Below, in pieces: positions 1-61,384 of a stretch of DNA of 61,384 nt. A model generated the notes under the pieces. It had not been told where the DNA came from. It saw nothing but the letters and a program-made list of their open reading frames with translations, and did no database searches. The DNA is from Campylobacteraceae bacterium (GTDB taxonomy: Bacteria; Campylobacterota; Campylobacteria; Campylobacterales; Sulfurospirillaceae): NCBI GenBank assembly GCA_027050775.1, contig JALUBH010000028.1, forward strand, positions 25,553-86,936, read 5' to 3'. The position numbers and the translations under genes were made by a program. Position 1 is the stretch's first letter, and every line of letters begins with the position of its first letter.

Positions 1-1835
1 ATAACTACTTTGACGGAGATATAGACGAGTTAAAAATATTTCCAAGAGCCCTTAGCAGCGATGACATAAACAATACATACAATAATGAAAAAAATGGAAA
101 GAATTGGGATGGAAGTGCTAGAGAGTGCTTGAGTTGTGGTAGTGGAATTTTTGATGCTCTAGATATATTTCGAGATATAAATGATAGGAATATATCTACT
201 AAAATAGTAAATCAACCTTTTAATCTGGCTATTGTTTCTTTGGATAAAAATAATACAAAATTGCAAGATTTTAACGGAACTGTGTGTGCTAGTGTGGATA
301 ATAATACTACCAAACTTGACTTTAGAGACCAAAACAGTTCGGTTGTTACTTTTAAAATCCAAAAAGCTATAAGAGATGTTAGAGTGCATATATCTTGGAA
401 AAAAGATGCGGATGAGAATTGTCCTCTTGTTGTTGATGACAACGAAACGAATTCAACTGATAATTTTGCGATTCGTCCTAAGGCGTTTGATATTTCAAAC
501 TATCCAAATACCATATATGCCGGAGAAGATTTTAATATTAGTTTTGAAGCACTCGACAACAGTGGTGCAAACACAACAGACTATAATGAAAGCAATGGCA
601 GTTCATTTGATATAAATGTGTCAGAAATCAAAAATGGATGTTTAAGTGGAACTTACAGCGGAGATGTTAGCTTTAGTGATGGAGGCAATACAACTGTAGC
701 AAATTATGATGAAGTAGGGGAGATAAATATAACTACAGCAGAGATTAATGGAAGTGAATTTGCAAAAGTTGATGAAGATGATACAAACGATAGCGATAGA
801 CTAATAAAAGAGAAAAATATAACAATAAAGATAAAACCTTATGATTTGAATTTAACTTATGATATATCAGATATAAACTGGACATATATGGACAATAATC
901 TTTCAGATGCTCAAACATATATAAAGTTAAATGCAATGATAAGTGCTTATGCCAAAGGTAAAACTACTACTTTGCAAGATTTTAACTCAACTTGCTATGC
1001 AAAGGATATAAATATAAGCTTTCTGGATACCAATATCACACATAATGACAAGTTCAATGGGGTATATTATGATGTTATTAAAGATAAAAATTTGACAGAC
1101 AATAACTTTGCAAATCTTACGAAAGATCATAATTGGACTATAGATAAGTCAGATTTTATGAATGGTGAAGGAAATCTCAGCATAAGATTTAATGTTGGTA
1201 GAGATTACAGTAAAGCCATATCCCCTGTGGATGTTCATTTTAGAGACATAAATATAACTACGCCAAATCTATCGAAAAATGAAAACAATACTTCCATGGA
1301 TGATAATATAACTTTTTACTACGGTAGAGTAAAAACCAAAGATATAGATACCAATAAACATAGCATACATCACACCCTGGGTATTGAGGTTTATTCCACT
1401 TCAAATCTTCCACTTTTTCGTCAAAATAGTCTTAGTTGGTACAGCATGAAAGATGACAATATTACCAAGATTATCAATTTTTTGCCGAAGAAAGATTTTA
1501 TGATGAATAGCGGCATTAAAACAGGTATTAATGATATAAATAGTACGCAAAATACTCTAAATGGTATAGTTGATTTTACTATCACAAACAGTTGGGCTAG
1601 TCCCGATAGTGCGTATATCCATCTGAAAATTCCAAAATATTTATGGTATAGCAGATACAATGGTTATGATGACAACAGTAGTAGTGATTGTGGAAGTCAC
1701 CCATGTTTTAAATATAACTATTTGCAAAAAATCGACTCCTCAAATATACACAGCGGAGACTTTAACGGTACAAATATAGGAAGTGAGTATAATGCCTCAA
1801 AGGTAAGCAAAAGAGGGGTAAAGGTATTTAGATGA
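1..1835 (+). CDS. MshQ-like surface/adhesin protein, C-terminal part (5' end outside window)
   Basis: The frame is open from base 3, so the gene starts upstream of the window. The first visible residues (YFDGDIDELKIFPRALSSDD) are the end of a LamG/concanavalin-like jelly-roll repeat, typical of large surface proteins. The rest is a beta-rich, Asn/Asp-rich, low-lysine extracellular-type sequence. The motif NFAIRPKAFDI near residue 155 of the visible part resembles the DUF6701 region of MshQ, the large protein encoded beside MSHA pilin genes. It overlaps the next prepilin gene by 4 nt (ATGA), so it is in the pilus operon. Likely role is a pilus-associated adhesin or tip protein. No membrane anchor is visible. 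MshQ homology is inferred from motif and context. Confidence 0.7.
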   Translation, partial: NYFDGDIDELKIFPRALSSDDINNTYNNEKNGKNWDGSARECLSCGSGIFDALDIFRDINDRNISTKIVNQPFNLAIVSLDKNNTKLQDFNGTVCASVDNNTTKLDFRDQNSSVVTFKIQKAIRDVRVHISWKKDADENCPLVVDDNETNSTDNFAIRPKAFDISNYPNTIYAGEDFNISFEALDNSGANTTDYNESNGSSFDINVSEIKNGCLSGTYSGDVSFSDGGNTTVANYDEVGEINITTAEINGSEFAKVDEDDTNDSDRLIKEKNITIKIKPYDLNLTYDISDINWTYMDNNLSDAQTYIKLNAMISAYAKGKTTTLQDFNSTCYAKDINISFLDTNITHNDKFNGVYYDVIKDKNLTDNNFANLTKDHNWTIDKSDFMNGEGNLSIRFNVGRDYSKAISPVDVHFRDINITTPNLSKNENNTSMDDNITFYYGRVKTKDIDTNKHSIHHTLGIEVYSTSNLPLFRQNSLSWYSMKDDNITKIINFLPKKDFMMNSGIKTGINDINSTQNTLNGIVDFTITNSWASPDSAYIHLKIPKYLWYSRYNGYDDNSSSDCGSHPCFKYNYLQKIDSSNIHSGDFNGTNIGSEYNASKVSKRGVKVFR

Positions 1836-2455
1836 GACGAGGACTTAGTTTAATAGAGTTGATTTTTACTATCGTGATTATCGCTATTGTTTTTACGGTT
1901 ATCCCAAAAGTAGTACTATCGCTAAATAAAAGCGATAGATTTGCTATCCGCCAAGATGCACTTTTTAATGGAATTTCTCTTTTGCAGATGATTTCAAAAC
2001 TGCCGTGGGATCAAAACAATACCCAAAGCACAGATATACTCCATGTGTCTAGCGGAAATTTCAGGTGTGATGATATTAGCAAAATACGAGTGGGCGGCTT
2101 TGCGGGTTCAAGGAACTGCAAGGACAACTTGAGTGCAAGTGCAATTTCAAGCGATGGGCAGAGCGATTATAACCTCTTCAATGATATAGATGATTTCAAT
2201 AATCTTGACATAAATGCTTCGTATTATGCTCTACATGTAGAGGTAAATTACATAGACGACAATATAACATATAGTGGGCAAAAAGCTATACTTAGGATTG
2301 ATGATATACCAGCTATTGGTAGCACAAATCTGAAAATGATAGATGTAAATATAAGCTATCAAGGCAAAAGAGGAAAGGCTAAGCATATATCAGGATTTAA
2401 TTATGTATCAGCAAATATAGGACAAATAACCCTAAACAAGAGAGTGTGGAAATGA
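1832..2455 (+). CDS. Type IV prepilin-like protein (MshD-like minor pilin)
   Basis: 207 aa. The N-terminus MRRG^LSLIELIFTIVIIAIV is a class III prepilin signal: short basic leader, Gly at -1, Glu at +5, then a hydrophobic helix. Prepilin peptidase should cut after Gly4. The C-terminal domain carries several cysteines and polar loops of a minor pilin. Start and stop overlap neighbours by 4 nt, giving translational coupling in the pilus operon. Which Msh minor pilin it matches (D, O or C) cannot be decided from sequence by eye. Confidence 0.85.
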   Translation: MRRGLSLIELIFTIVIIAIVFTVIPKVVLSLNKSDRFAIRQDALFNGISLLQMISKLPWDQNNTQSTDILHVSSGNFRCDDISKIRVGGFAGSRNCKDNLSASAISSDGQSDYNLFNDIDDFNNLDINASYYALHVEVNYIDDNITYSGQKAILRIDDIPAIGSTNLKMIDVNISYQGKRGKAKHISGFNYVSANIGQITLNKRVWK

Positions 2456-3378
2456 GAATCAAAGCTTTTACTCTTATTGAAATTATAGTAACTATCGTTA
2501 TATTAGGTATTTTGTCAGCAGGTACTTTTGTATCTCTAAAACATCTATACTTAAAAGTTGCAAATTCAAAAGCTTTAAGTGATCTATCAAGTGATTCGCA
2601 GGTTGTTGTCGATCAGATATCCGCCCTTTTATACGACAGAGTTCCTAGTTCAGTGATAGGATATAAGAGTGATGGGACATTTGAAAGTATATACAATCTT
2701 GGCTCGTCATACAATGTAATAGAGTGGATCGGGGTCGCTAGCGAAGCACAAAAGGCGGGATATTACAGTGGTTTTGTGGATTTAAATAGGTCTGATAAAA
2801 TCTTAAATACAATATATTCACCAAATATTGATGTATCGGCTCTAAATAGTGTGATGATAAATAAATTTGATAAAAATTCTGGCGATTTGGCGCTTATATT
2901 TGCAGGAAGTTTTGATGACGGATCTTTGGTTCTCTCAAGCGATTTTAATAGCTCATTTGGGTGGCACGGCAATGCACATAATAAAATAGAAGATATAGCA
3001 AGTATTGGCAGCAGCAGTATAACTTTTGCCTCAACTCCTGATGAGATATATGAAAAATACTACCTAGTAGATAGTGCTTATGCAGTAGCAAGAGGAGCAG
3101 ATATAGATATGAGTGCAAACTGTATAAAAGATTTAAAAAAAAGCGATGCAAATACTCTTTTTCTTTTTTATAACTACAGACCGTGGCAAAACAAAACATT
3201 TTGTGCAGATCCAAACGGAAGCGGTAAGGATGGCAATGTAACAATCTTGGCATATAATGTAAAAGGTTTTGAAGCAAATCTCGTAAATGACAGCATAAAG
3301 TTTAGTTTGACTCTGCAAAAGCATATACGAGGCAGTGATAATAATGTCACTATATCCAAACAAAAGGTAGTATTTTGA
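2452..3378 (+). CDS. Type IV prepilin-like protein (MshO-like minor pilin)
   Basis: About 308 aa. I place the start at the ATG overlapping the previous TGA (ATGA), giving MRIKA^FTLIEIIVTIVILGIL: basic leader, Ala at -1, Phe+1, Glu+5 and the conserved hydrophobic stretch. The alternative ATG two codons upstream is possible. The long C-terminal domain (about 270 aa) is larger than that of a major pilin and fits MshO-type minor pilins. It is followed by a TTG-started gene overlapping its stop. Function in pilus assembly or initiation is inferred from family and operon. Confidence 0.82.
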   Translation: MRIKAFTLIEIIVTIVILGILSAGTFVSLKHLYLKVANSKALSDLSSDSQVVVDQISALLYDRVPSSVIGYKSDGTFESIYNLGSSYNVIEWIGVASEAQKAGYYSGFVDLNRSDKILNTIYSPNIDVSALNSVMINKFDKNSGDLALIFAGSFDDGSLVLSSDFNSSFGWHGNAHNKIEDIASIGSSSITFASTPDEIYEKYYLVDSAYAVARGADIDMSANCIKDLKKSDANTLFLFYNYRPWQNKTFCADPNGSGKDGNVTILAYNVKGFEANLVNDSIKFSLTLQKHIRGSDNNVTISKQKVVF

Positions 3379-3830
3379 ATCGTTCAGGCTTTGGTCTCAT
3401 GCAAGCACTTCTAGTTATAGTTTTGGTAAGCGGTATTTTGGTCATAGCTATGAAATACGCGAATGTAAATGTAAAGCAGACAAGAGATATATACCTGAAA
3501 GAATCGGCTGAGCTTTTTATGAATAGCGCGGTTGAGTTAAGTCTGCTTGCCATCAGTGGGTATGATAGAAATTCTACAAATTCTTGTCTAGATGAAGTAA
3601 GCATAACTTCGCCGGATCAAAGATTTTTGGCAGATGTAAATATCACTAAATACTACCTTTTAAAAGGAAGCGCTGATTGTGCGAGATGTGGTTCCCTTTG
3701 TGAGCCGATAGATACAAAAGAGTCACAAGGAATGGTGATGCTAAGAGTCGTAGTGGAGACAAATGCAACTCACCCTAAAAATAGAGGCAAAAAAATAAAA
3801 CTTACAAGAAGGACACTTCAAAGACCATGA
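3375..3830 (+). CDS. Prepilin-like protein lacking Glu+5 (MshP/PilX/GspK-type)
   Basis: 151 aa with a TTG start overlapping the upstream stop. The N-terminus MNRSG^FGLMQALLVIVLVSGIL has the leader, the Gly cleavage residue and the hydrophobic helix, but position +5 is Gln, not the Glu that nearly all pilins use to dock on the growing fibre. Minor pilins of the GspK/PilX/MshP type also lack Glu+5 and sit at the fibre tip, which is the likely role here. A CARCGSLC cluster in the C-terminal half offers disulfide or metal ligands. It is coupled to the next gene by an ATGA overlap. Confidence 0.78.
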   Translation: MNRSGFGLMQALLVIVLVSGILVIAMKYANVNVKQTRDIYLKESAELFMNSAVELSLLAISGYDRNSTNSCLDEVSITSPDQRFLADVNITKYYLLKGSADCARCGSLCEPIDTKESQGMVMLRVVVETNATHPKNRGKKIKLTRRTLQRP

Positions 3831-4357
3831 GTATCCATAATGTTGAATGTTTAATTTTTAATGTTAAATTAAATTCAAAATTCAAAATTCAAAATTCAAA
3901 ATTACTACGCAGTGGTTTTTCTATGATAGAGCTCATATTTGTCATTCTTCTTGTGGGGATATTGACTTATATAGGTGGAAATTTTTTACCTGATAACAGA
4001 CTTTTGAATGATACGAATTTTCTTACTATGCAGATTAAAAAAACACAAAAAAACGCTCTTGCTTATGATGCAGTTGGTTTTTCAAAGCCCTGGAGCAAAG
4101 AGGATGCTTCGGTATGTATCGATTTAAATACTACAGTATTAGAAAAAGATGATCAAAAAGCACAAAAACCACATAGATTTAGCTCGCATCTAAGCGTTGA
4201 TGGAAATACTACTTTATGTTTTGATAACTTTGGTAGACCATATCAGTCGGAACATTTATTGCTTAAAAATCTAGATATGAACTTAACATACAAACAAGAT
4301 GAGTATAGAAGTATTTCAGTTGCTCCAATATCCGGTTATGTTATAATAGAAAAATAA
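3827..4357 (+). CDS. Type IV prepilin-like protein with repeat-derived leader
   Basis: 176 aa. The prepilin motif RSG^FSMIELIFVILLVGILT is preceded by an unusually long leader of about 32 residues, where 5-15 is normal. Residues 4-27 of that leader are encoded by AT-rich repeats (TTGAATGTTTAATTTT followed by tandem AATTCAAA units). The start ATG overlaps the preceding TGA, and no later in-frame start codon precedes the cleavage site, so the long leader seems to be translated. Likely a GspH/MshC-type minor pilin of the same operon. The leader looks like an in-frame insertion of the repeat family also present inside wecB, gmd and manC. Confidence 0.8.
   Translation: MSIHNVECLIFNVKLNSKFKIQNSKLLRSGFSMIELIFVILLVGILTYIGGNFLPDNRLLNDTNFLTMQIKKTQKNALAYDAVGFSKPWSKEDASVCIDLNTTVLEKDDQKAQKPHRFSSHLSVDGNTTLCFDNFGRPYQSEHLLLKNLDMNLTYKQDEYRSISVAPISGYVIIEK
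3838..3903 (+). repeat. AT-rich TTCAAAATT repeat inserted in prepilin leader
   Basis: The left part holds TTGAATGTTTAATTTT (3843-3858). The right part holds four tandem AATTCAAA-type units (about 3870-3902). The left 16-mer is an exact reverse complement of 55490-55505 inside wecB, so both belong to one dispersed family in opposite orientations. It stays in frame and encodes NSKFKIQNSK-type peptide. Confidence 0.8.
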
Positions 4358-4379
4358 AATTAAAGGGCAAATTTAAAGT

Positions 4380-5876
4380 ATGGCAAAAACACAAAAGATT
4401 CAGTATATTAATCCAACGGATTTGTCTTTGCTCGCTTATGACGGTAAACATTTTCAAAGTATGGACAAAAGAGAAAATATATACACGGTTTCAAGAGTTC
4501 TATATGAAAATGTAGCTCTATATAGTTTTAAAATTCCATCAGTTCAGGCTAATGATGATTTGACCTCTTTGGTTGAAATCAAGATGTATGAAGAGGCAGG
4601 TCTAGATGTAAATAAAATCTATAAGATAACATATCTCGTAAAAGAGTTGGATTATGATGAGATGTGTCTGGTTGAAGCTTTTGCTGTGGATAATGAAGTG
4701 CTTAAAGGGGCTTATGAAGAGTCTATTAAAAAAGTAAAGTATATAGATTTTTTAGTTCTTCCCTTTTTTGCTTTCAAGACATTTTATACAAATAAAATTC
4801 TCACTCCTAAAAATGATATATTTGTCTATATAGGCAATGACGAAGCTTTTTTGACTTTTTATAGGAATGGTTCGTATATCTCGACCAAATCGATGATAAA
4901 TCTCAGTGAAATAGTTGAAAAACTAAATGCTCAGGATATTGTCATAAATCTAGAAAAACTAAACGAGATACTTGCAAACAAGGGCTTGAAGGCTGAGTTA
5001 TATGAGAAGAGCGAAAGTGAGTTTTTTGTAGCGCTTGAGTCGATATTTTCTGATATATTAACAAAAATTAACAATATAGCCATGCATAACAGAAGTGTTT
5101 TTGGATTTGAGAAGATTGAGAGGATTTTTTTTAGCACAAAGCAAGGACGGATAAAAGGTTTTAAAGAGTTTACATCGGAGTTTGGGTTCACAGATGTAGA
5201 TATTTTGGATTTCAATCTTTTTAGAGATAAACAAGAAAATGACTTTTTAGACAGAGTTGTCTGCTCTTATGGTTTGGATAAATATATAGAAAATTCAAAT
5301 AAGCAAAACATAACTATATTTAGTAAGCCACCGTCATTTTTATCTACACAGTTTGGGAAATTGACTCTTTGGATTTTTGTTTTTCTTGCTGTTCTTTTCG
5401 GTGTATATTCATATTTTTATTTTGATATACAAAACTTGCAAAATCAAGAGGCATTATTGCAATCAAAGTACCAAAGTATAGAAAACAGAGCAAATATATA
5501 TAAAAGAGAGACTAGAAGAAAGATACAAGAGATTAAAAAGAGTAAAGAAGAGATAGAGAAGCAAAATGTTGTCTTTGAAAGCATAAAACGCAGTATAGAC
5601 AAGCTTGAAAAAATGAAAGGAAAAGACAATAGCTATGTAAATTTTCTAGTTAGTATAAATCAACTCTTAAAAAAATATCAACTTAAAGCAAAAAGCATAG
5701 TTCAGACAGGCCGCAGTAAAATGATGATAGAGGTTATCTCAAATTATGGAAATAGAGACAAAATAGCCAAATTTTTAAAATCTCTTATCAATGAAGGTTT
5801 TGTCAATGTTAAAGCACAAGAGATAAAGCTTGATGATAATAAATATATCAGTAAAGTTGAGATTGAACATGAATAA
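4380..5876 (+). CDS. PilM-PilN fusion (MshI/GspL-like inner-membrane assembly protein)
   Basis: 498 aa. Residues 1-315 resemble the actin-fold PilM/MshI/GspL cytoplasmic domain. One transmembrane helix follows (LTLWIFVFLAVLFGVYSYFYF, about residues 327-347). Next comes a coiled coil rich in Lys/Glu/Gln (about 350-425) and a small ferredoxin-like PilN domain at the end. In many type IV pilus systems PilM and PilN are separate; here, as in GspL, they are one chain. It couples the cytoplasmic ATPase to the periplasmic alignment complex. The next gene (PilO-like) starts inside its 3' end. Confidence 0.82.
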   Translation: MAKTQKIQYINPTDLSLLAYDGKHFQSMDKRENIYTVSRVLYENVALYSFKIPSVQANDDLTSLVEIKMYEEAGLDVNKIYKITYLVKELDYDEMCLVEAFAVDNEVLKGAYEESIKKVKYIDFLVLPFFAFKTFYTNKILTPKNDIFVYIGNDEAFLTFYRNGSYISTKSMINLSEIVEKLNAQDIVINLEKLNEILANKGLKAELYEKSESEFFVALESIFSDILTKINNIAMHNRSVFGFEKIERIFFSTKQGRIKGFKEFTSEFGFTDVDILDFNLFRDKQENDFLDRVVCSYGLDKYIENSNKQNITIFSKPPSFLSTQFGKLTLWIFVFLAVLFGVYSYFYFDIQNLQNQEALLQSKYQSIENRANIYKRETRRKIQEIKKSKEEIEKQNVVFESIKRSIDKLEKMKGKDNSYVNFLVSINQLLKKYQLKAKSIVQTGRSKMMIEVISNYGNRDKIAKFLKSLINEGFVNVKAQEIKLDDNKYISKVEIEHE

Positions 5877-6480
5877 AATAGAAACATACCTATCAAGTGT
5901 AAATAAGAGGCAAAAATACCTTATATATCTTATGATTTTTGGCTTGATTTTTTATATTTTTGTACAAATTATTATGCCAATGAGAGAAAATCAAACTATA
6001 CTTCAAAGCAGAATTAATAATTTGCAGATAAAATTGTCAAATAACTCTTTGCCAAGATTGAAAAAAATAAGAGATATTAGAACTAAAGAACTTTTTGCGC
6101 TAAAAAGTAAACAAGAAAAGCAAAAAGAGGATATAGATCATCTTATATCGGGGCTCTATAAATTAAAATACGCCTTTTATGATGATAAAGAGTGGGCAAA
6201 AAGTATGGATGATATTTTAAAATACTCAATCAAGAGAAATCTAAAGATAGAGTATATTAAAAGTATAGATGTAAAGCCTGAAAAGAGCAATAATGCTATA
6301 CTAAAAAAGAAAAAAACTCTCGAGATAAGTGGTAGTGGAAATTATATAGATATCGTTGCTTTCATATCTTATGTGGACAATCTTAATACTCTTTTAAAAT
6401 TTGAAAAAACTGAGATAAGCTTGCAAGATAAAGAGCTACATTTTAAACTTTATATAGATATGTATGGGATTGGGCTATGA
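5869..6480 (+). CDS. PilO/MshJ/GspM-like alignment subcomplex protein
   Basis: 203 aa from the ATG at 5869, which overlaps the end of the PilM-PilN gene; an upstream ATG at 5830 would add an unlikely 13 residues. There is a short cytoplasmic N-terminus and one transmembrane helix (KYLIYLMIFGLIFYIFVQII, about 18-37). A coiled coil and a small C-terminal domain follow. This is the standard PilO/GspM layout. It should pair with the PilN half of the previous protein in the inner membrane. Assignment rests on topology, size and gene order (I-J-K-L-M-N-E-G as in MSHA loci). Confidence 0.82.
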   Translation: MNKIETYLSSVNKRQKYLIYLMIFGLIFYIFVQIIMPMRENQTILQSRINNLQIKLSNNSLPRLKKIRDIRTKELFALKSKQEKQKEDIDHLISGLYKLKYAFYDDKEWAKSMDDILKYSIKRNLKIEYIKSIDVKPEKSNNAILKKKKTLEISGSGNYIDIVAFISYVDNLNTLLKFEKTEISLQDKELHFKLYIDMYGIGL

Positions 6481-6875
6481 AAATTTTGTTGTTTGGTTTG
6501 ATTTTGGCTACTTTGGTTTTTGGCGATAATCTCTCTTTGAGACTGCAAAAACTTATCAATGACAAGAGTGAAAAGAGAGTGGAGATTTTAAAGTATGATC
6601 CATTTTTTACAAAAAATGAAATCAAAAAAACATACAAGAAAGACTCAACTCTAAAAAAAATGAACAAAAGAGTAGAAAGAAGAGAATTAAGGCTTATTAG
6701 CGTGATGGGAAGTAGAGCTTTTGTTGATGGCAGATGGATTGGCAAAGGCGATACAATAGCAGGATATAGAGTAAAAAAAGTTTTGAAAAACAGTGTAATT
6801 TTGTTTAAAAAAAGAAAGATAATAGTTTTGAAATTTGAAAAAAACACAGAGATTTTAAAAGTGAGGGAAAAATAG
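6477..6875 (+). CDS. MshK/PilP-like periplasmic pilus assembly protein
   Basis: 132 aa with a signal peptide (MKILLFGLILATLVFG). A basic linker follows, then a small beta domain with the pattern SVMGSRAFVDGRWIGKGDTI and VKKVLKNSVIL. This matches the HR/PilP-type domain of MshK and GspC proteins, which links the inner-membrane platform to the secretin. The start ATG overlaps the previous TGA. It lies directly before the secretin, the usual position of mshK/pilP. Confidence 0.78.
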   Translation: MKILLFGLILATLVFGDNLSLRLQKLINDKSEKRVEILKYDPFFTKNEIKKTYKKDSTLKKMNKRVERRELRLISVMGSRAFVDGRWIGKGDTIAGYRVKKVLKNSVILFKKRKIIVLKFEKNTEILKVREK

Positions 6876-6877
6876 AG

Positions 6878-8302
6878 ATGAAAATTAGATTTGTATTGTT
6901 AATATTGGTATTTTTGGTAACAACAGCTTTTTCAAACTGCGAAAACAAATTTTTCTCTTTTAGCGTAAAGGATTCGGGTGCGCAGAGCATAACAGCACTT
7001 GATATACTTGAAAATGTTACAGATGTATGTAAAATGACTATGATATTTCAAGATAAAGATGTTAAGCCAATGCTGGAGAAAAAGCTCAACTATATCAATG
7101 TAAAAGATTTTTCTCTAAAAGAGCTTTTAAACCTTCTTTTAAGCGATAAAAACCTTTTTTATACGCTAGATAGCAATCAAAAGATATTAAAGATTTCATA
7201 CTTAAAAACAAAAACATTTTTGATAGATTATGTAAGTTTTACAAAAAGAACAAGTACTACTAATAAAACGATAAAAACAGGTTCATCTACGGGAAGTGGC
7301 GGTGGAGAAGATTCTACTACTATGGACTTTACATCTGATTTTCAATTTTGGCAAAAAATAGAGTCACAAATAAATAGTATTTTAGACAGAAACAGAGGGG
7401 ATAAAGAAAACAAAGCAAAAGCTCTCATAAATCAAGATGCAGGAATGGTAACCGTAACCGGCAATAAAAAACAGCTAGGCAGTGTTGAGCGCTACATAAA
7501 AGAGATGATGAGAAGACTCCACAAAGAGATACTTATAGAAGCTAAGCTCATAGAAGTGACTTATAATGGCAACAAGACAAATGGCGTAGATTGGAGTAAA
7601 TTTCAGCTAGGCATAAATGGTACGAGTGATGCAACGAGAGAGCGAACGGCAGGAATACTAACAAGAGGATTTAGGGAGCCGAATTATTTGATTGGATATA
7701 ACTTTTCTATGAATGGATTGATAAAATTCTTAAAAACACAAGGAAATGTCAAAATTGTATCAGATCCGAAGGTGATGACTCTAAACAATCAACCAGCAGT
7801 CATAAATGTAGGAACGGAAGTGAACTATCGCTATGATGACGGAAGTACAACTTCTGTCTCCAATGGTACAACGACAACTACCCCAAGCTATACTACCGAT
7901 TCTACTTTTGTAGGTGTTACACTTGATATTACGCCCCAAGTTACTAGTGATAACTTTATAATGTTAAAAATCAATCCAATAGTAAGTGAAATATCAAAAG
8001 AACATATAGATAAGAACGGCGTACCGTTTTTGGCTCCAGATATAAAGATAAAACAACTCTCTTCGGTAGTGAAGGTAAAAGACGGCAATAAAATCTTGAT
8101 AGGTGGATTGATAAGCAAAAATACAGGCTTAAAAAAAACAAGTGTTCCTTTGCTCTCTTCTATCCCGTTCATAGGTCAAGCTTTTAAAAGCAATGCAAAG
8201 GTTGTCACTAACAGTGAGCTTATAATTGTTTTAATTCCGCATATAGTGGATATAAATAAAAAGCCAAATTTAAGTGACTTTGATATCTCTATCAAAGATT
8301 GA
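6878..8302 (+). CDS. mshL: MshL/PilQ-family outer-membrane secretin
   Basis: 474 aa with a signal peptide (about 1-20, ending FSNC). An STN/N0-like region (ITALDILENVTDVCKMTMIF) comes next, then the MshL feature DFQFWQKIESQINSIL. A Gly/Ser/Thr-rich linker (about 133-146) lies between them. An N1-type domain (MVTVTGNKKQLGSVERYIKE) and the C-terminal secretin barrel (LSSVVKVKDGNKILIGGLIS ... VPLLSSIPFIGQAFKS) complete it. It forms the gated outer-membrane ring for the pilus. Compact length fits MshL rather than long PilQ with AMIN domains. It is followed at once by the MshM-like ATPase. Confidence 0.92.
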   Translation: MKIRFVLLILVFLVTTAFSNCENKFFSFSVKDSGAQSITALDILENVTDVCKMTMIFQDKDVKPMLEKKLNYINVKDFSLKELLNLLLSDKNLFYTLDSNQKILKISYLKTKTFLIDYVSFTKRTSTTNKTIKTGSSTGSGGGEDSTTMDFTSDFQFWQKIESQINSILDRNRGDKENKAKALINQDAGMVTVTGNKKQLGSVERYIKEMMRRLHKEILIEAKLIEVTYNGNKTNGVDWSKFQLGINGTSDATRERTAGILTRGFREPNYLIGYNFSMNGLIKFLKTQGNVKIVSDPKVMTLNNQPAVINVGTEVNYRYDDGSTTSVSNGTTTTTPSYTTDSTFVGVTLDITPQVTSDNFIMLKINPIVSEISKEHIDKNGVPFLAPDIKIKQLSSVVKVKDGNKILIGGLISKNTGLKKTSVPLLSSIPFIGQAFKSNAKVVTNSELIIVLIPHIVDINKKPNLSDFDISIKD

Positions 8303-8304
8303 TT

Positions 8305-9102
8305 ATGAGAGATTATGAAAAAGCCAAAGAGTTATTTAAAGACATAATAGACGCAAGATATTATTTTGACAGTACGAGTGCGGAGATAGCCAGATACAAG
8401 ATAGAAAATGCGATCGAAGAGAGAAATGCTCCTTTGATATTTTTGATTGGTGATCCTGGAGTTGGAAAAAGTTATATCTTAAAACTCATAAGCCTTGAAT
8501 TAGAAAAAAAATCACTAAGTATTTTTATAGATCACCCCTTTTTTGACAAGAGAGATTTGTTAAAAATTTTATATGAAGCAAAAAATTTAAAGTTTGATAA
8601 AAATATAAATTTTAATGAATTAAAGGAAGAATTACTTGAAAGTTACAGAGGTGATAAGCATACTATTTTTATAGATGAAGCACAATTATTAAATGAGGAG
8701 CAGTTTGAACTCATAAGAATATTAGGCGATACAAAGGTTTTCCAATTTGTTCTTTCTATGCATAAAGAAGAGGGAGATGCGATATTGGAAAAAAAGCATT
8801 TTAAATCAAGAACAAAGGTTGTGGTTGAGTATGGCAAACTGCATCACAGCGAAGTTTACAGATATATACAAAGTGCACTTCTTTTGGAAAATCATACTGA
8901 AATATCTCAAATGCTCTCTTCTAAAAATGCCAAAATAATCACAAAATACTCTCAAGGAAATTTTAGGACTGTAAAAAAGTTCATTTACTCACTTTTGACT
9001 CTTTTAGAGTATGCAAAGAAAAACGGACTCAGAAAATACAATAATATAAATTCTTGCCTACTTAAGATGAGTGCTTTAGATATAGGGGCTATTCATGACT
9101 GA
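8305..9102 (+). CDS. mshM: MshM/ExeA-like AAA ATPase
   Basis: 265 aa. Walker A is GDPGVGKS (about residues 49-56), Walker B is TIFIDEAQLL (about 118-127), and the sensor region SMHKEEGDAILEKKHFKSR follows. This is the ExeA/MshM family of AAA ATPases tied to secretin assembly or cell-wall insertion. I prefer ATG 8305 over the TTG at 8299 because it lies just after the secretin stop. No C-terminal peptidoglycan-binding domain is seen, so it is the short MshM form. It overlaps the next gene by 8 nt. Confidence 0.87.
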   Translation: MRDYEKAKELFKDIIDARYYFDSTSAEIARYKIENAIEERNAPLIFLIGDPGVGKSYILKLISLELEKKSLSIFIDHPFFDKRDLLKILYEAKNLKFDKNINFNELKEELLESYRGDKHTIFIDEAQLLNEEQFELIRILGDTKVFQFVLSMHKEEGDAILEKKHFKSRTKVVVEYGKLHHSEVYRYIQSALLLENHTEISQMLSSKNAKIITKYSQGNFRTVKKFIYSLLTLLEYAKKNGLRKYNNINSCLLKMSALDIGAIHD

Positions 9103-9835
9103 TAGAGCTTTTGAGGATTTGCAAAAAAGATGCAAGATGATGAGTATTAAAAGTTTTGCAAAGATAGCTTTATATATTTTTATATTTTTTTTAATTCTGA
9201 TTTGTATTTATGTAGCCTATGTAAAAATAGGTACTAGCACTTTTAAAAGAACTAAAACTTGGCATAAGCAAGCTAAAATAGTCAAAGAAATCACCCAAAA
9301 AGTGATTCCTGCGATAAAAAAATCTCCCGCCCCAAAGGTTGCACCCAAAATAAAAACTAAAGAAATCACCCAAAAAGATGATTATGATACAGTGCTTCTA
9401 AAACCAACTATAGTCATTCCTAAAATAAAAGTTTCACAAAAAAAACAAATAGCTCCTAAGAAAATATCTGCTATTAAAGAGAAAAAGATAGAAAAAACAG
9501 TTATTAAGCCAAAGAAAAAATTTCTCATACAAGTTCGTTCACTAGAAAATAAAGAATCACTCCTGAAGGATAACAAAACAAGTGAAAATTTTGATACTAC
9601 TTTAAAACTTTCTATCTATTACTTTGAAAAATCAAAATTTGAAAAAGCAATAAATTGGTCCAAAAAAGCAAATCACTATAAGCCGTCTTCTTTTGAACCT
9701 TGGCTGATTTATGCAAAAGCGAAGATAAAACAAGGTAAAAAAGAGGAAGCCGTAAAAGCAGTAGAAACATTTTTATCATATTTCAGTTCACCGGAAGCAG
9801 AAAAATTTTTATATAAAATAAAGAGTAAAAAATGA
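9095..9835 (+). CDS. MshN-like TPR membrane protein
   Basis: 246 aa. It has a short cytoplasmic N-terminus and one transmembrane helix (FAKIALYIFIFFLILICIYVA, about 20-40). A long Lys/Pro-rich linker carries a repeated KEITQK motif. TPR-like helices close the protein (LKLSIYYFEKSKFEKAINWS, PWLIYAKAKIKQGKKEEAVK). This is the layout of MshN: single-pass membrane protein with periplasmic TPRs. It starts inside the mshM-like gene and ends overlapping the next ATG. The exact role in MSHA assembly is not established from sequence. Confidence 0.75.
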   Translation: MTDRAFEDLQKRCKMMSIKSFAKIALYIFIFFLILICIYVAYVKIGTSTFKRTKTWHKQAKIVKEITQKVIPAIKKSPAPKVAPKIKTKEITQKDDYDTVLLKPTIVIPKIKVSQKKQIAPKKISAIKEKKIEKTVIKPKKKFLIQVRSLENKESLLKDNKTSENFDTTLKLSIYYFEKSKFEKAINWSKKANHYKPSSFEPWLIYAKAKIKQGKKEEAVKAVETFLSYFSSPEAEKFLYKIKSKK

Positions 9836-10368
9836 AAAAAATTATATTAGCTATTATGATTTTTTACTCATTGACATATGCATATGACAAAGCAGAATTA
9901 ATAAATGACTATCAAAATAAAAATTTTGAAAAAGTGTGCATAGATGGTACTATTTCGGATAGTAGAGATGAAGCGATACTCTCTCTTATAGGGAATGCCT
10001 GTTTAAAAATAGACAATATAAATCCACTAGGAACAATAATAAAAAGATTGGTTTCAACTCCAAAATACAGAGAAAACGCATCTTATTTTGCAACTATATT
10101 ACTGCAAAAGAAACTCATCTATCAGTTTATGAATGATAATATAAATATCAGTAACCTAAGATTACCAAGAACCCAAAATATTCTATCTATTGTTTTTGAA
10201 AATCTTGCAAAGCATAACTATACTCTATTAGATAAAACCATAAAAAAAATCAAGATATCCGCAGGAAATAAAACATATATACTGTGGAGAACCGGCAGTA
10301 TGCCACCTAAAGTCATCATAAATGAATACAAAGATGGTATCTTGTTTAAACACCACTGGTATCTATAG
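9832..10368 (+). CDS. Secreted protein of unknown function in pilus operon
   Basis: 178 aa with a signal peptide (MKKIILAIMIFYSLTYA). The helical mature part (LINDYQNKNFEKVC, then repeated short helices) could be a degenerate TPR or Sel1-like fold. The C-terminus is beta-like (YILWRTGSMPPKVIINEYKDG). I do not recognise the family. It occupies the slot between the MshN-like gene and mshE, overlaps the upstream gene by 4 nt and is followed by a repeat-derived small ORF. A role in the same pilus machine is inferred only from position. Confidence 0.65.
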   Translation: MKKIILAIMIFYSLTYAYDKAELINDYQNKNFEKVCIDGTISDSRDEAILSLIGNACLKIDNINPLGTIIKRLVSTPKYRENASYFATILLQKKLIYQFMNDNINISNLRLPRTQNILSIVFENLAKHNYTLLDKTIKKIKISAGNKTYILWRTGSMPPKVIINEYKDGILFKHHWYL

Positions 10369-10379
10369 ATGAGGAATTT

Positions 10380-10478
10380 ATGTATGAAAAATTATACAAA
10401 TTTTTTGGCGATAACCAAAGCAATAGTGCGAGGAATTTTTGCGGAATTGACTTCCGTAAAAAGGGGACAATAGTATGA
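10380..10478 (+). CDS. Repeat-derived small ORF coupled to mshE
   Basis: 32 codons starting ATG TAT GAA. The stop TGA overlaps the mshE start (ATGA). The peptide ends NSARNFCGIDFRKKGTIV and matches the end of the third small ORF before purS (NSARNFCGIYLYKKGAIK). The core is also open in a second frame (ATG 10369, 34 codons, AIVRGIFAELTSVKRGQ), matching the first purS-side ORF. It may be a translated leader peptide or just a by-product of a structured RNA element carrying the downstream Shine-Dalgarno (AAAAGGGGAC). Confidence 0.5.
   Translation: MYEKLYKFFGDNQSNSARNFCGIDFRKKGTIV
10415..10474 (+). repeat. GAGGAATTTT-hairpin-SD repeat before mshE
   Basis: It contains AGCAATAGTGCGAGGAATTTTT, the hairpin CGGAA-TTGAC-TTCCG, then AAAAAGGGGAC just before the mshE ATG. 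The same order occurs on the minus strand before purS (three copies) and, with a different stem (TTGGGC/GCCCAA), before clpB and the DUF190 gene. Stem bases change in compensating pairs among copies, which points to RNA structure. [sequence split: core GAGGAATTTT is the shared part]. Confidence 0.75.
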
Positions 10479-12142
10479 TTCAAAAAAAGATACGAATCGG
10501 TGATATTCTCATTGAAAAAGGTTTTATAACTCAAGATCAGTTAATGCTAGCTCTAAAGGAGCAAAAAGAGAGTAATTTTGCAAAAAAACTAGGACAGCAT
10601 TTTATAGATGAAGGCTATATCAGCGAAAGAGCTTTTGCGGAGATTTTAGCTCAACAATTAGATATAGAGTTTATCGATTTATATGGTGTTGAAGTTGACT
10701 TCAATCTTATGACAAAATACCCCGTAAATCTACTTAAAAGCTCCCTCGCCGTACCTTTTTTAGAAGATGATGAGTTTGTACATGTTGCGGTTGTTGATCC
10801 ACTTGATTATGAGTCTTTAGAGCTTTTAGAAAGAAGTATAGCAACAAAACCAATAAAATTGTATGTCTCCCTAAAGAGTGATGTAAATCATATATTTGAG
10901 AGATTTGAGATAATTTCAACGACAAAACTGATAGTAGACAATATAAAAAGAGAGATAGCCACAAACACTTATAAAGCCGATAGTGAACAAAGCTCTATCA
11001 TGCAGCTCATAGAACAGATAGTAAAGAGTGCTATCAAAAATAATGCCAGCGATATACACATAGAGCCTTCAGCCTTTAATGTTTCGGTAAGAAGTAGAAT
11101 AGATGGAATTTTAAGAGAAAATTTTGTATTTGATATGGATATATATAATGCTTTAGCATCTAGAATTAAGATACTAGGAAATCTCGATATTAGCGAAAAA
11201 AGAAAATCTCAGGATGGAAGATTTACGATGACTATAGAAAATGGTATATATGATTTTAGACTATCTACCGCTCCTACGATGTTTGGTGAATCTATAGTGA
11301 TGAGGATACTAGACCAACAAAAGATACTCTTGAAGCTTCGTGATTTAGGTATGGAAGAAAATAATATAAAAACATTTGAAGAAATTTTGAAATCCCCATA
11401 CGGCATAATTTTTGTAACAGGGCCTACGGGGAGTGGAAAAACTACGACTCTTTATGCAGCATTAAATGAGATAAAAAGCATAGAAAATAAAATGATAACT
11501 ATAGAAGATCCTATAGAATATCAACTCCCATTAGCCCAGCAAATACAGATAAATGAAAAGATAGATTATTCATTTGCACAGGCTCTCAGGTCTATTTTGC
11601 GACAAGACCCAGATATCATAATGCTTGGTGAAGTAAGAGACAGTGAAACTTTAAATGTAGCAGTTCAGGCATCTTTGACAGGACATCTTGTGTTCACAAC
11701 ACTTCATACAAATGATGCACCAAGTGCGATAACAAGGATGATTCAGATGGATTTGGAGCCATATCTCATCGCTGATTCACTTGTTGGTGTTATGGCACAA
11801 AGACTTGTCAGAAAAATCTGTCCTTATTGTAAAAAAGAGCATAAGCCACCTAAAAATATGTTGGATTTTGTCAAGAAATACCTCCCTGCGGGGTATAAAT
11901 TTTATATGGGTGAAGGGTGTGTTAGGTGTGGTTTTAGTGGCTATAATGGCAGAACCATGATAAGCGAAATTTTAAGAATCAGTGAAACTATATCACATCT
12001 TATATCGATAAATATGAATAAATATGAAATAGCAAGAAAAGCCGAGGAAAACGACGGTTTTGAACCTATGATAATAGATGGTGTAAAAAAAGCACTCAAC
12101 GGTGTAACAACTCTACAAGAGGTTCTAAGGGTGGCAAAATAA
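10475..12142 (+). CDS. mshE: MshE/GspE/PilB pilus extension ATPase
   Basis: 555 aa. The N-terminal MshEN domain (IRIGDILIEKGFITQDQLML, residues about 5-24) has the pattern that binds cyclic di-GMP in MshE. The C-terminal motor has Walker A GPTGSGKTTT, an Asp box, Walker B RQDPDIIMLGEVRDSET and a His box (TGHLVFTTLHTNDA). A tetra-cysteine zinc motif (CPYCKK ... CVRCGF) follows. It drives pilus polymerisation at the inner membrane. Its start overlaps a small repeat-derived ORF, and its SD lies in that repeat, so translation may depend on the upstream element. Confidence 0.95.
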   Translation: MIQKKIRIGDILIEKGFITQDQLMLALKEQKESNFAKKLGQHFIDEGYISERAFAEILAQQLDIEFIDLYGVEVDFNLMTKYPVNLLKSSLAVPFLEDDEFVHVAVVDPLDYESLELLERSIATKPIKLYVSLKSDVNHIFERFEIISTTKLIVDNIKREIATNTYKADSEQSSIMQLIEQIVKSAIKNNASDIHIEPSAFNVSVRSRIDGILRENFVFDMDIYNALASRIKILGNLDISEKRKSQDGRFTMTIENGIYDFRLSTAPTMFGESIVMRILDQQKILLKLRDLGMEENNIKTFEEILKSPYGIIFVTGPTGSGKTTTLYAALNEIKSIENKMITIEDPIEYQLPLAQQIQINEKIDYSFAQALRSILRQDPDIIMLGEVRDSETLNVAVQASLTGHLVFTTLHTNDAPSAITRMIQMDLEPYLIADSLVGVMAQRLVRKICPYCKKEHKPPKNMLDFVKKYLPAGYKFYMGEGCVRCGFSGYNGRTMISEILRISETISHLISINMNKYEIARKAEENDGFEPMIIDGVKKALNGVTTLQEVLRVAK

Positions 12143-12144
12143 TC

Positions 12145-13389
12145 ATGAAATATTTTGAGATAGAGTATATAGCAAATGGGGAAAAAAATAAAATTTTACT
12201 CTCAAATCAAAATAAATTTGAAGCTATAAAAGATTTTAAATCAAAAACGATTGGTGTTTTTCTTGAAATCAAAGAGGTTGCAGAACCATTTAGCGTAAAA
12301 TTTGATTCATTTAGAAAAACTTTAAAAGATAAACTAAGAGCGAAAAAAATCCCGCTTGAACCATATATCGCGTCATTGCGTCAAATTTCGACTATGCTAA
12401 ATGCAGGACTTCCTATAACTACATGTTTAGAGGATGTTGTTAAAACAACTGAGCAAAAAAGACTCAAAGAGATTTTCACCACGGTTCTTGAAGAAGTGGA
12501 ATCAGGGATAAATCTCTCAAATGCCTTTTTGATGTTTGAAGAAGAGGTCGGTACTATCTCTATAGCACTGTTTGACCTAGGTGAAAAGACAGGAACTTTA
12601 GACGAATCTATAGAAAAACTTGCGGATATACTACAAGAAGTATTTGATAACCGAATGAAACTAAAAAAAGCAACTAGATACCCAACAATCGTGATTGTAG
12701 TGATGATTATAGCTTTTTCTGTTGTTTTGACATTAGTCGTACCTCAATTTAAAGATATGTTTGATGAATATAATGCTAAACTCCCCTTTCCTACAATATT
12801 GCTTTTATGGATAGAAAATGCTGTACGAGAGTATGGTTTTTTTGTGCTTTTGGGCGCATTTATGTTCAGCAGTGCTCTTTCATATGCATACAAAAAAAGT
12901 GTCAAGTTCAAATTGCTGTTCGATAAATATATGCTAAAAGTTTATATAGTTGGTCAAGTCATTTTTCTTTCGATGATAGGCAGGTTTGTATATGTGTTTG
13001 ACAAATTAAGTACCTCAGGTATTCCTATCATAGACTCACTTAAAACTGCTATTGGCATCGTCGAAAATAGCTATTTAAAAAAAAGACTTAAGGAGATCAT
13101 AGATGCCATAGAAGAGGGCAGAAGTTTAACAAGCGGTTTCGAAGATACGCAGCAATTTGAGAGTATGATTATACAGATGATAAGTGCTGGAGAGAATAGT
13201 GGCTCTTTAAGTAGTATGCTAGATAAGATATCAGATATATATAGAAAAAAATATGGTTATTTGGTGGACAATGTATCTACGATGATAGAGCCGCTTCTCA
13301 TAGCTGCCATAGCAGGTTTTGTCTTGTTATTGGCTCTTGGCATATTTTTGCCTATGTGGTCTATCGCTGAAGCTGTTGGCGGTACATGA
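12145..13389 (+). CDS. mshG: MshG/PilC/GspF inner-membrane platform protein
   Basis: 414 aa. Two GspF domains are visible. The first has LRQISTMLNAGLPITTCLEDV with GEKTGTLDESIEKLADIL; the second has VFDKLSTSGIPIIDSLKTAI with ISAGENSGSLSSMLDKISDI. Transmembrane segments lie near residues 171-192, about 230-250 and at the C-terminus (LLIAAIAGFVLLLALGIFLPMWSI). The N-terminal 55 residues are the small beta domain seen in MshG. It is the membrane rotor that works with MshE. It starts 2 nt after mshE and is coupled to a 31-aa membrane peptide gene. Confidence 0.94.
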   Translation: MKYFEIEYIANGEKNKILLSNQNKFEAIKDFKSKTIGVFLEIKEVAEPFSVKFDSFRKTLKDKLRAKKIPLEPYIASLRQISTMLNAGLPITTCLEDVVKTTEQKRLKEIFTTVLEEVESGINLSNAFLMFEEEVGTISIALFDLGEKTGTLDESIEKLADILQEVFDNRMKLKKATRYPTIVIVVMIIAFSVVLTLVVPQFKDMFDEYNAKLPFPTILLLWIENAVREYGFFVLLGAFMFSSALSYAYKKSVKFKLLFDKYMLKVYIVGQVIFLSMIGRFVYVFDKLSTSGIPIIDSLKTAIGIVENSYLKKRLKEIIDAIEEGRSLTSGFEDTQQFESMIIQMISAGENSGSLSSMLDKISDIYRKKYGYLVDNVSTMIEPLLIAAIAGFVLLLALGIFLPMWSIAEAVGGT

Positions 13390-13484
13390 TGGATATACAA
13401 ACAGGAACTATCGGTGTAGCAATTCTCAGTGCAGTCATACTAGGTATCGTTTTTTGGATTATTAAAAAGATAACAAGTATTTAA
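13389..13484 (+). CDS. Small single-span membrane peptide after mshG
   Basis: 31 aa (MDIQTGTIGVAILSAVILGI ... KKITSI). The ATG overlaps the mshG TGA (TGATG), so it is translationally coupled. It has one hydrophobic helix followed by a basic cytoplasmic end. Its TAA overlaps the convergent pilin gene stop by 4 nt. I do not recognise a family; it occupies the position of mshF in MSHA loci but is much shorter. A small pilus-platform accessory subunit is plausible. Confidence 0.6.
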   Translation: MDIQTGTIGVAILSAVILGIVFWIIKKITSI

Positions 13485-14071
13485 TTACAAGTCAAAGATA
13501 TATTGTAGTTTGCAGGTGCTGTTCCATTGTTGTCTATGAGCAAAAAATCTCCGGCAGTTATATCTTTGCCATTATAGCTACAGTTTTTATCAGGATTTGT
13601 ATAAAAAGCATATATCCAAAAATCATTACGATCAGGTTTGTTTGCTATATCGCTGTTTGGTGCTTTTGTGTCGTACCTTACACCATTTTGCGGGTCACTT
13701 GCAGGACCTGTAAATATAGATATATTGTAGTCACTTGCATTTATAGTGTTTTGCTTGTGAAAATTACTGTTTTTGCCTTTTAGGACAGCACCAAAAACTT
13801 TCCCATTTTTCGATAGAGTATCAGGATATCCAAGAGAGTTTAAAAGAGTTGAGCTTTGGTGATTTCCCCATGTGAAATCACCCTCATTTATGCTCCATTC
13901 ACCATTTGCACTCTCAAGTGCAGTAGAAACTGCTGAGATAGTTGCTATCTCAGCAGTCTTTTTTGCGCCGTCTCTCATGGATGAAAGCTTAGGAACCGCG
14001 ATGGAAGCGAGCACGCCAATGATAATAATCACAAAGATAAGTTCTATCATGGTAAATGCTTGTCTTTTCAT
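13481..14071 (-). CDS. MSHA-type pilin (major or major-like)
   Basis: 196 aa from the ATG at 14071, preceded by AAAAAAGAGAA as RBS; a longer form from 14095 adds MAKQKREF. The prepilin signal is MKRQA^FTMIELIFVIIIIGVLASIAVPKL, with Ala at -1 and Glu+5. The globular part ends with CSYNGKDITAGDFLLIDNNG and a final Cys (LTCN), so a C-terminal disulfide loop is possible. It is transcribed against the assembly operon, after a sister pilin. With the 14109-14843 gene it is the best candidate for the fibre subunit. Confidence 0.85.
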   Translation of the reverse strand: MKRQAFTMIELIFVIIIIGVLASIAVPKLSSMRDGAKKTAEIATISAVSTALESANGEWSINEGDFTWGNHQSSTLLNSLGYPDTLSKNGKVFGAVLKGKNSNFHKQNTINASDYNISIFTGPASDPQNGVRYDTKAPNSDIANKPDRNDFWIYAFYTNPDKNCSYNGKDITAGDFLLIDNNGTAPANYNISLTCN

Positions 14072-14108
14072 AAATTCTCTTTTTTGTTTTGCCATAATAA
14101 TCTATAGA

Positions 14109-14843
14109 TTACAATCCACGAACCATCCAATTTCTTATTGTATTGTCATATGCTTCATCATAAAATTGTATTTGTTGATATCTTGTAGGTTTTGTTCCGT
14201 TTACATCAACTAGCGTGATGCCCTCTGCCTCTGCTATTGTTGGATTTATACCACTAGCCGTGCTTCCTGTTACATTGATATCTACACCACTAGGATTAAA
14301 TACCCAAAAGTCATTTTTATCAGGTTTACCAGGTACATCTTGTCCTGGATGATCTACAGGATATCTTACGCCTGCTATAGGGTCACTTGCCTTTCCAGTG
14401 ATAACAACAGGGCAAGCATAAAGGCCGGCATGTGCTTTCCCATCATGAGCACTATAGCCCCAAATATAGCCGTCACTATACATTGGTATAAAAGCATGTA
14501 TTTTTAAATTTCTGACTTTTTTTGCTATTTTTGCAAGTACACTAAATGAGTCATTAGCTTTTTTAAATGCAATGCCATAAGCATTTTGGTCAGTTTTATT
14601 GGTTCCATTCATGTCAGCTTCAGAAAGATTATACCAGTTCACATTTGCATCGCCATAGTCTTCGTATCTTCCTTCTCTAGCAGCTACTACCGCACTATCT
14701 AATCCATCCATAGCCGATAATTCACTATTGACCTTTGCTCTATCCTTTACTCCATTGAATTTTGGTAGTGCAGTTGCAGCCAAAATTCCTATAATTATGA
14801 TTACAAAAATCAATTCTATCATTGTAAAACCATTTCTTCTCAT
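14109..14843 (-). CDS. MSHA-type pilin (major or major-like), first gene of the pair
   Basis: 244 aa. The signal MRRNG^FTMIELIFVIIIIGILAATALPKF is a canonical type IVa pilin N-terminus. The globular domain shares the (K)ASDPIAGVRY ... KPDKNDFWVF pattern with the next pilin (SDPQNGVRYD, KPDRNDFWIY), so the two arose by duplication. It is preceded by its own promoter (GAGTATAATC) and RBS AGGAG, separate from the assembly operon. This fits a highly expressed fibre subunit. Confidence 0.87.
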   Translation of the reverse strand: MRRNGFTMIELIFVIIIIGILAATALPKFNGVKDRAKVNSELSAMDGLDSAVVAAREGRYEDYGDANVNWYNLSEADMNGTNKTDQNAYGIAFKKANDSFSVLAKIAKKVRNLKIHAFIPMYSDGYIWGYSAHDGKAHAGLYACPVVITGKASDPIAGVRYPVDHPGQDVPGKPDKNDFWVFNPSGVDINVTGSTASGINPTIAEAEGITLVDVNGTKPTRYQQIQFYDEAYDNTIRNWMVRGL

Positions 14844-14871
14844 TATTTGCTCCTAAAATTGTAATTTTTTG

Positions 14872-14877
14872 ATTATA
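14872..14877 (-). promoter_or_regulatory. -10 box of pilin pair
   Basis: On the minus strand GAGTATAATC lies about 30 nt before the pilin start. No -35 hexamer is clear; the upstream A/T-rich periodic stretch is typical of Campylobacterota sigma70 promoters. Confidence 0.55.
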
Positions 14878-14932
14878 CTCTTATATCGGTTATTTCTTTC
14901 TTTGTTTTATGCTAAATCAAAACTTTTTTGTA

Positions 14933-14938
14933 TATAAT
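14933..14938 (+). promoter_or_regulatory. -10 box of UvrD-like helicase gene
   Basis: TGTATATAATTT with an extended -10 element (TGNTATAAT-like) lies 22 nt before the helicase ATG. RBS is AAAGGA. It is divergent from the pilin promoter in the same 117-nt gap. Confidence 0.55.
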
Positions 14939-14960
14939 TTCACTCTTTTAAAGGATATAG

Positions 14961-16988
14961 ATGGCGCTCTCAAGATTAAACCAAGAACAGTACACTGCTG
15001 CGACTACTGATGCAGGCTCCAATCTTATCGTGGCAAGTGCAGGAACAGGCAAGACTTCAACTATAGTGGCTCGTATCTCGTATCTATTGAACAATGGTGT
15101 AAAACCGCAGCATATACTTTTGTTGACATTTACAAATAAAGCAGCAGCTGAGATGTTAGAGAGAGTGCGAAGATATTTTGATAAAAGTGTAGTTGAAAAG
15201 ATAGAATCAGGTACTTTTCACGCAGTAAGTTACAGATTGCTGAAAAAGATAGGCAAAGATATCAAGCTTAAAACTCCAAAAGATTTAAAAATTTTACTAA
15301 AAACCATAGTAGAGAGAAGAAGATTTGATCATATAGATTCACCCGTAAAACCTTACCAATCTTCATATCTTTATGACCTATTTTCACTCTATCAGAATTC
15401 TACGATAGAGCTTAGTTTTTCAAGATGGCTAGAAGAGCAAGGAAGTGAACACGGGGTATATTTTGATATATATGAAGACATTTTTGAAGAGTTTTTGGCT
15501 CTCAAAAAGGAGTATGGATATGTTGGTTTTAATGATTTACTTCTTTTAATGATAAATGCTTTGAAAAATGATAGAGATATAAGATTTTCAGAAGTTTTAG
15601 TTGATGAGTATCAAGACACAAATATACTCCAAAACTCTCTCATAGATGCTTTTGATAAAAAATCCTTGTTTTGTGTGGGAGATTATGACCAGAGTATCTA
15701 TGCCTTCAATGGTGCAGATATCAAGATAATCGGCTCATTTCAAGACAGATATAAAAATGCAAAGATATTTAAACTAAATAAAAACTATCGCTCAACTTCA
15801 AAGATAATATCTCTAGCAAACAGAGTTATAAAAAACAATCCAAGACTATACGACAAAGAGCTTGAAGTTACGAGAATTGGCGAGTGTGATGCTCCCAAAC
15901 TTTTGGTTTACGAAGAGCTTTTTGCACAGTATCACTCCATCTCTGCTCTTATAAAAAACTCCAAAACTCCTTATGAGGATATAGCAGTTATATTTAGAAA
16001 TAATGCAAGTGCAGATGGTATAGAAGCAACACTTAGAGAGCTTGGTGTATCGTGTAAGAGAAAAGGGGGAGTGAGCTTTTTTGATTCTCGTGAAGTAAAA
16101 GCTATGATTGAACTCATCAGTGTGGTGGTAAATCCAAAGGATATGATGGCTTTTATACATATATTTGAGTATGCAAAAGGTGTGGGTTCTGCTCTTTCAA
16201 AAGAGATTTTCGAAGGTTTGTTTAAGTTGGGAGAGGGCGATATCTATAGAGGCTTTTTTCATCCAAGAGATATTTCAAACCCATTTAAAACCAGAGCTAA
16301 GAACTATCAATTGGGACTTTTTGATGATTATGGCGGTTTTGGTAGTGTAAGTAGGTTCTATAAACTTGGTTTTGAAGATGCCTTTTTGTCAAATCCTATC
16401 TTAAAACATGTAAAATTAAATGAAGATGGGGCAAAATTTATCTACTATTTTTATAAATTCTTAAAAAATAGCACAAGAATTAAAAACCCAAAAACTTTGG
16501 TTTCTCATGTCCTATCTAGCGAAATATTTGCCGATATATCAGGTATTTTAGCAACAAATAGAGCCACCAGAAAAGATGGAAGCATAGATGGGCATTTAAA
16601 ACAAGAGGCAAAAGAGAGGATAATAAGAAAAGGATACCTACTCCAAGATATTGCTGGAAATTACTCCTCAAGCGAAAGATTTCTAAATGCTATAACTCTA
16701 GGAAGTGGAGAGATGAGTGAGGGTGAGGGTGTAAATCTACTCAGTATTCATGCAAGTAAAGGCTTAGAATTTACAGAAGTTTTTGTGATAGACTTGATGG
16801 ATGGAAGGTTTCCAAATAGAAAGCTGATGAGTAAGGGTGGAAGCCTAGAAGAAGAGAGAAGGCTCTTTTATGTAGCCACTACAAGAGCAAAAGACAGACT
16901 ATTTTTATCTTATGCAAAGTATGACAAGATTAAGAAAATCACATACATACACTCGCCATTTCTTAGCGAAGCAGGGTTGATTAGTTAA
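14961..16988 (+). CDS. UvrD/Rep/PcrA-family ATP-dependent DNA helicase
   Basis: 675 aa superfamily 1A 3'-5' helicase. Motif I is ASAGTGKTST (about residues 25-34), Ia is LTFTNKAAAEM, II is DEYQDTN, III is GDYDQSIYAFNGAD, IV is NKNYRST, V is SIHASKGLEF and VI is FYVATTRAKDRL. All catalytic motifs are intact. It is shorter than E. coli UvrD, with a short 1B/2B region and C-terminus as in other Campylobacterota Rep-like helicases. Likely role is DNA repair or replication-fork clearance. It stands alone with its own promoter. Confidence 0.93.
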   Translation: MALSRLNQEQYTAATTDAGSNLIVASAGTGKTSTIVARISYLLNNGVKPQHILLLTFTNKAAAEMLERVRRYFDKSVVEKIESGTFHAVSYRLLKKIGKDIKLKTPKDLKILLKTIVERRRFDHIDSPVKPYQSSYLYDLFSLYQNSTIELSFSRWLEEQGSEHGVYFDIYEDIFEEFLALKKEYGYVGFNDLLLLMINALKNDRDIRFSEVLVDEYQDTNILQNSLIDAFDKKSLFCVGDYDQSIYAFNGADIKIIGSFQDRYKNAKIFKLNKNYRSTSKIISLANRVIKNNPRLYDKELEVTRIGECDAPKLLVYEELFAQYHSISALIKNSKTPYEDIAVIFRNNASADGIEATLRELGVSCKRKGGVSFFDSREVKAMIELISVVVNPKDMMAFIHIFEYAKGVGSALSKEIFEGLFKLGEGDIYRGFFHPRDISNPFKTRAKNYQLGLFDDYGGFGSVSRFYKLGFEDAFLSNPILKHVKLNEDGAKFIYYFYKFLKNSTRIKNPKTLVSHVLSSEIFADISGILATNRATRKDGSIDGHLKQEAKERIIRKGYLLQDIAGNYSSSERFLNAITLGSGEMSEGEGVNLLSIHASKGLEFTEVFVIDLMDGRFPNRKLMSKGGSLEEERRLFYVATTRAKDRLFLSYAKYDKIKKITYIHSPFLSEAGLIS

Positions 16989-17051
16989 AATTTCATTTAT
17001 AATTCACTGCTACAATATATTTTTTTCATAATCTTTTATGTATAGATTGGT

Positions 17052-17075
17052 ACCCTAAAATCAGGGATTTTTACC
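17052..17075 (+). terminator. Weak intrinsic terminator after helicase
   Basis: The hairpin CCCT-AAAATC-AGGG is followed by ATTTTT. It lies in the 149-nt gap between helicase and rhodanese genes; the stem is short, so strength is doubtful. Confidence 0.4.
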
Positions 17076-17137
17076 TATGCGTTGCAGAGTCGTTCATGCA
17101 AAAATTATGAAAAAATAATCAATTTGTTAGGATACAT

Positions 17138-17536
17138 ATGAAAAAAATAATTTTAATTTTAATGTTGTTGTTTGGTTTTGTTCAAGCTGAGGTGATGAAC
17201 TTTCCTATAAGTACAAATTTTGTAAATTCAGGTATAAAAATCATAGACATAAGAACAAAACCCGAATGGATGCAAACAGGTATCATAAAAGGCTCAAAAA
17301 CTATCACTTTTTTTGATGAAAGAGGCGGATACAATCTACCTAAGTTTCTCAAAGCTTTAAATTCTTTCGTAAAGCCGGGTGAAAAGTTTGCCTTGGTATG
17401 TAGAACAGGTCATAGAAGCAGGATAGTTGCAAAATATTTGGGTGAGAATGGTTATAATGTGGTTGATTTGCTAGGTGGTGTGCAGGCCTTGGCAAAAGAT
17501 AATTATAAGTTCGTAAAATATGAAAATAATAAGTAA
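17138..17536 (+). CDS. Periplasmic rhodanese-domain protein
   Basis: 132 aa. The signal peptide is [20 protein letters not shown] single rhodanese domain follows with active-site loop CRTGHRS (about residues 87-93) and the CH2-type end [11 protein letters not shown]. The catalytic Cys is present, so sulfur transfer is possible. It overlaps the next gene (DUF255 protein) by 17 nt, suggesting co-expression. The substrate is unknown; periplasmic sulfur handling would fit a sulfur-metabolising member of the phylum. Confidence 0.87.
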
Positions 17537-19535
17537 GTTTTTAATAATTTTAGCATTAGGGATAAGTATGCAAGCAGCACAATATAAATATACAAATAAC
17601 CTGATAAATGAGGATTCTCCATATTTAAGACAGCATGCCCATAATCCGGTAAACTGGATGCCTTGGGGTAAAAAAGCTTTTGAGAAAGCCAAAAAAGAGC
17701 ATAAATTGATTTTTTTGTCTATAGGATATAGCACTTGTCACTGGTGTCATGTGATGGAGAGAGAAACTTTTGAAGATGTAAAAAGCGCGAAACTTCTAAA
17801 TGATAATTTTGTCTCTATAAAAGTAGATAGAGAAGAGAGACCTGATATCGATAAATACTACCAAGATGTATTTTATCTTTTAAATAAAAGAGGTGGTGGG
17901 TGGCCACTAACTATTGTTATGACTCCTGAGAGAAAAGTGATATATGCGGGCACTTATTTGCCTAAAGAGCGAAAATCTTATTCTCCTAGTTTTAAAGATG
18001 TTATGAGTTTTCTAGTGGATAAATTTAAAAATAATCCAAATGAAATCAAAAAAAGTGCAGATAGTATAGAGCAGGCTATAATGCGATATACAAGTGTAAA
18101 AACTACAAAAGATAAGATTAGTTTAAAAATTGTAGATACCTTTGTAAAAGATGTAAAAGCCAGCTATGACAATATATATAAAGGCATAGGAAAATCCCCA
18201 AAATTTCCTCATGCAAGCACATTTGATACGCTTTTGGATATATATAAAGTTACAAAAAACCAAGATGCTCTACATATGAGCGAAGATGCCCTAAAAGCCA
18301 TGGCAAATGGTGGCATAAATGACCAGATAGAGGGTGGATTTTTTAGATACAGCACTGATGGTGCATGGACGATACCTCATTTTGAAAAGATGCTCTATAC
18401 AAATGCCGAGCTGATAGAAGCTTACTCAAAATTATATAGTATAAAGCCGACACAGTTTACTAAAAATGTGATTATGAGAACTGTCCAGAATATGGATGAC
18501 AGATTTTTAGATGATGGTTTATATAAGAGCGCAAGTGATGCAGATAGCGAAGGAGTTGAAGGCAAGTATTTTGTATTTTATGAGAAAAATGCACACAAAG
18601 CATTAAAAGATGCTGGTTTTGATGAAAAAAATATAAAAAATATATTGACTTATTTGAGTATCACGGAGGTTGGAAATTTTGAAGATGGGAAAACAAATCC
18701 TACAGTAGATACAGAAGAAAAGATCCCAAATAATCTTAAGAGAGCAAAAGTTGTTCTTAAAAAACTAAGAGAAAAAACAAAATATCCTTTTATAGATGAG
18801 AAAATTTTAACTTCTTGGAATTCTTTGATGGCAAGTGCTCTTTTTGAAGCAGGAGTAGTAGATAAAAAATATCCTCAAAAAGCTCTTAAATTAGTGGATA
18901 GTTTACTGAAAAATTTACAAAAAAACGGTGTTTTATATCATCAGTTATTAAAAGGTAGAGAGTTAAAAGTCAGAGGCTTGCTAGAAGATTATGCTTTTTT
19001 AAGTGATGCTTTGATAAAAGCATTTGAGTATTCACAAGATAAGAGATATATAAACAAAGCGCTTAGTTTGACAAATGAAGCTATGAGAAAATTCTATCTA
19101 GACGGTACTTGGTATCTATCTGATTCGGATTTTAAATCAATAGCACCTTTAGAGGATGCAAGTTACAGGAGTGCTCAAGCAGTTATGATAAAGGATATAT
19201 ATATTCTTGCTCTTTTAAAAGGGGATATAGACTTGTATGAAAAAGCAGATCTTATGCTCTCTCGTATCGCTTCAAAAATCAAATCCCACCCTTTTGCTTA
19301 TCCTGAAGCTATAAAATTAGTAATCATATCAAAAAAAGGTGAAATAGATTTAAAAGGTCCAAAGAGTAGAATCTCTGATTTGAGAAAGATTAAGAAGGAT
19401 GTTAACTACCCGTATATGTACATTATAGAAGAAAATCAAGATATGCTCCAAGCCTGTACCGCCAAACAATGTTTTGCATTTTCAAAAGATGCACAAGAGC
19501 TCCAAAACCAAATCATAAAATATCTCAAACGCTAG
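17520..19535 (+). CDS. DUF255 thioredoxin-like protein (YyaL/spermatogenesis-associated 20 family), exported
   Basis: 671 aa. The N-terminal signal peptide is [20 protein letters not shown]. The family hallmark [15 protein letters not shown]-type block follows (here [20 protein letters not shown]). Next is a thioredoxin fold with [14 protein letters not shown] (CxxC) and then an (alpha/alpha)6 barrel ([32 protein letters not shown]). Most members are cytosolic, so the signal peptide is notable. It overlaps the rhodanese gene. The biochemical role of the family is not established. Confidence 0.9.
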
Positions 19536-19553
19536 ATTATTATATAAAATTAA

Positions 19554-19586
19554 TTCTACATGTAGAGCATAGCTCTACATGTAGAA
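19554..19586. terminator. Perfect 15-bp inverted repeat between convergent genes
   Basis: The arms TTCTACATGTAGAGC and GCTCTACATGTAGAA surround a 3-nt loop (ATA). It separates the DUF255 gene from the convergent hyfB-like gene and even supplies the latter's last codons and TAG stop. It likely ends transcription from both sides, though U-tracts are poor. Each arm carries the CTACATGTAG palindrome found at seven other sites in the window. Confidence 0.6.
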
Positions 19587-21695
19587 AGATATGCCAAGAA
19601 ATACGAGCAGAGTTAAAATCGCATAACTAGCATAAGTATTTATCTTGCCACTATGCATTTTAGCCAAGAGATGTGATAGTTTTTTTGCAAAATTCATCAA
19701 TGGATATAGTACTAAACGATCGATTAAGTGTACCTCTTGTCGCTCTTGCTTGATACTTAAGCGAAAATGCTTTGATGCAGTCTCTTTTTGATTGCTTATA
19801 TTTGAGCGTAAAATCGTACTGAAAATGACTCTTACGGGTTGGGCAAATCCACTCGCCGTATATGTCATTTGAGGCAAAAGATTTTTTATACCCCCATCCC
19901 ATCTGGTTTTGTAAACCACAGTTCTTTTTCTAGCCACCAAAAGCCATACTAAGCCGACTGTCAGTCCAAAGAGTATCAAAAATGTTATGAGCATATATGA
20001 GGTTGACATAGCAAAAACTACGGGATTGTCCTTGCCTCCGCGATGCATCACTACCACTCCTCTACCATATAGTGTATTTTTACCTACTTGCGCTCCTATA
20101 TTGTGGAAATCATTAACAAAACCAGAAGGCAGTTTATCAGCTACTTTTTGATTATTAAAAAATGGAGGCACAAGAGCAGTTGTGGCAGAAGCACTTGTTA
20201 TAGGATAAACAGCTCTGTCTATCGTAGGAATTACAAATGTTGGCAATACGCCAAGCAAAAATGCAACAATAGCAAGAAGTGCCATAGGTGCTAGAGTAGT
20301 TTTTGTCACCTCTTTTGTTTTCTCTATGGATTTGGAGCGAGCCATCCCTAGAAAACTCATAGAAAAAGCACGGGTAAAGCAAGTGACAGTCAGACCGGCA
20401 GTAAGTGCTAAAAGTACACCGGCGATGATAAATGATACTTTTACACCTAGCGATGCTAGCTCTACACTGCGAAGTAAGGATTCAAGCGTAAGCCACTCGC
20501 TGACAAAACCGTTAAATGGTGGCATGGCCGATATGGACAGAACACCTATCAAAACAAAAAAACCGGTCCACGGCATTCTTTTGAGTAGTCCACCCAATTT
20601 ATCAAGACTTTTTGTTTTACTTTCATCTTCTATCACTCCTGCACCCATAAAAAGAAGAGTTTTGAAGACAGAGTGATTTAAAAGATGATACAATGACGCG
20701 ACCAATGCCATAGAAGCAGCGACCTTATGTCCGCTCGTGAGAAAAATCATACTAGCACCAAATGCAGTGATAATGATACCGGCATTTTCTATGGAGCTAT
20801 GAGCTAAAATAGTTTTAAAATTATCCTCTATGGTAGCATACAATATACCAATCAATGCGGTAATCGAGCCAACTATGAGCAGAATAACACCAAATCCTAC
20901 TTCAGACATAGGTAAAAAGTTGGCATTAACGCGGATGATTCCATAAAGTCCTAGGTTTAGTGTTGCACCTGCTATAAAAGGTATAAACGCCGTTGGAGTT
21001 ACACTATAAGCTCTTGAAATCCAAAAATTAAACGGTATTAATCCCCCTTTTATGCCAAAACCTAAAAAAGATAGTATAAATACACTCCATTGCATACCAA
21101 CGCTCAAGCTAGAAATACTAGCTTCCAATCCTTCAAAACTTAGTGTTTTTGCATTTGTTGCCAAAAGTAAAAAAGCGATAGCTATAGCCAAAGTTCCGGT
21201 TTCTCCGACAGCCAACATTATATATCCTGCTCTCTCGCTCTTTCCGCTGTTTACAAGAAGATAGATGAGTATAGACATAACTTCCCAAACCAAAAGAAAC
21301 AAAAAGATATTTGAAGAGATTAACACCAATATGACAAATATGATAAGGCTAAGAAACAAGACTAAAAGAAAACTGTTATTACTCTCTTTGATGTATGATA
21401 CGCGGGTTGAGGCAAATATCGAAGCCGGCAAGGTAACTATCGCTGTTGCAATCAAGAAAAAAGCGGACAAATAATCCACTCTTATACTTAAATAGCCGAT
21501 ATTTGGAATCATCCAAAGTGATGCGGTATAAATGGTTTTGCTAAAAAGAGAGTGGAGGGCAAATGATAAAAGAGCAACAGACCCAACAGATCCCGATATA
21601 CCCGCAATTTTTGCAGACATGTTTTTAGGCAACACAAGTATAGCTACGATTCCCGCAATATAAATCAAAAAGCTTATCAGTAACAAATCATCCAT
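19575..21695 (-). CDS. HyfB/NuoL-like proton-translocating membrane subunit of Ehr-type complex
   Basis: 706 aa from the ATG overlapping the upstream TGA (TGATG at 21695); a longer N-terminus is not needed. It is a polytopic antiporter-like subunit (proton_antipo_M core: LLVWEVMSILIYLLV, GFGIKGGLIPFNFWISRAYS, AHSSIENAGII). There is a long C-terminal extension with further helices as in HyfB/HycC. Conserved Glu in LVWEVMS and Lys in GIKGGLIPFN fit ion channel residues. It is the last gene of the six-gene operon. It should pump H+ or Na+, coupled to electron transfer by the peripheral arm. Confidence 0.87.
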   Translation of the reverse strand: MDDLLLISFLIYIAGIVAILVLPKNMSAKIAGISGSVGSVALLSFALHSLFSKTIYTASLWMIPNIGYLSIRVDYLSAFFLIATAIVTLPASIFASTRVSYIKESNNSFLLVLFLSLIIFVILVLISSNIFLFLLVWEVMSILIYLLVNSGKSERAGYIMLAVGETGTLAIAIAFLLLATNAKTLSFEGLEASISSLSVGMQWSVFILSFLGFGIKGGLIPFNFWISRAYSVTPTAFIPFIAGATLNLGLYGIIRVNANFLPMSEVGFGVILLIVGSITALIGILYATIEDNFKTILAHSSIENAGIIITAFGASMIFLTSGHKVAASMALVASLYHLLNHSVFKTLLFMGAGVIEDESKTKSLDKLGGLLKRMPWTGFFVLIGVLSISAMPPFNGFVSEWLTLESLLRSVELASLGVKVSFIIAGVLLALTAGLTVTCFTRAFSMSFLGMARSKSIEKTKEVTKTTLAPMALLAIVAFLLGVLPTFVIPTIDRAVYPITSASATTALVPPFFNNQKVADKLPSGFVNDFHNIGAQVGKNTLYGRGVVVMHRGGKDNPVVFAMSTSYMLITFLILFGLTVGLVWLLVARKRTVVYKTRWDGGIKNLLPQMTYTASGFAQPVRVIFSTILRSNISNQKETASKHFRLSIKQERQEVHLIDRLVLYPLMNFAKKLSHLLAKMHSGKINTYASYAILTLLVFLGISFYM

Positions 21696-22414
21696 CACTT
21701 TGTACCTCTTTTTATGTTTTTGCGTCCTGCAAGACTCAATAATCCATGTAAAATAGCAAGCGGAGGAGGTGGACATCCAGGCACCGTGATATCTACGGGT
21801 AATATACTAGAAACTCCATTTTCAGCGATAAAACCACCTTCAAAAACACCGCCGCTAAGAGCACAAGTTCCTACTGCCATCACCTTTTTTGGCGTAGGCA
21901 TGGCTTCATAAGCCTTTAGTAAAGCACCTTTCATCTGTTGGGTTACCGCACCTACTACAAGAAGTACATCTGCTTTTCTAGGGCTTGGAGTGATAAAAAA
22001 TCCCAATCTGTGCATATTATAAAGAGGACTGTTTAAAAGTTTTGTTTCATTTAGACATGCTCCACAATCTCCGCTATCAACCACACATATATGAAGTGAG
22101 TGCCCAAAAGTACTTGAAAAAGGAGTTGAATTTTTTTCAAATGATGCCCACTCAAATCCTTCGCTCCAAGACAGAGGCTCTTTTGTGTCTCTGCTACAAC
22201 GATAACAATGGATACAAAGCGAGGATTCCAAAAGCAGTTTTTCATCTGTTTTGTGTATAGCCCTTGTTGGACAAACCGAGATTAAATCATCACTGTTTAT
22301 ATTGTCTGTGATTTGCGGTAAACCGGGAGTAATTCCCGATGCAGTCTCTTCTTGCTTTGGATAACGAGTTGAGACAACACCGGTTTTTAACCCCTTTTTA
22401 ACCCAATAACTCAT
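21695..22414 (-). CDS. HyfI/NuoB-like small subunit with N-terminal ferredoxin segment (HyfH-HyfI fusion)
   Basis: 239 aa. The N-terminal part carries one [4Fe-4S] ferredoxin set: CPTRAI followed by CIHCYRC (about residues 48-76). The C-terminal NuoB-like domain keeps the four proximal-cluster cysteines: GDCGACLNE, GTCALSGG and VPGCPPPP. HyfH (two-cluster ferredoxin) and HyfI are normally separate; here a shortened HyfH appears fused to HyfI. It should pass electrons to or from the large subunit. RBS is AAGGAG, 9 nt after hyfG. Confidence 0.85.
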   Translation of the reverse strand: MSYWVKKGLKTGVVSTRYPKQEETASGITPGLPQITDNINSDDLISVCPTRAIHKTDEKLLLESSLCIHCYRCSRDTKEPLSWSEGFEWASFEKNSTPFSSTFGHSLHICVVDSGDCGACLNETKLLNSPLYNMHRLGFFITPSPRKADVLLVVGAVTQQMKGALLKAYEAMPTPKKVMAVGTCALSGGVFEGGFIAENGVSSILPVDITVPGCPPPPLAILHGLLSLAGRKNIKRGTK

Positions 22415-22423
22415 GCTAACTCC

Positions 22424-24001
22424 TTATCTGTCATTTTCAGCCACACTTTGCCCTAGCGTTGCCATGATAATCGGTAAATCTTGAAATGCAAAATTTTCAA
22501 TCGCAAGATGAAATCCATGCCAATTTGTAAAAGACGGTGTAAGCATACGGTATCTTTTCACCCTCTCGTTTTCATCTATCTCTATCCAGTGCCAAGCTGC
22601 TCCTCTTGGAGTTTCAACTCCGGCTAACGCGGTAGAAGCTTTGATATCTCCTTTGGCAAAAATTTCTCCTTTTGGCATTTTGGAGATAACTTGCTCCATA
22701 ATTTTTGCAGAAGTTTTGACTTCATCAAACAAAACTCTAAGCCTTGCATAGCCGTCACCTTCTATTTCGCATGAAGGCTCAAAATCCAGCTTATCGTATC
22801 CTAAATATGGCTGAAATTTTCTAAGGTCGTTACAATAATTTGATCCACGAGCCATCGGACCTACCAAATCGTGGGTTTTGGCTTCGCTTTTGTTTATGAC
22901 TCCTACCTCCTCTAATCTATCAAGAAAACTACTTGTATTGATTAAAAGATCTTTTATTTCGTCCAATCTGAGGATTATATTTTTGATTTTTCCTATGGCT
23001 TTTTGGCAAGATTTTTCATCGCAGTCTTTGCTCAGTCCTCCGATAACACACAATCCAAAAAAGTATCTGTGTACCGAGAGTTCACCGCTGAGTCTTAACA
23101 TCTCCTCTTCAAGTATGGCTACTTGGCTTGCCGCAACTACTAATCCTGTAGAGTTGCATATAGCTTCGATTGTGCTTATGTGACTTCGTATTCGTTCCAT
23201 CTCAGCGAAAAATATTCGCAGCATTTGGGCTCTTTTTGGAACTTTTATATCACTTGATGACTCAATCGCCAAACTGTATGCAAGAGCATGAGAAAAAGCA
23301 GAAGTGCCGGCATTTCTCTCTGCCAATAGAATCACATCTTTTACTCTTCTCCCAACAGCTATTTTCTCAACACCTCTGTATTTGAAAAACAGCCTTGGAA
23401 AAGCACGGATAATCTCTTCGCCTACAGTCTCTAATTGTATATTGAGTGATTCTGCTTCACCGGAAAACACTGGACCTATTGGCATGATAAAAGCACCTTT
23501 TAAATCAAGCACTCTTCTTGGTTGCCAGTCTAGTTTTGGTTTGAGGTTATTTAAAGCCGCTTTTTTATCAAAAGTGGAGCTCATGGGTTTTACACCCTCT
23601 TGCCAAATATCATCATGCAAGATAAAATCTCCCAAGCGAGGATGTCCCTCAAAGTTTATGCCAAAAAGATCTTCGGCCTCTCTTTCGTGCCAATCTGTTG
23701 CATGTACAAGAGTGCTGACACTTGTAAAATTTGGATCTTGCAGTGCTGAAGTTGTTATGATTTTTATGTATCCTATCTCTTTTGATCCCACAAAAAGATA
23801 ACAAAGCTCCCAGAGTTTTTTTTCTTGTGCTATCAATCCTGCAAAATGATACTTTTCTTGATTGAAAAGCCAATCACAAACAAGTGGCACTTGCTCTTTG
23901 TCGCATTGAACTATCATACTTTTAGAGTGAGCATCAATATATGGTTTTGTTTTAAATTTCCATTTCGATAGGAGAAGTTCCATTAGTCTAGCTTTTGTCA
24001 T
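22424..24001 (-). CDS. HyfG/NuoCD-like large subunit without Ni ligands (Ehr type)
   Basis: 525 aa. Residues 1-140 are the NuoC-like domain (ATDWHEREAEDLFGINFEGHP). The rest is the NiFe-hydrogenase/NuoD large-subunit fold. The usual ERICGICxxSH motif reads ERNAGTSAFSH (228-238), so both cysteines are gone. The usual C-terminal DPCxSC reads GQSVAE (517-522) and the chain stops three residues later. All four NiFe ligands are thus missing and no maturation genes are nearby. The protein cannot be a standard NiFe hydrogenase and fits energy-converting hydrogenase-related (Ehr) complexes. RBS is AGGAGG. Confidence 0.88.
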   Translation of the reverse strand: MTKARLMELLLSKWKFKTKPYIDAHSKSMIVQCDKEQVPLVCDWLFNQEKYHFAGLIAQEKKLWELCYLFVGSKEIGYIKIITTSALQDPNFTSVSTLVHATDWHEREAEDLFGINFEGHPRLGDFILHDDIWQEGVKPMSSTFDKKAALNNLKPKLDWQPRRVLDLKGAFIMPIGPVFSGEAESLNIQLETVGEEIIRAFPRLFFKYRGVEKIAVGRRVKDVILLAERNAGTSAFSHALAYSLAIESSSDIKVPKRAQMLRIFFAEMERIRSHISTIEAICNSTGLVVAASQVAILEEEMLRLSGELSVHRYFFGLCVIGGLSKDCDEKSCQKAIGKIKNIILRLDEIKDLLINTSSFLDRLEEVGVINKSEAKTHDLVGPMARGSNYCNDLRKFQPYLGYDKLDFEPSCEIEGDGYARLRVLFDEVKTSAKIMEQVISKMPKGEIFAKGDIKASTALAGVETPRGAAWHWIEIDENERVKRYRMLTPSFTNWHGFHLAIENFAFQDLPIIMATLGQSVAENDR

Positions 24002-24005
24002 AAAA

Positions 24006-25451
24006 TCAACCTCCTATTGTTTTAGCTGCAAGTTCTATAAGATTTTGCAGATTTTGAGGTATGTAAATACCAAGTAAAATGATAGGTAAAGAAGCAATTG
24101 CAAAGGTTATTTTGCTACTTAAGGGCAAAGAGAAAGAGCTTTTATTCTTAGTCCCGTCATCTCCAAAGACCATGCTGCTGACATGGTACATAATAGCAAA
24201 AAATGCAATCGCTATAAAAGTTACGAGCAAGCCTATTATCAGGTATTCACCCTTTTCTAAGCCCGCTTTTAGGATAGAAAATTCACTTAAAAAGAGTGCA
24301 AACGGAGGTGCTCCGGCGATTGAGAGTCCGCCAAAAAGAAAAGTTATACCAACCAATGGTGATCGTTGTATCAGGTTTTTAACCGATGCTATATCTCTTG
24401 TACCGGCGTACATCAAGACACCACCTGCTGCATAAAAACAAAATGATTTTGTAACGGCATGTGCGATTATCTGTGTAGTTGCAGCCAAATTCGCATCATG
24501 CCCGCCTAAACCGAATGCTACAAGGATGATACCCATCTGCTCTACTGTTGAAAAAGCAAAAAGCCTTTTGTAATCCTTGACTTGCAATATCAAAAAAGAG
24601 GCAACTCCTACGGAAATTAAACCAAATATCATAAGCCAATCATTTACATCTATACTGTTGGATGCCGTAATTATAGGCAAGAGTCGAAGTATGATATACA
24701 GTATTGCTGTTGTTTCTATACCTGAAAGCATAGCACAAACAGGACTTGGAGCTTGAGAGTGTGCATCGGGTAACCAAGTATGTAAAGGTACTAAACCGAT
24801 TTTTGCTCCAAAGCCCACAAATATAAAGATAAATGATGCTCTTAAAAGCACAGGTGACATTTGTGGTGCAATATCTTGTAAACCCTGCCAAGTGTAGTGC
24901 TCTATGCCTGCTTGTCTTGCAGCCCAGTAAAGAATCAAAAATCCCAATAGTGCGATGGCAGCTCCCATGATGGTGAGGACTATGTATTTCCAAGCTGCTT
25001 CTATGGCTGCGTGTGTATTTTGAAAACCAACCAATAAAACAGAGAAAAGTGTTGTTAGCTCAACTGCTATCCATACGGTATTTGGTTCTTGGATTAGTGG
25101 TAAAATAAGCATTGAAAAAGCAAATAGGTTGAAATTTAAGAAATATTTTTGCTCCTCTTTCTTGTCTTTAAAGTTCATATATCCTATAGAAAAAATAGAT
25201 GCGGTAAAGTATATGAAAGATATCAATAAAAGTATAACCGAGCCCATGGCATTAAGTGCAATCCAGTTTGGAATCGCGATGAGCGTGTGAGTTGATGAGT
25301 CGAGTATATTTGAAGCCGTCAAAATAGCAAGAAGCAGTGTCAAAAAAGATCCAAGTAGTGTTATCTTCGCTCCCCAAGAAGCACTTTTTATAGGTATGAC
25401 AGACAATAGCGAGGTCATTAGTGAAAGAGATATAAGCCATATAAGTATCAT
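24006..25451 (-). CDS. HyfF/NuoN-like antiporter subunit
   Basis: 481 aa polytopic proton_antipo_M protein. Key segments are AVELTTLFSVLLVG (Glu in TM5), GFGAKIGLVPLHTWLPDAHS (Lys in TM7 region), FAFSTVEQMGIIL and FLFGGLSIAGAPPFALFLSE. These are the residues used for ion movement in complex I-like antiporters. HyfF and HyfB give the complex two pump-type subunits. It lies between HyfE and HyfG with a 2-5 nt gap and RBS AGGAGG. Confidence 0.88.
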   Translation of the reverse strand: MILIWLISLSLMTSLLSVIPIKSASWGAKITLLGSFLTLLLAILTASNILDSSTHTLIAIPNWIALNAMGSVILLLISFIYFTASIFSIGYMNFKDKKEEQKYFLNFNLFAFSMLILPLIQEPNTVWIAVELTTLFSVLLVGFQNTHAAIEAAWKYIVLTIMGAAIALLGFLILYWAARQAGIEHYTWQGLQDIAPQMSPVLLRASFIFIFVGFGAKIGLVPLHTWLPDAHSQAPSPVCAMLSGIETTAILYIILRLLPIITASNSIDVNDWLMIFGLISVGVASFLILQVKDYKRLFAFSTVEQMGIILVAFGLGGHDANLAATTQIIAHAVTKSFCFYAAGGVLMYAGTRDIASVKNLIQRSPLVGITFLFGGLSIAGAPPFALFLSEFSILKAGLEKGEYLIIGLLVTFIAIAFFAIMYHVSSMVFGDDGTKNKSSFSLPLSSKITFAIASLPIILLGIYIPQNLQNLIELAAKTIGG

Positions 25452-25452
25452 T

Positions 25453-26133
25453 TTATGCCTCCTCTTTTAATTTTGAAAGATTGCCGATGGAAGTTGTCCC
25501 GATTTGTTCATGAACACTTCTTGTTAAAATTCCTATGACAAAGGTTAGGATAAGGATATCAAAAGCCAATGCCAACTCTGAGATAAGTGGCAAATCAGGC
25601 GCTATCGCAACACCGGCAAAAAAAGCTCCGTTTTCCATAGCCAAAAGCCCCAAAAGCTGAGGAACAGCCTCTCTCCTGACAGTTAGCGTATATGCCCCAA
25701 GAAAGAGTCCTGCCAATCCAACAGGCACATTTATATGAACAACGCTTGATATATTTTGGGTCTCTACCCAAGGCAGGCTGAAGAAATAAGCCGCTATTGT
25801 CAATATAAGAGCAATTATGAGGGATGTGGGGATATTTAAAACCTGAGTAATCTCTCTTTTGGTGTATATCTCTTTTTTAACCATTCGTTTCAAAAGCCAT
25901 GGCAGTAGAAAAACTTTTGTAATTAGGTTGATAGCGCCGACAGCCATCAAATCCAAAGAAAATGGTTTTAAGCCTAGCAATACCGCAGAAATTACCAAAA
26001 ATATAGATTGCAATATGAAAAACTTCAAGCTCGCCTTTATCTGCCTAGTTGCTACTATACCAAAAGTCGAGACGATAAATAGACCGCCTGCTAGGGCATT
26101 TAGATTTGTGATAAGAGGTGTAATATTACTCAT
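25453..26133 (-). CDS. HyfE-like membrane subunit
   Basis: 226 aa with about seven transmembrane helices. The N-terminal half is NuoJ/HyfE-like and the C-terminal half NuoK-like (RREAVPQLLGLLAMENGAFF with LALAFDILILTFVIGILTRS), the fusion that defines HyfE. The ENGAFF glutamate matches the conserved NuoK Glu. Its start overlaps hyfC by 4 nt. Confidence 0.87.
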   Translation of the reverse strand: MSNITPLITNLNALAGGLFIVSTFGIVATRQIKASLKFFILQSIFLVISAVLLGLKPFSLDLMAVGAINLITKVFLLPWLLKRMVKKEIYTKREITQVLNIPTSLIIALILTIAAYFFSLPWVETQNISSVVHINVPVGLAGLFLGAYTLTVRREAVPQLLGLLAMENGAFFAGVAIAPDLPLISELALAFDILILTFVIGILTRSVHEQIGTTSIGNLSKLKEEA

Positions 26134-27095
26134 AGGTTTGCTCCATGTTGATAAAAAATACTTGCTAACATAGCAACGACTGCTATCACAAAAGCAGCAC
26201 TTAAAAATTCGCTTATCCTAAAGAGTCTGAGTTTTGCCAGTGATGACTCTACTAACACAAGAAAGAGTATGAAAAACAAAACTTTTATCAGTATGAGCGG
26301 GATTGCCAATAAAATAGAGCCCCAAGACAAATCGGTTGCTAATCCCCACGGGGCTAAAAGTACATTTGAAAATATAATAATCAATACAAAAAACTTCATC
26401 CATCCACCCCATTTCATAAGGGCAGCTCCATATCCGCTATACTCTAAATCCTTTGACTCTTCTATCATTGCAAGTTCAAAGTGACCTGAGGGATTATCCA
26501 CAGGGATTCGCCCTTTTTCAGCCAATATTAGCATGACAAATGAAATCAAAAGGAGTAAATGCGAAGGCTCAAAGAAGTTTGATACAGGAGTTACCCATCT
26601 TTGTTGGACTATATAAGGTATGGTAGAGTTGGCAACAAAAGAGACCGTAAAAAATACTATAAGAAAGACAGGCTCTGCTAAAAAGCCAACCATCCTAGTT
26701 CTGCTAGCACCCATGGGACCATAAGGATTTGCTGTATCAACGGCTGAGAGAACGGCAAAAAAACCACCCAACGCAAGAACAAATCCGGCACCCACCATAT
26801 CATCCATAAATGCCCAAAACAGTGGATAGTCAGTCAAAACAGGTATGAGAAGAGCCACAAACATAGGTGCAATAAACACGATAAAAGGGGTGATTCTAAA
26901 AATCCATGAACTATCTTGCGAAATGACTTGGTCTTTGTGAAATAGTTTATAAAGATCATAATAAGGCTGAAAGATACTAGGACCATGTTTTGATTGGACA
27001 ATCTCTTTTAAGCGATTTAGTATCCCCATGATTAGTGGAGAAAAAAACATGACGACTAAGACTTGCAGGATGTTAAATAAGATATATTTACTCAT
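26130..27095 (-). CDS. HyfC/NuoH-like membrane anchor subunit
   Basis: 321 aa with about eight transmembrane helices. NuoH signatures are SKHGPSIFQPYYDLYKLFHK near the N-terminus, GRIPVDNPSGHFELAMIEE in the middle, and DTANPYGPMGASR. It anchors the peripheral arm to the membrane and forms the first ion channel. It is the first structural gene of the operon, with RBS AAAGGAG. Its ATG overlaps the TGA of a 25-codon ORF that follows the fluoride riboswitch. Confidence 0.9.
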   Translation of the reverse strand: MSKYILFNILQVLVVMFFSPLIMGILNRLKEIVQSKHGPSIFQPYYDLYKLFHKDQVISQDSSWIFRITPFIVFIAPMFVALLIPVLTDYPLFWAFMDDMVGAGFVLALGGFFAVLSAVDTANPYGPMGASRTRMVGFLAEPVFLIVFFTVSFVANSTIPYIVQQRWVTPVSNFFEPSHLLLLISFVMLILAEKGRIPVDNPSGHFELAMIEESKDLEYSGYGAALMKWGGWMKFFVLIIIFSNVLLAPWGLATDLSWGSILLAIPLILIKVLFFILFLVLVESSLAKLRLFRISEFLSAAFVIAVVAMLASIFYQHGANL

Positions 27096-27169
27096 CCAAA
27101 ACTCCTTTGTGAAAAATAATAGATTGGTAAATGGCAGGGTAATGGTATGTAAGGATAAATTTGAGGCAT
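27092..27169 (-). CDS. Possible leader ORF between fluoride riboswitch and hyfC-like gene
   Basis: 25 codons, MPQIYPYIPLPCHLPIYYFS and five more residues. A strong RBS (AAGGAGA, 9 nt upstream) precedes the ATG. The TGA overlaps the hyfC ATG (ATGA), so reading it would couple translation to the operon. No homologue is recognised. It could be a true leader peptide or a by-product; conservation in relatives would decide. Confidence 0.4.
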   Translation of the reverse strand: MPQIYPYIPLPCHLPIYYFSQRSFG

Positions 27170-27225
27170 ATGTGTCGCTCTCCTTGTAAATCTAAAATAA
27201 TAACTTTTGTTTTTTTGATTAAAAA

Positions 27226-27280
27226 CATAGGAGTCATTATCTCGTTTAGAGCAGATTTACAGGGGAACTCCATCCCCAAA
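27226..27280 (-). promoter_or_regulatory. Fluoride riboswitch (crcB motif) upstream of the Ehr operon
   Basis: Read on the minus strand: GGGGATGGAGTTCCCC, then TGTAAATCTGCTCTAAACGAG, then ATAATGACTCCTATG (segments given separately). This has the crcB-motif signatures: GGNGAUGG with a closing stem (GGGG/CCCC), a variable hairpin (CUC/GAG), and UAAUGACUCCUA. The GGAGU of the first part can pair with ACUCC of the last, the defining pseudoknot. No terminator with U-tract follows. The CUCCU end is instead complementary to the SDs AAGGAGA (27179-27185) and AAAGGAGT (hyfC), suggesting translational control that opens with fluoride. Confidence 0.93.
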
Positions 27281-27289
27281 AATTTCGTA

Positions 27290-27318
27290 ATTATATTACA
27301 GTAGCCTAGAAAAGTCAA
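27290..27318 (-). promoter_or_regulatory. sigma70 promoter of riboswitch-hyf operon
   Basis: Minus strand: TTGACT (27318-27313), 17-nt spacer, TATAAT (27295-27290). Transcription should start about 7 nt later, right before the aptamer. The near-consensus -35 is uncommon for this phylum. Confidence 0.8.
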
Positions 27319-27331
27319 GTCTGAAAAACAC

Positions 27332-27365
27332 TTTTTCGCACAAGGTTAATACCTCATGCGAAAAA
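27332..27365. other. Inverted repeat downstream of htpG
   Basis: TTTTTCGCA and TGCGAAAAA flank an inner AGGT-TAAT-ACCT stem. It lies between the htpG stop and the hyf promoter. The U-run is on the 5' arm rather than after the hairpin, so it is not a classic intrinsic terminator. Confidence 0.45.
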
Positions 27366-27372
27366 TCATATA

Positions 27373-29247
27373 TTATAGAGCTTTTGCTATGTATTTGTTT
27401 AGCCTCTTTGAAAATTCTGCTACATCATCTATCTTCATACCCTCGGCTAATTTAGCTTGGTCAAGTAAAAGAAGTGATATGTCTTGTAGGCTTGAAAACT
27501 CTTTTTTCTCCACGATTTTTTTGAAAATTTCGTGTTTTGGATTTATCTCTAAGATCGGTTTTACTTTTGGAAGATTGTCTTGACCCATCTGTTTTAACAT
27601 CTCTTGCATTTGAAAATCAGGATCATTTTTGTCATAAACAAGCACAGACGGTGAGTCGCTCAGACGAGATGAAATTTTTACATCTTTGATCTCATCTTTT
27701 AGTATCTCTTTCATCTTGACGATAACTTCTGTCATCTCTTGTTTCTCTTCATCGCTTACTTTTTCTTCGTCTTTAATCTCTTCATCAATATCTGAGTTAT
27801 TGACCGGTTTTATAGGAGTTTTATCATACTCGTGTACCATTGGTATGACGATAGCATCTACCTCTTCATCAAGTAAAAGAACTTCTATGTCTTTTGCCTT
27901 AAACTGTTCTATAAGAGGTGAATTTTTTAGAAGTGCTTCATTTTCTCCAGTGATATAGTATATACTTTTTTGATCTTCTTTCATGCCTTCTTTGTACTCT
28001 TTTAAAGATACTAATCCATCTCTTTTGCTGGACTTAAACATGACAAGCTCAAGCAATGTATCTTTGTTCTCAAAGTCTCCATATAGACCTTCTTTGAGAA
28101 CTTTGCCAAAGTTTTTATAAAATTCAAGATATCTATCTTTATCTTTTTTATTAAGTTTTTTAAGTTCCCCTAAAATTTTCTTTACCGAAGCTCTTTTGAT
28201 ACTCTCTAAAATTCTGTTTTGTTGCAATATTTCTCGGCTGATATTTAGAGGTAAATCTTCGGCATCTATGATTCCCCGTACAAATCTAAGATATGTAGGG
28301 AGAAGTTCTTTTTCATCATCTGTTATAAATACTCTTTTTACATATAGTTTGACACCAGGCTGATAGTCAACTCTGTATAAATCCATAGGAGGAGTTGAAG
28401 GTATGTAAAATAGTGTTTTATACTCTAGCGTTCCCTCAGCCCTAGTATGTACCCACAAGAAAGGATCACTACTGTCATGAGAGATTTGTTTGTAAAAGTC
28501 TTTATACTCTTCGTCTTTTATATCAGATTTATTTAGTGTCCACAGTGCCGAAGCTTTGTTTACCTGTACCTCTTTTATCTCTTTTTTAGGCTCATCACCC
28601 TCTTTTTCACTAGGAATTGTCTCTTCTTTATCCATATATATACCAAAAGGTATATGATTTGAGTATTTTTTGATTATCTCTTCTATCTTATAGAATTCTA
28701 AAAATTCACTCTCATCATCCTTTACATGTAGAGTTATTTTTGTTCCAAAGTCAGCTTTTTTTGCTTTTTTTATCTCGTAATCACCAGTAGCTTCGCTTGA
28801 CCATTTCCAAGCCTGTTCTTCACCTGCTTTTTTACTTAAAACCTCTATTTTATCTGCAACCATAAATGCTGAGTAAAAACCAACACCAAACTGACCGATG
28901 AGTTGAGAATCTTTTTTCTTGTCTCCACTGAGCTGTGAAAGGAAAGATTTTGTGCCACTTTTTGCGATAGTCCCTAAATTTTCGATTAAATCTTCTTCGT
29001 TCATACCGATTCCTGTATCGCTGATACTTAGGGTTTTTCTCTCTTTATTCAACTCTATTTTGATTTTTGGTTCATACTTCAGTGCTTTGTATTTATCATC
29101 AGTAAGAGTTAAAAAGTGAAGTTTGTCCATAGCATCCGAAGCATTTGATACGAGTTCTCTTAAGAATATCTCTTTATTTGAATATAAAGAGTGGATCATA
29201 AGATCCAAAAGTTGTGTAACTTCTGTTTGAAATTGATGTTTTGCCAT
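27373..29247 (-). CDS. htpG: Molecular chaperone HtpG (Hsp90)
   Basis: 624 aa. GHKL ATPase motifs are intact: [15 protein letters not shown] (motif I), [22 protein letters not shown] (II, with the SGT lid after it) and [15 protein letters not shown] (III). The middle domain ([13 protein letters not shown]) and C-terminal dimer domain ([12 protein letters not shown]) are present, with normal length. It is a cytosolic ATP-driven chaperone. It has its own promoter and RBS (AAGGAGA). It sits between crcB and the riboswitch-controlled operon. Confidence 0.97.
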
Positions 29248-29278
29248 AATTTCTCCTTAATATATAAATTTATGGGAA

Positions 29279-29307
29279 ATTATAGCATAATACATATAAA
29301 AGTTCAA
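29279..29307 (-). promoter_or_regulatory. htpG: Promoter of htpG
   Basis: Minus strand: TTGAAC (29307-29302), 17-nt spacer, TATAAT (29284-29279), about 30 nt before the ATG. Confidence 0.7.
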
Positions 29308-29356
29308 GAACATTAAGTGATATTACTGATAAAGCTTTAGCCTATATATATAAAGG

Positions 29357-29737
29357 TTATATATATAATTTCTTGAAGAGAATGATAGCGATTATAGTAG
29401 ATGCTAAGGTTAGTGTGACATTTAGAGTTATGTTTACTGCAGCCCTATAGTAATCTCCATCTTGAAGCATATTTACATTCTCTAGAGAAAATGTAGAAAA
29501 AGTGGTCAATGCTCCTAAGAATCCGGTCATTACAAAAGCTTTATATTGAGGTTCAATCATATTTTGAAAAAACATAGCCATGAAACCTATGATAAAACTA
29601 CCGAGTATATTTACACTTAGCGTTCCTATAGGAAAAAAAATATTCACATGTTTTTGAACAAAACTAGCAATCAAAAACCTCGATATTGCACCTAAAAAAC
29701 CGCCAAAACCGATATATAACAAAAGAGATAGGTTCAT
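29357..29737 (-). CDS. crcB: CrcB/Fluc fluoride ion channel
   Basis: 126 aa with four transmembrane helices. Family motifs are GGFLGAISRFLIASFVQKH, GTLSVNILGSFIIGFMA and TGFLGALTTFSTFSLE. The Asn of NILGS and the Phe/Thr-Ser box FSTFS line the fluoride path in Fluc channels. It exports fluoride as a dual-topology dimer. It follows a DUF190 gene at 7 nt. No fluoride riboswitch precedes this gene pair; the only one seen is 2 kb downstream, before the hyf-like operon. Confidence 0.94.
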   Translation of the reverse strand: MNLSLLLYIGFGGFLGAISRFLIASFVQKHVNIFFPIGTLSVNILGSFIIGFMAMFFQNMIEPQYKAFVMTGFLGALTTFSTFSLENVNMLQDGDYYRAAVNITLNVTLTLASTIIAIILFKKLYI

Positions 29738-29744
29738 CGTGTTC

Positions 29745-30080
29745 CTATTTGTGCTTATATTTTATGACTTCGGTATCACACATAGTCATGATACCCTCTT
29801 CAATCATATAGTCAATTTTGTCTATAAACTCTACTATTTTTTCTTCAGAGTCAATTACCTCTACTATAAGAGGCATCACTTGAGATATGGTAAAAATATT
29901 GAAGCTTCTTAGCTCACTATGAGCCCCTATGCCAGCCACCCCTTTAAATACCGTGGCACCTGCGACACCATTTTCCTTGACCTTTTTTAGTATCATTTCC
30001 CATAATGGTTTGTTTTCAAATTTATCTTGGTTGTCTATGTAGATACGAAGTATCTTTTTTTTACCCATGTACCGTTTCAT
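29745..30080 (-). CDS. DUF190 (PII-like) protein linked to crcB
   Basis: 111 aa from ATG 30080 (MKRYMGKKKILRIYIDNQDK), RBS AAAAAGGGGAG. A longer TTG-started reading runs through the repeat hairpin and is unlikely. The pattern LWEMILKKVKENGVAGATVF with GIGAHSELRSF is the DUF190 fold, related to PII signalling proteins, commonly encoded beside crcB. It may sense a small ligand and modulate the channel; this is not proven for the family. The SD lies inside a member of the GAGGAATTTT-hairpin repeat family. Confidence 0.88.
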   Translation of the reverse strand: MKRYMGKKKILRIYIDNQDKFENKPLWEMILKKVKENGVAGATVFKGVAGIGAHSELRSFNIFTISQVMPLIVEVIDSEEKIVEFIDKIDYMIEEGIMTMCDTEVIKYKHK

Positions 30081-30262
30081 TTTATCTCCCCTTTTTATGT
30101 GGGCAAAGCCCAAGCAAAATTCCTCGTGACTAAAGCTTTAGCTGTCTCCAAGAAATTGCTATTTTATGTGCTAAAGCATGAGCTATCGCTCTGCGTCATT
30201 TGATTTTTTATCCAATTTTTGTGAAGTAACCTAGCAACTAAAGCATTGTCATTTTTGAGTGA
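30081..30262 (-). repeat. GAGGAATTTT-hairpin-SD repeat and degenerate copies before DUF190 gene
   Basis: On the minus strand the proximal copy reads GCTTTAGTCACGAGGAATTTT, then TTGGGC-TTT-GCCCA hairpin, then AAAAAGGGGAG before the ATG. Farther upstream ATGCTTTAGTTGCTAGGTTA and CATGCTTTAGCACATAAA look like decayed cores. No gene is seen in these 180 nt, and no terminator after plsC. Confidence 0.7.
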
Positions 30263-30263
30263 T

Positions 30264-30965
30264 TTATGCTAGCTCACCACTTTCAAATTTCTTATTGTAT
30301 TGATCTAGTGTTGCTTGCATATCTTCTCTGATTTTTTCATACCAGTTTCCATCTTTTTTTGGGTCAACTAAGTCTAAATAATTTACAACTACAGTGCCAC
30401 TTTTTGCTTTAAAATTTTGTGAGTCAAATATGCTTCTGGTATTTACAACAACTACGGGCTGAACTTTCAAATCCAGTTTTTCTGCCAAAAATTTTGCGCC
30501 CTTTTGAAACTTCAAAAGTTTTTTCCCTCTGCCTCTAGTGCCTTCAGGAAATATGGCTATGACTCTGCCTTCACTAATCCTTTGTTTTGATTCTTTTAAA
30601 AGCTTTACCATGGATCTTCTGTCTTTTCTATCTATGACTATCATCTTTGGAGCTTTTAAGATGTGTCCAAAAAGCGGTATATCTCTTATTTCCTTTTTTG
30701 CTACCCAACATAAATTTTTTGGATAGATTGCTTCTAACGAAGTTATATCCAAAAGACTTTGGTGGTTTACAAGAATTAGCTTTGCATCAAGATAGGGTTC
30801 CCCTTTTTGCAAGATATTGAAACCTATGAGGATTTTTTGCATTTTTGCCCAAGTCTGTCTGATTTTGTATGTAGAGTTTTTAAATATATACATCAAAACA
30901 ATCGTGACTAAAACAGTAAATACGAATTGAGCCATTATAAAAATTGCTTTAATTTTTGATAACAT
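30264..30965 (-). CDS. plsC: 1-acyl-sn-glycerol-3-phosphate acyltransferase (PlsC)
   Basis: 233 aa. An N-terminal transmembrane helix (IMAQFVFTVLVTIVLMYIF) leads to the acyltransferase motifs: NHQSLLD (HX4D, about residues 68-74), the acceptor site IAIFPEGTRGRG, and VQPVVVVNT. It makes phosphatidic acid at the inner membrane. It starts inside the 3' end of the BatD/SH3-like gene (17-nt overlap). Confidence 0.94.
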   Translation of the reverse strand: MLSKIKAIFIMAQFVFTVLVTIVLMYIFKNSTYKIRQTWAKMQKILIGFNILQKGEPYLDAKLILVNHQSLLDITSLEAIYPKNLCWVAKKEIRDIPLFGHILKAPKMIVIDRKDRRSMVKLLKESKQRISEGRVIAIFPEGTRGRGKKLLKFQKGAKFLAEKLDLKVQPVVVVNTRSIFDSQNFKAKSGTVVVNYLDLVDPKKDGNWYEKIREDMQATLDQYNKKFESGELA

Positions 30966-32163
30966 TTTTTTCCTTTATCCATCCGATTTTTCCATTTGGT
31001 AGGATTATTTTTATATAGTTTTCTCTTGTATTAAGTTTTTTTGCTTCTAGAATTTTTGGTGTTATGTAAAATATAGTGGAGTTTCTCGTAGGTAAGATAT
31101 ATACTTTTGCATCTTTTACAATTTTTATGCTTCTTAGCGGAGTAATTCCTAGAAAAAAGAGGACTATGAGAATGATAAAAAAAAGCAGATAGACGATTTT
31201 TCTTCTTTTTAAAAATATTAAAAATAGTATTATAGCTGCAGCCCCATAAAATATATTTTTATATAGGTTAAATGAACCGTCTTGTGGGTTGAGATCGCTT
31301 TGTGTACTGATATCCTCGTCACTTAGCACTATGTTGACAGTTTTTTTTATAAATCTGTTTTGTTTTATATTAAAGTATTTAAAAACTAGTTTATTTGTAC
31401 GGTTTGGCACAATTGCATAATAGTACATCCTAGATATTGGAAAATTATCTACAAATGAATCTATCCCGCCTCTTTTTATATACGAAAGATTAAAGTCTTT
31501 TAGATTTGCATTTTTTGCCATAATTTCTAATACAACCATAAGATTTTGATCATCAAATCTAGTTGTTTTAACTTTTGGTATATCAAGCCAAGTTGCTATG
31601 ATATTTGAAAAGTATTTATCAGAGTGTAATTTGATTATATTTAGAGGTAAATTTGGAAATTTTTGTGATGAGGTGAGATTTCCATCTTTGTACAATTCAA
31701 AGTAGATTTGTGGAAAGGTAGCATTGCTCTCACTTGCCCTTAAATAAAATGTTTTCTCATAGATAGACTCGCTTTGTTCTGTCCAGTTTTGATCGGTATT
31801 TAACACAACAATACCCTTTTGTGGCACAACTCTATCTTTAATCAAATCAAAATTTTGCGTAGCTACTACGGTTTTTACTTTTAATGCAAATTGTTGTCCG
31901 ACAAAAATTTTTGTAGGTACTTTTTTATATGATATGAAAATATTTTGTTTTTTCTCAACCTTTTGCGTTAAATTATTATCTTCTTGATTTGTGTAATTTT
32001 CATCAGTTTGATTTGTGTCTTTGGAAAAATTAAAAAGTGATTCAAAGGAGATATTTTGTTCAGTAGAAGGAATAAGAGCATTTGAGTGATTTATGTCGCT
32101 TACATTGATTGTCTGCCCAAATGCAAGTGAAAGATAAAGAAAGAAAATCGCATAAAATCGCAT
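30949..32163 (-). CDS. Membrane protein with BatD-like region and C-terminal SH3 domain
   Basis: 404 aa with a signal peptide (MRFYAIFFLYLSLAFGQT). The periplasmic part (about 70-300) holds beta segments with KKVPTKIFVGQQFALKVKTV, similar to BatD-type repeats. Two transmembrane helices follow (NIFYGAAAIILFLIF and IVYLLFFIILIVLFFLGI). An SH3b-like domain ends the chain (AKVYILPTRNSTIFYITPKI ... YIKIILPNGKIGWIKE). Conserved in appearance but of unknown role. It sits between purQ and plsC. The BatD resemblance is weak. Confidence 0.6.
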   Translation of the reverse strand: MRFYAIFFLYLSLAFGQTINVSDINHSNALIPSTEQNISFESLFNFSKDTNQTDENYTNQEDNNLTQKVEKKQNIFISYKKVPTKIFVGQQFALKVKTVVATQNFDLIKDRVVPQKGIVVLNTDQNWTEQSESIYEKTFYLRASESNATFPQIYFELYKDGNLTSSQKFPNLPLNIIKLHSDKYFSNIIATWLDIPKVKTTRFDDQNLMVVLEIMAKNANLKDFNLSYIKRGGIDSFVDNFPISRMYYYAIVPNRTNKLVFKYFNIKQNRFIKKTVNIVLSDEDISTQSDLNPQDGSFNLYKNIFYGAAAIILFLIFLKRRKIVYLLFFIILIVLFFLGITPLRSIKIVKDAKVYILPTRNSTIFYITPKILEAKKLNTRENYIKIILPNGKIGWIKEKNVIKN

Positions 32164-32167
32164 AAAA

Positions 32168-32839
32168 CTACTCTAAAAAACCCTCTAGCATTTTGACTCC
32201 GTCGTTGGAGCCGAGTATAGCTTCTATGGCTCGTTCAGGATGAGGCATAAGTCCAAAGACATTTTTTTTTGCATTGCATAGACAAGCGATTGAGCTAATC
32301 GAACCGTTTGGATTTTCTTCATTGCCCAACTCATCACAGTATTCCAATAAAACCTGCTCTTTATCATAGAGTTTTTTTATCTCATCATCAGAGATAAAAA
32401 AGTTGCCCTCACCGTGTGCGATAGGTATATTTAAAATATCTCCAACCTTTAGTTTACTTAAAAATTGATTGTTATTGTTTATCACTTTTAAGTGTTGATA
32501 TTTTGATATAAAATGTGTTTTTTGGTTTCTTTTCATGGCCCCAGGTAGTAATTTTGTCTCCAAAAGCATTTGAAAACCATTGCAGATACCAAGAACCCTG
32601 CCACCACTATTTGCAAACTTTATGACAGTACTCATTATGGGAGAAAATTTAGATATAGCTGCACTTCTGAGGTAATCTCCATAGCTAAAACCACCAGGTA
32701 AAACTACTAAATCAGTATCATTTGGCAATTTGTCACTTTTGTGAAAAACAAGTTCTACGCTAGCACCTATCTTTTCAAAAGCATATTTTGTATCGATTTC
32801 GCAATTTGTTCCGGGAAATACAGCAACAACTACTTTCAT
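32168..32839 (-). CDS. purQ: Phosphoribosylformylglycinamidine synthase subunit PurQ
   Basis: 223 aa class I glutamine amidotransferase. The nucleophile is in RVLGICNGFQMLLE (Cys near residue 86). His and Glu are in MPHPERAIEA. The start VVVAVFPGTNCEIDTKYAFE is typical. With PurS and PurL it forms FGAM in purine synthesis. It lies 1-2 nt after purS. The PurL partner is encoded 14 kb away (46825-49029), so the enzyme's genes are split. Confidence 0.97.
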   Translation of the reverse strand: MKVVVAVFPGTNCEIDTKYAFEKIGASVELVFHKSDKLPNDTDLVVLPGGFSYGDYLRSAAISKFSPIMSTVIKFANSGGRVLGICNGFQMLLETKLLPGAMKRNQKTHFISKYQHLKVINNNNQFLSKLKVGDILNIPIAHGEGNFFISDDEIKKLYDKEQVLLEYCDELGNEENPNGSISSIACLCNAKKNVFGLMPHPERAIEAILGSNDGVKMLEGFLE

Positions 32840-32840
32840 A

Positions 32841-33083
32841 TCAGTTCTCTATATCTATAGAATATGTCTCTATGACAGTATTTGCAAGTAACTCTTCGCA
32901 CATCTCTTTTACTCTTTTTAGTGTTTTTTCTTTATCATTTTCCTCTACATGTAAGATGATCTGCTTCCCAATTCTTACATTTTGTACTTCGTTGAATTGT
33001 AGTGCAAGAAGTGCATGATGTACTGCTTTTCCTTGAGGGTCTAAAACGCCCTCTTTTAGTTGTATGTTGACTATAACTTTCAT
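32841..33083 (-). CDS. purS: Phosphoribosylformylglycinamidine synthase subunit PurS
   Basis: 80 aa, normal for PurS: MKVIVNIQLKEGVLDPQGKA with VRIGKQIILHV. It is the small structural bridge of the PurLQS complex. Its ATG overlaps the TGA of the third 28-codon repeat ORF, and its RBS (AAAAAAGGGGC) is the last part of that repeat. Translation of purS may thus depend on the upstream ORF chain. Confidence 0.96.
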   Translation of the reverse strand: MKVIVNIQLKEGVLDPQGKAVHHALLALQFNEVQNVRIGKQIILHVEENDKEKTLKRVKEMCEELLANTVIETYSIDIEN

Positions 33084-33166
33084 TTTATTGCCCCTTTTTT
33101 ATACAAGTAAATTCCACAAAAATTCCTCGCACTATTGCACGAAGTAGAAACTTCTGTAATTTTCAT
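33080..33166 (-). CDS. 28-codon repeat ORF 3, coupled to purS
   Basis: ATG at 33166; the TGA (33082-33080) overlaps the purS ATG. The peptide starts MKITEVSTSCNSARNFCGIY and ends LYKKGAIK. Its SD is the GGGGAC of the preceding copy. The C-terminal half matches the small ORF before mshE. A coding function is uncertain. Confidence 0.45.
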   Translation of the reverse strand: MKITEVSTSCNSARNFCGIYLYKKGAIK

Positions 33167-33249
33167 TTAACTGTCCCCTTTTTACGGAAGTGAATTCCGG
33201 AAAAATTCCTCGCGACTAAAGCATGAAGTACAAACTTCTGTAATTTCAT
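33163..33249 (-). CDS. 28-codon repeat ORF 2
   Basis: ATG at 33249, TGA overlapping the ATG of ORF 3. The peptide is MKLQKFVLHALVARNF, then SGIHFRKKGTVK. Compared with ORF 1 it has one extra base in the core and one fewer in the A-run, so the length and ATGA junction are kept while the middle frame changes. Confidence 0.45.
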   Translation of the reverse strand: MKLQKFVLHALVARNFSGIHFRKKGTVK

Positions 33250-33332
33250 TTAACTGTCCCCTTTTTTATGGAAGTGAATTCCACAAAAATTCCTCGCACT
33301 ATTGCACGAAGTACAAACTTCTGTAATTTCAT
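33246..33332 (-). CDS. 28-codon repeat ORF 1, just after purC
   Basis: ATG at 33332, one base after the purC TAA; TGA overlaps the ATG of ORF 2. The peptide is MKLQKFVLRAIVRGIF, then VEFTSIKKGTVK. Its core reads in the frame of the alternative mshE leader (AIVRGIFAELTSV). The ORF would keep ribosomes running from purC to purS. Confidence 0.45.
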   Translation of the reverse strand: MKLQKFVLRAIVRGIFVEFTSIKKGTVK

Positions 33333-33333
33333 T

Positions 33334-34047
33334 TTATTTTTCCAGTATTCTTCTTAAAATCTCTTCATAAGCGACTTTTACATCGCCTAATCCTTGCCTA
33401 AACCTGTCTTTATCCAGCTTTTCATTTGTCTCTGCATCCCAAAATCTACAGCTATCAGGACTAATTTCGTCTGCCAAAAGGATATTTCCTTCTTTATCTA
33501 TACCAAACTCCACTTTGAAATCGACAAGATTTAAACCTCTCTTTTCAAAAAAGCCTTTTAGAGTAGAGTTTATCTCCCTACCTAGCCTTTTTAACTCTTC
33601 CAAATCAGTTTCACTTTTTACTAAATCCATCATCAAACAGTGCTCGTCATTGACTAGTGGATCATTCAAATCATCATCTTTATAGTAGAACTCGACCAAA
33701 GCAAATGGAAGTTTTTTCCCATCCTCTATTCCTAGCCTTTTTGTGAGTGAGCCTGTTGCTATATTTCTGACAACAACCTCGAGTGGTATTATCTGCACCT
33801 TTTTTATGAGTTGGGAAGAGTCATCTAAGGTTTTTACAAGATGTGTTTTTATGCCTGTCTTTTCCAAAAGGTGAAAAAGTTGAGTGCTTATTTTGCAGTT
33901 AAGTGCACCTTTTCCCTCTTCATTGCCTCTCTTTTGAGCATTAAAAGCTGTCAAATCATCTTTAAATTCTGAAACCAGAAGATTTTCATCATCAGTTTTA
34001 AAAAGTCTTTTGCCTTTTCCTTCGTACAATAGCTCTTTTTTCTCCAC
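33334..34047 (-). CDS. purC: SAICAR synthetase PurC
   Basis: 237 aa with a GTG start and RBS AGGAGAAAAAAG. Motifs are [14 protein letters not shown] at the N-terminus, [17 protein letters not shown] in the middle and [14 protein letters not shown] near the C-terminus. It joins CAIR and aspartate in purine synthesis. It lies 10 nt after ctpA and is followed by the three repeat ORFs leading to purS. Confidence 0.97.
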
Positions 34048-34057
34048 CTTTTTTCTC

Positions 34058-35356
34058 CTATTTGGATTTTGCGATTGATAGTATGTCTATAGCATCAATC
34101 GCTGTTTTTAGTTGTATATCTTTTAAAATATCATTTTTTGTTATAACATTTTTTTCTTTCTTTTGTATTTTTATCTTCTTTTTATCTATTTTGTTGAGCT
34201 CAACCTTGAGGTGTTCTTTTAGCTCTTTCTCTTTGATGGCGAATTCATTAACTTTATGTTGTACTTTACCAGCACTTACTACAACATCCGGTTTTACCCC
34301 TACGGCTTGTATAGTTCTGCCACTAGGTAGATAGTACCTCGCGATTGTCAGTCTTAGTGCCTCTGTGTTGTTGATAGGTAATATAACCTGAACACTACCT
34401 TTTCCAAAAGTATTTGTTCCAACTATGATAGCTCTTCTATGATCTTGCAATGAACCACTTACTATTTCGCTTGCACTCGCACTTCCACCATTTACTAAAA
34501 CGGCCATAGGAACATGGGTTAGCGTGCTTGATGAGTCGGCATTATATTTTATATCTTCTTTTTTATCTCTTCCTCTTTGTGATACGATTATACCTTTGTC
34601 GACAAAAAGATTTACTAAGCCTACGGCTTGGTTTAGGAGACCGCCGGGATTGTTTCTGAGATCCAATATAATTCCTTTTACATTTTTATGTTTAAGGATC
34701 GCCTCTTTTGCTCCCTTGACGACTTTTTTATCAAAACTTGTTACTCTTAGATATAGGATGTTGTATTTGCTTATCATTTTTGCATATACAGAGTCAATTT
34801 TGATTATGTCTCTTATTATTGTTATCTTTACAGGTGTATTTACACCTTTTCTTACTACTGTAAGAACTATCTTTGTTTTTGGTTTGCCTCTCATGTGACT
34901 TACAGCTTCGTCGATAGTCATATTTAGAGTAGAGAGATCATCTATTTTAAGTATAATGTCGCCAGCTTTTACGCCGGCTTTATATGCCGGTGTTCCCTCA
35001 ATCGGGGCTATGACGGTAAGTGCACCTCTTCTCATACCAACAGTGATACCTAGTCCTCCAAACTCTCCATCTGTTTGAATTTTTAGATTTTTAAAGCCTT
35101 TTTTGTCAAGAAAAGATGAGTGAGCATCTAAATTTGACATAAGTCCTTCTATGGATTTATTTACTATAGCGGTTATATTTATATCATCTACATAGTATTT
35201 TTGTATTGTTCCTACAACTCTTGTGTACTTTGCTAGTGCGGCCAACCTGCTAGATTCACTCTCGTTAGATTTTGCAAAAAGAGTTGTGCCTAAAAGTATG
35301 CTAGCTCCAACAAGAGTAGCTACAAAACCAAAGGTGGCAATTTTTATATGTTTCAT
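34058..35356 (-). CDS. ctpA: C-terminal processing protease CtpA (S41 family)
   Basis: 432 aa with a signal-anchor ([20 protein letters not shown]). A PDZ domain ([20 protein letters not shown] ... [13 protein letters not shown]) precedes the S41 protease domain. The catalytic Ser is in [13 protein letters not shown] and Lys in [13 protein letters not shown]. It is a periplasmic serine protease that trims or degrades envelope proteins. It is the first gene of the purC-side operon, divergent from clpB. Confidence 0.95.
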
Positions 35357-35513
35357 TTAAGTGTTCCTTATTTAGGGTCAAAATTTATGGATAAATTAGG
35401 TTATGATTTTATCTAATTTTCCCTAAAATTACTATAAGTATGGTTATTTTAGAAAATAATTTACTAAAATAAGTATATTTAGTGAGATAATATATGTTAT
35501 ATTACTCAATATA

Positions 35514-35543
35514 CTTGACAATAATAGACTAAAGGTGTATAAT
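35514..35543 (+). promoter_or_regulatory. clpB: clpB promoter with HspR-type (HAIR-like) operator
   Basis: TTGACA (35515-35520), 17-nt spacer and TATAAT (35538-35543) form a consensus sigma70 promoter. Overlapping it, CTTGACA-N7-ACTAAAG (35514-35534) resembles the HspR inverted repeat CTTGAGT-N7-ACTCAAG, with 11 of 14 positions matching. clpB is an HspR target in related species, so heat-shock repression is likely. Confidence 0.7.
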
Positions 35544-35569
35544 TCCGTAGAAATAAAAGTTCTTCTTGC

Positions 35570-35635
35570 TAAAAGCAAAGCAATAGTCGAGGGGAATTTA
35601 ACTTGGGCTTTGCCCAAATTAAAGGAGAAACAATA
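35570..35635 (+). repeat. GAGGAATTTT-type hairpin-SD element in clpB 5' UTR
   Basis: It reads AAGCAATAGTCGAGGGGAAT, then the perfect TTGGGC-TTT-GCCCAA hairpin, then AAAGGAGA and the ATG. The hairpin is the same as before the DUF190 gene on the other strand. The ORF seen in other copies is not kept here, so the conserved part is core plus hairpin plus SD. Confidence 0.7.
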
Positions 35636-38206
35636 ATGAATAAAATATTTGAAAAACTGACACATCAGATGACACAAACTATAGAGAGTGGATTATCTTT
35701 GGCGCTTCATGCTAAAAATCCGGAAGTTGCACCTTTACATATATTGTGGGCGTTGTTGACAAATTCATCTTCTATACTAAATCAAGTTTTAAATAAACTA
35801 AATATAGATAAATCAGCCATAGAGTTAGAGGTTAAAAGCAAAGTGGGCTCACTGCCGACATCTTCTAGTGTAACCAAAGAGACTATAAAACTCTCAAGAG
35901 CATTGGTTGAATCGTTGCAAAGAGCAGAAGGCTTGATGAACAAGCAAGGCGATAGCTATCTGTCTGTCGATACTTGGCTTTTGGAAAACCTCAAAGACAG
36001 TGCCATAAAAGAGATACTCTCTAAGTATATAGATTTAACAGAGATTAAGAAAAATTTAGAGGCTCTAAGAGGAAACAAAAGGATAGATAAGCAAACAGCA
36101 GATGAGACACTTGAATCACTAGAGAAATTTGGTATAGATTTGACAAAAAAAGCTAGCGAAGGTGAGCTTGATCCCGTGATAGGTAGAGATGAAGAGATTC
36201 ATAGGATTATGCAAATTCTTATAAGAAAGACTAAAAACAATCCTATTCTTATAGGAGAACCGGGAACTGGAAAGACTGCCATAGCCGAGGGGCTGGCTAT
36301 AAGAATCTCAAAAGGAGATGTGCCTTTAAGTCTGCAAAATAAGAGGGTAGTGGCACTTGATATGAGTGCATTGATAGCCGGTGCAAAATACAGAGGTGAG
36401 TTTGAAGACAGGCTAAAGGCTGTTATAGATGAAGTCAAAAGTGCAGGAGATATCATTCTATTTATAGATGAGATACACACTATTGTAGGCGCAGGAGCTA
36501 GTGAGGGAAGTATGGATGCGGCAAACATCCTAAAGCCGGCACTTGCTAGAGGAGAGCTTCATACGATTGGTGCAACAACCCTAAAAGAGTATAGAAAGTA
36601 TTTTGAAAAAGATACGGCGCTTCAAAGAAGGTTTCAACCGGTTAATGTAAATGAGCCTAGCATTAGTGAGGCATTGCAAATCCTAAGAGGTATAAAAGAG
36701 TCTTTAGAGACATTTCACGGTGTTAGAATCACAGATGGTGCACTTGTGGCTGCCGCAAAACTGAGTGACAGATATATAACAGATAGATTTTTGCCGGATA
36801 AGGCTATAGATTTGATAGACGAGGGCGCAAGTGAACTCAAGATGCAGATAGAGAGTGAGCCGATTGAGCTGAGCCGAGTAAAGATAGAACTTGGGCGATT
36901 GATGGTTGAAAAAGAGGCTCTTTTGATGGAAAGTAAAAAGAAAAATGCAAAGAGATTGGGTGAGATAGAGAAAGAACTAAGTGATGCAAAAGAGAAGCAG
37001 CAAAAACTTCAAATGCAGTTTGATACCGAAAAGAGCGTATTTGAAGAGATAGGAGAGCTTAAAAATGAGGTAGAATCCCTCAAAAGAGAGGCAGAAATCG
37101 CAAAAAGAAATAGTGATTTTAACAAAGCCGCCGAGATAGAGTATGGAAAGCTCCCTGAGTATGATGTTAAAGAGAAAGAGTTAAATGAAAAATGGGAGAA
37201 GATGGTGGAGAGTGGAACTCTGCTTAAAAACAGTGTTGATGAAGAGATGATAGCCTCGATAGTAAGCAAATGGACAGGCATTCCGGTCAATAAAATGCTT
37301 CAAAGTGACAAAGAGAAAGTTTTAGATATTGAGGGACGATTAAGAGCTGAGGTAGTAGGGCAAGATAGGGCACTTCATGCGATAGGAAGAGCTATAAAGA
37401 GAAATAAAGCAGGTCTTAGTAATGACTCTAGACCGATAGGAAGCTTTATGTTCTTAGGACCTACAGGGGTAGGAAAAACACAAAGTGCCAAAGCTTTGGC
37501 AAAATTTCTCTTTGATAGTGAAAAGTCACTAATCAGGTTTGATATGAGTGAGTATATGGAGAAACACGCAGTCTCTCGTCTTATAGGGGCAGCTCCAGGA
37601 TATGTCGGATATGATGAGGGTGGACAGCTAACAGAAGCAGTAAGACGAAAACCATATAGTGTCTTGCTTTTTGACGAAGTTGAGAAGGCTCACCCTGATG
37701 TTTTCAATATCTTGCTTCAAGTTTTGGATGATGGAAGATTGACTGACAATAAGGGTGTAACGATTGATTTTAAAAATACAATTATCATCCTTACTTCAAA
37801 CATAGCAAGTGATAAAATCATGGAAAATCCGCAAAATTGCGAAAAGGATGTGATGAATGAAATCAAGAGGTATTTTAAGCCGGAGTTTTTAAATAGATTA
37901 GATGATATAGTTATATTTAACCCTTTAAGCTTTGAAAATATAAAAGAGATAGTTCACATTATGTTTGCAGATTTACAAAGAAGAGTTGGTGAGAGAGGGA
38001 TTAAAATAGAGCTTGGTGAGAGCTCAGTTGAGCTTCTAGCACAAGCAGGGTTCGATACGGTATATGGGGCAAGACCGCTTAAAAGAGCGCTCTATGAACT
38101 TATAGAAGATAGACTAGCTGATATGATTTTAAGAGATGAATTAAAAGATGGTTCAAGCGTAAATATAAAAGCACTCAATGATGAGTTGATTTTTGAGATA
38201 GCCTAA
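35636..38206 (+). CDS. clpB: ATP-dependent disaggregase ClpB
   Basis: 856 aa from the ATG with RBS AAAGGAGA; the longer TTG-started reading would translate the UTR hairpin. Layout: N-terminal Clp repeats (1-150), NBD1 with GEPGTGKTA and [12 protein letters not shown], the coiled-coil M domain (about 400-525), NBD2 with GPTGVGKTQ and [13 protein letters not shown], and the C-terminal oligomerisation domain. Full length. It works with DnaK to dissolve protein aggregates. Confidence 0.97.
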
Positions 38207-38212
38207 TATTTT

Positions 38213-38241
38213 TTAGTCTCGCACTTCTGGTGCGAGACTAA
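38213..38241 (+). terminator. 12-bp stem terminator after clpB
   Basis: TTAGTCTCGCAC - TTCTG - GTGCGAGACTAA is a perfect stem, followed by GACTGTTATTTTTG. It lies between clpB and the convergent ygbA-like gene and may act on both strands. Confidence 0.75.
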
Positions 38242-38246
38242 GACTG

Positions 38247-38603
38247 TTATTTTTGTTTTGCGCCAAATAATTTTCTTATTTTTAAGAGTCCCATCTGCAT
38301 TCCACTGTATTTCATGATTTTTGCTAGTTTTTTCCAATCGGTTTTTTCATAACATGGAGCCGGGCATTTTCTACAGCTAGGTTTATCGTCGTGAGGGCAA
38401 GAGAGGAGATTGCTATAAGAGATTTTGAGTGTTTTTTCACACTCTTTGCATAGATTAAACTCTAATTTTCCCAGTTCTTTTCCATCGTAGCACAGTTCTA
38501 TAAAATCTTGAGTTTTTTTTGTATTTTTGTGTTTATTGTCACAATATAACTGTATAAACTTGTGCAAGGTTCTCGCATCTTTTTCAAATTTTTCTACGGT
38601 CAT
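38247..38603 (-). CDS. YgbA-like 'nitrous oxide-stimulated promoter' family protein
   Basis: 118 aa. Cys-rich pattern: FIELCYDGKELGKLEF, CKECEKTLKIS, SCPHDDKPSCRKCPAPCYE, then KIMKYSGMQMGL. These cysteines and the MKYSGxxM end match the YgbA_NO family, linked to nitrosative stress. The Cys set may hold an Fe-S cluster. It overlaps the upstream lipoprotein gene by 4 nt. Function in this organism is unknown. Confidence 0.82.
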   Translation of the reverse strand: MTVEKFEKDARTLHKFIQLYCDNKHKNTKKTQDFIELCYDGKELGKLEFNLCKECEKTLKISYSNLLSCPHDDKPSCRKCPAPCYEKTDWKKLAKIMKYSGMQMGLLKIRKLFGAKQK

Positions 38604-39115
38604 CTAAGTCCTCCTCTTTGTTTCCACTTATACTCTTTATCATCTTTTATCTTACTAAAGTACAGATCTCCCGAGTCTCTCCATGGGTCTAGCAAAATAC
38701 CATCTTGAAATTTACAGCCTCTACATGTAACTACTAAAACATTGTGTTCTCTCCAATAATCACCTACATTTGCACCACCGATATAGTAGTCAAAACTTTT
38801 ATAGTTTTGTTTTTTTACAAAAGAGAGCATATCGTAAGCAAATTGCCAACAAAGTCCTTTTTTTCTTAGTCCGATATTGACTAAAAAATTTTGAAATAAA
38901 GGAGGTTTGACTAAATTGTACTCTTTTGCCAATGTTCTAGAGTAAGTGATACTCTTTTTTGCCAAATCTTTTGCCTCTTTTTTATCTACATGTAGAGAGT
39001 TCAATAAAGATTCAAGTTTTTGTATCTTGATGTTTTGTACATTGGGAATTGGCTGATTGCTAGTGCAACCAACAAATAAAATCGACAACAAAAGAAGATA
39101 AATATAACTTTTCAT
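38600..39115 (-). CDS. Lipoprotein with cysteine-peptidase-like Cys/His/Asp pattern
   Basis: 171 aa. The lipobox is LLSILFVGC (Cys16). The conserved-looking blocks KKGLCWQFAYDMLSF, YWREHNVLVVTC and GILLDPWRDSGDLYFS place Cys, His and Asp in the order used by papain/transglutaminase-like folds. I do not know a named family. It could be an envelope peptidase or a non-catalytic relative. It is the first gene of a two-gene unit with the ygbA-like gene. Confidence 0.65.
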   Translation of the reverse strand: MKSYIYLLLLSILFVGCTSNQPIPNVQNIKIQKLESLLNSLHVDKKEAKDLAKKSITYSRTLAKEYNLVKPPLFQNFLVNIGLRKKGLCWQFAYDMLSFVKKQNYKSFDYYIGGANVGDYWREHNVLVVTCRGCKFQDGILLDPWRDSGDLYFSKIKDDKEYKWKQRGGLR

Positions 39116-39175
39116 AAACGCAATGATATTAAATGAAAATAAACAATTTTTAAATAAGCTTAAGTAAAATTAGAG

Positions 39176-39181
39176 TATAAT
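39176..39181 (+). promoter_or_regulatory. -10 box of the rpmH operon
   Basis: GAGTATAATCC lies about 65 nt before rpmH. The upstream A/T tracts stand in for a -35 box. Confidence 0.65.
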
Positions 39182-39245
39182 CCGTACCTTAATTTGCGAA
39201 TATGGAGTTCGTAAAATTTAATAAATTTATAAAAAAGGGAAAATG

Positions 39246-39380
39246 ATGAAAAGAACATTTCAACCGCACAACACGCCAAAAAAGAGAACTCATGGCTTTA
39301 GAACAAGAATGAAGACTAAAAATGGCAGAAAAGTTATAAGTGCAAGAAGAGCAAAAGGTAGAAAAAGATTGGCTGCATAA
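39246..39380 (+). CDS. rpmH: 50S ribosomal protein L34
   Basis: 44 aa, [20 protein letters not shown] and a basic C-terminal half ending GRKRLAA. This is the standard length. An ATG one codon earlier (39243) is possible. It heads the widely conserved rpmH-rnpA-yidD-yidC-jag-mnmE order. It was too short for simple ORF listings. Its stop TAA overlaps the probable ATA start of rnpA. Confidence 0.97.
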
Positions 39381-39706
39381 GCGATTTTGAGATTTTAAAG
39401 AGAACAAAAGAGTTTTCTTTAGTCTATAACAATAGTAAAAAATGGCATTTTGACGGTGCCGTGGTCTTTTACAAATCAGGTTTGAAAAAAAATGTGGGTT
39501 TTACAGCAAGTAAAAAAGTAGGAAATTCTGTAAAAAGAAACAGAGCTAGGAGGAGACTTAAAGCACTGTTTCTTGAGTTAAGCTCCGGATTAAAGAGTGG
39601 AAGTTATATATTTGTAGCAAAAGAGAAGATAGATAAAATGGATTATGAATCTTTAAGAAAAGCTCTTCTCTGGTCTTATAAGAGATTGGATTGTTTGGAA
39701 AAATGA
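39377..39706 (+). CDS. rnpA: Ribonuclease P protein component (apparent ATA start)
   Basis: About 109 aa. The needed N-terminal part ([20 protein letters not shown]) is in frame, but between the in-frame TAG at 39359 and the first canonical start (GTG 39461) there is no ATG, GTG or TTG. The likely start is ATA at 39377, overlapping the rpmH stop (ATAA), or ATT at 39368. The core [23 protein letters not shown] is the RNR motif binding RNase P RNA. Starting at 39461 would remove the first beta/helix region. Confidence 0.85.
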
Positions 39707-40032
39707 GAAAAATTGCTCTCCTTTTTTTGAATTTTTATCAAAAGTTTTTGACACTCTTTAGTTATGGAAGTTGCAGATATTATCCTACTTGTTCACAGTA
39801 CGCCAAAGAACAGATTATGTTTAATAACTTTTTTAAGGCCCTGTTTTTTTCAATTTTAAGGATATTGAGATGCAACCAACTATTTCGTGGCGGTATTGAT
39901 TATCCTGTTATAAAAAAAAGATTTACAAAAATCTCATATATAAAGAGTTACAAAGTTTCTCTTTTGAAAGTATCTTTTTGGTTTGTCCCAAAAGATAAAA
40001 ATATTTTTTTCGTTGTAAAATCTTTCAATTAA
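39703..40032 (+). CDS. yidD: YidD membrane protein insertion efficiency factor
   Basis: 109 aa from the ATG overlapping the rnpA TGA. The family block YGSCRYYPTCSQYAKEQI carries the three conserved Cys-region residues, followed by ILRCNQLFRGGIDYPV. An amphipathic N-terminal helix precedes it. The C-terminal extension (about 30 basic residues) is longer than in many homologues. It supports YidC-mediated insertion, encoded next. Confidence 0.93.
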   Translation: MRKIALLFLNFYQKFLTLFSYGSCRYYPTCSQYAKEQIMFNNFFKALFFSILRILRCNQLFRGGIDYPVIKKRFTKISYIKSYKVSLLKVSFWFVPKDKNIFFVVKSFN

Positions 40033-40051
40033 TTTTTAAAAGGGTTCGCAA

Positions 40052-41659
40052 GTGATCGACAAACTCAGTAATCAAAACAGAATCATACTAGCAACAGTCC
40101 TCTCATTTTTATTTTTTGCTACTTATGATTATTTCTTTATCCCAAAAACGGCAAAAAATCTTAATGAACAAAATAGTACAAGAGTTGAAAAAACTGTAAC
40201 AACCAGTTCTCAAAGAGCTCCAGCAGCGATAAAAGAGACAGCCTCTAATATACCGTCAAAAGTTTCAAAAGCAGTAGCTTCTACTTCAAAGGTAAAAGAT
40301 AATGTGATAGCAACTGTAAAAGCGAAAAATTTTGAACTAAAGATTGATAGATTGGGAAGAATTACGAGATTTTATTTGAATGAAAAGAAATTTACTTCAA
40401 AAGACGGAAAAAGGCTTCAACTTGTGGACCATAAGAAGGGACTTCTGCCCTTAGAGATGAGATTTAGCAATGAGGCTATAAATACAGAAGCATTTGCTAC
40501 TTCTTATGATACAAGTGTATCAAATATAGTGCTTAAAGACAAACCTGTTGATATCGTTCTAACACAAAGACTATCTGCTTTGACAGTAGTGAAAAATATC
40601 AAAATATATAAAGATGGACACTATAAACTAGAAGTAAAATTAAGCAAAAAAGCCAAATACTTCATAACCCCGGGTTTTCATCCGAGTCTTGGAAAAAAGA
40701 GCTATACATTTCATGGTGCACTATTGCAAAAAAGCGATGGCAGCATGGAGATTATAGACGATGGAGATGCTGTTCAAGCAGAATTTAAAGGTGTTGGTTT
40801 TGCAGCAAATGCGGACAAATACTATGCAACTGTTTTGTATAATTTTAAAGATAAGATGGAAGTTGTAGAGACTCCTTTAAAAGATGAAGATCCTGCACTT
40901 TTTATCAAAGGTAAGCAAGATTTAAAACTTGGAGGTTATATAGGACCAAAAGATTTTGAAATTTTGAAAAATATAAATCCTAAGTTGACAGATGTCATTG
41001 AGTATGGTTTTTTTACATTTATATCAAAACCATTGTTTGTTCTACTATCTTATATACATAATTTCCTAGGTAACTGGGGTTGGTCGATAGTTGTACTTAC
41101 ACTATTGGTGAGATTGGTACTGTTTCCTCTGACATATAAAGGCATGGTATCTATGAATAAGATGAAAGCTTTGTCTCCAAAAATGAAAGAGCTTCAAGCA
41201 AAATATAAAGGTGACAAACAAAAACTTAATGCACACATGATGGAGCTGTATAAAAAACACGGAGCAAACCCGATGGGAGGTTGCCTCCCGATGATTTTAC
41301 AAATTCCTGTTTTTTACGGTGTTTATAGGGTTCTTCAAAATACGGTCGAGCTAAAAGGTGCACCTTGGATATTGTGGATTCACGATTTAGCTGTGATGGA
41401 TCCATATTTTATACTTCCTGTTCTGATGGGAGCATCTATGTTCTTGCAACAAAGACTTGCACCAAATAGTTTTACAGATAAAACACAAGAGAAGATTATG
41501 AAGTTTTTACCTTTGATATTTACATTTTTCTTCGTAACTTTTCCTGCAGGATTGACGCTTTACTGGTTTGTTAGTAACCTAGCTTCCATCGTGCAGCAGT
41601 ATTTTGTAAATAAAACATTTGCAAAGCATAAAAAAGAAGAGATGGCGGTTAAAAAATGA
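40052..41659 (+). CDS. yidC: Membrane protein insertase YidC
   Basis: 535 aa with a GTG start after AAAAGGG. The N-terminal transmembrane helix (IILATVLSFLFFATYDYFF) is followed by the large periplasmic beta domain (about 90-330). The five-helix core has WGWSIVVLTLLVRLVLFPLT with the conserved Arg, NPMGGCLPMILQIPVFYGVY and FPAGLTLYWFVSNL. It inserts and folds inner-membrane proteins. It overlaps jag by 4 nt. Confidence 0.97.
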   Translation: MIDKLSNQNRIILATVLSFLFFATYDYFFIPKTAKNLNEQNSTRVEKTVTTSSQRAPAAIKETASNIPSKVSKAVASTSKVKDNVIATVKAKNFELKIDRLGRITRFYLNEKKFTSKDGKRLQLVDHKKGLLPLEMRFSNEAINTEAFATSYDTSVSNIVLKDKPVDIVLTQRLSALTVVKNIKIYKDGHYKLEVKLSKKAKYFITPGFHPSLGKKSYTFHGALLQKSDGSMEIIDDGDAVQAEFKGVGFAANADKYYATVLYNFKDKMEVVETPLKDEDPALFIKGKQDLKLGGYIGPKDFEILKNINPKLTDVIEYGFFTFISKPLFVLLSYIHNFLGNWGWSIVVLTLLVRLVLFPLTYKGMVSMNKMKALSPKMKELQAKYKGDKQKLNAHMMELYKKHGANPMGGCLPMILQIPVFYGVYRVLQNTVELKGAPWILWIHDLAVMDPYFILPVLMGASMFLQQRLAPNSFTDKTQEKIMKFLPLIFTFFFVTFPAGLTLYWFVSNLASIVQQYFVNKTFAKHKKEEMAVKK

Positions 41660-42522
41660 CAAGAATAGAAGCAAATACACTGCAACAAGCTTATCTTGAT
41701 GCGGCAAAGGAGTTAGAGTGTTCAGTCACCCAATTAGATATAGATATAATCCAAAATTCGTCTTCAGGATTTTTGGGAATGTTCAAAAAAAATGCTATTA
41801 TCGAGGTGAGAAAAAAAGGGATAAAAACTGAACATAAGGGCAAAACCAATAGAAGCAAGGTGGATAGAAAAGCAAAAAAAGAGAGTTTGCCAACAAATAA
41901 ACAGAGCAAACAAACTCGTGAAAAAAATCCTCCAAGGTTAAGAAGACAAAAAAATGAAAAACTTCAAAAGACAACAAAAGAGATAAAACAAGAGGAAAGT
42001 AAACCTAAAAAATCTCATAGAAGAGAGCCAAAAAAGCAGGAATTAAAAGTAGAGATAAACCAAGCTGTAACTGAGATAAAAGATGATATAAACAGGCTTT
42101 TTAAAGAGAGTTGTTTTGAAATGGATGAAATAAAAGTTTCAAAATATAACGACAATACCGTCTTGTTGGAATTTGGCGGAACAGATGCCGCACTTCTTAT
42201 CGGGAAAGAGGGATATAGGTATAAAGCATTGTCATACTTCTTATATAATTGGATAAATATAAAGTACGGAACAAATATTCGTCTTGAAATTGCAGAATTT
42301 TTAAAAAATCAAGAAGAGATGATAAGCAAATATCTAATTCCCGTAATCGAAAGAGTTAGAAGCGGGGGAAGAGGACAGACAAAGACACTCGACGGTGTTC
42401 TTATAAAAATTGCACTTGAAAAACTCAGAAATGAATTTCCTGAAAAGTATGTCGGTATAAAATCTGCGAGGAGTGGAGGCAGATTTATAGTCATAAACGA
42501 CTTTAACAGGAAAAGCAAATAG
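41656..42522 (+). CDS. jag: RNA-binding protein Jag/KhpB (Jag-N, KH, R3H)
   Basis: 288 aa. The Jag N-terminal domain (ANTLQQAYLDAAKELECSVT ... GFLGMFKKNAIIEV) is followed by a long Lys/Glu-rich linker (about 55-135). A KH domain (LIGKEGYRYKALSYFLYNWI) and an R3H-like end (IPVIERVRSGGRGQTKTLDG) complete it. It is an RNA chaperone often tied to cell division control. Its TAG overlaps the apparent ATA start of mnmE. Confidence 0.92.
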   Translation: MTRIEANTLQQAYLDAAKELECSVTQLDIDIIQNSSSGFLGMFKKNAIIEVRKKGIKTEHKGKTNRSKVDRKAKKESLPTNKQSKQTREKNPPRLRRQKNEKLQKTTKEIKQEESKPKKSHRREPKKQELKVEINQAVTEIKDDINRLFKESCFEMDEIKVSKYNDNTVLLEFGGTDAALLIGKEGYRYKALSYFLYNWINIKYGTNIRLEIAEFLKNQEEMISKYLIPVIERVRSGGRGQTKTLDGVLIKIALEKLRNEFPEKYVGIKSARSGGRFIVINDFNRKSK

Positions 42523-43853
42523 ATACAATCGCAGCAATCGCAACGGCCCACGGTATAGGATCTATATCGGTAGTTAGAGTAAGTGGGTCAAACTCCTTGC
42601 AAATCGCAAAAAAACTTACGAAGAAAGAAGATTTTACCCCAAGAATTGCTTATCTATCGTCATTATACGATAAATGTGATGATTTGATAGATGAAGCAAT
42701 TGTTATATATTTTAAAAACCCACGCTCTTTTACGGCAGAGGATGTAGTAGAATTTCAGTGTCATGGCGGTTTGGTTGTTGCAGATATGGTGCTAAATACT
42801 GTTTTAGATTTTGGTGCTAGGCTTGCAAATCCAGGTGAATTTTCAAAAAGAGCATTTTTAAATGGAAGAATTGATTTAACCAAAGCCGAAGCTATAGCTA
42901 AGCTGATAGAGACAAAGAGTGTGGATGCGGCGAAGATTTTAGCTAGGCAATTAAAAGGTGAACTTCAAGATTTTATAGAAAAGATTAGAGATGATTTGGT
43001 GGAGATTTTAGCTTTTGTAGAGGTGAATATCGATTATGCTGAAGAAGATTTACCAAAAAATTTGCTAGATATGATAGAAAAAAAGCTAAAGGATATGAGT
43101 GAATTACTTAAAAACACTTATGAGAGCTCAAAAAGAAGAGAAGGTTTGATAGAAGGCTTTAAGGTAGCTATCATAGGAAAACCAAATGTCGGCAAAAGCT
43201 CTCTTTTGAACTCTTTGTTAAATTATGATAGGGCAATCATAAGCGAAATAGCCGGAACAACTAGAGATACCATAGAAGAAGAGGTTCGTATAGGAACTCA
43301 TCTTATAAAGATAGTTGACACAGCAGGCATAAGAAGTTCGTTTGACGAGATAGAAAAGATAGGAATTCAAAGATCAAAGGAGGCGATAGAATCAAGTGAT
43401 GTAGTTATAGCTATCTTTGATAATTCAAGACTTTGCGATGTGGAAGATAGAGAGATTTTAGATATATTAGATGATTATAAAGACAAAAAAAGTATCATTA
43501 TCGCTCTAAACAAGATAGATTTAAAAAATCAATTTGATGCTAAAATACTGAGTCATTACATAGAGTTATCTTGTAAACAAAGTAGTGAATCAGTTATCTT
43601 GAAACTCAAAGCGATACTTGATACCACAAACAAAGACGACTCCTTGCTTTTAACTTCCAAAAGACAGATGATAGCTGTAAAATCAAGCTATGATGAGATA
43701 GAATCAAGCAAGCAAGTTTTGAGTGAAGGAGAACTAGAGCTTTTTGCTTTTCATCTAAATGAAGCGTTGCGTTATATCTCTGCTATAACTAAAAACTTTG
43801 ATAGAGATGAGATTTTAGATAAAATGTTTGGAAGTTTTTGTTTGGGAAAATAG
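42519..43853 (+). CDS. mnmE: tRNA modification GTPase MnmE (apparent ATA start)
   Basis: About 444 aa. The conserved N-terminus (DTIAAIATAHGIGSISVVRV) is in frame but has no ATG, GTG or TTG before it back to the TAA at 42504. ATA at 42519 overlaps the jag stop (ATAG) and follows AGGAAAAG, a fair RBS. The first canonical start near 42597 would delete the tetrahydrofolate-binding start. The GTPase set GKPNVGKSS, AGTTRDT, DTAGIR, NKIDL and the C-terminal FCLGK are all intact. With MnmG it modifies the tRNA wobble uridine. Confidence 0.92.
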   Translation: MDTIAAIATAHGIGSISVVRVSGSNSLQIAKKLTKKEDFTPRIAYLSSLYDKCDDLIDEAIVIYFKNPRSFTAEDVVEFQCHGGLVVADMVLNTVLDFGARLANPGEFSKRAFLNGRIDLTKAEAIAKLIETKSVDAAKILARQLKGELQDFIEKIRDDLVEILAFVEVNIDYAEEDLPKNLLDMIEKKLKDMSELLKNTYESSKRREGLIEGFKVAIIGKPNVGKSSLLNSLLNYDRAIISEIAGTTRDTIEEEVRIGTHLIKIVDTAGIRSSFDEIEKIGIQRSKEAIESSDVVIAIFDNSRLCDVEDREILDILDDYKDKKSIIIALNKIDLKNQFDAKILSHYIELSCKQSSESVILKLKAILDTTNKDDSLLLTSKRQMIAVKSSYDEIESSKQVLSEGELELFAFHLNEALRYISAITKNFDRDEILDKMFGSFCLGK

Positions 43854-43869
43854 AAAATTAGGAGAAAGT

Positions 43870-44655
43870 TTGTTAAAATTTTTTGAAAATATTGGTAATT
43901 TTGTCTTTATATATATAGCCTATATTGTTAATTTTTACAAATTTTCAGTTATCTGTTTTCTTAATATATTTAACCCAAAAAGCTACAACCCTGCAAGTAG
44001 AAAGATTTTAATTGAGCAGATTTTTTATACTTCATTGGAAATTTTACCTATTTTTATATTTTTAGCTATGATCTTTGGCGTTGTTTTTATGGGATTTGTG
44101 GTTGATTTATCTGTCAAGTACTCTATGCAAGATTATCTAAGCAATATCATAGTAAAGTTTATTGTGGTGGAATTTGTACCGTTTTTTATGGCCTTGTATA
44201 TCTCGCTGAGAACTGGTCTTAGAGTTGGAATAAAGACATCTATCATGAATGTGAATTCTGAATTTAAGACTCTTGATGCCTATAAGATAGATATAGTGAA
44301 CTATCTTTTCACACCAAGAGTTGTTGCAGGAATGATCAGTTTTTTATCTTTAGCGATACTCTTTTCTGTTATAATGGTCTTGAGTGGCTATATTTTTATA
44401 TTTTTTTCCATAAATATGGATTTTACTAGATTTATTACATCATTGACAGAAGTTGTTACCATAAAAGATATATTGATTTTTGTTTTAAAATCCCTATTTT
44501 TCGGTTTTTTAATCATAGTTATACCATCTTTTGCAGGCGTGAAAATAAAAGCTAGATACATAGAGATACCAGTCGCCATGTCAAAAGCCATGGTTGGTCT
44601 TTTTGCATCTATATTTTTGATGGAGGTTATATCATTAAGTGTCCAACTGATATAA
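43870..44655 (+). CDS. MlaE/IamB-family lipid ABC transporter permease
   Basis: 261 aa from a TTG start (LLKFFENIGNFVFIYIAY) 5-6 nt after AGGAGA; an ATG inside mnmE at 43828 is less likely. MlaE family blocks are FYTSLEILPIFIFLAMIFGV, EFVPFFMALYISLRTGLRVG and IDIVNYLFTPRVVAGMISF. It has about five membrane helices. It is the permease of a phospholipid-trafficking ABC system with the next two genes, as in the Campylobacter iamAB-MCE arrangement. Confidence 0.9.
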   Translation: MLKFFENIGNFVFIYIAYIVNFYKFSVICFLNIFNPKSYNPASRKILIEQIFYTSLEILPIFIFLAMIFGVVFMGFVVDLSVKYSMQDYLSNIIVKFIVVEFVPFFMALYISLRTGLRVGIKTSIMNVNSEFKTLDAYKIDIVNYLFTPRVVAGMISFLSLAILFSVIMVLSGYIFIFFSINMDFTRFITSLTEVVTIKDILIFVLKSLFFGFLIIVIPSFAGVKIKARYIEIPVAMSKAMVGLFASIFLMEVISLSVQLI

Positions 44656-44669
44656 AATTATTTGATAGT

Positions 44670-45095
44670 GTGGAGATGATTCAAAAGCATATAAAGCAAA
44701 GCCGTAATTTTGCTTTAGTGAGTGAGAGCACCCCTCTTTTAAGAGATCTTAATGTCATAGAAAACATAGCATTGATTTTAGAGTATCATGATAAAATTTC
44801 TATCAAAAAAGCACAAAGTGGTGTAAATGATATCTTAAAGAGATGCGGAGCGGACATCTTGAGCTATAAAAAAGTATATGAATTAGATAAAAAAGATAGT
44901 ATAATCGTCAAATATATACGAGCATATATGAGCAATTTTGAGATTATATTGATAGATAGACCATTTTCTATGTTGGATAAAATGGAAGATATACAAAGTA
45001 TATTTGAGCTTAGCGAAGTTTTGGATGATAAAGCTGCCCAGATAGTAGATTTGAAATCAAATGAGTATTATAAGGATAAATATGTCTTACAATAA
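44670..45095 (+). CDS. Degenerate MlaF-like ABC ATPase lacking Walker A
   Basis: 141 aa from GTG 44670. The upstream frame is open into the permease gene but has no good start. Only the distal half of an ABC ATPase is recognisable: LVSESTPLLRDLNVIENIAL (Q-loop region), a lost LSGGQ signature (YELDKKDSIIVKYIRAYM) and a changed Walker B (EIILIDRPFSMLD, with Arg where the catalytic Glu should be). It is slotted exactly where mlaF/iamA belongs. ATP hydrolysis seems impossible, so a scaffold role or an ATPase supplied from elsewhere is implied. Confidence 0.75.
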   Translation: MEMIQKHIKQSRNFALVSESTPLLRDLNVIENIALILEYHDKISIKKAQSGVNDILKRCGADILSYKKVYELDKKDSIIVKYIRAYMSNFEIILIDRPFSMLDKMEDIQSIFELSEVLDDKAAQIVDLKSNEYYKDKYVLQ

Positions 45096-46014
45096 AATGA
45101 AAATTGCTGTTGGAATTTTTACATTTATCACTATAATTTTCTTATCTTTTGCGCTCTTTTTTATCCTTAAATACAAAGGTATGTTTGAAAAAAGCTACAC
45201 ATACGCTTTTTATGCAAATAGTGCCAAAGACTTTGATATTGGCACACCTATCAAGTATTCAGGATTTAAAATAGGATATATAAATAAGATTGATTTTACT
45301 TATGATGGGAAAGTTTTTGTACACTTTTTAGTGAAGGCAAAAAATACAAAATGGATAAACAAAAGAGCATATCTCCTTTTGAGAAAGCCTCTTTTGGGAA
45401 GCTCTACCATCTCATTGATAGCAAATGCGAATTATCCTGTTATCACACCCAATGCTATATTGAGTTATGAGGTGCAAGATGATATAAATTCTCTAATAGT
45501 GCAGTTAAAACCCGTGCTGATAAATGTCAAAAGTGTGATCAAAAATATAGATTTACTTACAAAAGAGCTATCAAGTCCAAAAGGTTCTCTAATGCGTTCG
45601 ATGAGTAATCTTGAAAAAATTACAGCCAAGTTTGCCAATAGTAAATCTATGGTGGATGCTGTGATGGGAGAAAAGAAAAGCAGCAAAAATATAACACAAA
45701 GCATAGAATCGCTCAAAGAGATTATGAGCGAAGTTCAAAAAAGTACACAAAAGATAAACAAAATACTCAAACATGTGGATAACGGCATAATCAAACCAAG
45801 TAAAAAGATACCAAAAAATATAAATGACATTTTAGAAGATGTAAAGAAAAAACTAAGAAAACTAGATGGCTTGGTAAATGCTGTCGGCAAATCAGATAAA
45901 GATATTGTTTTGTTAAAAGAGCAAATTCTTCTTGCCGTGGATAAGGCAAATGGTTTGATAAACAGTGTGAATTCTCTCATCCAAAGTGACGATAAAAAGG
46001 TTCAGTTGCCATGA
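45082..46014 (+). CDS. MlaD-like MCE-domain lipid-binding protein
   Basis: 310 aa from the ATG with RBS AAGGA (45082). One N-terminal membrane helix (VGIFTFITIIFLSFALFFIL) leads to the MCE domain (DFDIGTPIKYSGFKIGYINK ... KPLLGSSTISLI). A long helical tail follows (about 150-310). It should form a periplasmic ring passing lipids between the membranes. It overlaps the ATPase-like gene and the following lipoprotein gene. Confidence 0.9.
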   Translation: MSYNKMKIAVGIFTFITIIFLSFALFFILKYKGMFEKSYTYAFYANSAKDFDIGTPIKYSGFKIGYINKIDFTYDGKVFVHFLVKAKNTKWINKRAYLLLRKPLLGSSTISLIANANYPVITPNAILSYEVQDDINSLIVQLKPVLINVKSVIKNIDLLTKELSSPKGSLMRSMSNLEKITAKFANSKSMVDAVMGEKKSSKNITQSIESLKEIMSEVQKSTQKINKILKHVDNGIIKPSKKIPKNINDILEDVKKKLRKLDGLVNAVGKSDKDIVLLKEQILLAVDKANGLINSVNSLIQSDDKKVQLP

Positions 46015-46655
46015 GACTCGCCATATTGTTTACGCTTATCTTTTTGGCAGGTTGTTCATTTAAGAGTGATAATCTAGGTGCTTGGAAAAAAGAGACATCA
46101 AATTCATTTGAAAGTTATACAAAATACTACTTGGAGGGCAAGACGAGATTGGCTTCTGTTTCACTCAAAAGGGCATTAGCGAGTGCAAAAAGTAGTGCTG
46201 ATTTGAGACCCCTTTCTAAAGTTTACCTCGGAGTTTGTGCTCTACATGTAGGAGTTTTGATAGATGATAAATGTGATGATTTTCTCTCTTTGGATGATGT
46301 TTTAGACAAAAATGATTCTAGTCGAAGTTACTATTATATGATAGAAAAAAAGTTTAGAGATGTTCGAGTTGATTCTTTACCAAAACAGTATAGAGATTTT
46401 GTCAAAGCTGTTAAAAAAAGTGATTTTAAGAGTGCCAAACAAGATATAAAAGCTATGAAAAACATCAGTTCTGCCCTGATAGCTTCCTCCTTGATAAAAG
46501 AGCATTTAAACTCAGATGATATAGATTTTTTGATTCAAAGAACCTCTCTTTATGGGTATAAAAAAGCTATCATAAGATGGTTGAAATTTTTAAAAACCAC
46601 AAGTACAACCAAGAAAGATAGAAAGATAGACAAGCTCTTAAAAATTTTAAACTGA
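46011..46655 (+). CDS. Lipoprotein of MCE transport operon
   Basis: 214 aa. The lipobox is LIFLAGC (Cys15). The mature part is helical (YTKYYLEGKTRLASVSLKRA; LRPLSKVYLGVCALHVG) and TPR-like. Last gene of the mlaE-mlaF'-mlaD unit, coupled by ATGA. A partner of the lipid-transport system, perhaps equivalent to an MlaA/ABC auxiliary lipoprotein, is inferred only from position. Confidence 0.65.
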   Translation: MRLAILFTLIFLAGCSFKSDNLGAWKKETSNSFESYTKYYLEGKTRLASVSLKRALASAKSSADLRPLSKVYLGVCALHVGVLIDDKCDDFLSLDDVLDKNDSSRSYYYMIEKKFRDVRVDSLPKQYRDFVKAVKKSDFKSAKQDIKAMKNISSALIASSLIKEHLNSDDIDFLIQRTSLYGYKKAIIRWLKFLKTTSTTKKDRKIDKLLKILN

Positions 46656-46789
46656 TATATTTTTTTATTATAATATCAAGAGACCAGTGCGCAGTAGAAA
46701 TGGTATCAAACAAAGCAAGACTTTAGGCAATTACTCCGCCATATTTACAAGTTAAACCCTAATTCAATACATCTTTAGCACTTTTTGAG

Positions 46790-46795
46790 TAAAAT
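46790..46795 (+). promoter_or_regulatory. -10-like box before purL
   Basis: GAGTAAAATAGAG lies about 30 nt before the purL ATG, in a 169-nt gap that otherwise holds no gene. The match to TATAAT is 5 of 6. Confidence 0.45.
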
Positions 46796-46824
46796 AGAGC
46801 AATTTATTTTATTAGGTTGTCAAA

Positions 46825-49029
46825 ATGGAAAACTTAGAAGAAGTGCTAAAGAGTCATAAACTTACAAATGATGAGTATCAAAATATCCTTAAAATCATGG
46901 GACGAGAGCCAAATCTTTTGGAAATCAAGATATTCTCCTCTATGTGGAGTGAACACTGCTCCTATAAATCAAGCAAAAAATATTTAAACGGCTTTCCGAC
47001 AAAAGCTCCATGGGTCATACAGGGTCCGGGAGAAAATGCCGGCGTTATAGATGTAGGAGATGGTATAGCAGCTGTCTTTAAGATGGAGAGTCATAATCAT
47101 CCAAGCTTCATAGAGCCATACCAAGGAGCTGCCACGGGAGTCGGTGGAATCCTCAGAGATGTTTTCACTATGGGTGCAAGACCTGTGGCAAATATGAACT
47201 CACTTCGTTTTGGAAATATAGTAAATAATGACAAAATATCAAAACACCAAAGATACTTAGTAAGAGGCGTAGTAGCCGGTATAGGTGACTATGGTAACTG
47301 TATGGGAGTTCCGACAATCGGTGGAGAGTGTTCTTTTGAAGAGTGTTACAATGGAAATATACTCGTAAATGCTTTTACTCTAGGGCTTGCAAAAACAGAC
47401 GAGATTTTTTATGGATTGGCTGAGGGTATAGGCAATCCTGTCATATATGTCGGAAGCAAAACAGGTCGTGACGGACTTGGTGGTGCTGTTATGGCAAGTG
47501 ATAGTTTTAGTGAAGAAAATAAGAGTTTGAGACCGACTGTGCAAGTTGGTGATCCATTTGCCGAAAAACTTTTGCTTGAGGCTTGTTTGGAGCTTTTTAA
47601 ATATGATTATATAGTAGGTATCCAAGATATGGGAGCCGCTGGGCTTACAAGTAGCTCTTTTGAGATGGCAGGGCGAAGTGGAAGCGGTATGACTATGCAC
47701 TTAGACAGAGTTCCTGCAAGAGAAGAGGGAATGGAGCCATTTGAATTTATGCTTAGTGAATCTCAAGAGAGGATGTTGATATGCGCCAAAAGTGGATATG
47801 AAGAGAAAGTTTTGGAGATATTTAGAAAATGGGATTTAGATGCCGAAGTGATAGGAGAGGTGACAAATAGTGGAAATATGGAGCTGTTTTGGCATGGTGA
47901 GCGAGTAGCAGACATACCGGTTCTTCCTGTCGGCGAAGAGGCCCCTATATATGACAGGCCTGTAAAAAAACCAACCTATCTTGATGAGATAGCCAAAATT
48001 TCCATAGATGACTTTGAAAAAGTGGACAATCAAGAGGCATTTGACAATCTCTTTGCTAGACCTGAAGTGGTCGATAAGTCGTGGATAAGCGAGCAGTATG
48101 ACTCGATGGTGCAGACAAATACCATAAAAAATTCAGGTAGCCTAGATGCGAGTGCCATAAGGATAAAAGAGAGTGGAAAAGCACTTTCTATGAGTAGTGA
48201 TTGTAATCCAAGATACAACTATATCGATCCGTTTGGCGGAGCAGCGGCTGCGGTGATGGAGAGTGGTAGAAATGTGGCTATGAGTGGAGCTAGACCAAAG
48301 GCTATAACAGACTGTCTAAACTATGGAAATCCAGAAAATCCAGAGATTATGTGGCAATTTGCACAAGGCTGTTATGGTATAAAAGAGGCTTGTAAAGCTC
48401 TAAATACTCCAGTAGTCAGTGGAAATGTATCGCTTTACAATGAGACTGACGGTGAGGGTATATATCCGACACCTGCTATCGCTATGGTTGGCGTAAATGA
48501 TGATGCAAACAAGACGCTTCCAAGTGCATTTCAAAATGAAAACAGTCCTATATATCTTATAGGCGAGACGAAAAGTGACTTTGGTGGAAGTCTGTATCTA
48601 AAAAAAGTTTATAAAAAAGTGGGTGGAATTTTGCCCAAAATTGATTATGAGCAAGAGTTGAAACTCTGGGAGTTGGTCATAGAAGCAAACAGACAAGATT
48701 TGCTATATTGCGCCAAGGATATAAATGTAGGAGGCCTTGTTATAGCACTAGCCAAGATGAGTTGTGTCGGAGATATAGGCTCTACATGTAGAGCTAATAT
48801 GAAAGATGGCAGAGACATCTTTAGCGAAAGTTTTTCAAGAGCGATTGTTGAGGTAAAAGATGAGAAAAGCTTTAAGAAACTAGCCTCTAAGATAGGCATA
48901 AAAGTAGAAAAAATTGGAAATACAACTCCTAAAAGAGAGTTTGTTTGCGATGATGTGAGTGCTGATTTAGATGAACTAAAAGATATATATTTTCACAAAT
49001 TTTCTCAAATCATAGAACAGGATATTTGA
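46825..49029 (+). CDS. purL: Phosphoribosylformylglycinamidine synthase subunit PurL
   Basis: 734 aa small-type PurL. Motifs are [50 protein letters not shown] and VKKPTYLDE. The two AIRS-like halves each have a Gly-rich nucleotide region (GGFSYG-type in PurQ is separate). It works with PurS and PurQ encoded at 32168-33083. Its TGA overlaps the ATG of the dehydrogenase gene, linking purine synthesis and the polysaccharide cluster. Confidence 0.97.
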
Positions 49030-50300
49030 TGAAAAATAGTAAAATCTGCATAGTTGGTCTTGGCTATGTGGGATTACCGCTAGCACATGCATTTAGTAAA
49101 AAATACACAGTAGTAGGTTTTGATATCTATAAAGAGAGGATAGATGAGCTAAATAGTGGATTTGATAGAACACTTGAATTGACAAGTGAGCAGATAAAAG
49201 AGTCTATAAAAAATGGTGCTAAATTTACAACTTCTCTTGAACTTGTAAAAGAGTGCAATATCTATATCATAACAGTGCCAACACCGATAAATGAATCAAA
49301 CGAACCAGATTTGACACCTATAATCAAATCTACTGAATCTATAGGCAAGGTGCTTAAAAAAGACGATATAGTCATATACGAATCCACGGTTTATCCAGGC
49401 GTGACAGAAGAGGTGTGTGTTCCTATCTTGGAGAGACAAAGCAAGATGAAATTTAACGAAGATTTCTTTTGTGGATACTCACCTGAGAGGATAAATCCCG
49501 GAGATAAGGAACATACTGTCACAAATATACTCAAAATCACTTCCGGTTCAACTCCTAAGATTGCGAAGATAGTCGATGATTTGTACAAGTCTATCATAGT
49601 TGCCGGTACACATTTGGCTCCTACTATAAAGGTGGCTGAGGCTGCAAAAGTCATCGAAAATACGCAACGAGATGTAAATATAGCTCTTATGAATGAACTT
49701 GCTATGATATTTGATATGATGAATATCGATACAAATGCAGTCCTCGAAGCTGCGGCTACAAAGTGGAATTTCATAAAGCTTTCTCCCGGACTTGTCGGTG
49801 GACATTGTATCGGAATTGATCCGTATTATCTCACATATAAAGCGCAATCTTTGGGATACACTCCTAATCTGATTTTAGGTGCAAGACATATTAACAATAG
49901 GATGAGCAAACTCATAGTAGATAAAACCATAAAATACATGGTAAAAGCAGATAAAAAATTAAATGGTGCAAAAGTTTTGGTTCTGGGCATAACTTTTAAA
50001 GAGAATTGCCCCGATATAAGAAACTCAAAAGTACTAGATATCATCTCAGAACTCAAAGAGTATGCTTGTGATGTAGATGTTTATGATTATTGGGTGGATA
50101 AGAGTGATAAAAAAACAAAATATCTAAACTTTATCGACAAATTGCCATACGACTCCAAGAAATATGATGCCATAATCGTAGCAGTCGGACATGATAAATT
50201 TAAAGAGATTAAGATGGAAGAGTATGAGGGGCTATCAAAGGGTATTCCTACGGTTATAGATGTAAAAGGTATAGTAGAAAAACCAACATGGAGGTTATAA
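49029..50300 (+). CDS. UDP-N-acetylhexosamine 6-dehydrogenase (TviB/WecC/WbpA-type)
   Basis: 423 aa from the ATG overlapping the purL stop. The Rossmann motif ICIVGLGYVGLPLAHAF is at the N-terminus. ESTVYPGVTEEVC and YSPERINPGDKEHT follow. The catalytic Cys is in VGGHCIGIDPYYL, and the C-terminal GITFKENCPDIRNSKV binds the nucleotide sugar. It oxidises C6 of a UDP-HexNAc. With the UDP-GlcNAc 2-epimerase at 54848-56011 it could make UDP-ManNAcA. First gene of the polysaccharide cluster. Confidence 0.9.
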   Translation: MKNSKICIVGLGYVGLPLAHAFSKKYTVVGFDIYKERIDELNSGFDRTLELTSEQIKESIKNGAKFTTSLELVKECNIYIITVPTPINESNEPDLTPIIKSTESIGKVLKKDDIVIYESTVYPGVTEEVCVPILERQSKMKFNEDFFCGYSPERINPGDKEHTVTNILKITSGSTPKIAKIVDDLYKSIIVAGTHLAPTIKVAEAAKVIENTQRDVNIALMNELAMIFDMMNIDTNAVLEAAATKWNFIKLSPGLVGGHCIGIDPYYLTYKAQSLGYTPNLILGARHINNRMSKLIVDKTIKYMVKADKKLNGAKVLVLGITFKENCPDIRNSKVLDIISELKEYACDVDVYDYWVDKSDKKTKYLNFIDKLPYDSKKYDAIIVAVGHDKFKEIKMEEYEGLSKGIPTVIDVKGIVEKPTWRL

Positions 50301-50307
50301 AAAGTTA

Positions 50308-51705
50308 ATGATAAATATAATTTTATGTGGAGGAAATGGTACGAGATTATGGCCTCTGTCTCGAACATTAATGCCAAAGCAATTCGTAAAACTTTTTGAT
50401 GACGAGTCTCTTTTTCAATTAACAGTAAAAAGAAATCAAAAGCTATGCGGGGAGAGTTTGATTGTTTCAAATACCGAACAGTATTTTTTGGCATTTGATC
50501 AACTTGAAGAGTTGAGCATTCAAAATGCAAAATTTTTACTTGAACCTATCGGGCGAGATACGGCTCCTGCCATCGCTTTGTCTTGCCTGTTGGTTGATCC
50601 AGAAGAGTTGGTTTTAGTCACTCCCTCTGACCATCTTATTAAAGATGAAAATAGCTATGCAAAAGTAATTCAAGAAGCAAAAAGACTGGCTCAAGAGGAT
50701 AACTTAGTAACTTTTGGAATCACTCCAACATTTGCTGAGACAGGTTTTGGGTATATTCAGGCAAAGCCTGAAAATGATGAATATTCAAGTCTAAATGTTG
50801 AACTATTTAAAGAAAAACCAAATTTAGAAACTGCAGAAAAATACTTAGATGAAAATTCAAAATTAAATACTAAAAATTTGCCATTGAAATACTATTGGAA
50901 TTCAGGAATGTTTTGTTTTAAAGCAGGGGTCTTTTTGGACGAGTTGCAAAAGTATGCTCCTGAGATTTACGAAGCTTCACTATTGGCATTTCAAAAAACA
51001 AAAGGTGGAAATTTGACTCGTATCTCTCATGAGTTGATGCTGAGTATTCCTAGAGTGAGTATTGATTATGCTGTGATGGAAAAGTCAGATATGGTAAAGG
51101 TTATTCCCTCTTCGATTGGTTGGTCGGACCTTGGAAGCTTTGAAAGCCTAGATAATGAGATAGACTCAAGTAATAATATTATCGCAGTAGATTCAAATAA
51201 TAACTTTGTTCGCTCAACGAAACAAGTAGCACTGATAGATGTTCATGATTTAATCGTAGTAGATACTTCTGATGCTCTATTGATTTCTAAAAAAGGTTCT
51301 TCTCAAAAAGTAAAAGAGGTAGTAAAGCAACTCAACCAGCAAGGCTCAGAATTAACAAAGGTTCATACTTTGACTCACCGCCCATGGGGAACATACGAAG
51401 TCCTACTTTCAACCGATAGTTATAAACTCAAAAAAATTGTTGTTAAACCCAAGCAGCGTCTGTCTTTGCAAAAGCATTACCATAGAAATGAGCATTGGAT
51501 AGTGGTCAGCGGAACTGCAACCGTTACGATTGGAGAGCAAAGAATGCTCATTCGTCCAAACGAATCAACCTATATAAAGATGGGAGAGATACATAGACTA
51601 GAAAATGAGGGTAAAATCCCTGTTATACTTATAGAAGCTCAAGTAGGTGAATACACAGCTGAAGATGATATAGTGAGAATTGAAGATGACTATAATAGAG
51701 ATTGA
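50308..51705 (+). CDS. manC: Mannose-1-phosphate guanylyltransferase / mannose-6-phosphate isomerase (ManC/AlgA)
   Basis: 465 aa bifunctional enzyme. The GTP site is ILCGGNGTRLWPLSR with MPKQFVKL. Then FLLEPIGRDTAPAIAL and TPSDHLI. The cupin isomerase half has RPWGTYEVL and RLSLQKHYHRNEHWIVVSGT. It makes GDP-mannose, feeding gmd and fcl. Residues about 182-194 (ENSKLNTKNLPLK) replace the usual two-to-four-residue turn before YYWNSGMF and look like an in-frame TTCAAAATT repeat insertion. Confidence 0.94.
   Translation: MINIILCGGNGTRLWPLSRTLMPKQFVKLFDDESLFQLTVKRNQKLCGESLIVSNTEQYFLAFDQLEELSIQNAKFLLEPIGRDTAPAIALSCLLVDPEELVLVTPSDHLIKDENSYAKVIQEAKRLAQEDNLVTFGITPTFAETGFGYIQAKPENDEYSSLNVELFKEKPNLETAEKYLDENSKLNTKNLPLKYYWNSGMFCFKAGVFLDELQKYAPEIYEASLLAFQKTKGGNLTRISHELMLSIPRVSIDYAVMEKSDMVKVIPSSIGWSDLGSFESLDNEIDSSNNIIAVDSNNNFVRSTKQVALIDVHDLIVVDTSDALLISKKGSSQKVKEVVKQLNQQGSELTKVHTLTHRPWGTYEVLLSTDSYKLKKIVVKPKQRLSLQKHYHRNEHWIVVSGTATVTIGEQRMLIRPNESTYIKMGEIHRLENEGKIPVILIEAQVGEYTAEDDIVRIEDDYNRD
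50851..50889 (+). repeat. In-frame repeat insertion in manC
   Basis: GAAAATTCAAAATTAAATACTAA-type sequence (core AATTCAAAATTAAA) encodes ENSKLNTKN in the loop before YYWNSGMF. In most ManC proteins this loop is only a few residues. It is the shortest of the four in-gene copies, so the call is less sure. Confidence 0.6.
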
Positions 51706-52140
51706 GTGTTAAGGGTCGAGTGCTAAGAGTTAAGAGTTAGGGATTTAAGATGAAATGTGAAAAATTGGATGTTTGGAAGCGAAGTTGTAGGATTAGTGTA
51801 AATATATATAAATGTTTTGCTAACTCTAAAGACTTTGGTTTTAAAGATCAAATTACAAGAAGCGGGCTTTCAGTTGCAAGCAATATATCTGAAGGTATGG
51901 AAAAAGAATCTGATAAAGAAAAAATAAGATTTATAGAAATTTCAAAGGGCTCTGCAGCTGAATTAATTACTCAAATTTACATAGGAGTGGAGATTGACTA
52001 TATAGATAAAGAGATTGGGCTAAGTTGGATTAAAGAATTAAATGAAATACTAAAAATGTTAACAGGACTAAAAAAGAATTATGAAGGAAAAATTAAAAAT
52101 GGGTAAAAAGCTTAACACTAAAAGCTTAACGCTTAATGCT
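51705..52140. mobile_element. Candidate cassette: S23-type gene bounded by inverted TTAAG-type repeats
   Basis: Left side (51705-51745): AGTGTTAAG, AGTGCTAAGAGTTAAG and GAGTTAGGG. Right side (52108-52140): AAGCTTAACACTAAAAGC and CTTAACGCTTAATGCT. The exact 9-mer AGTGTTAAG (51705-51713) is inverted as CTTAACACT (52111-52119). Between them lies only the four-helix-bundle gene. The right arm runs into the gmd coding start and adds about 14 residues to Gmd. No target-site duplication was proven. Confidence 0.55.
51750..52106 (+). CDS. Four-helix-bundle protein (S23 / 23S rRNA intervening-sequence type)
   Basis: 118 aa. The family pattern is visible: [60 protein letters not shown] and [14 protein letters not shown]. 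This S23/TIGR02436 type occurs in rRNA intervening sequences and as a passenger gene, often in polysaccharide loci; it is related in fold to the Avd accessory protein. No enzymatic residues are known. It is bounded by inverted TTAAG-type repeats and overlaps the 5' end of gmd. Confidence 0.88.
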
Positions 52141-53322
52141 AAAGCAGAGCGTGTAGCATTGATAACAGGTATAACAGGGCAAGACGGTTCATACTTGGCA
52201 GAGTTTTTGCTAAAAAAAGGTTATATTGTGCATGGGATCAAAAGAAGAACCTCTCTTTTTAACACAGACAGAATAGACCATCTCTACCAAGATCCACACA
52301 TAGAACATAGAAATTTTATCTTGCATTATGGCGAGATGACGGACAGCATGAATCTAACTAGAATTATCCAAGAGATTCAGCCGGACGAGATTTATAATTT
52401 AGCTGCTATGAGCCATGTGGCTGTTTCATTCGAGACGCCTGAATATGTAGCCAATGCGGATGGAACGGGCACTCTAAGAATTTTAGAAGCCGTAAAACTT
52501 TTAGGATTGATAAATAAGACAAAAATCTATCAGGCAAGTACTTCTGAACTCTTTGGAAAAGTGCAAGAGACTCCACAGAGCGAAACAACACCTTTCTATC
52601 CACGAAGTCCTTATGCCGTAGCCAAAATGTATGCTTATTGGATTACGGTAAATTACCGTGAAGCTTATGGTATGTTTGCTTGTAACGGGATACTTTTCAA
52701 TCATGAAAGTCCCGTAAGAGGAGAGACATTTGTAACAAGAAAAATCACAAGAGCCATAAGTAAAATTGTTCTTGGACTGCAAGATAAACTCTATCTTGGA
52801 AACTTAGATGCCAAAAGAGACTGGGGTCATGCTAAGGATTATGTGCGAATGATGTGGCTTATTTTACAAGCTAACGAACCTGAAGATTGGGTTATAGCAA
52901 CAGGAAAAACTACCACGGTAAGAGATTTTGTGAAGATGGCATTTGCTTATATCGGTGTTGAGTTAAAATTTAAAGGTGAAGGGGTTAATGAAAAAGGAGT
53001 AGTTAGCAATATTGAATTTTCAATTTTAAATGACAAATTATCCAAGATAGGTGCAACTAAGGAGTTAATTAAAAACTTAGAATTCAAAGTTCAAAATTTC
53101 ATAGGCAAAACGGTAGTTGAAGTCGATGAAAAGTATTTCAGACCAACAGAGGTTGACATGCTTCTTGGTAATCCAGCTAAAGCAGAAGAGAAACTTGGAT
53201 GGAGAAGAGAGTATCAACTTAAAGAACTTGTTGATGATATGATGGAGTCTGACCTTAAACTTATGACAAAAGATCAGTATCTTAAAGATGGTGGATATAT
53301 GACTATGAACTATTTTGAGTAG
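52099..53322 (+). CDS. gmd: GDP-mannose 4,6-dehydratase with repeat-derived insertions
   Basis: 407 aa from ATG 52099 (SD AAGGA). The SDR signature [34 protein letters not shown], the Thr-Glu-Tyr-Lys set ([20 protein letters not shown]) and [16 protein letters not shown] are intact. It makes GDP-4-keto-6-deoxymannose for fcl. Two oddities: an N-terminal extension ([16 protein letters not shown]) from the TTAAG-type repeat, and an insert of about 36 residues (301-336) between GVNEKG and [15 protein letters not shown], where other Gmd proteins have only a few residues. Confidence 0.95.
52999..53106 (+). repeat. In-frame repeat insertion in gmd
   Basis: About 108 nt ending at the conserved [12 protein letters not shown] segment. 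The left end is TTGAATTTTCAATTTTAAAT, the right end TTAGAATTCAAAGTTCAAAA; these are imperfect inverted copies of the TTCAAAATT unit. It encodes NIEFSILN ... NLEFKVQNF and keeps the frame. Confidence 0.75.
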
Positions 53323-53334
53323 AGAACAGACACA

Positions 53335-54774
53335 ATGAATAAACAATTTGATAGATGGAATAACTTAAAAAAAGATATACATATCAACCATAGCTTAATA
53401 AAATTTCAACAAAGACATATAGTTTTTATGAAAATTGGAGCAAATGTTGGTTATGAACAAGATGGTAAAGGTGAAGATTTTTTAAGACCCGTATTAGTTT
53501 ACAAAAAGTTTAATAACCAAGTATTTTTAGGAATACCTTTGACCTCTAGGATTAAAGATGATAAATTTCATTTTGAATTTGAATACAAAAAGGGAAAAAG
53601 AAGCTTTGCTATTTTAAGTCAAATCAGACTTTTTGATATAAAAAGAGCCAAATATTATGATGGCAAAATTTCCAATGATTTTTTTGAAAAGTTGCAAGAT
53701 AAATTATTGAAATTGATAGTTACCCCATCTAAAAAAGACGGGGAGTGCACGAAGGCAATTTGTGTAAATATTGTATCTGAAAAATATAACGATGTCAAGT
53801 TAAATAAAGCAAGTAAAATCTACATAGCAGGACATCGTGGTCTTGTTGGTTCAGCAATAGTAAAAAACTTAAGAAAAAAAGGCTATACAAACTTAGTCTA
53901 TAAAACGCATAAAGAATTAAACTTGCTAGACGCAAATGCAGTAAAGGCTTTTTTTGAACAAGAAAAACCTGAGTATGTCATACTGGCAGCCGCAAAAGTA
54001 GGTGGTATAGTTGCAAATAATATCTACAGAGCAGATTTTATCTATGAAAATTTACAAATCCAAAACAATGTCATACACCAAAGCTATCTAAATGGCGTTA
54101 CAAAGTTGCTCTTTTTAGGCAGCACATGTATATATCCAAAAAATGCTCCACAGCCCATGAAGGAAGACAGTCTCTTGACAAGTGAATTGGAATATACCAA
54201 TGAACCCTATGCTATAGCTAAAATAGCAGGTATAAAGATGTGTGAAAGTTATAATTTGCAATATGGAACAAATTTTATATCTGTGATGCCTACTAATCTT
54301 TATGGTCCAAATGATAACTTTGATTTGGAGACTTCGCATGTACTTCCTGCATTGTTAAGAAAAATACATGAGGCAAAAGAAAGCAATACTCCAAAAGTGG
54401 AGATATGGGGAAGTGGAAAACCTAGACGAGAGTTTTTATATAGCGATGATATGGCAGATGCATGTGTATTTTTGCTTGAAAACAGAGATTTTGAAGATAC
54501 TTACGATAAAGATACAAAAGAGATACGCAATACCCATATAAATATCGGAACAGGAGTTGATATATCTATAAAAGAGTTGGCAGAGAGTATAAAAAAGATA
54601 GTTGGATACAAGGGCGAACTTTACTTTGATGAGAGTAAACCTGATGGCACAATGGTAAAATTGACCGACCCTTCTAAGCTTCATGAGCTTGGATGGAGAC
54701 ATGAAGTTGAGTTAGAAGAGGGAATTAAAAAGGTCTATGAGTGGTATCTAAATGAGACTAAATATGATATATAA
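53335..54774 (+). CDS. PemK/MazF-like domain fused to GDP-L-fucose synthase
   Basis: 479 aa. Residues 1-129 are a PemK/MazF-like toxin-family domain: [67 protein letters not shown]. Residues 130-160 are a linker. Residues 161-479 are a complete GDP-fucose synthase ([53 protein letters not shown]). No in-frame ATG, GTG or TTG separates the parts, so one chain is expected. The fcl half completes GDP-fucose synthesis after Gmd. The fusion point LNKASKIY looks like an fcl start that lost its ATG. Confidence 0.88.
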
Positions 54775-54847
54775 TAATTATAGATATAAAAGGTACAGTA
54801 TAAAAATCAACATTGAGATAGCAAAAATAATTGCTAAAGAGTGTTAG

Positions 54848-56011
54848 ATGCTAAGTAGATCGAATCAAAAAAAAATATTGATAGTATTTGGTACTCGACC
54901 AGAAGCCATAAAAATGGCACCTTTAGTGAAAGCTTTTGAAAAAGAATCTAGCGTTGATTTTAAAGTATGTGTGACGGGACAACATCGGGAGATGCTCGAT
55001 CAAGTTCTTACAATTTTTGATATACAACCAGATTATGATTTGAATATTATGAAAAAAAGGCAGGATTTATATGATATAACTTCAAACATATTGCTTGGAA
55101 TGAAAAATATTTTTGAAAAATATAAGCCTGATTTACTCTTGGTTCATGGTGATACAACAACTACATTTGCCGTATCTTTAGCTGCATTTTATAAGCAGAT
55201 TAAAGTTGGGCATGTGGAGGCTGGTTTGAGAACAAATAATCTCTATAGTCCATGGCCAGAAGAGGCAAACAGACAAATTACAGCTGTTTTGGCAAATTAT
55301 CACTTTGCACCAACACAAACTGCTAAAGATAATCTTTTGCAAGAGAATAAAAATTTAAAAGATATAACAGTTACTGGAAACACTATTATTGATGCACTGT
55401 TTTTAGTATTGAAAAAAATAAAATCAGATAAAAATTTTGAATTTCAAATACAAACAGAGATAAAATATAGGTTTCAAAATTCAAAATTCAAAATTAAACA
55501 TTCAAAATTCATCCTTGTGACTGGGCATAGAAGAGAAAACTTCGGTGAAGGTTTTATTTCTATTTGTGAAGCATTGAAAATAATTGCTAAAAATAACCCT
55601 AAAATTGATATAGTTTACCCTTTACACTTAAATCCAAATGTTCAAAAGCCAGTCAAAGAGATGTTGGGGACTATTGCAAATATATACTTAATAGATCCAC
55701 TCCAATATGAAAGCTTTGTATATATGATGAGTAAAGCATATTATCTCATTACAGATTCAGGCGGAGTACAAGAAGAAGCACCATCTTTAGGGAAGCCTGT
55801 GCTTGTTATGAGAGAGACTACAGAAAGACCAGAAGCACTAGAGGCTGGAACTGTAAAACTTGTGGGGACAAATACAAATCTTATCATAAAAGAAGCTCAA
55901 AAGCTACTAGATGATAGAGTGGAATATGACAAAATGAGTAAAGCTCATAATCCTTATGGAAATGGGAAAGCTAGCGAAAAAATTGTACAATTCGTAAAAG
56001 GGATTTTATGA
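54848..56011 (+). CDS. wecB: UDP-N-acetylglucosamine 2-epimerase (non-hydrolysing)
   Basis: 387 aa. Motifs are IVFGTRPEAIKMAPLV, CVTGQHREMLDQVL, LVHGDTTTTFAVSLAAF, HVEAGLRTNNLYSPWPEEAN, ILVTGHRRENFGEGF and ITDSGGVQEEAPSLGKPVLV. It makes UDP-ManNAc. Residues about 197-221 (with RFQNSKFKIKHSKF) sit in the loop just before ILVTGHRRENFG and are repeat-encoded. The insertion is in a surface loop between the two Rossmann domains, so activity may be kept. Confidence 0.93.
   Translation: MLSRSNQKKILIVFGTRPEAIKMAPLVKAFEKESSVDFKVCVTGQHREMLDQVLTIFDIQPDYDLNIMKKRQDLYDITSNILLGMKNIFEKYKPDLLLVHGDTTTTFAVSLAAFYKQIKVGHVEAGLRTNNLYSPWPEEANRQITAVLANYHFAPTQTAKDNLLQENKNLKDITVTGNTIIDALFLVLKKIKSDKNFEFQIQTEIKYRFQNSKFKIKHSKFILVTGHRRENFGEGFISICEALKIIAKNNPKIDIVYPLHLNPNVQKPVKEMLGTIANIYLIDPLQYESFVYMMSKAYYLITDSGGVQEEAPSLGKPVLVMRETTERPEALEAGTVKLVGTNTNLIIKEAQKLLDDRVEYDKMSKAHNPYGNGKASEKIVQFVKGIL
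55436..55510 (+). repeat. In-frame repeat insertion in wecB
   Basis: TTTTGAATTTCAAA at the left, then tandem TTCAAAATTCAAAATTCAAA and AATTAAACATTCAAAATTC at the right. Bases 55490-55505 are the exact reverse complement of 3843-3858 in the prepilin leader. It encodes QNSKFKIKHSKF. Confidence 0.82.
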
Positions 56012-57756
56012 AACAAAAACTATATAAGGTTTACGGCTTAATGCTTTCTATGAAGTATCCATTAGAGTTATTTAGCAGTGTTAAATCTATTTTTAATGAC
56101 AATTTATATGAGAATGAAAAACATGTACTATTAGCAGCAGATTGGCTTATATATATGCAAAATAGTGATGGTGGATATAGTCGAAAATTTAGTTTCATTA
56201 GTGGGAGAGATGCGAGTTATATTGAAACTACGGGTTATATAATTCCAACTCTTTTAAAGCTTGAAGATGAAAAATATATTCATTCTGCTTTAAAGGCTGG
56301 AGAATGGCTTCTGAAGATTCAAAATCCTAATGGTAGTTTCAGCGAGATCGATAATGATCAGCCATTTGTATTTGATACAGGACAGGTACTTTTTGGCTTA
56401 AATGCTCTTTATGAATTTACGAATGATGAAAAATATAAAAATGCTATAGAAAAAGCCTCAAATTGGTTGATGGAAGTGCAAGAAGATGATGGCAGTTGGG
56501 AGATGTATGCTTATAACAAACAAAAGCATAGTTACTATTCAAGGGTGGCATCAGCACTTTATAAATCTGGTACGCTTTTAGAGAATAAAATCTTTAAAGA
56601 GGGTGCTTTAAAAAATATAGAGTGGGTTTTATTGCAACAGCAAGAAAATGGATATTTTAAATACGCCTCATTTACTAAAGAAGTACCTGCTTATTTACAT
56701 ACTCTTATTTATATTTTAGAGGGATTATTAGATATTTATGAATACACTCAAGATGAAAAGATTTTGGATGCTATTTTAAATAATGCTAGCAATTTCAAAA
56801 ATATAAATTTAAGTAAAGATTTGATTTTATGCTCACAATATGATGAGAATTTAAATTGTGTTAATAGTGAGAGATGTATGACTGGTCTTTCTCAATGGCT
56901 TGGTGTTGCAAGCAGACTTTATGAGATAACAAAAGATGAAGAGTATAAAAAATGTGCTATAAATACAGCTTTTTATCTTAAAACAAAGCAGATAAAATCT
57001 TCATCTATGAAAGGTGGGTTTAGTGCAAGTATGCCTTTTTGGGGGAGATATGGAAGTTTTGATTTTGTTAATTGGACAAATAAGTTTTTTATAGATGCTT
57101 TGGTGGAGTATAGCAAGTTTAGCATTACAACTTTACAAGAGCAAGAGAGCTATGTCGGTAGTGCATTTGCTATGACCTCTTCTGTTGTAACTGATACATT
57201 GTCTTATATGGATAGAGCTTACATAAAAGCATTTGAAAAGAGATTTGATAAAAATAAAAGTTTAAAAGTTTTAGATATTGGGTGCGGTAAGGGTGTTATT
57301 ATTAACGAGTTACAAAAAAAATATCCAAAGTATGAGTTTGTAGGGGTTGATCCAACTTTTCAGAATGATAATATAAAAAAAGGGAGCATTTACGAAATCC
57401 CTTTTGAAGATAAAAGTTTTGATGTTGTTATGAGTTTTGAGGTTTTACAACATACCTATATTCAAGAGGCACTTGGTGAGATTTATAGGGTTTTAAAGGT
57501 TGATGGAAGAGTTGCAATAGGGGAGAGAAATCCACTATCTATTTTAGGGTTTTTAAAACCTTTTTATGAGTTAATAGGCAGATGGATGTACCCTTTTGAT
57601 TCTGCTTTTAGAGAAAAATGGTACAGTGTAAAACAGTGGAAATATCAAATGAAGATATTTGGTTTTGATGTGGAAGATATAAAATTTATTGATAATAGAA
57701 ATGATAGAATTTTAAAAACGAATAGATATTTTTTTATTGTAGGAGAGAAGGTATGA
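56008..57756 (+). CDS. Alpha/alpha-toroid domain fused to SAM-dependent methyltransferase
   Basis: 582 aa. Residues about 40-385 form repeated helical pairs with toroid turns: YMQNSDGGYSRKF, KIQNPNGSFSEID, EVQEDDGSWEMYA, LQQQENGYFKYAS. This resembles prenyltransferase/terpene-cyclase-like or heparin-lyase/epimerase-like toroids. Residues about 415-582 are a class I methyltransferase: VLDIGCGKGVIINEL, EFVGVDPTF and FDVVMSFEVLQHT, with C-terminal GEIYRVLKVDGRVAIGE. It is encoded in the polysaccharide operon (ATGA overlaps both sides). The toroid may bind or modify a glycan that is then methylated; not a known named enzyme. Confidence 0.75.
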   Translation: MKQKLYKVYGLMLSMKYPLELFSSVKSIFNDNLYENEKHVLLAADWLIYMQNSDGGYSRKFSFISGRDASYIETTGYIIPTLLKLEDEKYIHSALKAGEWLLKIQNPNGSFSEIDNDQPFVFDTGQVLFGLNALYEFTNDEKYKNAIEKASNWLMEVQEDDGSWEMYAYNKQKHSYYSRVASALYKSGTLLENKIFKEGALKNIEWVLLQQQENGYFKYASFTKEVPAYLHTLIYILEGLLDIYEYTQDEKILDAILNNASNFKNINLSKDLILCSQYDENLNCVNSERCMTGLSQWLGVASRLYEITKDEEYKKCAINTAFYLKTKQIKSSSMKGGFSASMPFWGRYGSFDFVNWTNKFFIDALVEYSKFSITTLQEQESYVGSAFAMTSSVVTDTLSYMDRAYIKAFEKRFDKNKSLKVLDIGCGKGVIINELQKKYPKYEFVGVDPTFQNDNIKKGSIYEIPFEDKSFDVVMSFEVLQHTYIQEALGEIYRVLKVDGRVAIGERNPLSILGFLKPFYELIGRWMYPFDSAFREKWYSVKQWKYQMKIFGFDVEDIKFIDNRNDRILKTNRYFFIVGEKV

Positions 57757-59099
57757 GTAAAAATATAGCCATTATTTTAGCTGGAGGACAGGGTGAAAGA
57801 TTTGACACTGTGTTACCAAAGCAATTTACAAAACTTGCTGGAAGAGCCATTATAGAGTATACAATAGAAATATTTCAAAATCATTTTTTAATAGATGAAA
57901 TTGTTATTGTTATTAAAAGTGATTATGAAGAGAAAATTTGGGAAATTATAAAAAATAATTGTTTTAATAAAGTAGTTAAGGTAATACAGGGTGGTATTGA
58001 TAGGTTTGGTTCAACTGCTTCGGCTTTATCTAGTTTAAAAGATTATAATGAAGATACAAAATTACTATTTCATGATGCTGTTAGACCTTTGGTTGATGAA
58101 GAAACAATTACCAATACAATCAAAGCATTAGATGATTATAATGCTGTTGACACAGCCATTGATGCAACAGATACAATTATTGAAATTAATAATGATTGGA
58201 TTATAAAAAATATTCCAAATAGAATTTTTATGAAAAGAGGGCAGACTCCTCAAGGTTTTAGATTAAAAACATTACAACAAGCATATAAAATAGCTTTAGA
58301 AAAAAATAAAAGAGTTTTTACATGTGATTGTGGAGTAGTTAAAGATATATTAGTAGATGAAAAGATAAAAGTTGTAAAATCAAATGAAAAAAATATTAAA
58401 ATTACATATCCTATAGATTTACATATAGCTGAAAAATATATTCAAATGGGAACAGAAAAATCACTTGATGATATTAATTTGGAGAATTTAAAAGGTAAAA
58501 ATATAGTTATTTTTGGAAATAGTAGAGGTATAGGTAAAGATATTGAAAATATAGCACAAGAGTATGGAGCAAATATTTTTGGATGTAGTAGAAAAATTGG
58601 AGTAGATATATCAGATATTAATACTGTTGAAGAATTTCTAAAAAGTGTAGATGTAGATATAAATATTGCTATAAATACAGCAGCTATTTTAAATAAAAAA
58701 CCATTAAAATTAATGAGTTATGAAGAGAGACAAAATATTATTGATGTAAATTATACAGGGGCAGTTAATATTGCTTTTGTTTCTAAAAAGTATTTAGATA
58801 AAACACAAGGAATGTTAATAAATTTTTCATCTAGTTCATATACGAGAGGAAGAGCTAATTACGCATTATATTCATCATCAAAAGCCGCTATTGTGAATTT
58901 TACACAGGCTCTTAGTGATGAATGGGAAAATATACAAGTAAACTGTGTCAATCCTGAAAGAACAAATACACCAATGCGAGAAGAGAATTTTGGTTATGAA
59001 GACCCAAATACACTTTTAGATTCAAAAATTGTTGCAACTAAAACTTTAAAATTGGCATTGAGTAAATTTTCAGGAATTATTTTGGATGTGAAACAATGA
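57753..59099 (+). CDS. Bifunctional ribulose-5-phosphate reductase / CDP-ribitol pyrophosphorylase (Bcs1/Acs1-like)
   Basis: 448 aa. The N-terminal half is an IspD/TarI-type cytidylyltransferase: IAIILAGGQGERFDTVLPKQ, LFHDAVRPLVDEETI, RGQTPQGFRLKTL. The C-terminal half is a short-chain dehydrogenase: IVIFGNSRGIGKDIENIA, INTAAILNKKP, the YxxxK in YALYSSSKAA. This domain order matches Haemophilus Bcs1/Acs1, which reduces ribulose-5-P and makes CDP-ribitol. It implies a ribitol-phosphate (or similar polyol) polymer. The next two genes are CDP-alcohol phosphotransferases. Confidence 0.85.
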   Translation: MSKNIAIILAGGQGERFDTVLPKQFTKLAGRAIIEYTIEIFQNHFLIDEIVIVIKSDYEEKIWEIIKNNCFNKVVKVIQGGIDRFGSTASALSSLKDYNEDTKLLFHDAVRPLVDEETITNTIKALDDYNAVDTAIDATDTIIEINNDWIIKNIPNRIFMKRGQTPQGFRLKTLQQAYKIALEKNKRVFTCDCGVVKDILVDEKIKVVKSNEKNIKITYPIDLHIAEKYIQMGTEKSLDDINLENLKGKNIVIFGNSRGIGKDIENIAQEYGANIFGCSRKIGVDISDINTVEEFLKSVDVDINIAINTAAILNKKPLKLMSYEERQNIIDVNYTGAVNIAFVSKKYLDKTQGMLINFSSSSYTRGRANYALYSSSKAAIVNFTQALSDEWENIQVNCVNPERTNTPMREENFGYEDPNTLLDSKIVATKTLKLALSKFSGIILDVKQ

Positions 59100-59722
59100 A
59101 TATAAATAAAAGAGATACAATAAAATATTCAGATTTTATATCAAATTATTTTTATCAACAGATAGCTTTTTATATAACTACTTTGTTGGTGAAAACTAAA
59201 ATTACACCAAATAGTGTAACATATTTATCTCTATTTATAGGTGTCTTAAGCGCATTTAGTATTTATATTGGACATTTGTATTTATCAGTTTTTCTATTGA
59301 ATATAAGTTTTATTCTTGATTGTGTTGATGGACAAATTGCGAGAGCTAAGCAACTTCAAAGCGAATTTGGAATGTGGCTAGATAATATATCTGATAGAGT
59401 AGTTGAAAATATTATTTTAATTGCAATGTTCTTTACTCTATCAGACAACAACTTTTTTGTAGTTGGAATAGTATTGTTGATTTTTTTAAATATGTATTAT
59501 GCATATATTTCAGATATGTTAATTTATGCTAAGAAACAAGGATATAAAAAATTAACATATAAGGAAAAAATATTATTTTCTCCTATCTATTTTATAAGCA
59601 GAAGTATGATGATTCCTATGTTGTCTTTGTTTATTTTATATCCTATATATATGGTATGGATTTTAATTTTTTTATATTTATATGGTATTATTTTTAGATT
59701 ATATAGAGAAGTGACAAAATGA
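59096..59722 (+). CDS. CDP-alcohol phosphatidyltransferase-family membrane enzyme 1
   Basis: 208 aa. The catalytic motif DCVDGQIARA followed by GMWLDNISD fits DxxDGxxAR-x8-GxxxDxxxD. Multiple membrane helices surround it. The family transfers a phospho-group from CDP-alcohols. In this operon the likely donor is the CDP-polyol made by the preceding protein, with lipid or glycan as acceptor; this is inferred. Coupled by ATGA to both neighbours. Confidence 0.88.
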   Translation: MNINKRDTIKYSDFISNYFYQQIAFYITTLLVKTKITPNSVTYLSLFIGVLSAFSIYIGHLYLSVFLLNISFILDCVDGQIARAKQLQSEFGMWLDNISDRVVENIILIAMFFTLSDNNFFVVGIVLLIFLNMYYAYISDMLIYAKKQGYKKLTYKEKILFSPIYFISRSMMIPMLSLFILYPIYMVWILIFLYLYGIIFRLYREVTK

Positions 59723-60402
59723 TTTCACTATCTCGTATAGAAAAAACTTTTAAAGAAAAAAGCTGGTGGGCTATAGTGTTTAATCTTTATCCAGCAAAAT
59801 ATATAACTTATTTTCTAGTTAATAAAACAAATGTAACACCTAATCAAATTACTACAGTTAGTTTCTTATTTGCAGTGTTCGCAGGTATCGCTTTTTATTT
59901 TCACTGTTTGATTATCGGGGCTATATTTTACCAGATTAGTTACATATTGGATATTATTGATGGTTCTATAGCTAGAAGTAAAGGTTTAAGTTCAAAATTT
60001 GGTGCTTTTTATGATGTTTTTACAGATTGGCTTAAGGCTCCCATTTTATTTATTATTTTATTCTCAGTAATGGATAGTTATAGTTTATTGATTATTTTGT
60101 ACTTTTTATTATTTCTTTCATGCTTACTGAATAAATATAATGATATGTTGTTTTTTCAAGGAGCAAAGAGTATTGCAGAAAATATGACAGATAATAAAGA
60201 TGGTTTAACCGGAATTTTTCAATATATACAAAAAATGAAAAAAAAGAATATTCAACCATTCCCTTCAACAGTAGAAATGGAGGGGTTACTACTATTTTTT
60301 TATCCGCTTACACAATTAAATATTTTTGTTTATATTGGATTTTTTATATTGGGATTTAATATACTTATAAAATTTTATGCAATTTTAAAAAAGTTAAAAT
60401 GA
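59719..60402 (+). CDS. CDP-alcohol phosphatidyltransferase-family membrane enzyme 2
   Basis: 227 aa. The same motif occurs as DIIDGSIARSKGLSSKFGAF with YDVFTD. It is a paralogue of the preceding gene with similar length and topology (NVTPNQITTVSFLFAVFAGI). Two such enzymes in a row suggest two distinct acceptors or sequential phosphotransfer steps in building the polymer. Confidence 0.88.
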   Translation: MISLSRIEKTFKEKSWWAIVFNLYPAKYITYFLVNKTNVTPNQITTVSFLFAVFAGIAFYFHCLIIGAIFYQISYILDIIDGSIARSKGLSSKFGAFYDVFTDWLKAPILFIILFSVMDSYSLLIILYFLLFLSCLLNKYNDMLFFQGAKSIAENMTDNKDGLTGIFQYIQKMKKKNIQPFPSTVEMEGLLLFFYPLTQLNIFVYIGFFILGFNILIKFYAILKKLK

Positions 60403-61384
60403 AAAAACTACTTTTATCCTCATTTCTTATAACTATTTTTGTAATGGGATTAAACTTTATGTTTAAAATATTTTTATCATATAAAATTTCAAAAGATGAT
60501 ATAGGGATTCTTTATACCTTTATGGATATGATTTTTATCGGAATTATGTTCTTTTCAGGCTTTAAAGATTCATTAATACGAGCTTATGATAAAGCCAATT
60601 TTGAAGTAATAAAGTCTTGGTATGTAGTGGTGTTTTGGTCTCTTTTTGGAGTTATTTTAATTGGTGAAGTTATTTATTTCAAAAGTAGTAATTTTACCTA
60701 TCCGTTTTATACTTTTTTAAGTCTCTTTTTCCTAAATGCATTGATGATATTTCTTTCTTATTTAAATGCTTCATATAAAAATTATAAAATAATGCTTTTT
60801 GAAAATTTGGTTATGGCAAGTGGACTTATAGGAAGTTTTTTTATTCTGACACTACTCTTTAACGATATTTATGCTTTACTATTTGCTTTTTTAGGCTCAT
60901 TTTTAGGTAGAATCTTCTATCTTTATCTTAATTTACCAGAAAAATTACTTTTTAAAAAGTATAAGTTTGATAATAATGTTAAAAGTTTTTTAAAAGATAC
61001 AACATTAAGTAGTCTAATGTACTTTTTTAGTGGGATTTTTATTAGTGCTAGTGGACTAGTTATTCTAAATCTATTTGATGATAAAACAGTGTTAGCAGAG
61101 TATCAAGTGGTCGTAAAAAGTATCTTTTTCTCTCTTGTGGCTATTTTTGTTTTTCCTCTCAACACTTTTACTTTTCCACAAATCTCAAAGTTAATATCTT
61201 CAAAAATGTATGGAGAGATAAAAAGGATAGAGAAAAAACTACAAAAATATTTACTGCTATCTATAGCTATTCTTTTGATGGGAACACTCTTTACAAAGTA
61301 TGTTATTGCATTTGTATTTCCAAGTGACTATGCACAAAGTTATGTGATGCTTAATGTTCTCTTGCCTTTTTTACCTCTACTTGC
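60399..61384 (+). CDS. Polysaccharide flippase (Wzx-like, MATE/PST), 3' end outside window
   Basis: The ATG (60399) overlaps the previous TGA. The frame stays open for 328 codons to the window end, so it is partial at the 3' end. The sequence is strongly hydrophobic with repeated helices (SSFLITIFVMGLNFMFKIFL; SLFGVILIGEVIYF; TLLFNDIYALLFAFLGSFLG), charge pattern and loops typical of Wzx flippases. It should export lipid-linked repeat units made by this cluster. Wzy and glycosyltransferases are expected downstream. Confidence 0.75.
   Translation, partial: MKKLLLSSFLITIFVMGLNFMFKIFLSYKISKDDIGILYTFMDMIFIGIMFFSGFKDSLIRAYDKANFEVIKSWYVVVFWSLFGVILIGEVIYFKSSNFTYPFYTFLSLFFLNALMIFLSYLNASYKNYKIMLFENLVMASGLIGSFFILTLLFNDIYALLFAFLGSFLGRIFYLYLNLPEKLLFKKYKFDNNVKSFLKDTTLSSLMYFFSGIFISASGLVILNLFDDKTVLAEYQVVVKSIFFSLVAIFVFPLNTFTFPQISKLISSKMYGEIKRIEKKLQKYLLLSIAILLMGTLFTKYVIAFVFPSDYAQSYVMLNVLLPFLPLL

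Follow-up and report, generated by a model that had tools for sequence, protein, structure and literature searches.

The window, a stretch of 61,384 nucleotides from a Campylobacteraceae genome, carries on its minus strand a hydrogenase-4-like operon of six genes in the order C-E-F-G-I-B. The first of these after the regulatory leader, hyfC (26130..27095), encodes a NuoH/HycD-like membrane subunit that is the most conserved in its clade, and is followed by hyfE (25453..26133), coding for a hydrogenase-4 membrane subunit, and hyfF (24006..25451), coding for an antiporter-like protein of the NuoM/MrpD type. The large subunit, a NuoC+NuoD fusion with neither Ni ligands nor the quinone Tyr, is encoded by hyfG (22424..24001), and a NuoB-like proximal [4Fe-4S] subunit fused to a single-cluster ferredoxin domain by hyfI (21695..22414). 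The last gene, hyfB (19575..~21695), encodes an antiporter-like protein of the NuoL type; its longest ORF extends to 21776, and its likely start is the ATG at 21695. The operon proposed by the first-pass annotation is therefore present with all six genes in order, although the interval given there, 21695-27318, omits hyfB.

Upstream of hyfC, a fluoride riboswitch aptamer (27221..27286, minus strand) matches RF01734 with an Infernal score of 45.4 bits (E 2.1e-9), well over the gathering score of 34 bits that served as the cut-off for calling a fluoride switch, so that the crcB-motif aptamer first read from the letters alone is borne out by the covariance search. The near-consensus promoter that had been assigned to it is likewise in place, as a sigma-70-like TTGACT-17-TATAAT element (27290..27318, minus strand) with 11/12 matches and a 17-base spacer. 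Since this promoter and the terminator-like hairpin that ends htpG (27332..27365, minus strand) precede the aptamer, the switch forms a separate transcription unit.

Between the aptamer and hyfC, direct reading gives a probable leader ORF of 25 codons and a stop (MPQIYPYIPLPCHLPIYYFSQRSFG; 27092..27169, minus strand), with a Shine-Dalgarno sequence, AAGGAG, at 27180-27185 and a stop that shares ATGA with the hyfC start. The same layout is present in one congener, G1058, and in three further relatives (L043, L048 and L050). In the predicted ligand-free minimum-energy fold of the window leader, the Shine-Dalgarno sequence is paired with aptamer bases, and enforcing the aptamer leaves it partly free; a terminator that overlaps the aptamer 3' strand, the arrangement of the usual ON switch, is present in several relatives. 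The 2.19 Mb genome contains a second fluoride switch over the cut-off, located 5' of two MutS-domain genes, a combination already described by Weinberg 2010 (PMC2864571). Upstream of the operon, but behind htpG, lie crcB (29357..29737, minus strand), encoding a Fluc fluoride channel, and its paired DUF190 gene (29745..30113, minus strand); neither has a riboswitch of its own, and crcB is outside the control of the operon's switch.

The lost NiFe site and the remaining redox centres

When aligned to HycE (7z0s_E) and MBH (6cfw_L), the window HyfG has A..S at the positions of the CxxC cysteines and S..E at those of DPCxxC, all four Ni-ligand cysteines being replaced, in agreement with the first-pass annotation. 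The alignment register was fixed by the solved HycE, MBH and complex I chains. Across 16 close HyfG proteins, the N-terminal CxxC positions are occupied by A/S..S/T and the C-terminal DPCxxC positions by S..E. An intact Ni-ligand motif elsewhere in the window chain, which had been named as a finding that would count against the claim, was looked for and none was found; the chain terminates at "DR", the same point where mature hydrogenases end. All Ni ligands are absent in 20/20 large subunits of the fluoride-linked clade, whereas Hyf controls from other genomes of the same class retain CGIC and DPCYSC, which excludes an alignment artefact as the source of the loss. With group 4-type subunits that lack the Ni-Fe ligands, the complex belongs, as had been suggested, to the Ehr type and is not a hydrogenase.

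The motif at the lost Ni site reads ATLGQS in the window, compared with ASFGLS in the clade. Conservation around the former DPCxxC is strict in clades A and B, where S519 and E522 of HyfG are invariant, and clades C and D do not preserve these pocket residues (ASFGLTIAGCAR, ASFGLCYAGVAM). An AlphaFold model of HyfG has a mean pLDDT of 74, with values below 50 for residues 159-207 and 489-525, around the lost site. Where complex I has its quinone Tyr, the alignment to solved chains places an invariant Gly232, and no quinone His is present.

The remaining redox centres are unevenly preserved. The four cysteines of the HyfI proximal cluster are intact in the window and across clades A and C, one of them is replaced in clade B, where the switch linkage is retained, and all four are replaced in Mycobacterium branderi (N, D, D, A). 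The N-terminal ferredoxin domain of HyfI has cysteines enough for one cluster (48, 67, 70 and 73), and these are retained in all members examined, M. branderi included.

Linkage of the switch to the operon and its mobility

Relatives at 56-62% identity occur in drafts named Planctomycetota, Thermodesulfobacteriaceae, Gammaproteobacteria, Rhodospirillales, Spirochaetaceae, Lentisphaeria and Acidobacteriota, with further Planctomycetota relatives at 43-46%; the phylum names are those of draft-genome titles, and single cases may be misbinned contigs. Gene order is C-E-F-G-I-B in every relative with the whole operon on the contig, and among these same-order relatives, in genomes assigned to seven other phyla, the switch is present wherever upstream DNA exists. 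Nine of these loci have a switch over the cut-off before the operon, and a tenth (L046) has a weak RF01734 match of 22.6 bits at the expected place. Five others are uninformative because their contigs are incomplete; one of these, L053, was considered as an exception without a switch and discarded, its contig starting partway through an enolase gene, the one that lies between switch and hyfC in the planctomycete locus L052. The switch also precedes the operon in G1058, whose contig ends in hyfG, and distant C-E-F-G-I-B operons on plasmids of Caballeronia, Burkholderia (two) and M. branderi. Overall, the pairing recurs in 15 loci over the Rfam cut-off and one weak.

The sister Ehr operons, which begin with hyfB (B-C-E-F-G-I) and likewise lack Ni ligands, have a fluoride switch in 0/9 cases. 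Adjacency of switch and operon by chance is expected at about 1e-4 per genome, and a Fisher test on the conservative count of 14/16 versus 0/9 gives 2.7e-5, a value to be read with the non-independence of the relatives in mind. The fluoride-linked HyfG proteins form one clade (support 100/97) adjoining the B-first Ehr group, and the HyfC and HyfF trees give the same split; the plasmid members sit on long branches, which leaves the depth of their joining more uncertain than the separation of the close group. The window operon shares the gene order, the upstream switch, the ferredoxin-fused HyfI, the ASFGL-type motif (as ATLGQS) and the monophyly of this clade. That the locus combines a fluoride switch with an Ehr-type complex is almost certain, and the clade as a whole is very probably dedicated to fluoride.

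Among 397 genomes of the class, G1058 not among them, only the window genome had an RF01734 match over the cut-off, under strict filters that may lose weak matches, and no HyfG relative above 33% identity was found in the same set. Since neither 246 Planctomycetota nor 398 Pseudomonadota genomes yielded a close HyfC outside the loci already known, the clade is rare and patchy. A search of plasmids returned no HyfC above 60% identity and two more distant switch-bearing branches.

The operon is present in 2/10 genomes of the genus and is horizontally acquired and mobile. In the congeners G1058 and G061, htpG and the DUF255 gene are separated only by a short hairpin region, with crcB present (as a diverged copy in G061), and in a third, G1059, htpG adjoins DUF255; it is exactly this gap that the switch and operon occupy in the window. 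In G1058, they lie at another site, beside bc1 complex genes. The G+C content of the operon is slightly higher than that of its surroundings (0.37-0.39 versus about 0.30-0.37). Because the congeners have crcB, htpG and DUF255 together without the operon, crcB was next door first and the operon is a later insertion, and the proximity of crcB, which the first-pass annotation had used as an argument, loses its force.

Partner genes in relatives provide evidence of another kind. L052 has a switch, a phosphoesterase gene, enolase and hyfCEFGIB in a row, two further loci (L054 and L057) have enolase and dynamin genes 3' of hyfB, and M. branderi has eno and UspA genes beside the operon and a NUDIX gene between the switch and the operon. 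On Burkholderia plasmids, the operon lies in islands that also hold crcB, eno, ppa and mutS. A Burkholderia cenocepacia plasmid, typed as conjugative, carries an island of about 30 kb that includes the complex together with a CLC-family channel, crcB, DUF190, HAD, PPase, dynamin, MutS and two enolases, and MutS pairs are found among the partner genes of relatives. The proposed link to fluoride stress thus holds, being borne by a switch conserved in the whole clade and by the genes for enolase, PPase, MutS and CrcB that share an operon or island with the complex, and its partner evidence comes from relatives rather than from the window's crcB. The complex as a substitute for CrcB was considered and gained no clear support. 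CrcB is present in 10/15 host genomes; of the five host drafts in which it was not found, their completeness not being given, four have CLC proteins, none with a clear F- signature.

A proposed role in fluoride stress

Fluoride enters as HF and acidifies the cytoplasm, F- export depends on the proton-motive force, and only exporters are commoner among fluoride-switch genes than Na+/H+ antiporters (PMC11139923), so that an ion-moving complex would fit this regulon. We propose that the locus may encode a fluoride-inducible Ehr-type ion-translocating complex that defends pH and membrane potential during HF entry, a sequence-based reading in which we place about as much belief as doubt; regulation and identity stand on strong evidence, while we infer transport, its direction and its driving force. 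Rising cytoplasmic F- would fold the aptamer and switch the operon on; in relatives, folding would prevent the overlapping terminator, and in the window it would probably free the ribosome site of the leader ORF coupled to hyfC. The complex, without a NiFe or recognisable quinone site and, in the window, with its ferredoxin-type and proximal clusters retained, would most likely move H+ (or Na+/H+) across the membrane and hold pH and membrane potential against the HF leak, which is what CrcB would need for F- expulsion. No electron acceptor was identifiable from the sequence.

The membrane subunits are consistent with ion movement in the window. HyfF retains TM5 Glu131, TM7 Lys217, TM8 Lys295 and TM12 Glu390, and every charged residue tested in HyfF and HyfB (TM5 Glu, TM7/TM8 Lys, the His/Lys pair and TM12 Glu) is retained both in the window and across clade A, at positions that we take to be those of NuoL and NuoM. 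In clade B, a planctomycete subclade, HyfF and HyfB each have another residue in place of the TM5 Glu (E to T, E to R) in 5/5 members. HyfC has 83% identity within clade A, against 58-69% for the other subunits, and H179 and K215 are clade-typical charged residues; Lys228, considered as a further clade-specific residue, was ruled out since HycD also has Lys. Given the TM5 Glu loss in clade B, the cluster loss in M. branderi and the far better conservation of HyfC, the shared function probably resides in the membrane arm. As the redox chain or a key antiporter Glu is missing in parts of the clade, a redox-driven pump should not be assumed for all members, and a single redox-pump mechanism shared by the entire clade seems doubtful.

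It is conceivable, if on balance unlikely, that redox chemistry is gone altogether, in which case the peripheral arm would survive as a remnant with a structural or regulatory part to play, and the membrane arm would act as a gradient-driven secondary transporter (cation/H+ or F-/H+). The loss of Ni ligands and quinone residues in all members argues for it, as do the persistence of the switch linkage where proximal cysteines are lost (four in M. branderi, one in clade B), the outstanding conservation of HyfC and its H179 and K215; however, ferredoxin cysteines kept in all members examined and a proximal cluster intact in clades A and C suggest that electrons still matter there, Lys228 of HyfC is not unique, and M. 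branderi is a single example. With slightly more reserve, we raise the prospect that this branch of the complex I superfamily could be a dedicated, horizontally spreading fluoride-resistance machine, gradient-driven without redox in some lineages and perhaps moving fluoride or HF itself.

A defensive role of the complex other than ion transport is possible. Redox chemistry on an undefined substrate at the remodelled NiFe pocket (S519/E522), such as repair of a fluoride-damaged metal cofactor, would accord with the strict conservation around the former DPCxxC and with the complete Fe-S path of the window protein, but we consider it improbable, since the pocket residues vary in clades C and D and no substrate candidate emerged. 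A functional formate hydrogenlyase or hydrogenase diverting metabolism towards formate or H2 under fluoride, as the listing in Weinberg 2010 (PMC2864571) and a 2024 review (PMC11139923) would have it, is scarcely credible given the missing Ni ligands, intact in the same-class controls, and operons of which none examined has a formate dehydrogenase gene. Equally remote is passive or chance linkage, in which the switch acts on some other gene and hyfCEFGIB just happens to lie downstream: intervening genes in L052 (phosphoesterase and enolase) and M. branderi (NUDIX) would permit it, but hyfC directly follows switch and leader in the window, and neither the 15 loci and one weak match, the low chance expectation nor the switchless sister operons agree with it.

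Comparison with known systems

The proposed ion-translocating complex has its nearest counterparts among Ehr complexes, hydrogenase-like assemblies without Ni-Fe ligands whose function is unsettled, and shares with them a group 4 hydrogenase architecture devoid of Ni/Fe-binding residues and antiporter-like subunits (PMC6349859). The fluoride clade stands apart from them by a gene order with hyfB last, a ferredoxin fused to HyfI, a fluoride riboswitch and, where the Ni site was lost, the ASFGL-type motif; the open papers searched gave no fluoride link for Ehr. Fluoride offers these complexes a testable physiological setting. Homologous subunits occur in E. coli formate hydrogenlyase and hydrogenase-4 (Hyc, Hyf), the best solved HyfG relative being HycE (7z0s_E, E 5e-76) and that of HyfC being HycD; in contrast to these, the window complex lacks both the Ni ligands and the maturation C-terminal extension, and the operons examined lack a formate dehydrogenase gene. 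Respiratory complex I has a homologous core (NuoB, C, D, H, L, M), from which the fluoride-linked complex departs by having no NADH module, Gly232 for the quinone Tyr and no quinone His. The fluoride linkage suggests that complex-I-type machinery was recruited for halide stress, and the stepwise loss of redox centres within one clade constitutes a natural experiment on membrane arms without electron transfer.

The Enterobacter cloacae FRM fluoride island, ppaC-uspA-eno-gpmA-crcB, is horizontally acquired and controlled by a fluoride switch (PMC5533749). A resistance module with eno, PPase, UspA and CrcB is common to it and the islands described here, whereas a hyf-like complex is absent there and is added in the Burkholderia and Mycobacterium islands.

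"Formate hydrogen lyase" was listed as a fluoride-switch gene by Weinberg 2010 (PMC2864571), the earlier association to which the first-pass annotation had alluded, and was read in a 2024 review as formate oxidation for ATP (PMC11139923). Those genes are very likely the same as, or overlap with, the fluoride-linked Ehr genes, which none of the open papers searched was found to identify as Ehr. In every case examined here, the "formate hydrogenlyase" of the fluoride regulon appears to be a hydrogenase-dead Ehr-type complex. In this sense, the association of the switch with "formate hydrogen lyase" is known, and what is new is a well-delimited fluoride-linked Ehr clade, together with a correction of the accepted formate-hydrogenlyase reading.

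Probable leader reading frame and two pilin-like genes in the window

Between the fluoride aptamer and hyfC lies a probable leader ORF (window 27092-27169), the stop of which overlaps the start codon, and the same layout is found in several relatives, in which the encoded peptides differ. Elsewhere in the window, two neighboring genes (13481-14843) encode type IV pilin-like proteins with an N-terminal FTMIELIFVI motif.

Further loci of the same genome

The genome of the window, G000, carries two more hydrogenase-like operons (G000:C27 82000-101500, locus L060), mutually adjacent and of the B-first Ehr kind, in both of which the large subunits lack the Ni ligands. A second fluoride riboswitch is located immediately 5' of two MutS-domain V genes (G000:C31, locus L059, 9434-12511), a pair also present at fluoride loci of Burkholderia, Caballeronia, Mycobacterium, and planctomycetes.

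Fluoride islands and a dynamin-family GTPase

On the Burkholderia cenocepacia plasmid NZ_CP073671.1, typed as conjugative, a fluoride-resistance island of ~30 kb (L128) combines crcB, a CLC-family channel, two enolases, two pyrophosphatases, MutS, and the complex. A gene for a dynamin-family GTPase repeatedly adjoins fluoride switches and the complex at planctomycete (L054 15732-17735 and L057 5300-7324) and Burkholderia (L128 17842-19947) loci; this protein is not known to us to have a role in fluoride stress.

Residues lost from HyfI, HyfF, and HyfB

In the planctomycete clade L051-L055, the TM5 glutamate is gone from both HyfF and HyfB, being replaced by Thr and Arg, and HyfI presents Val in place of Cys120 together with a new Cys189. 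In HyfI of a Mycobacterium branderi plasmid (L063 11652-12443), all four proximal-cluster cysteine positions are occupied by other residues (N, D, D, and A), and the ferredoxin cysteines are kept.
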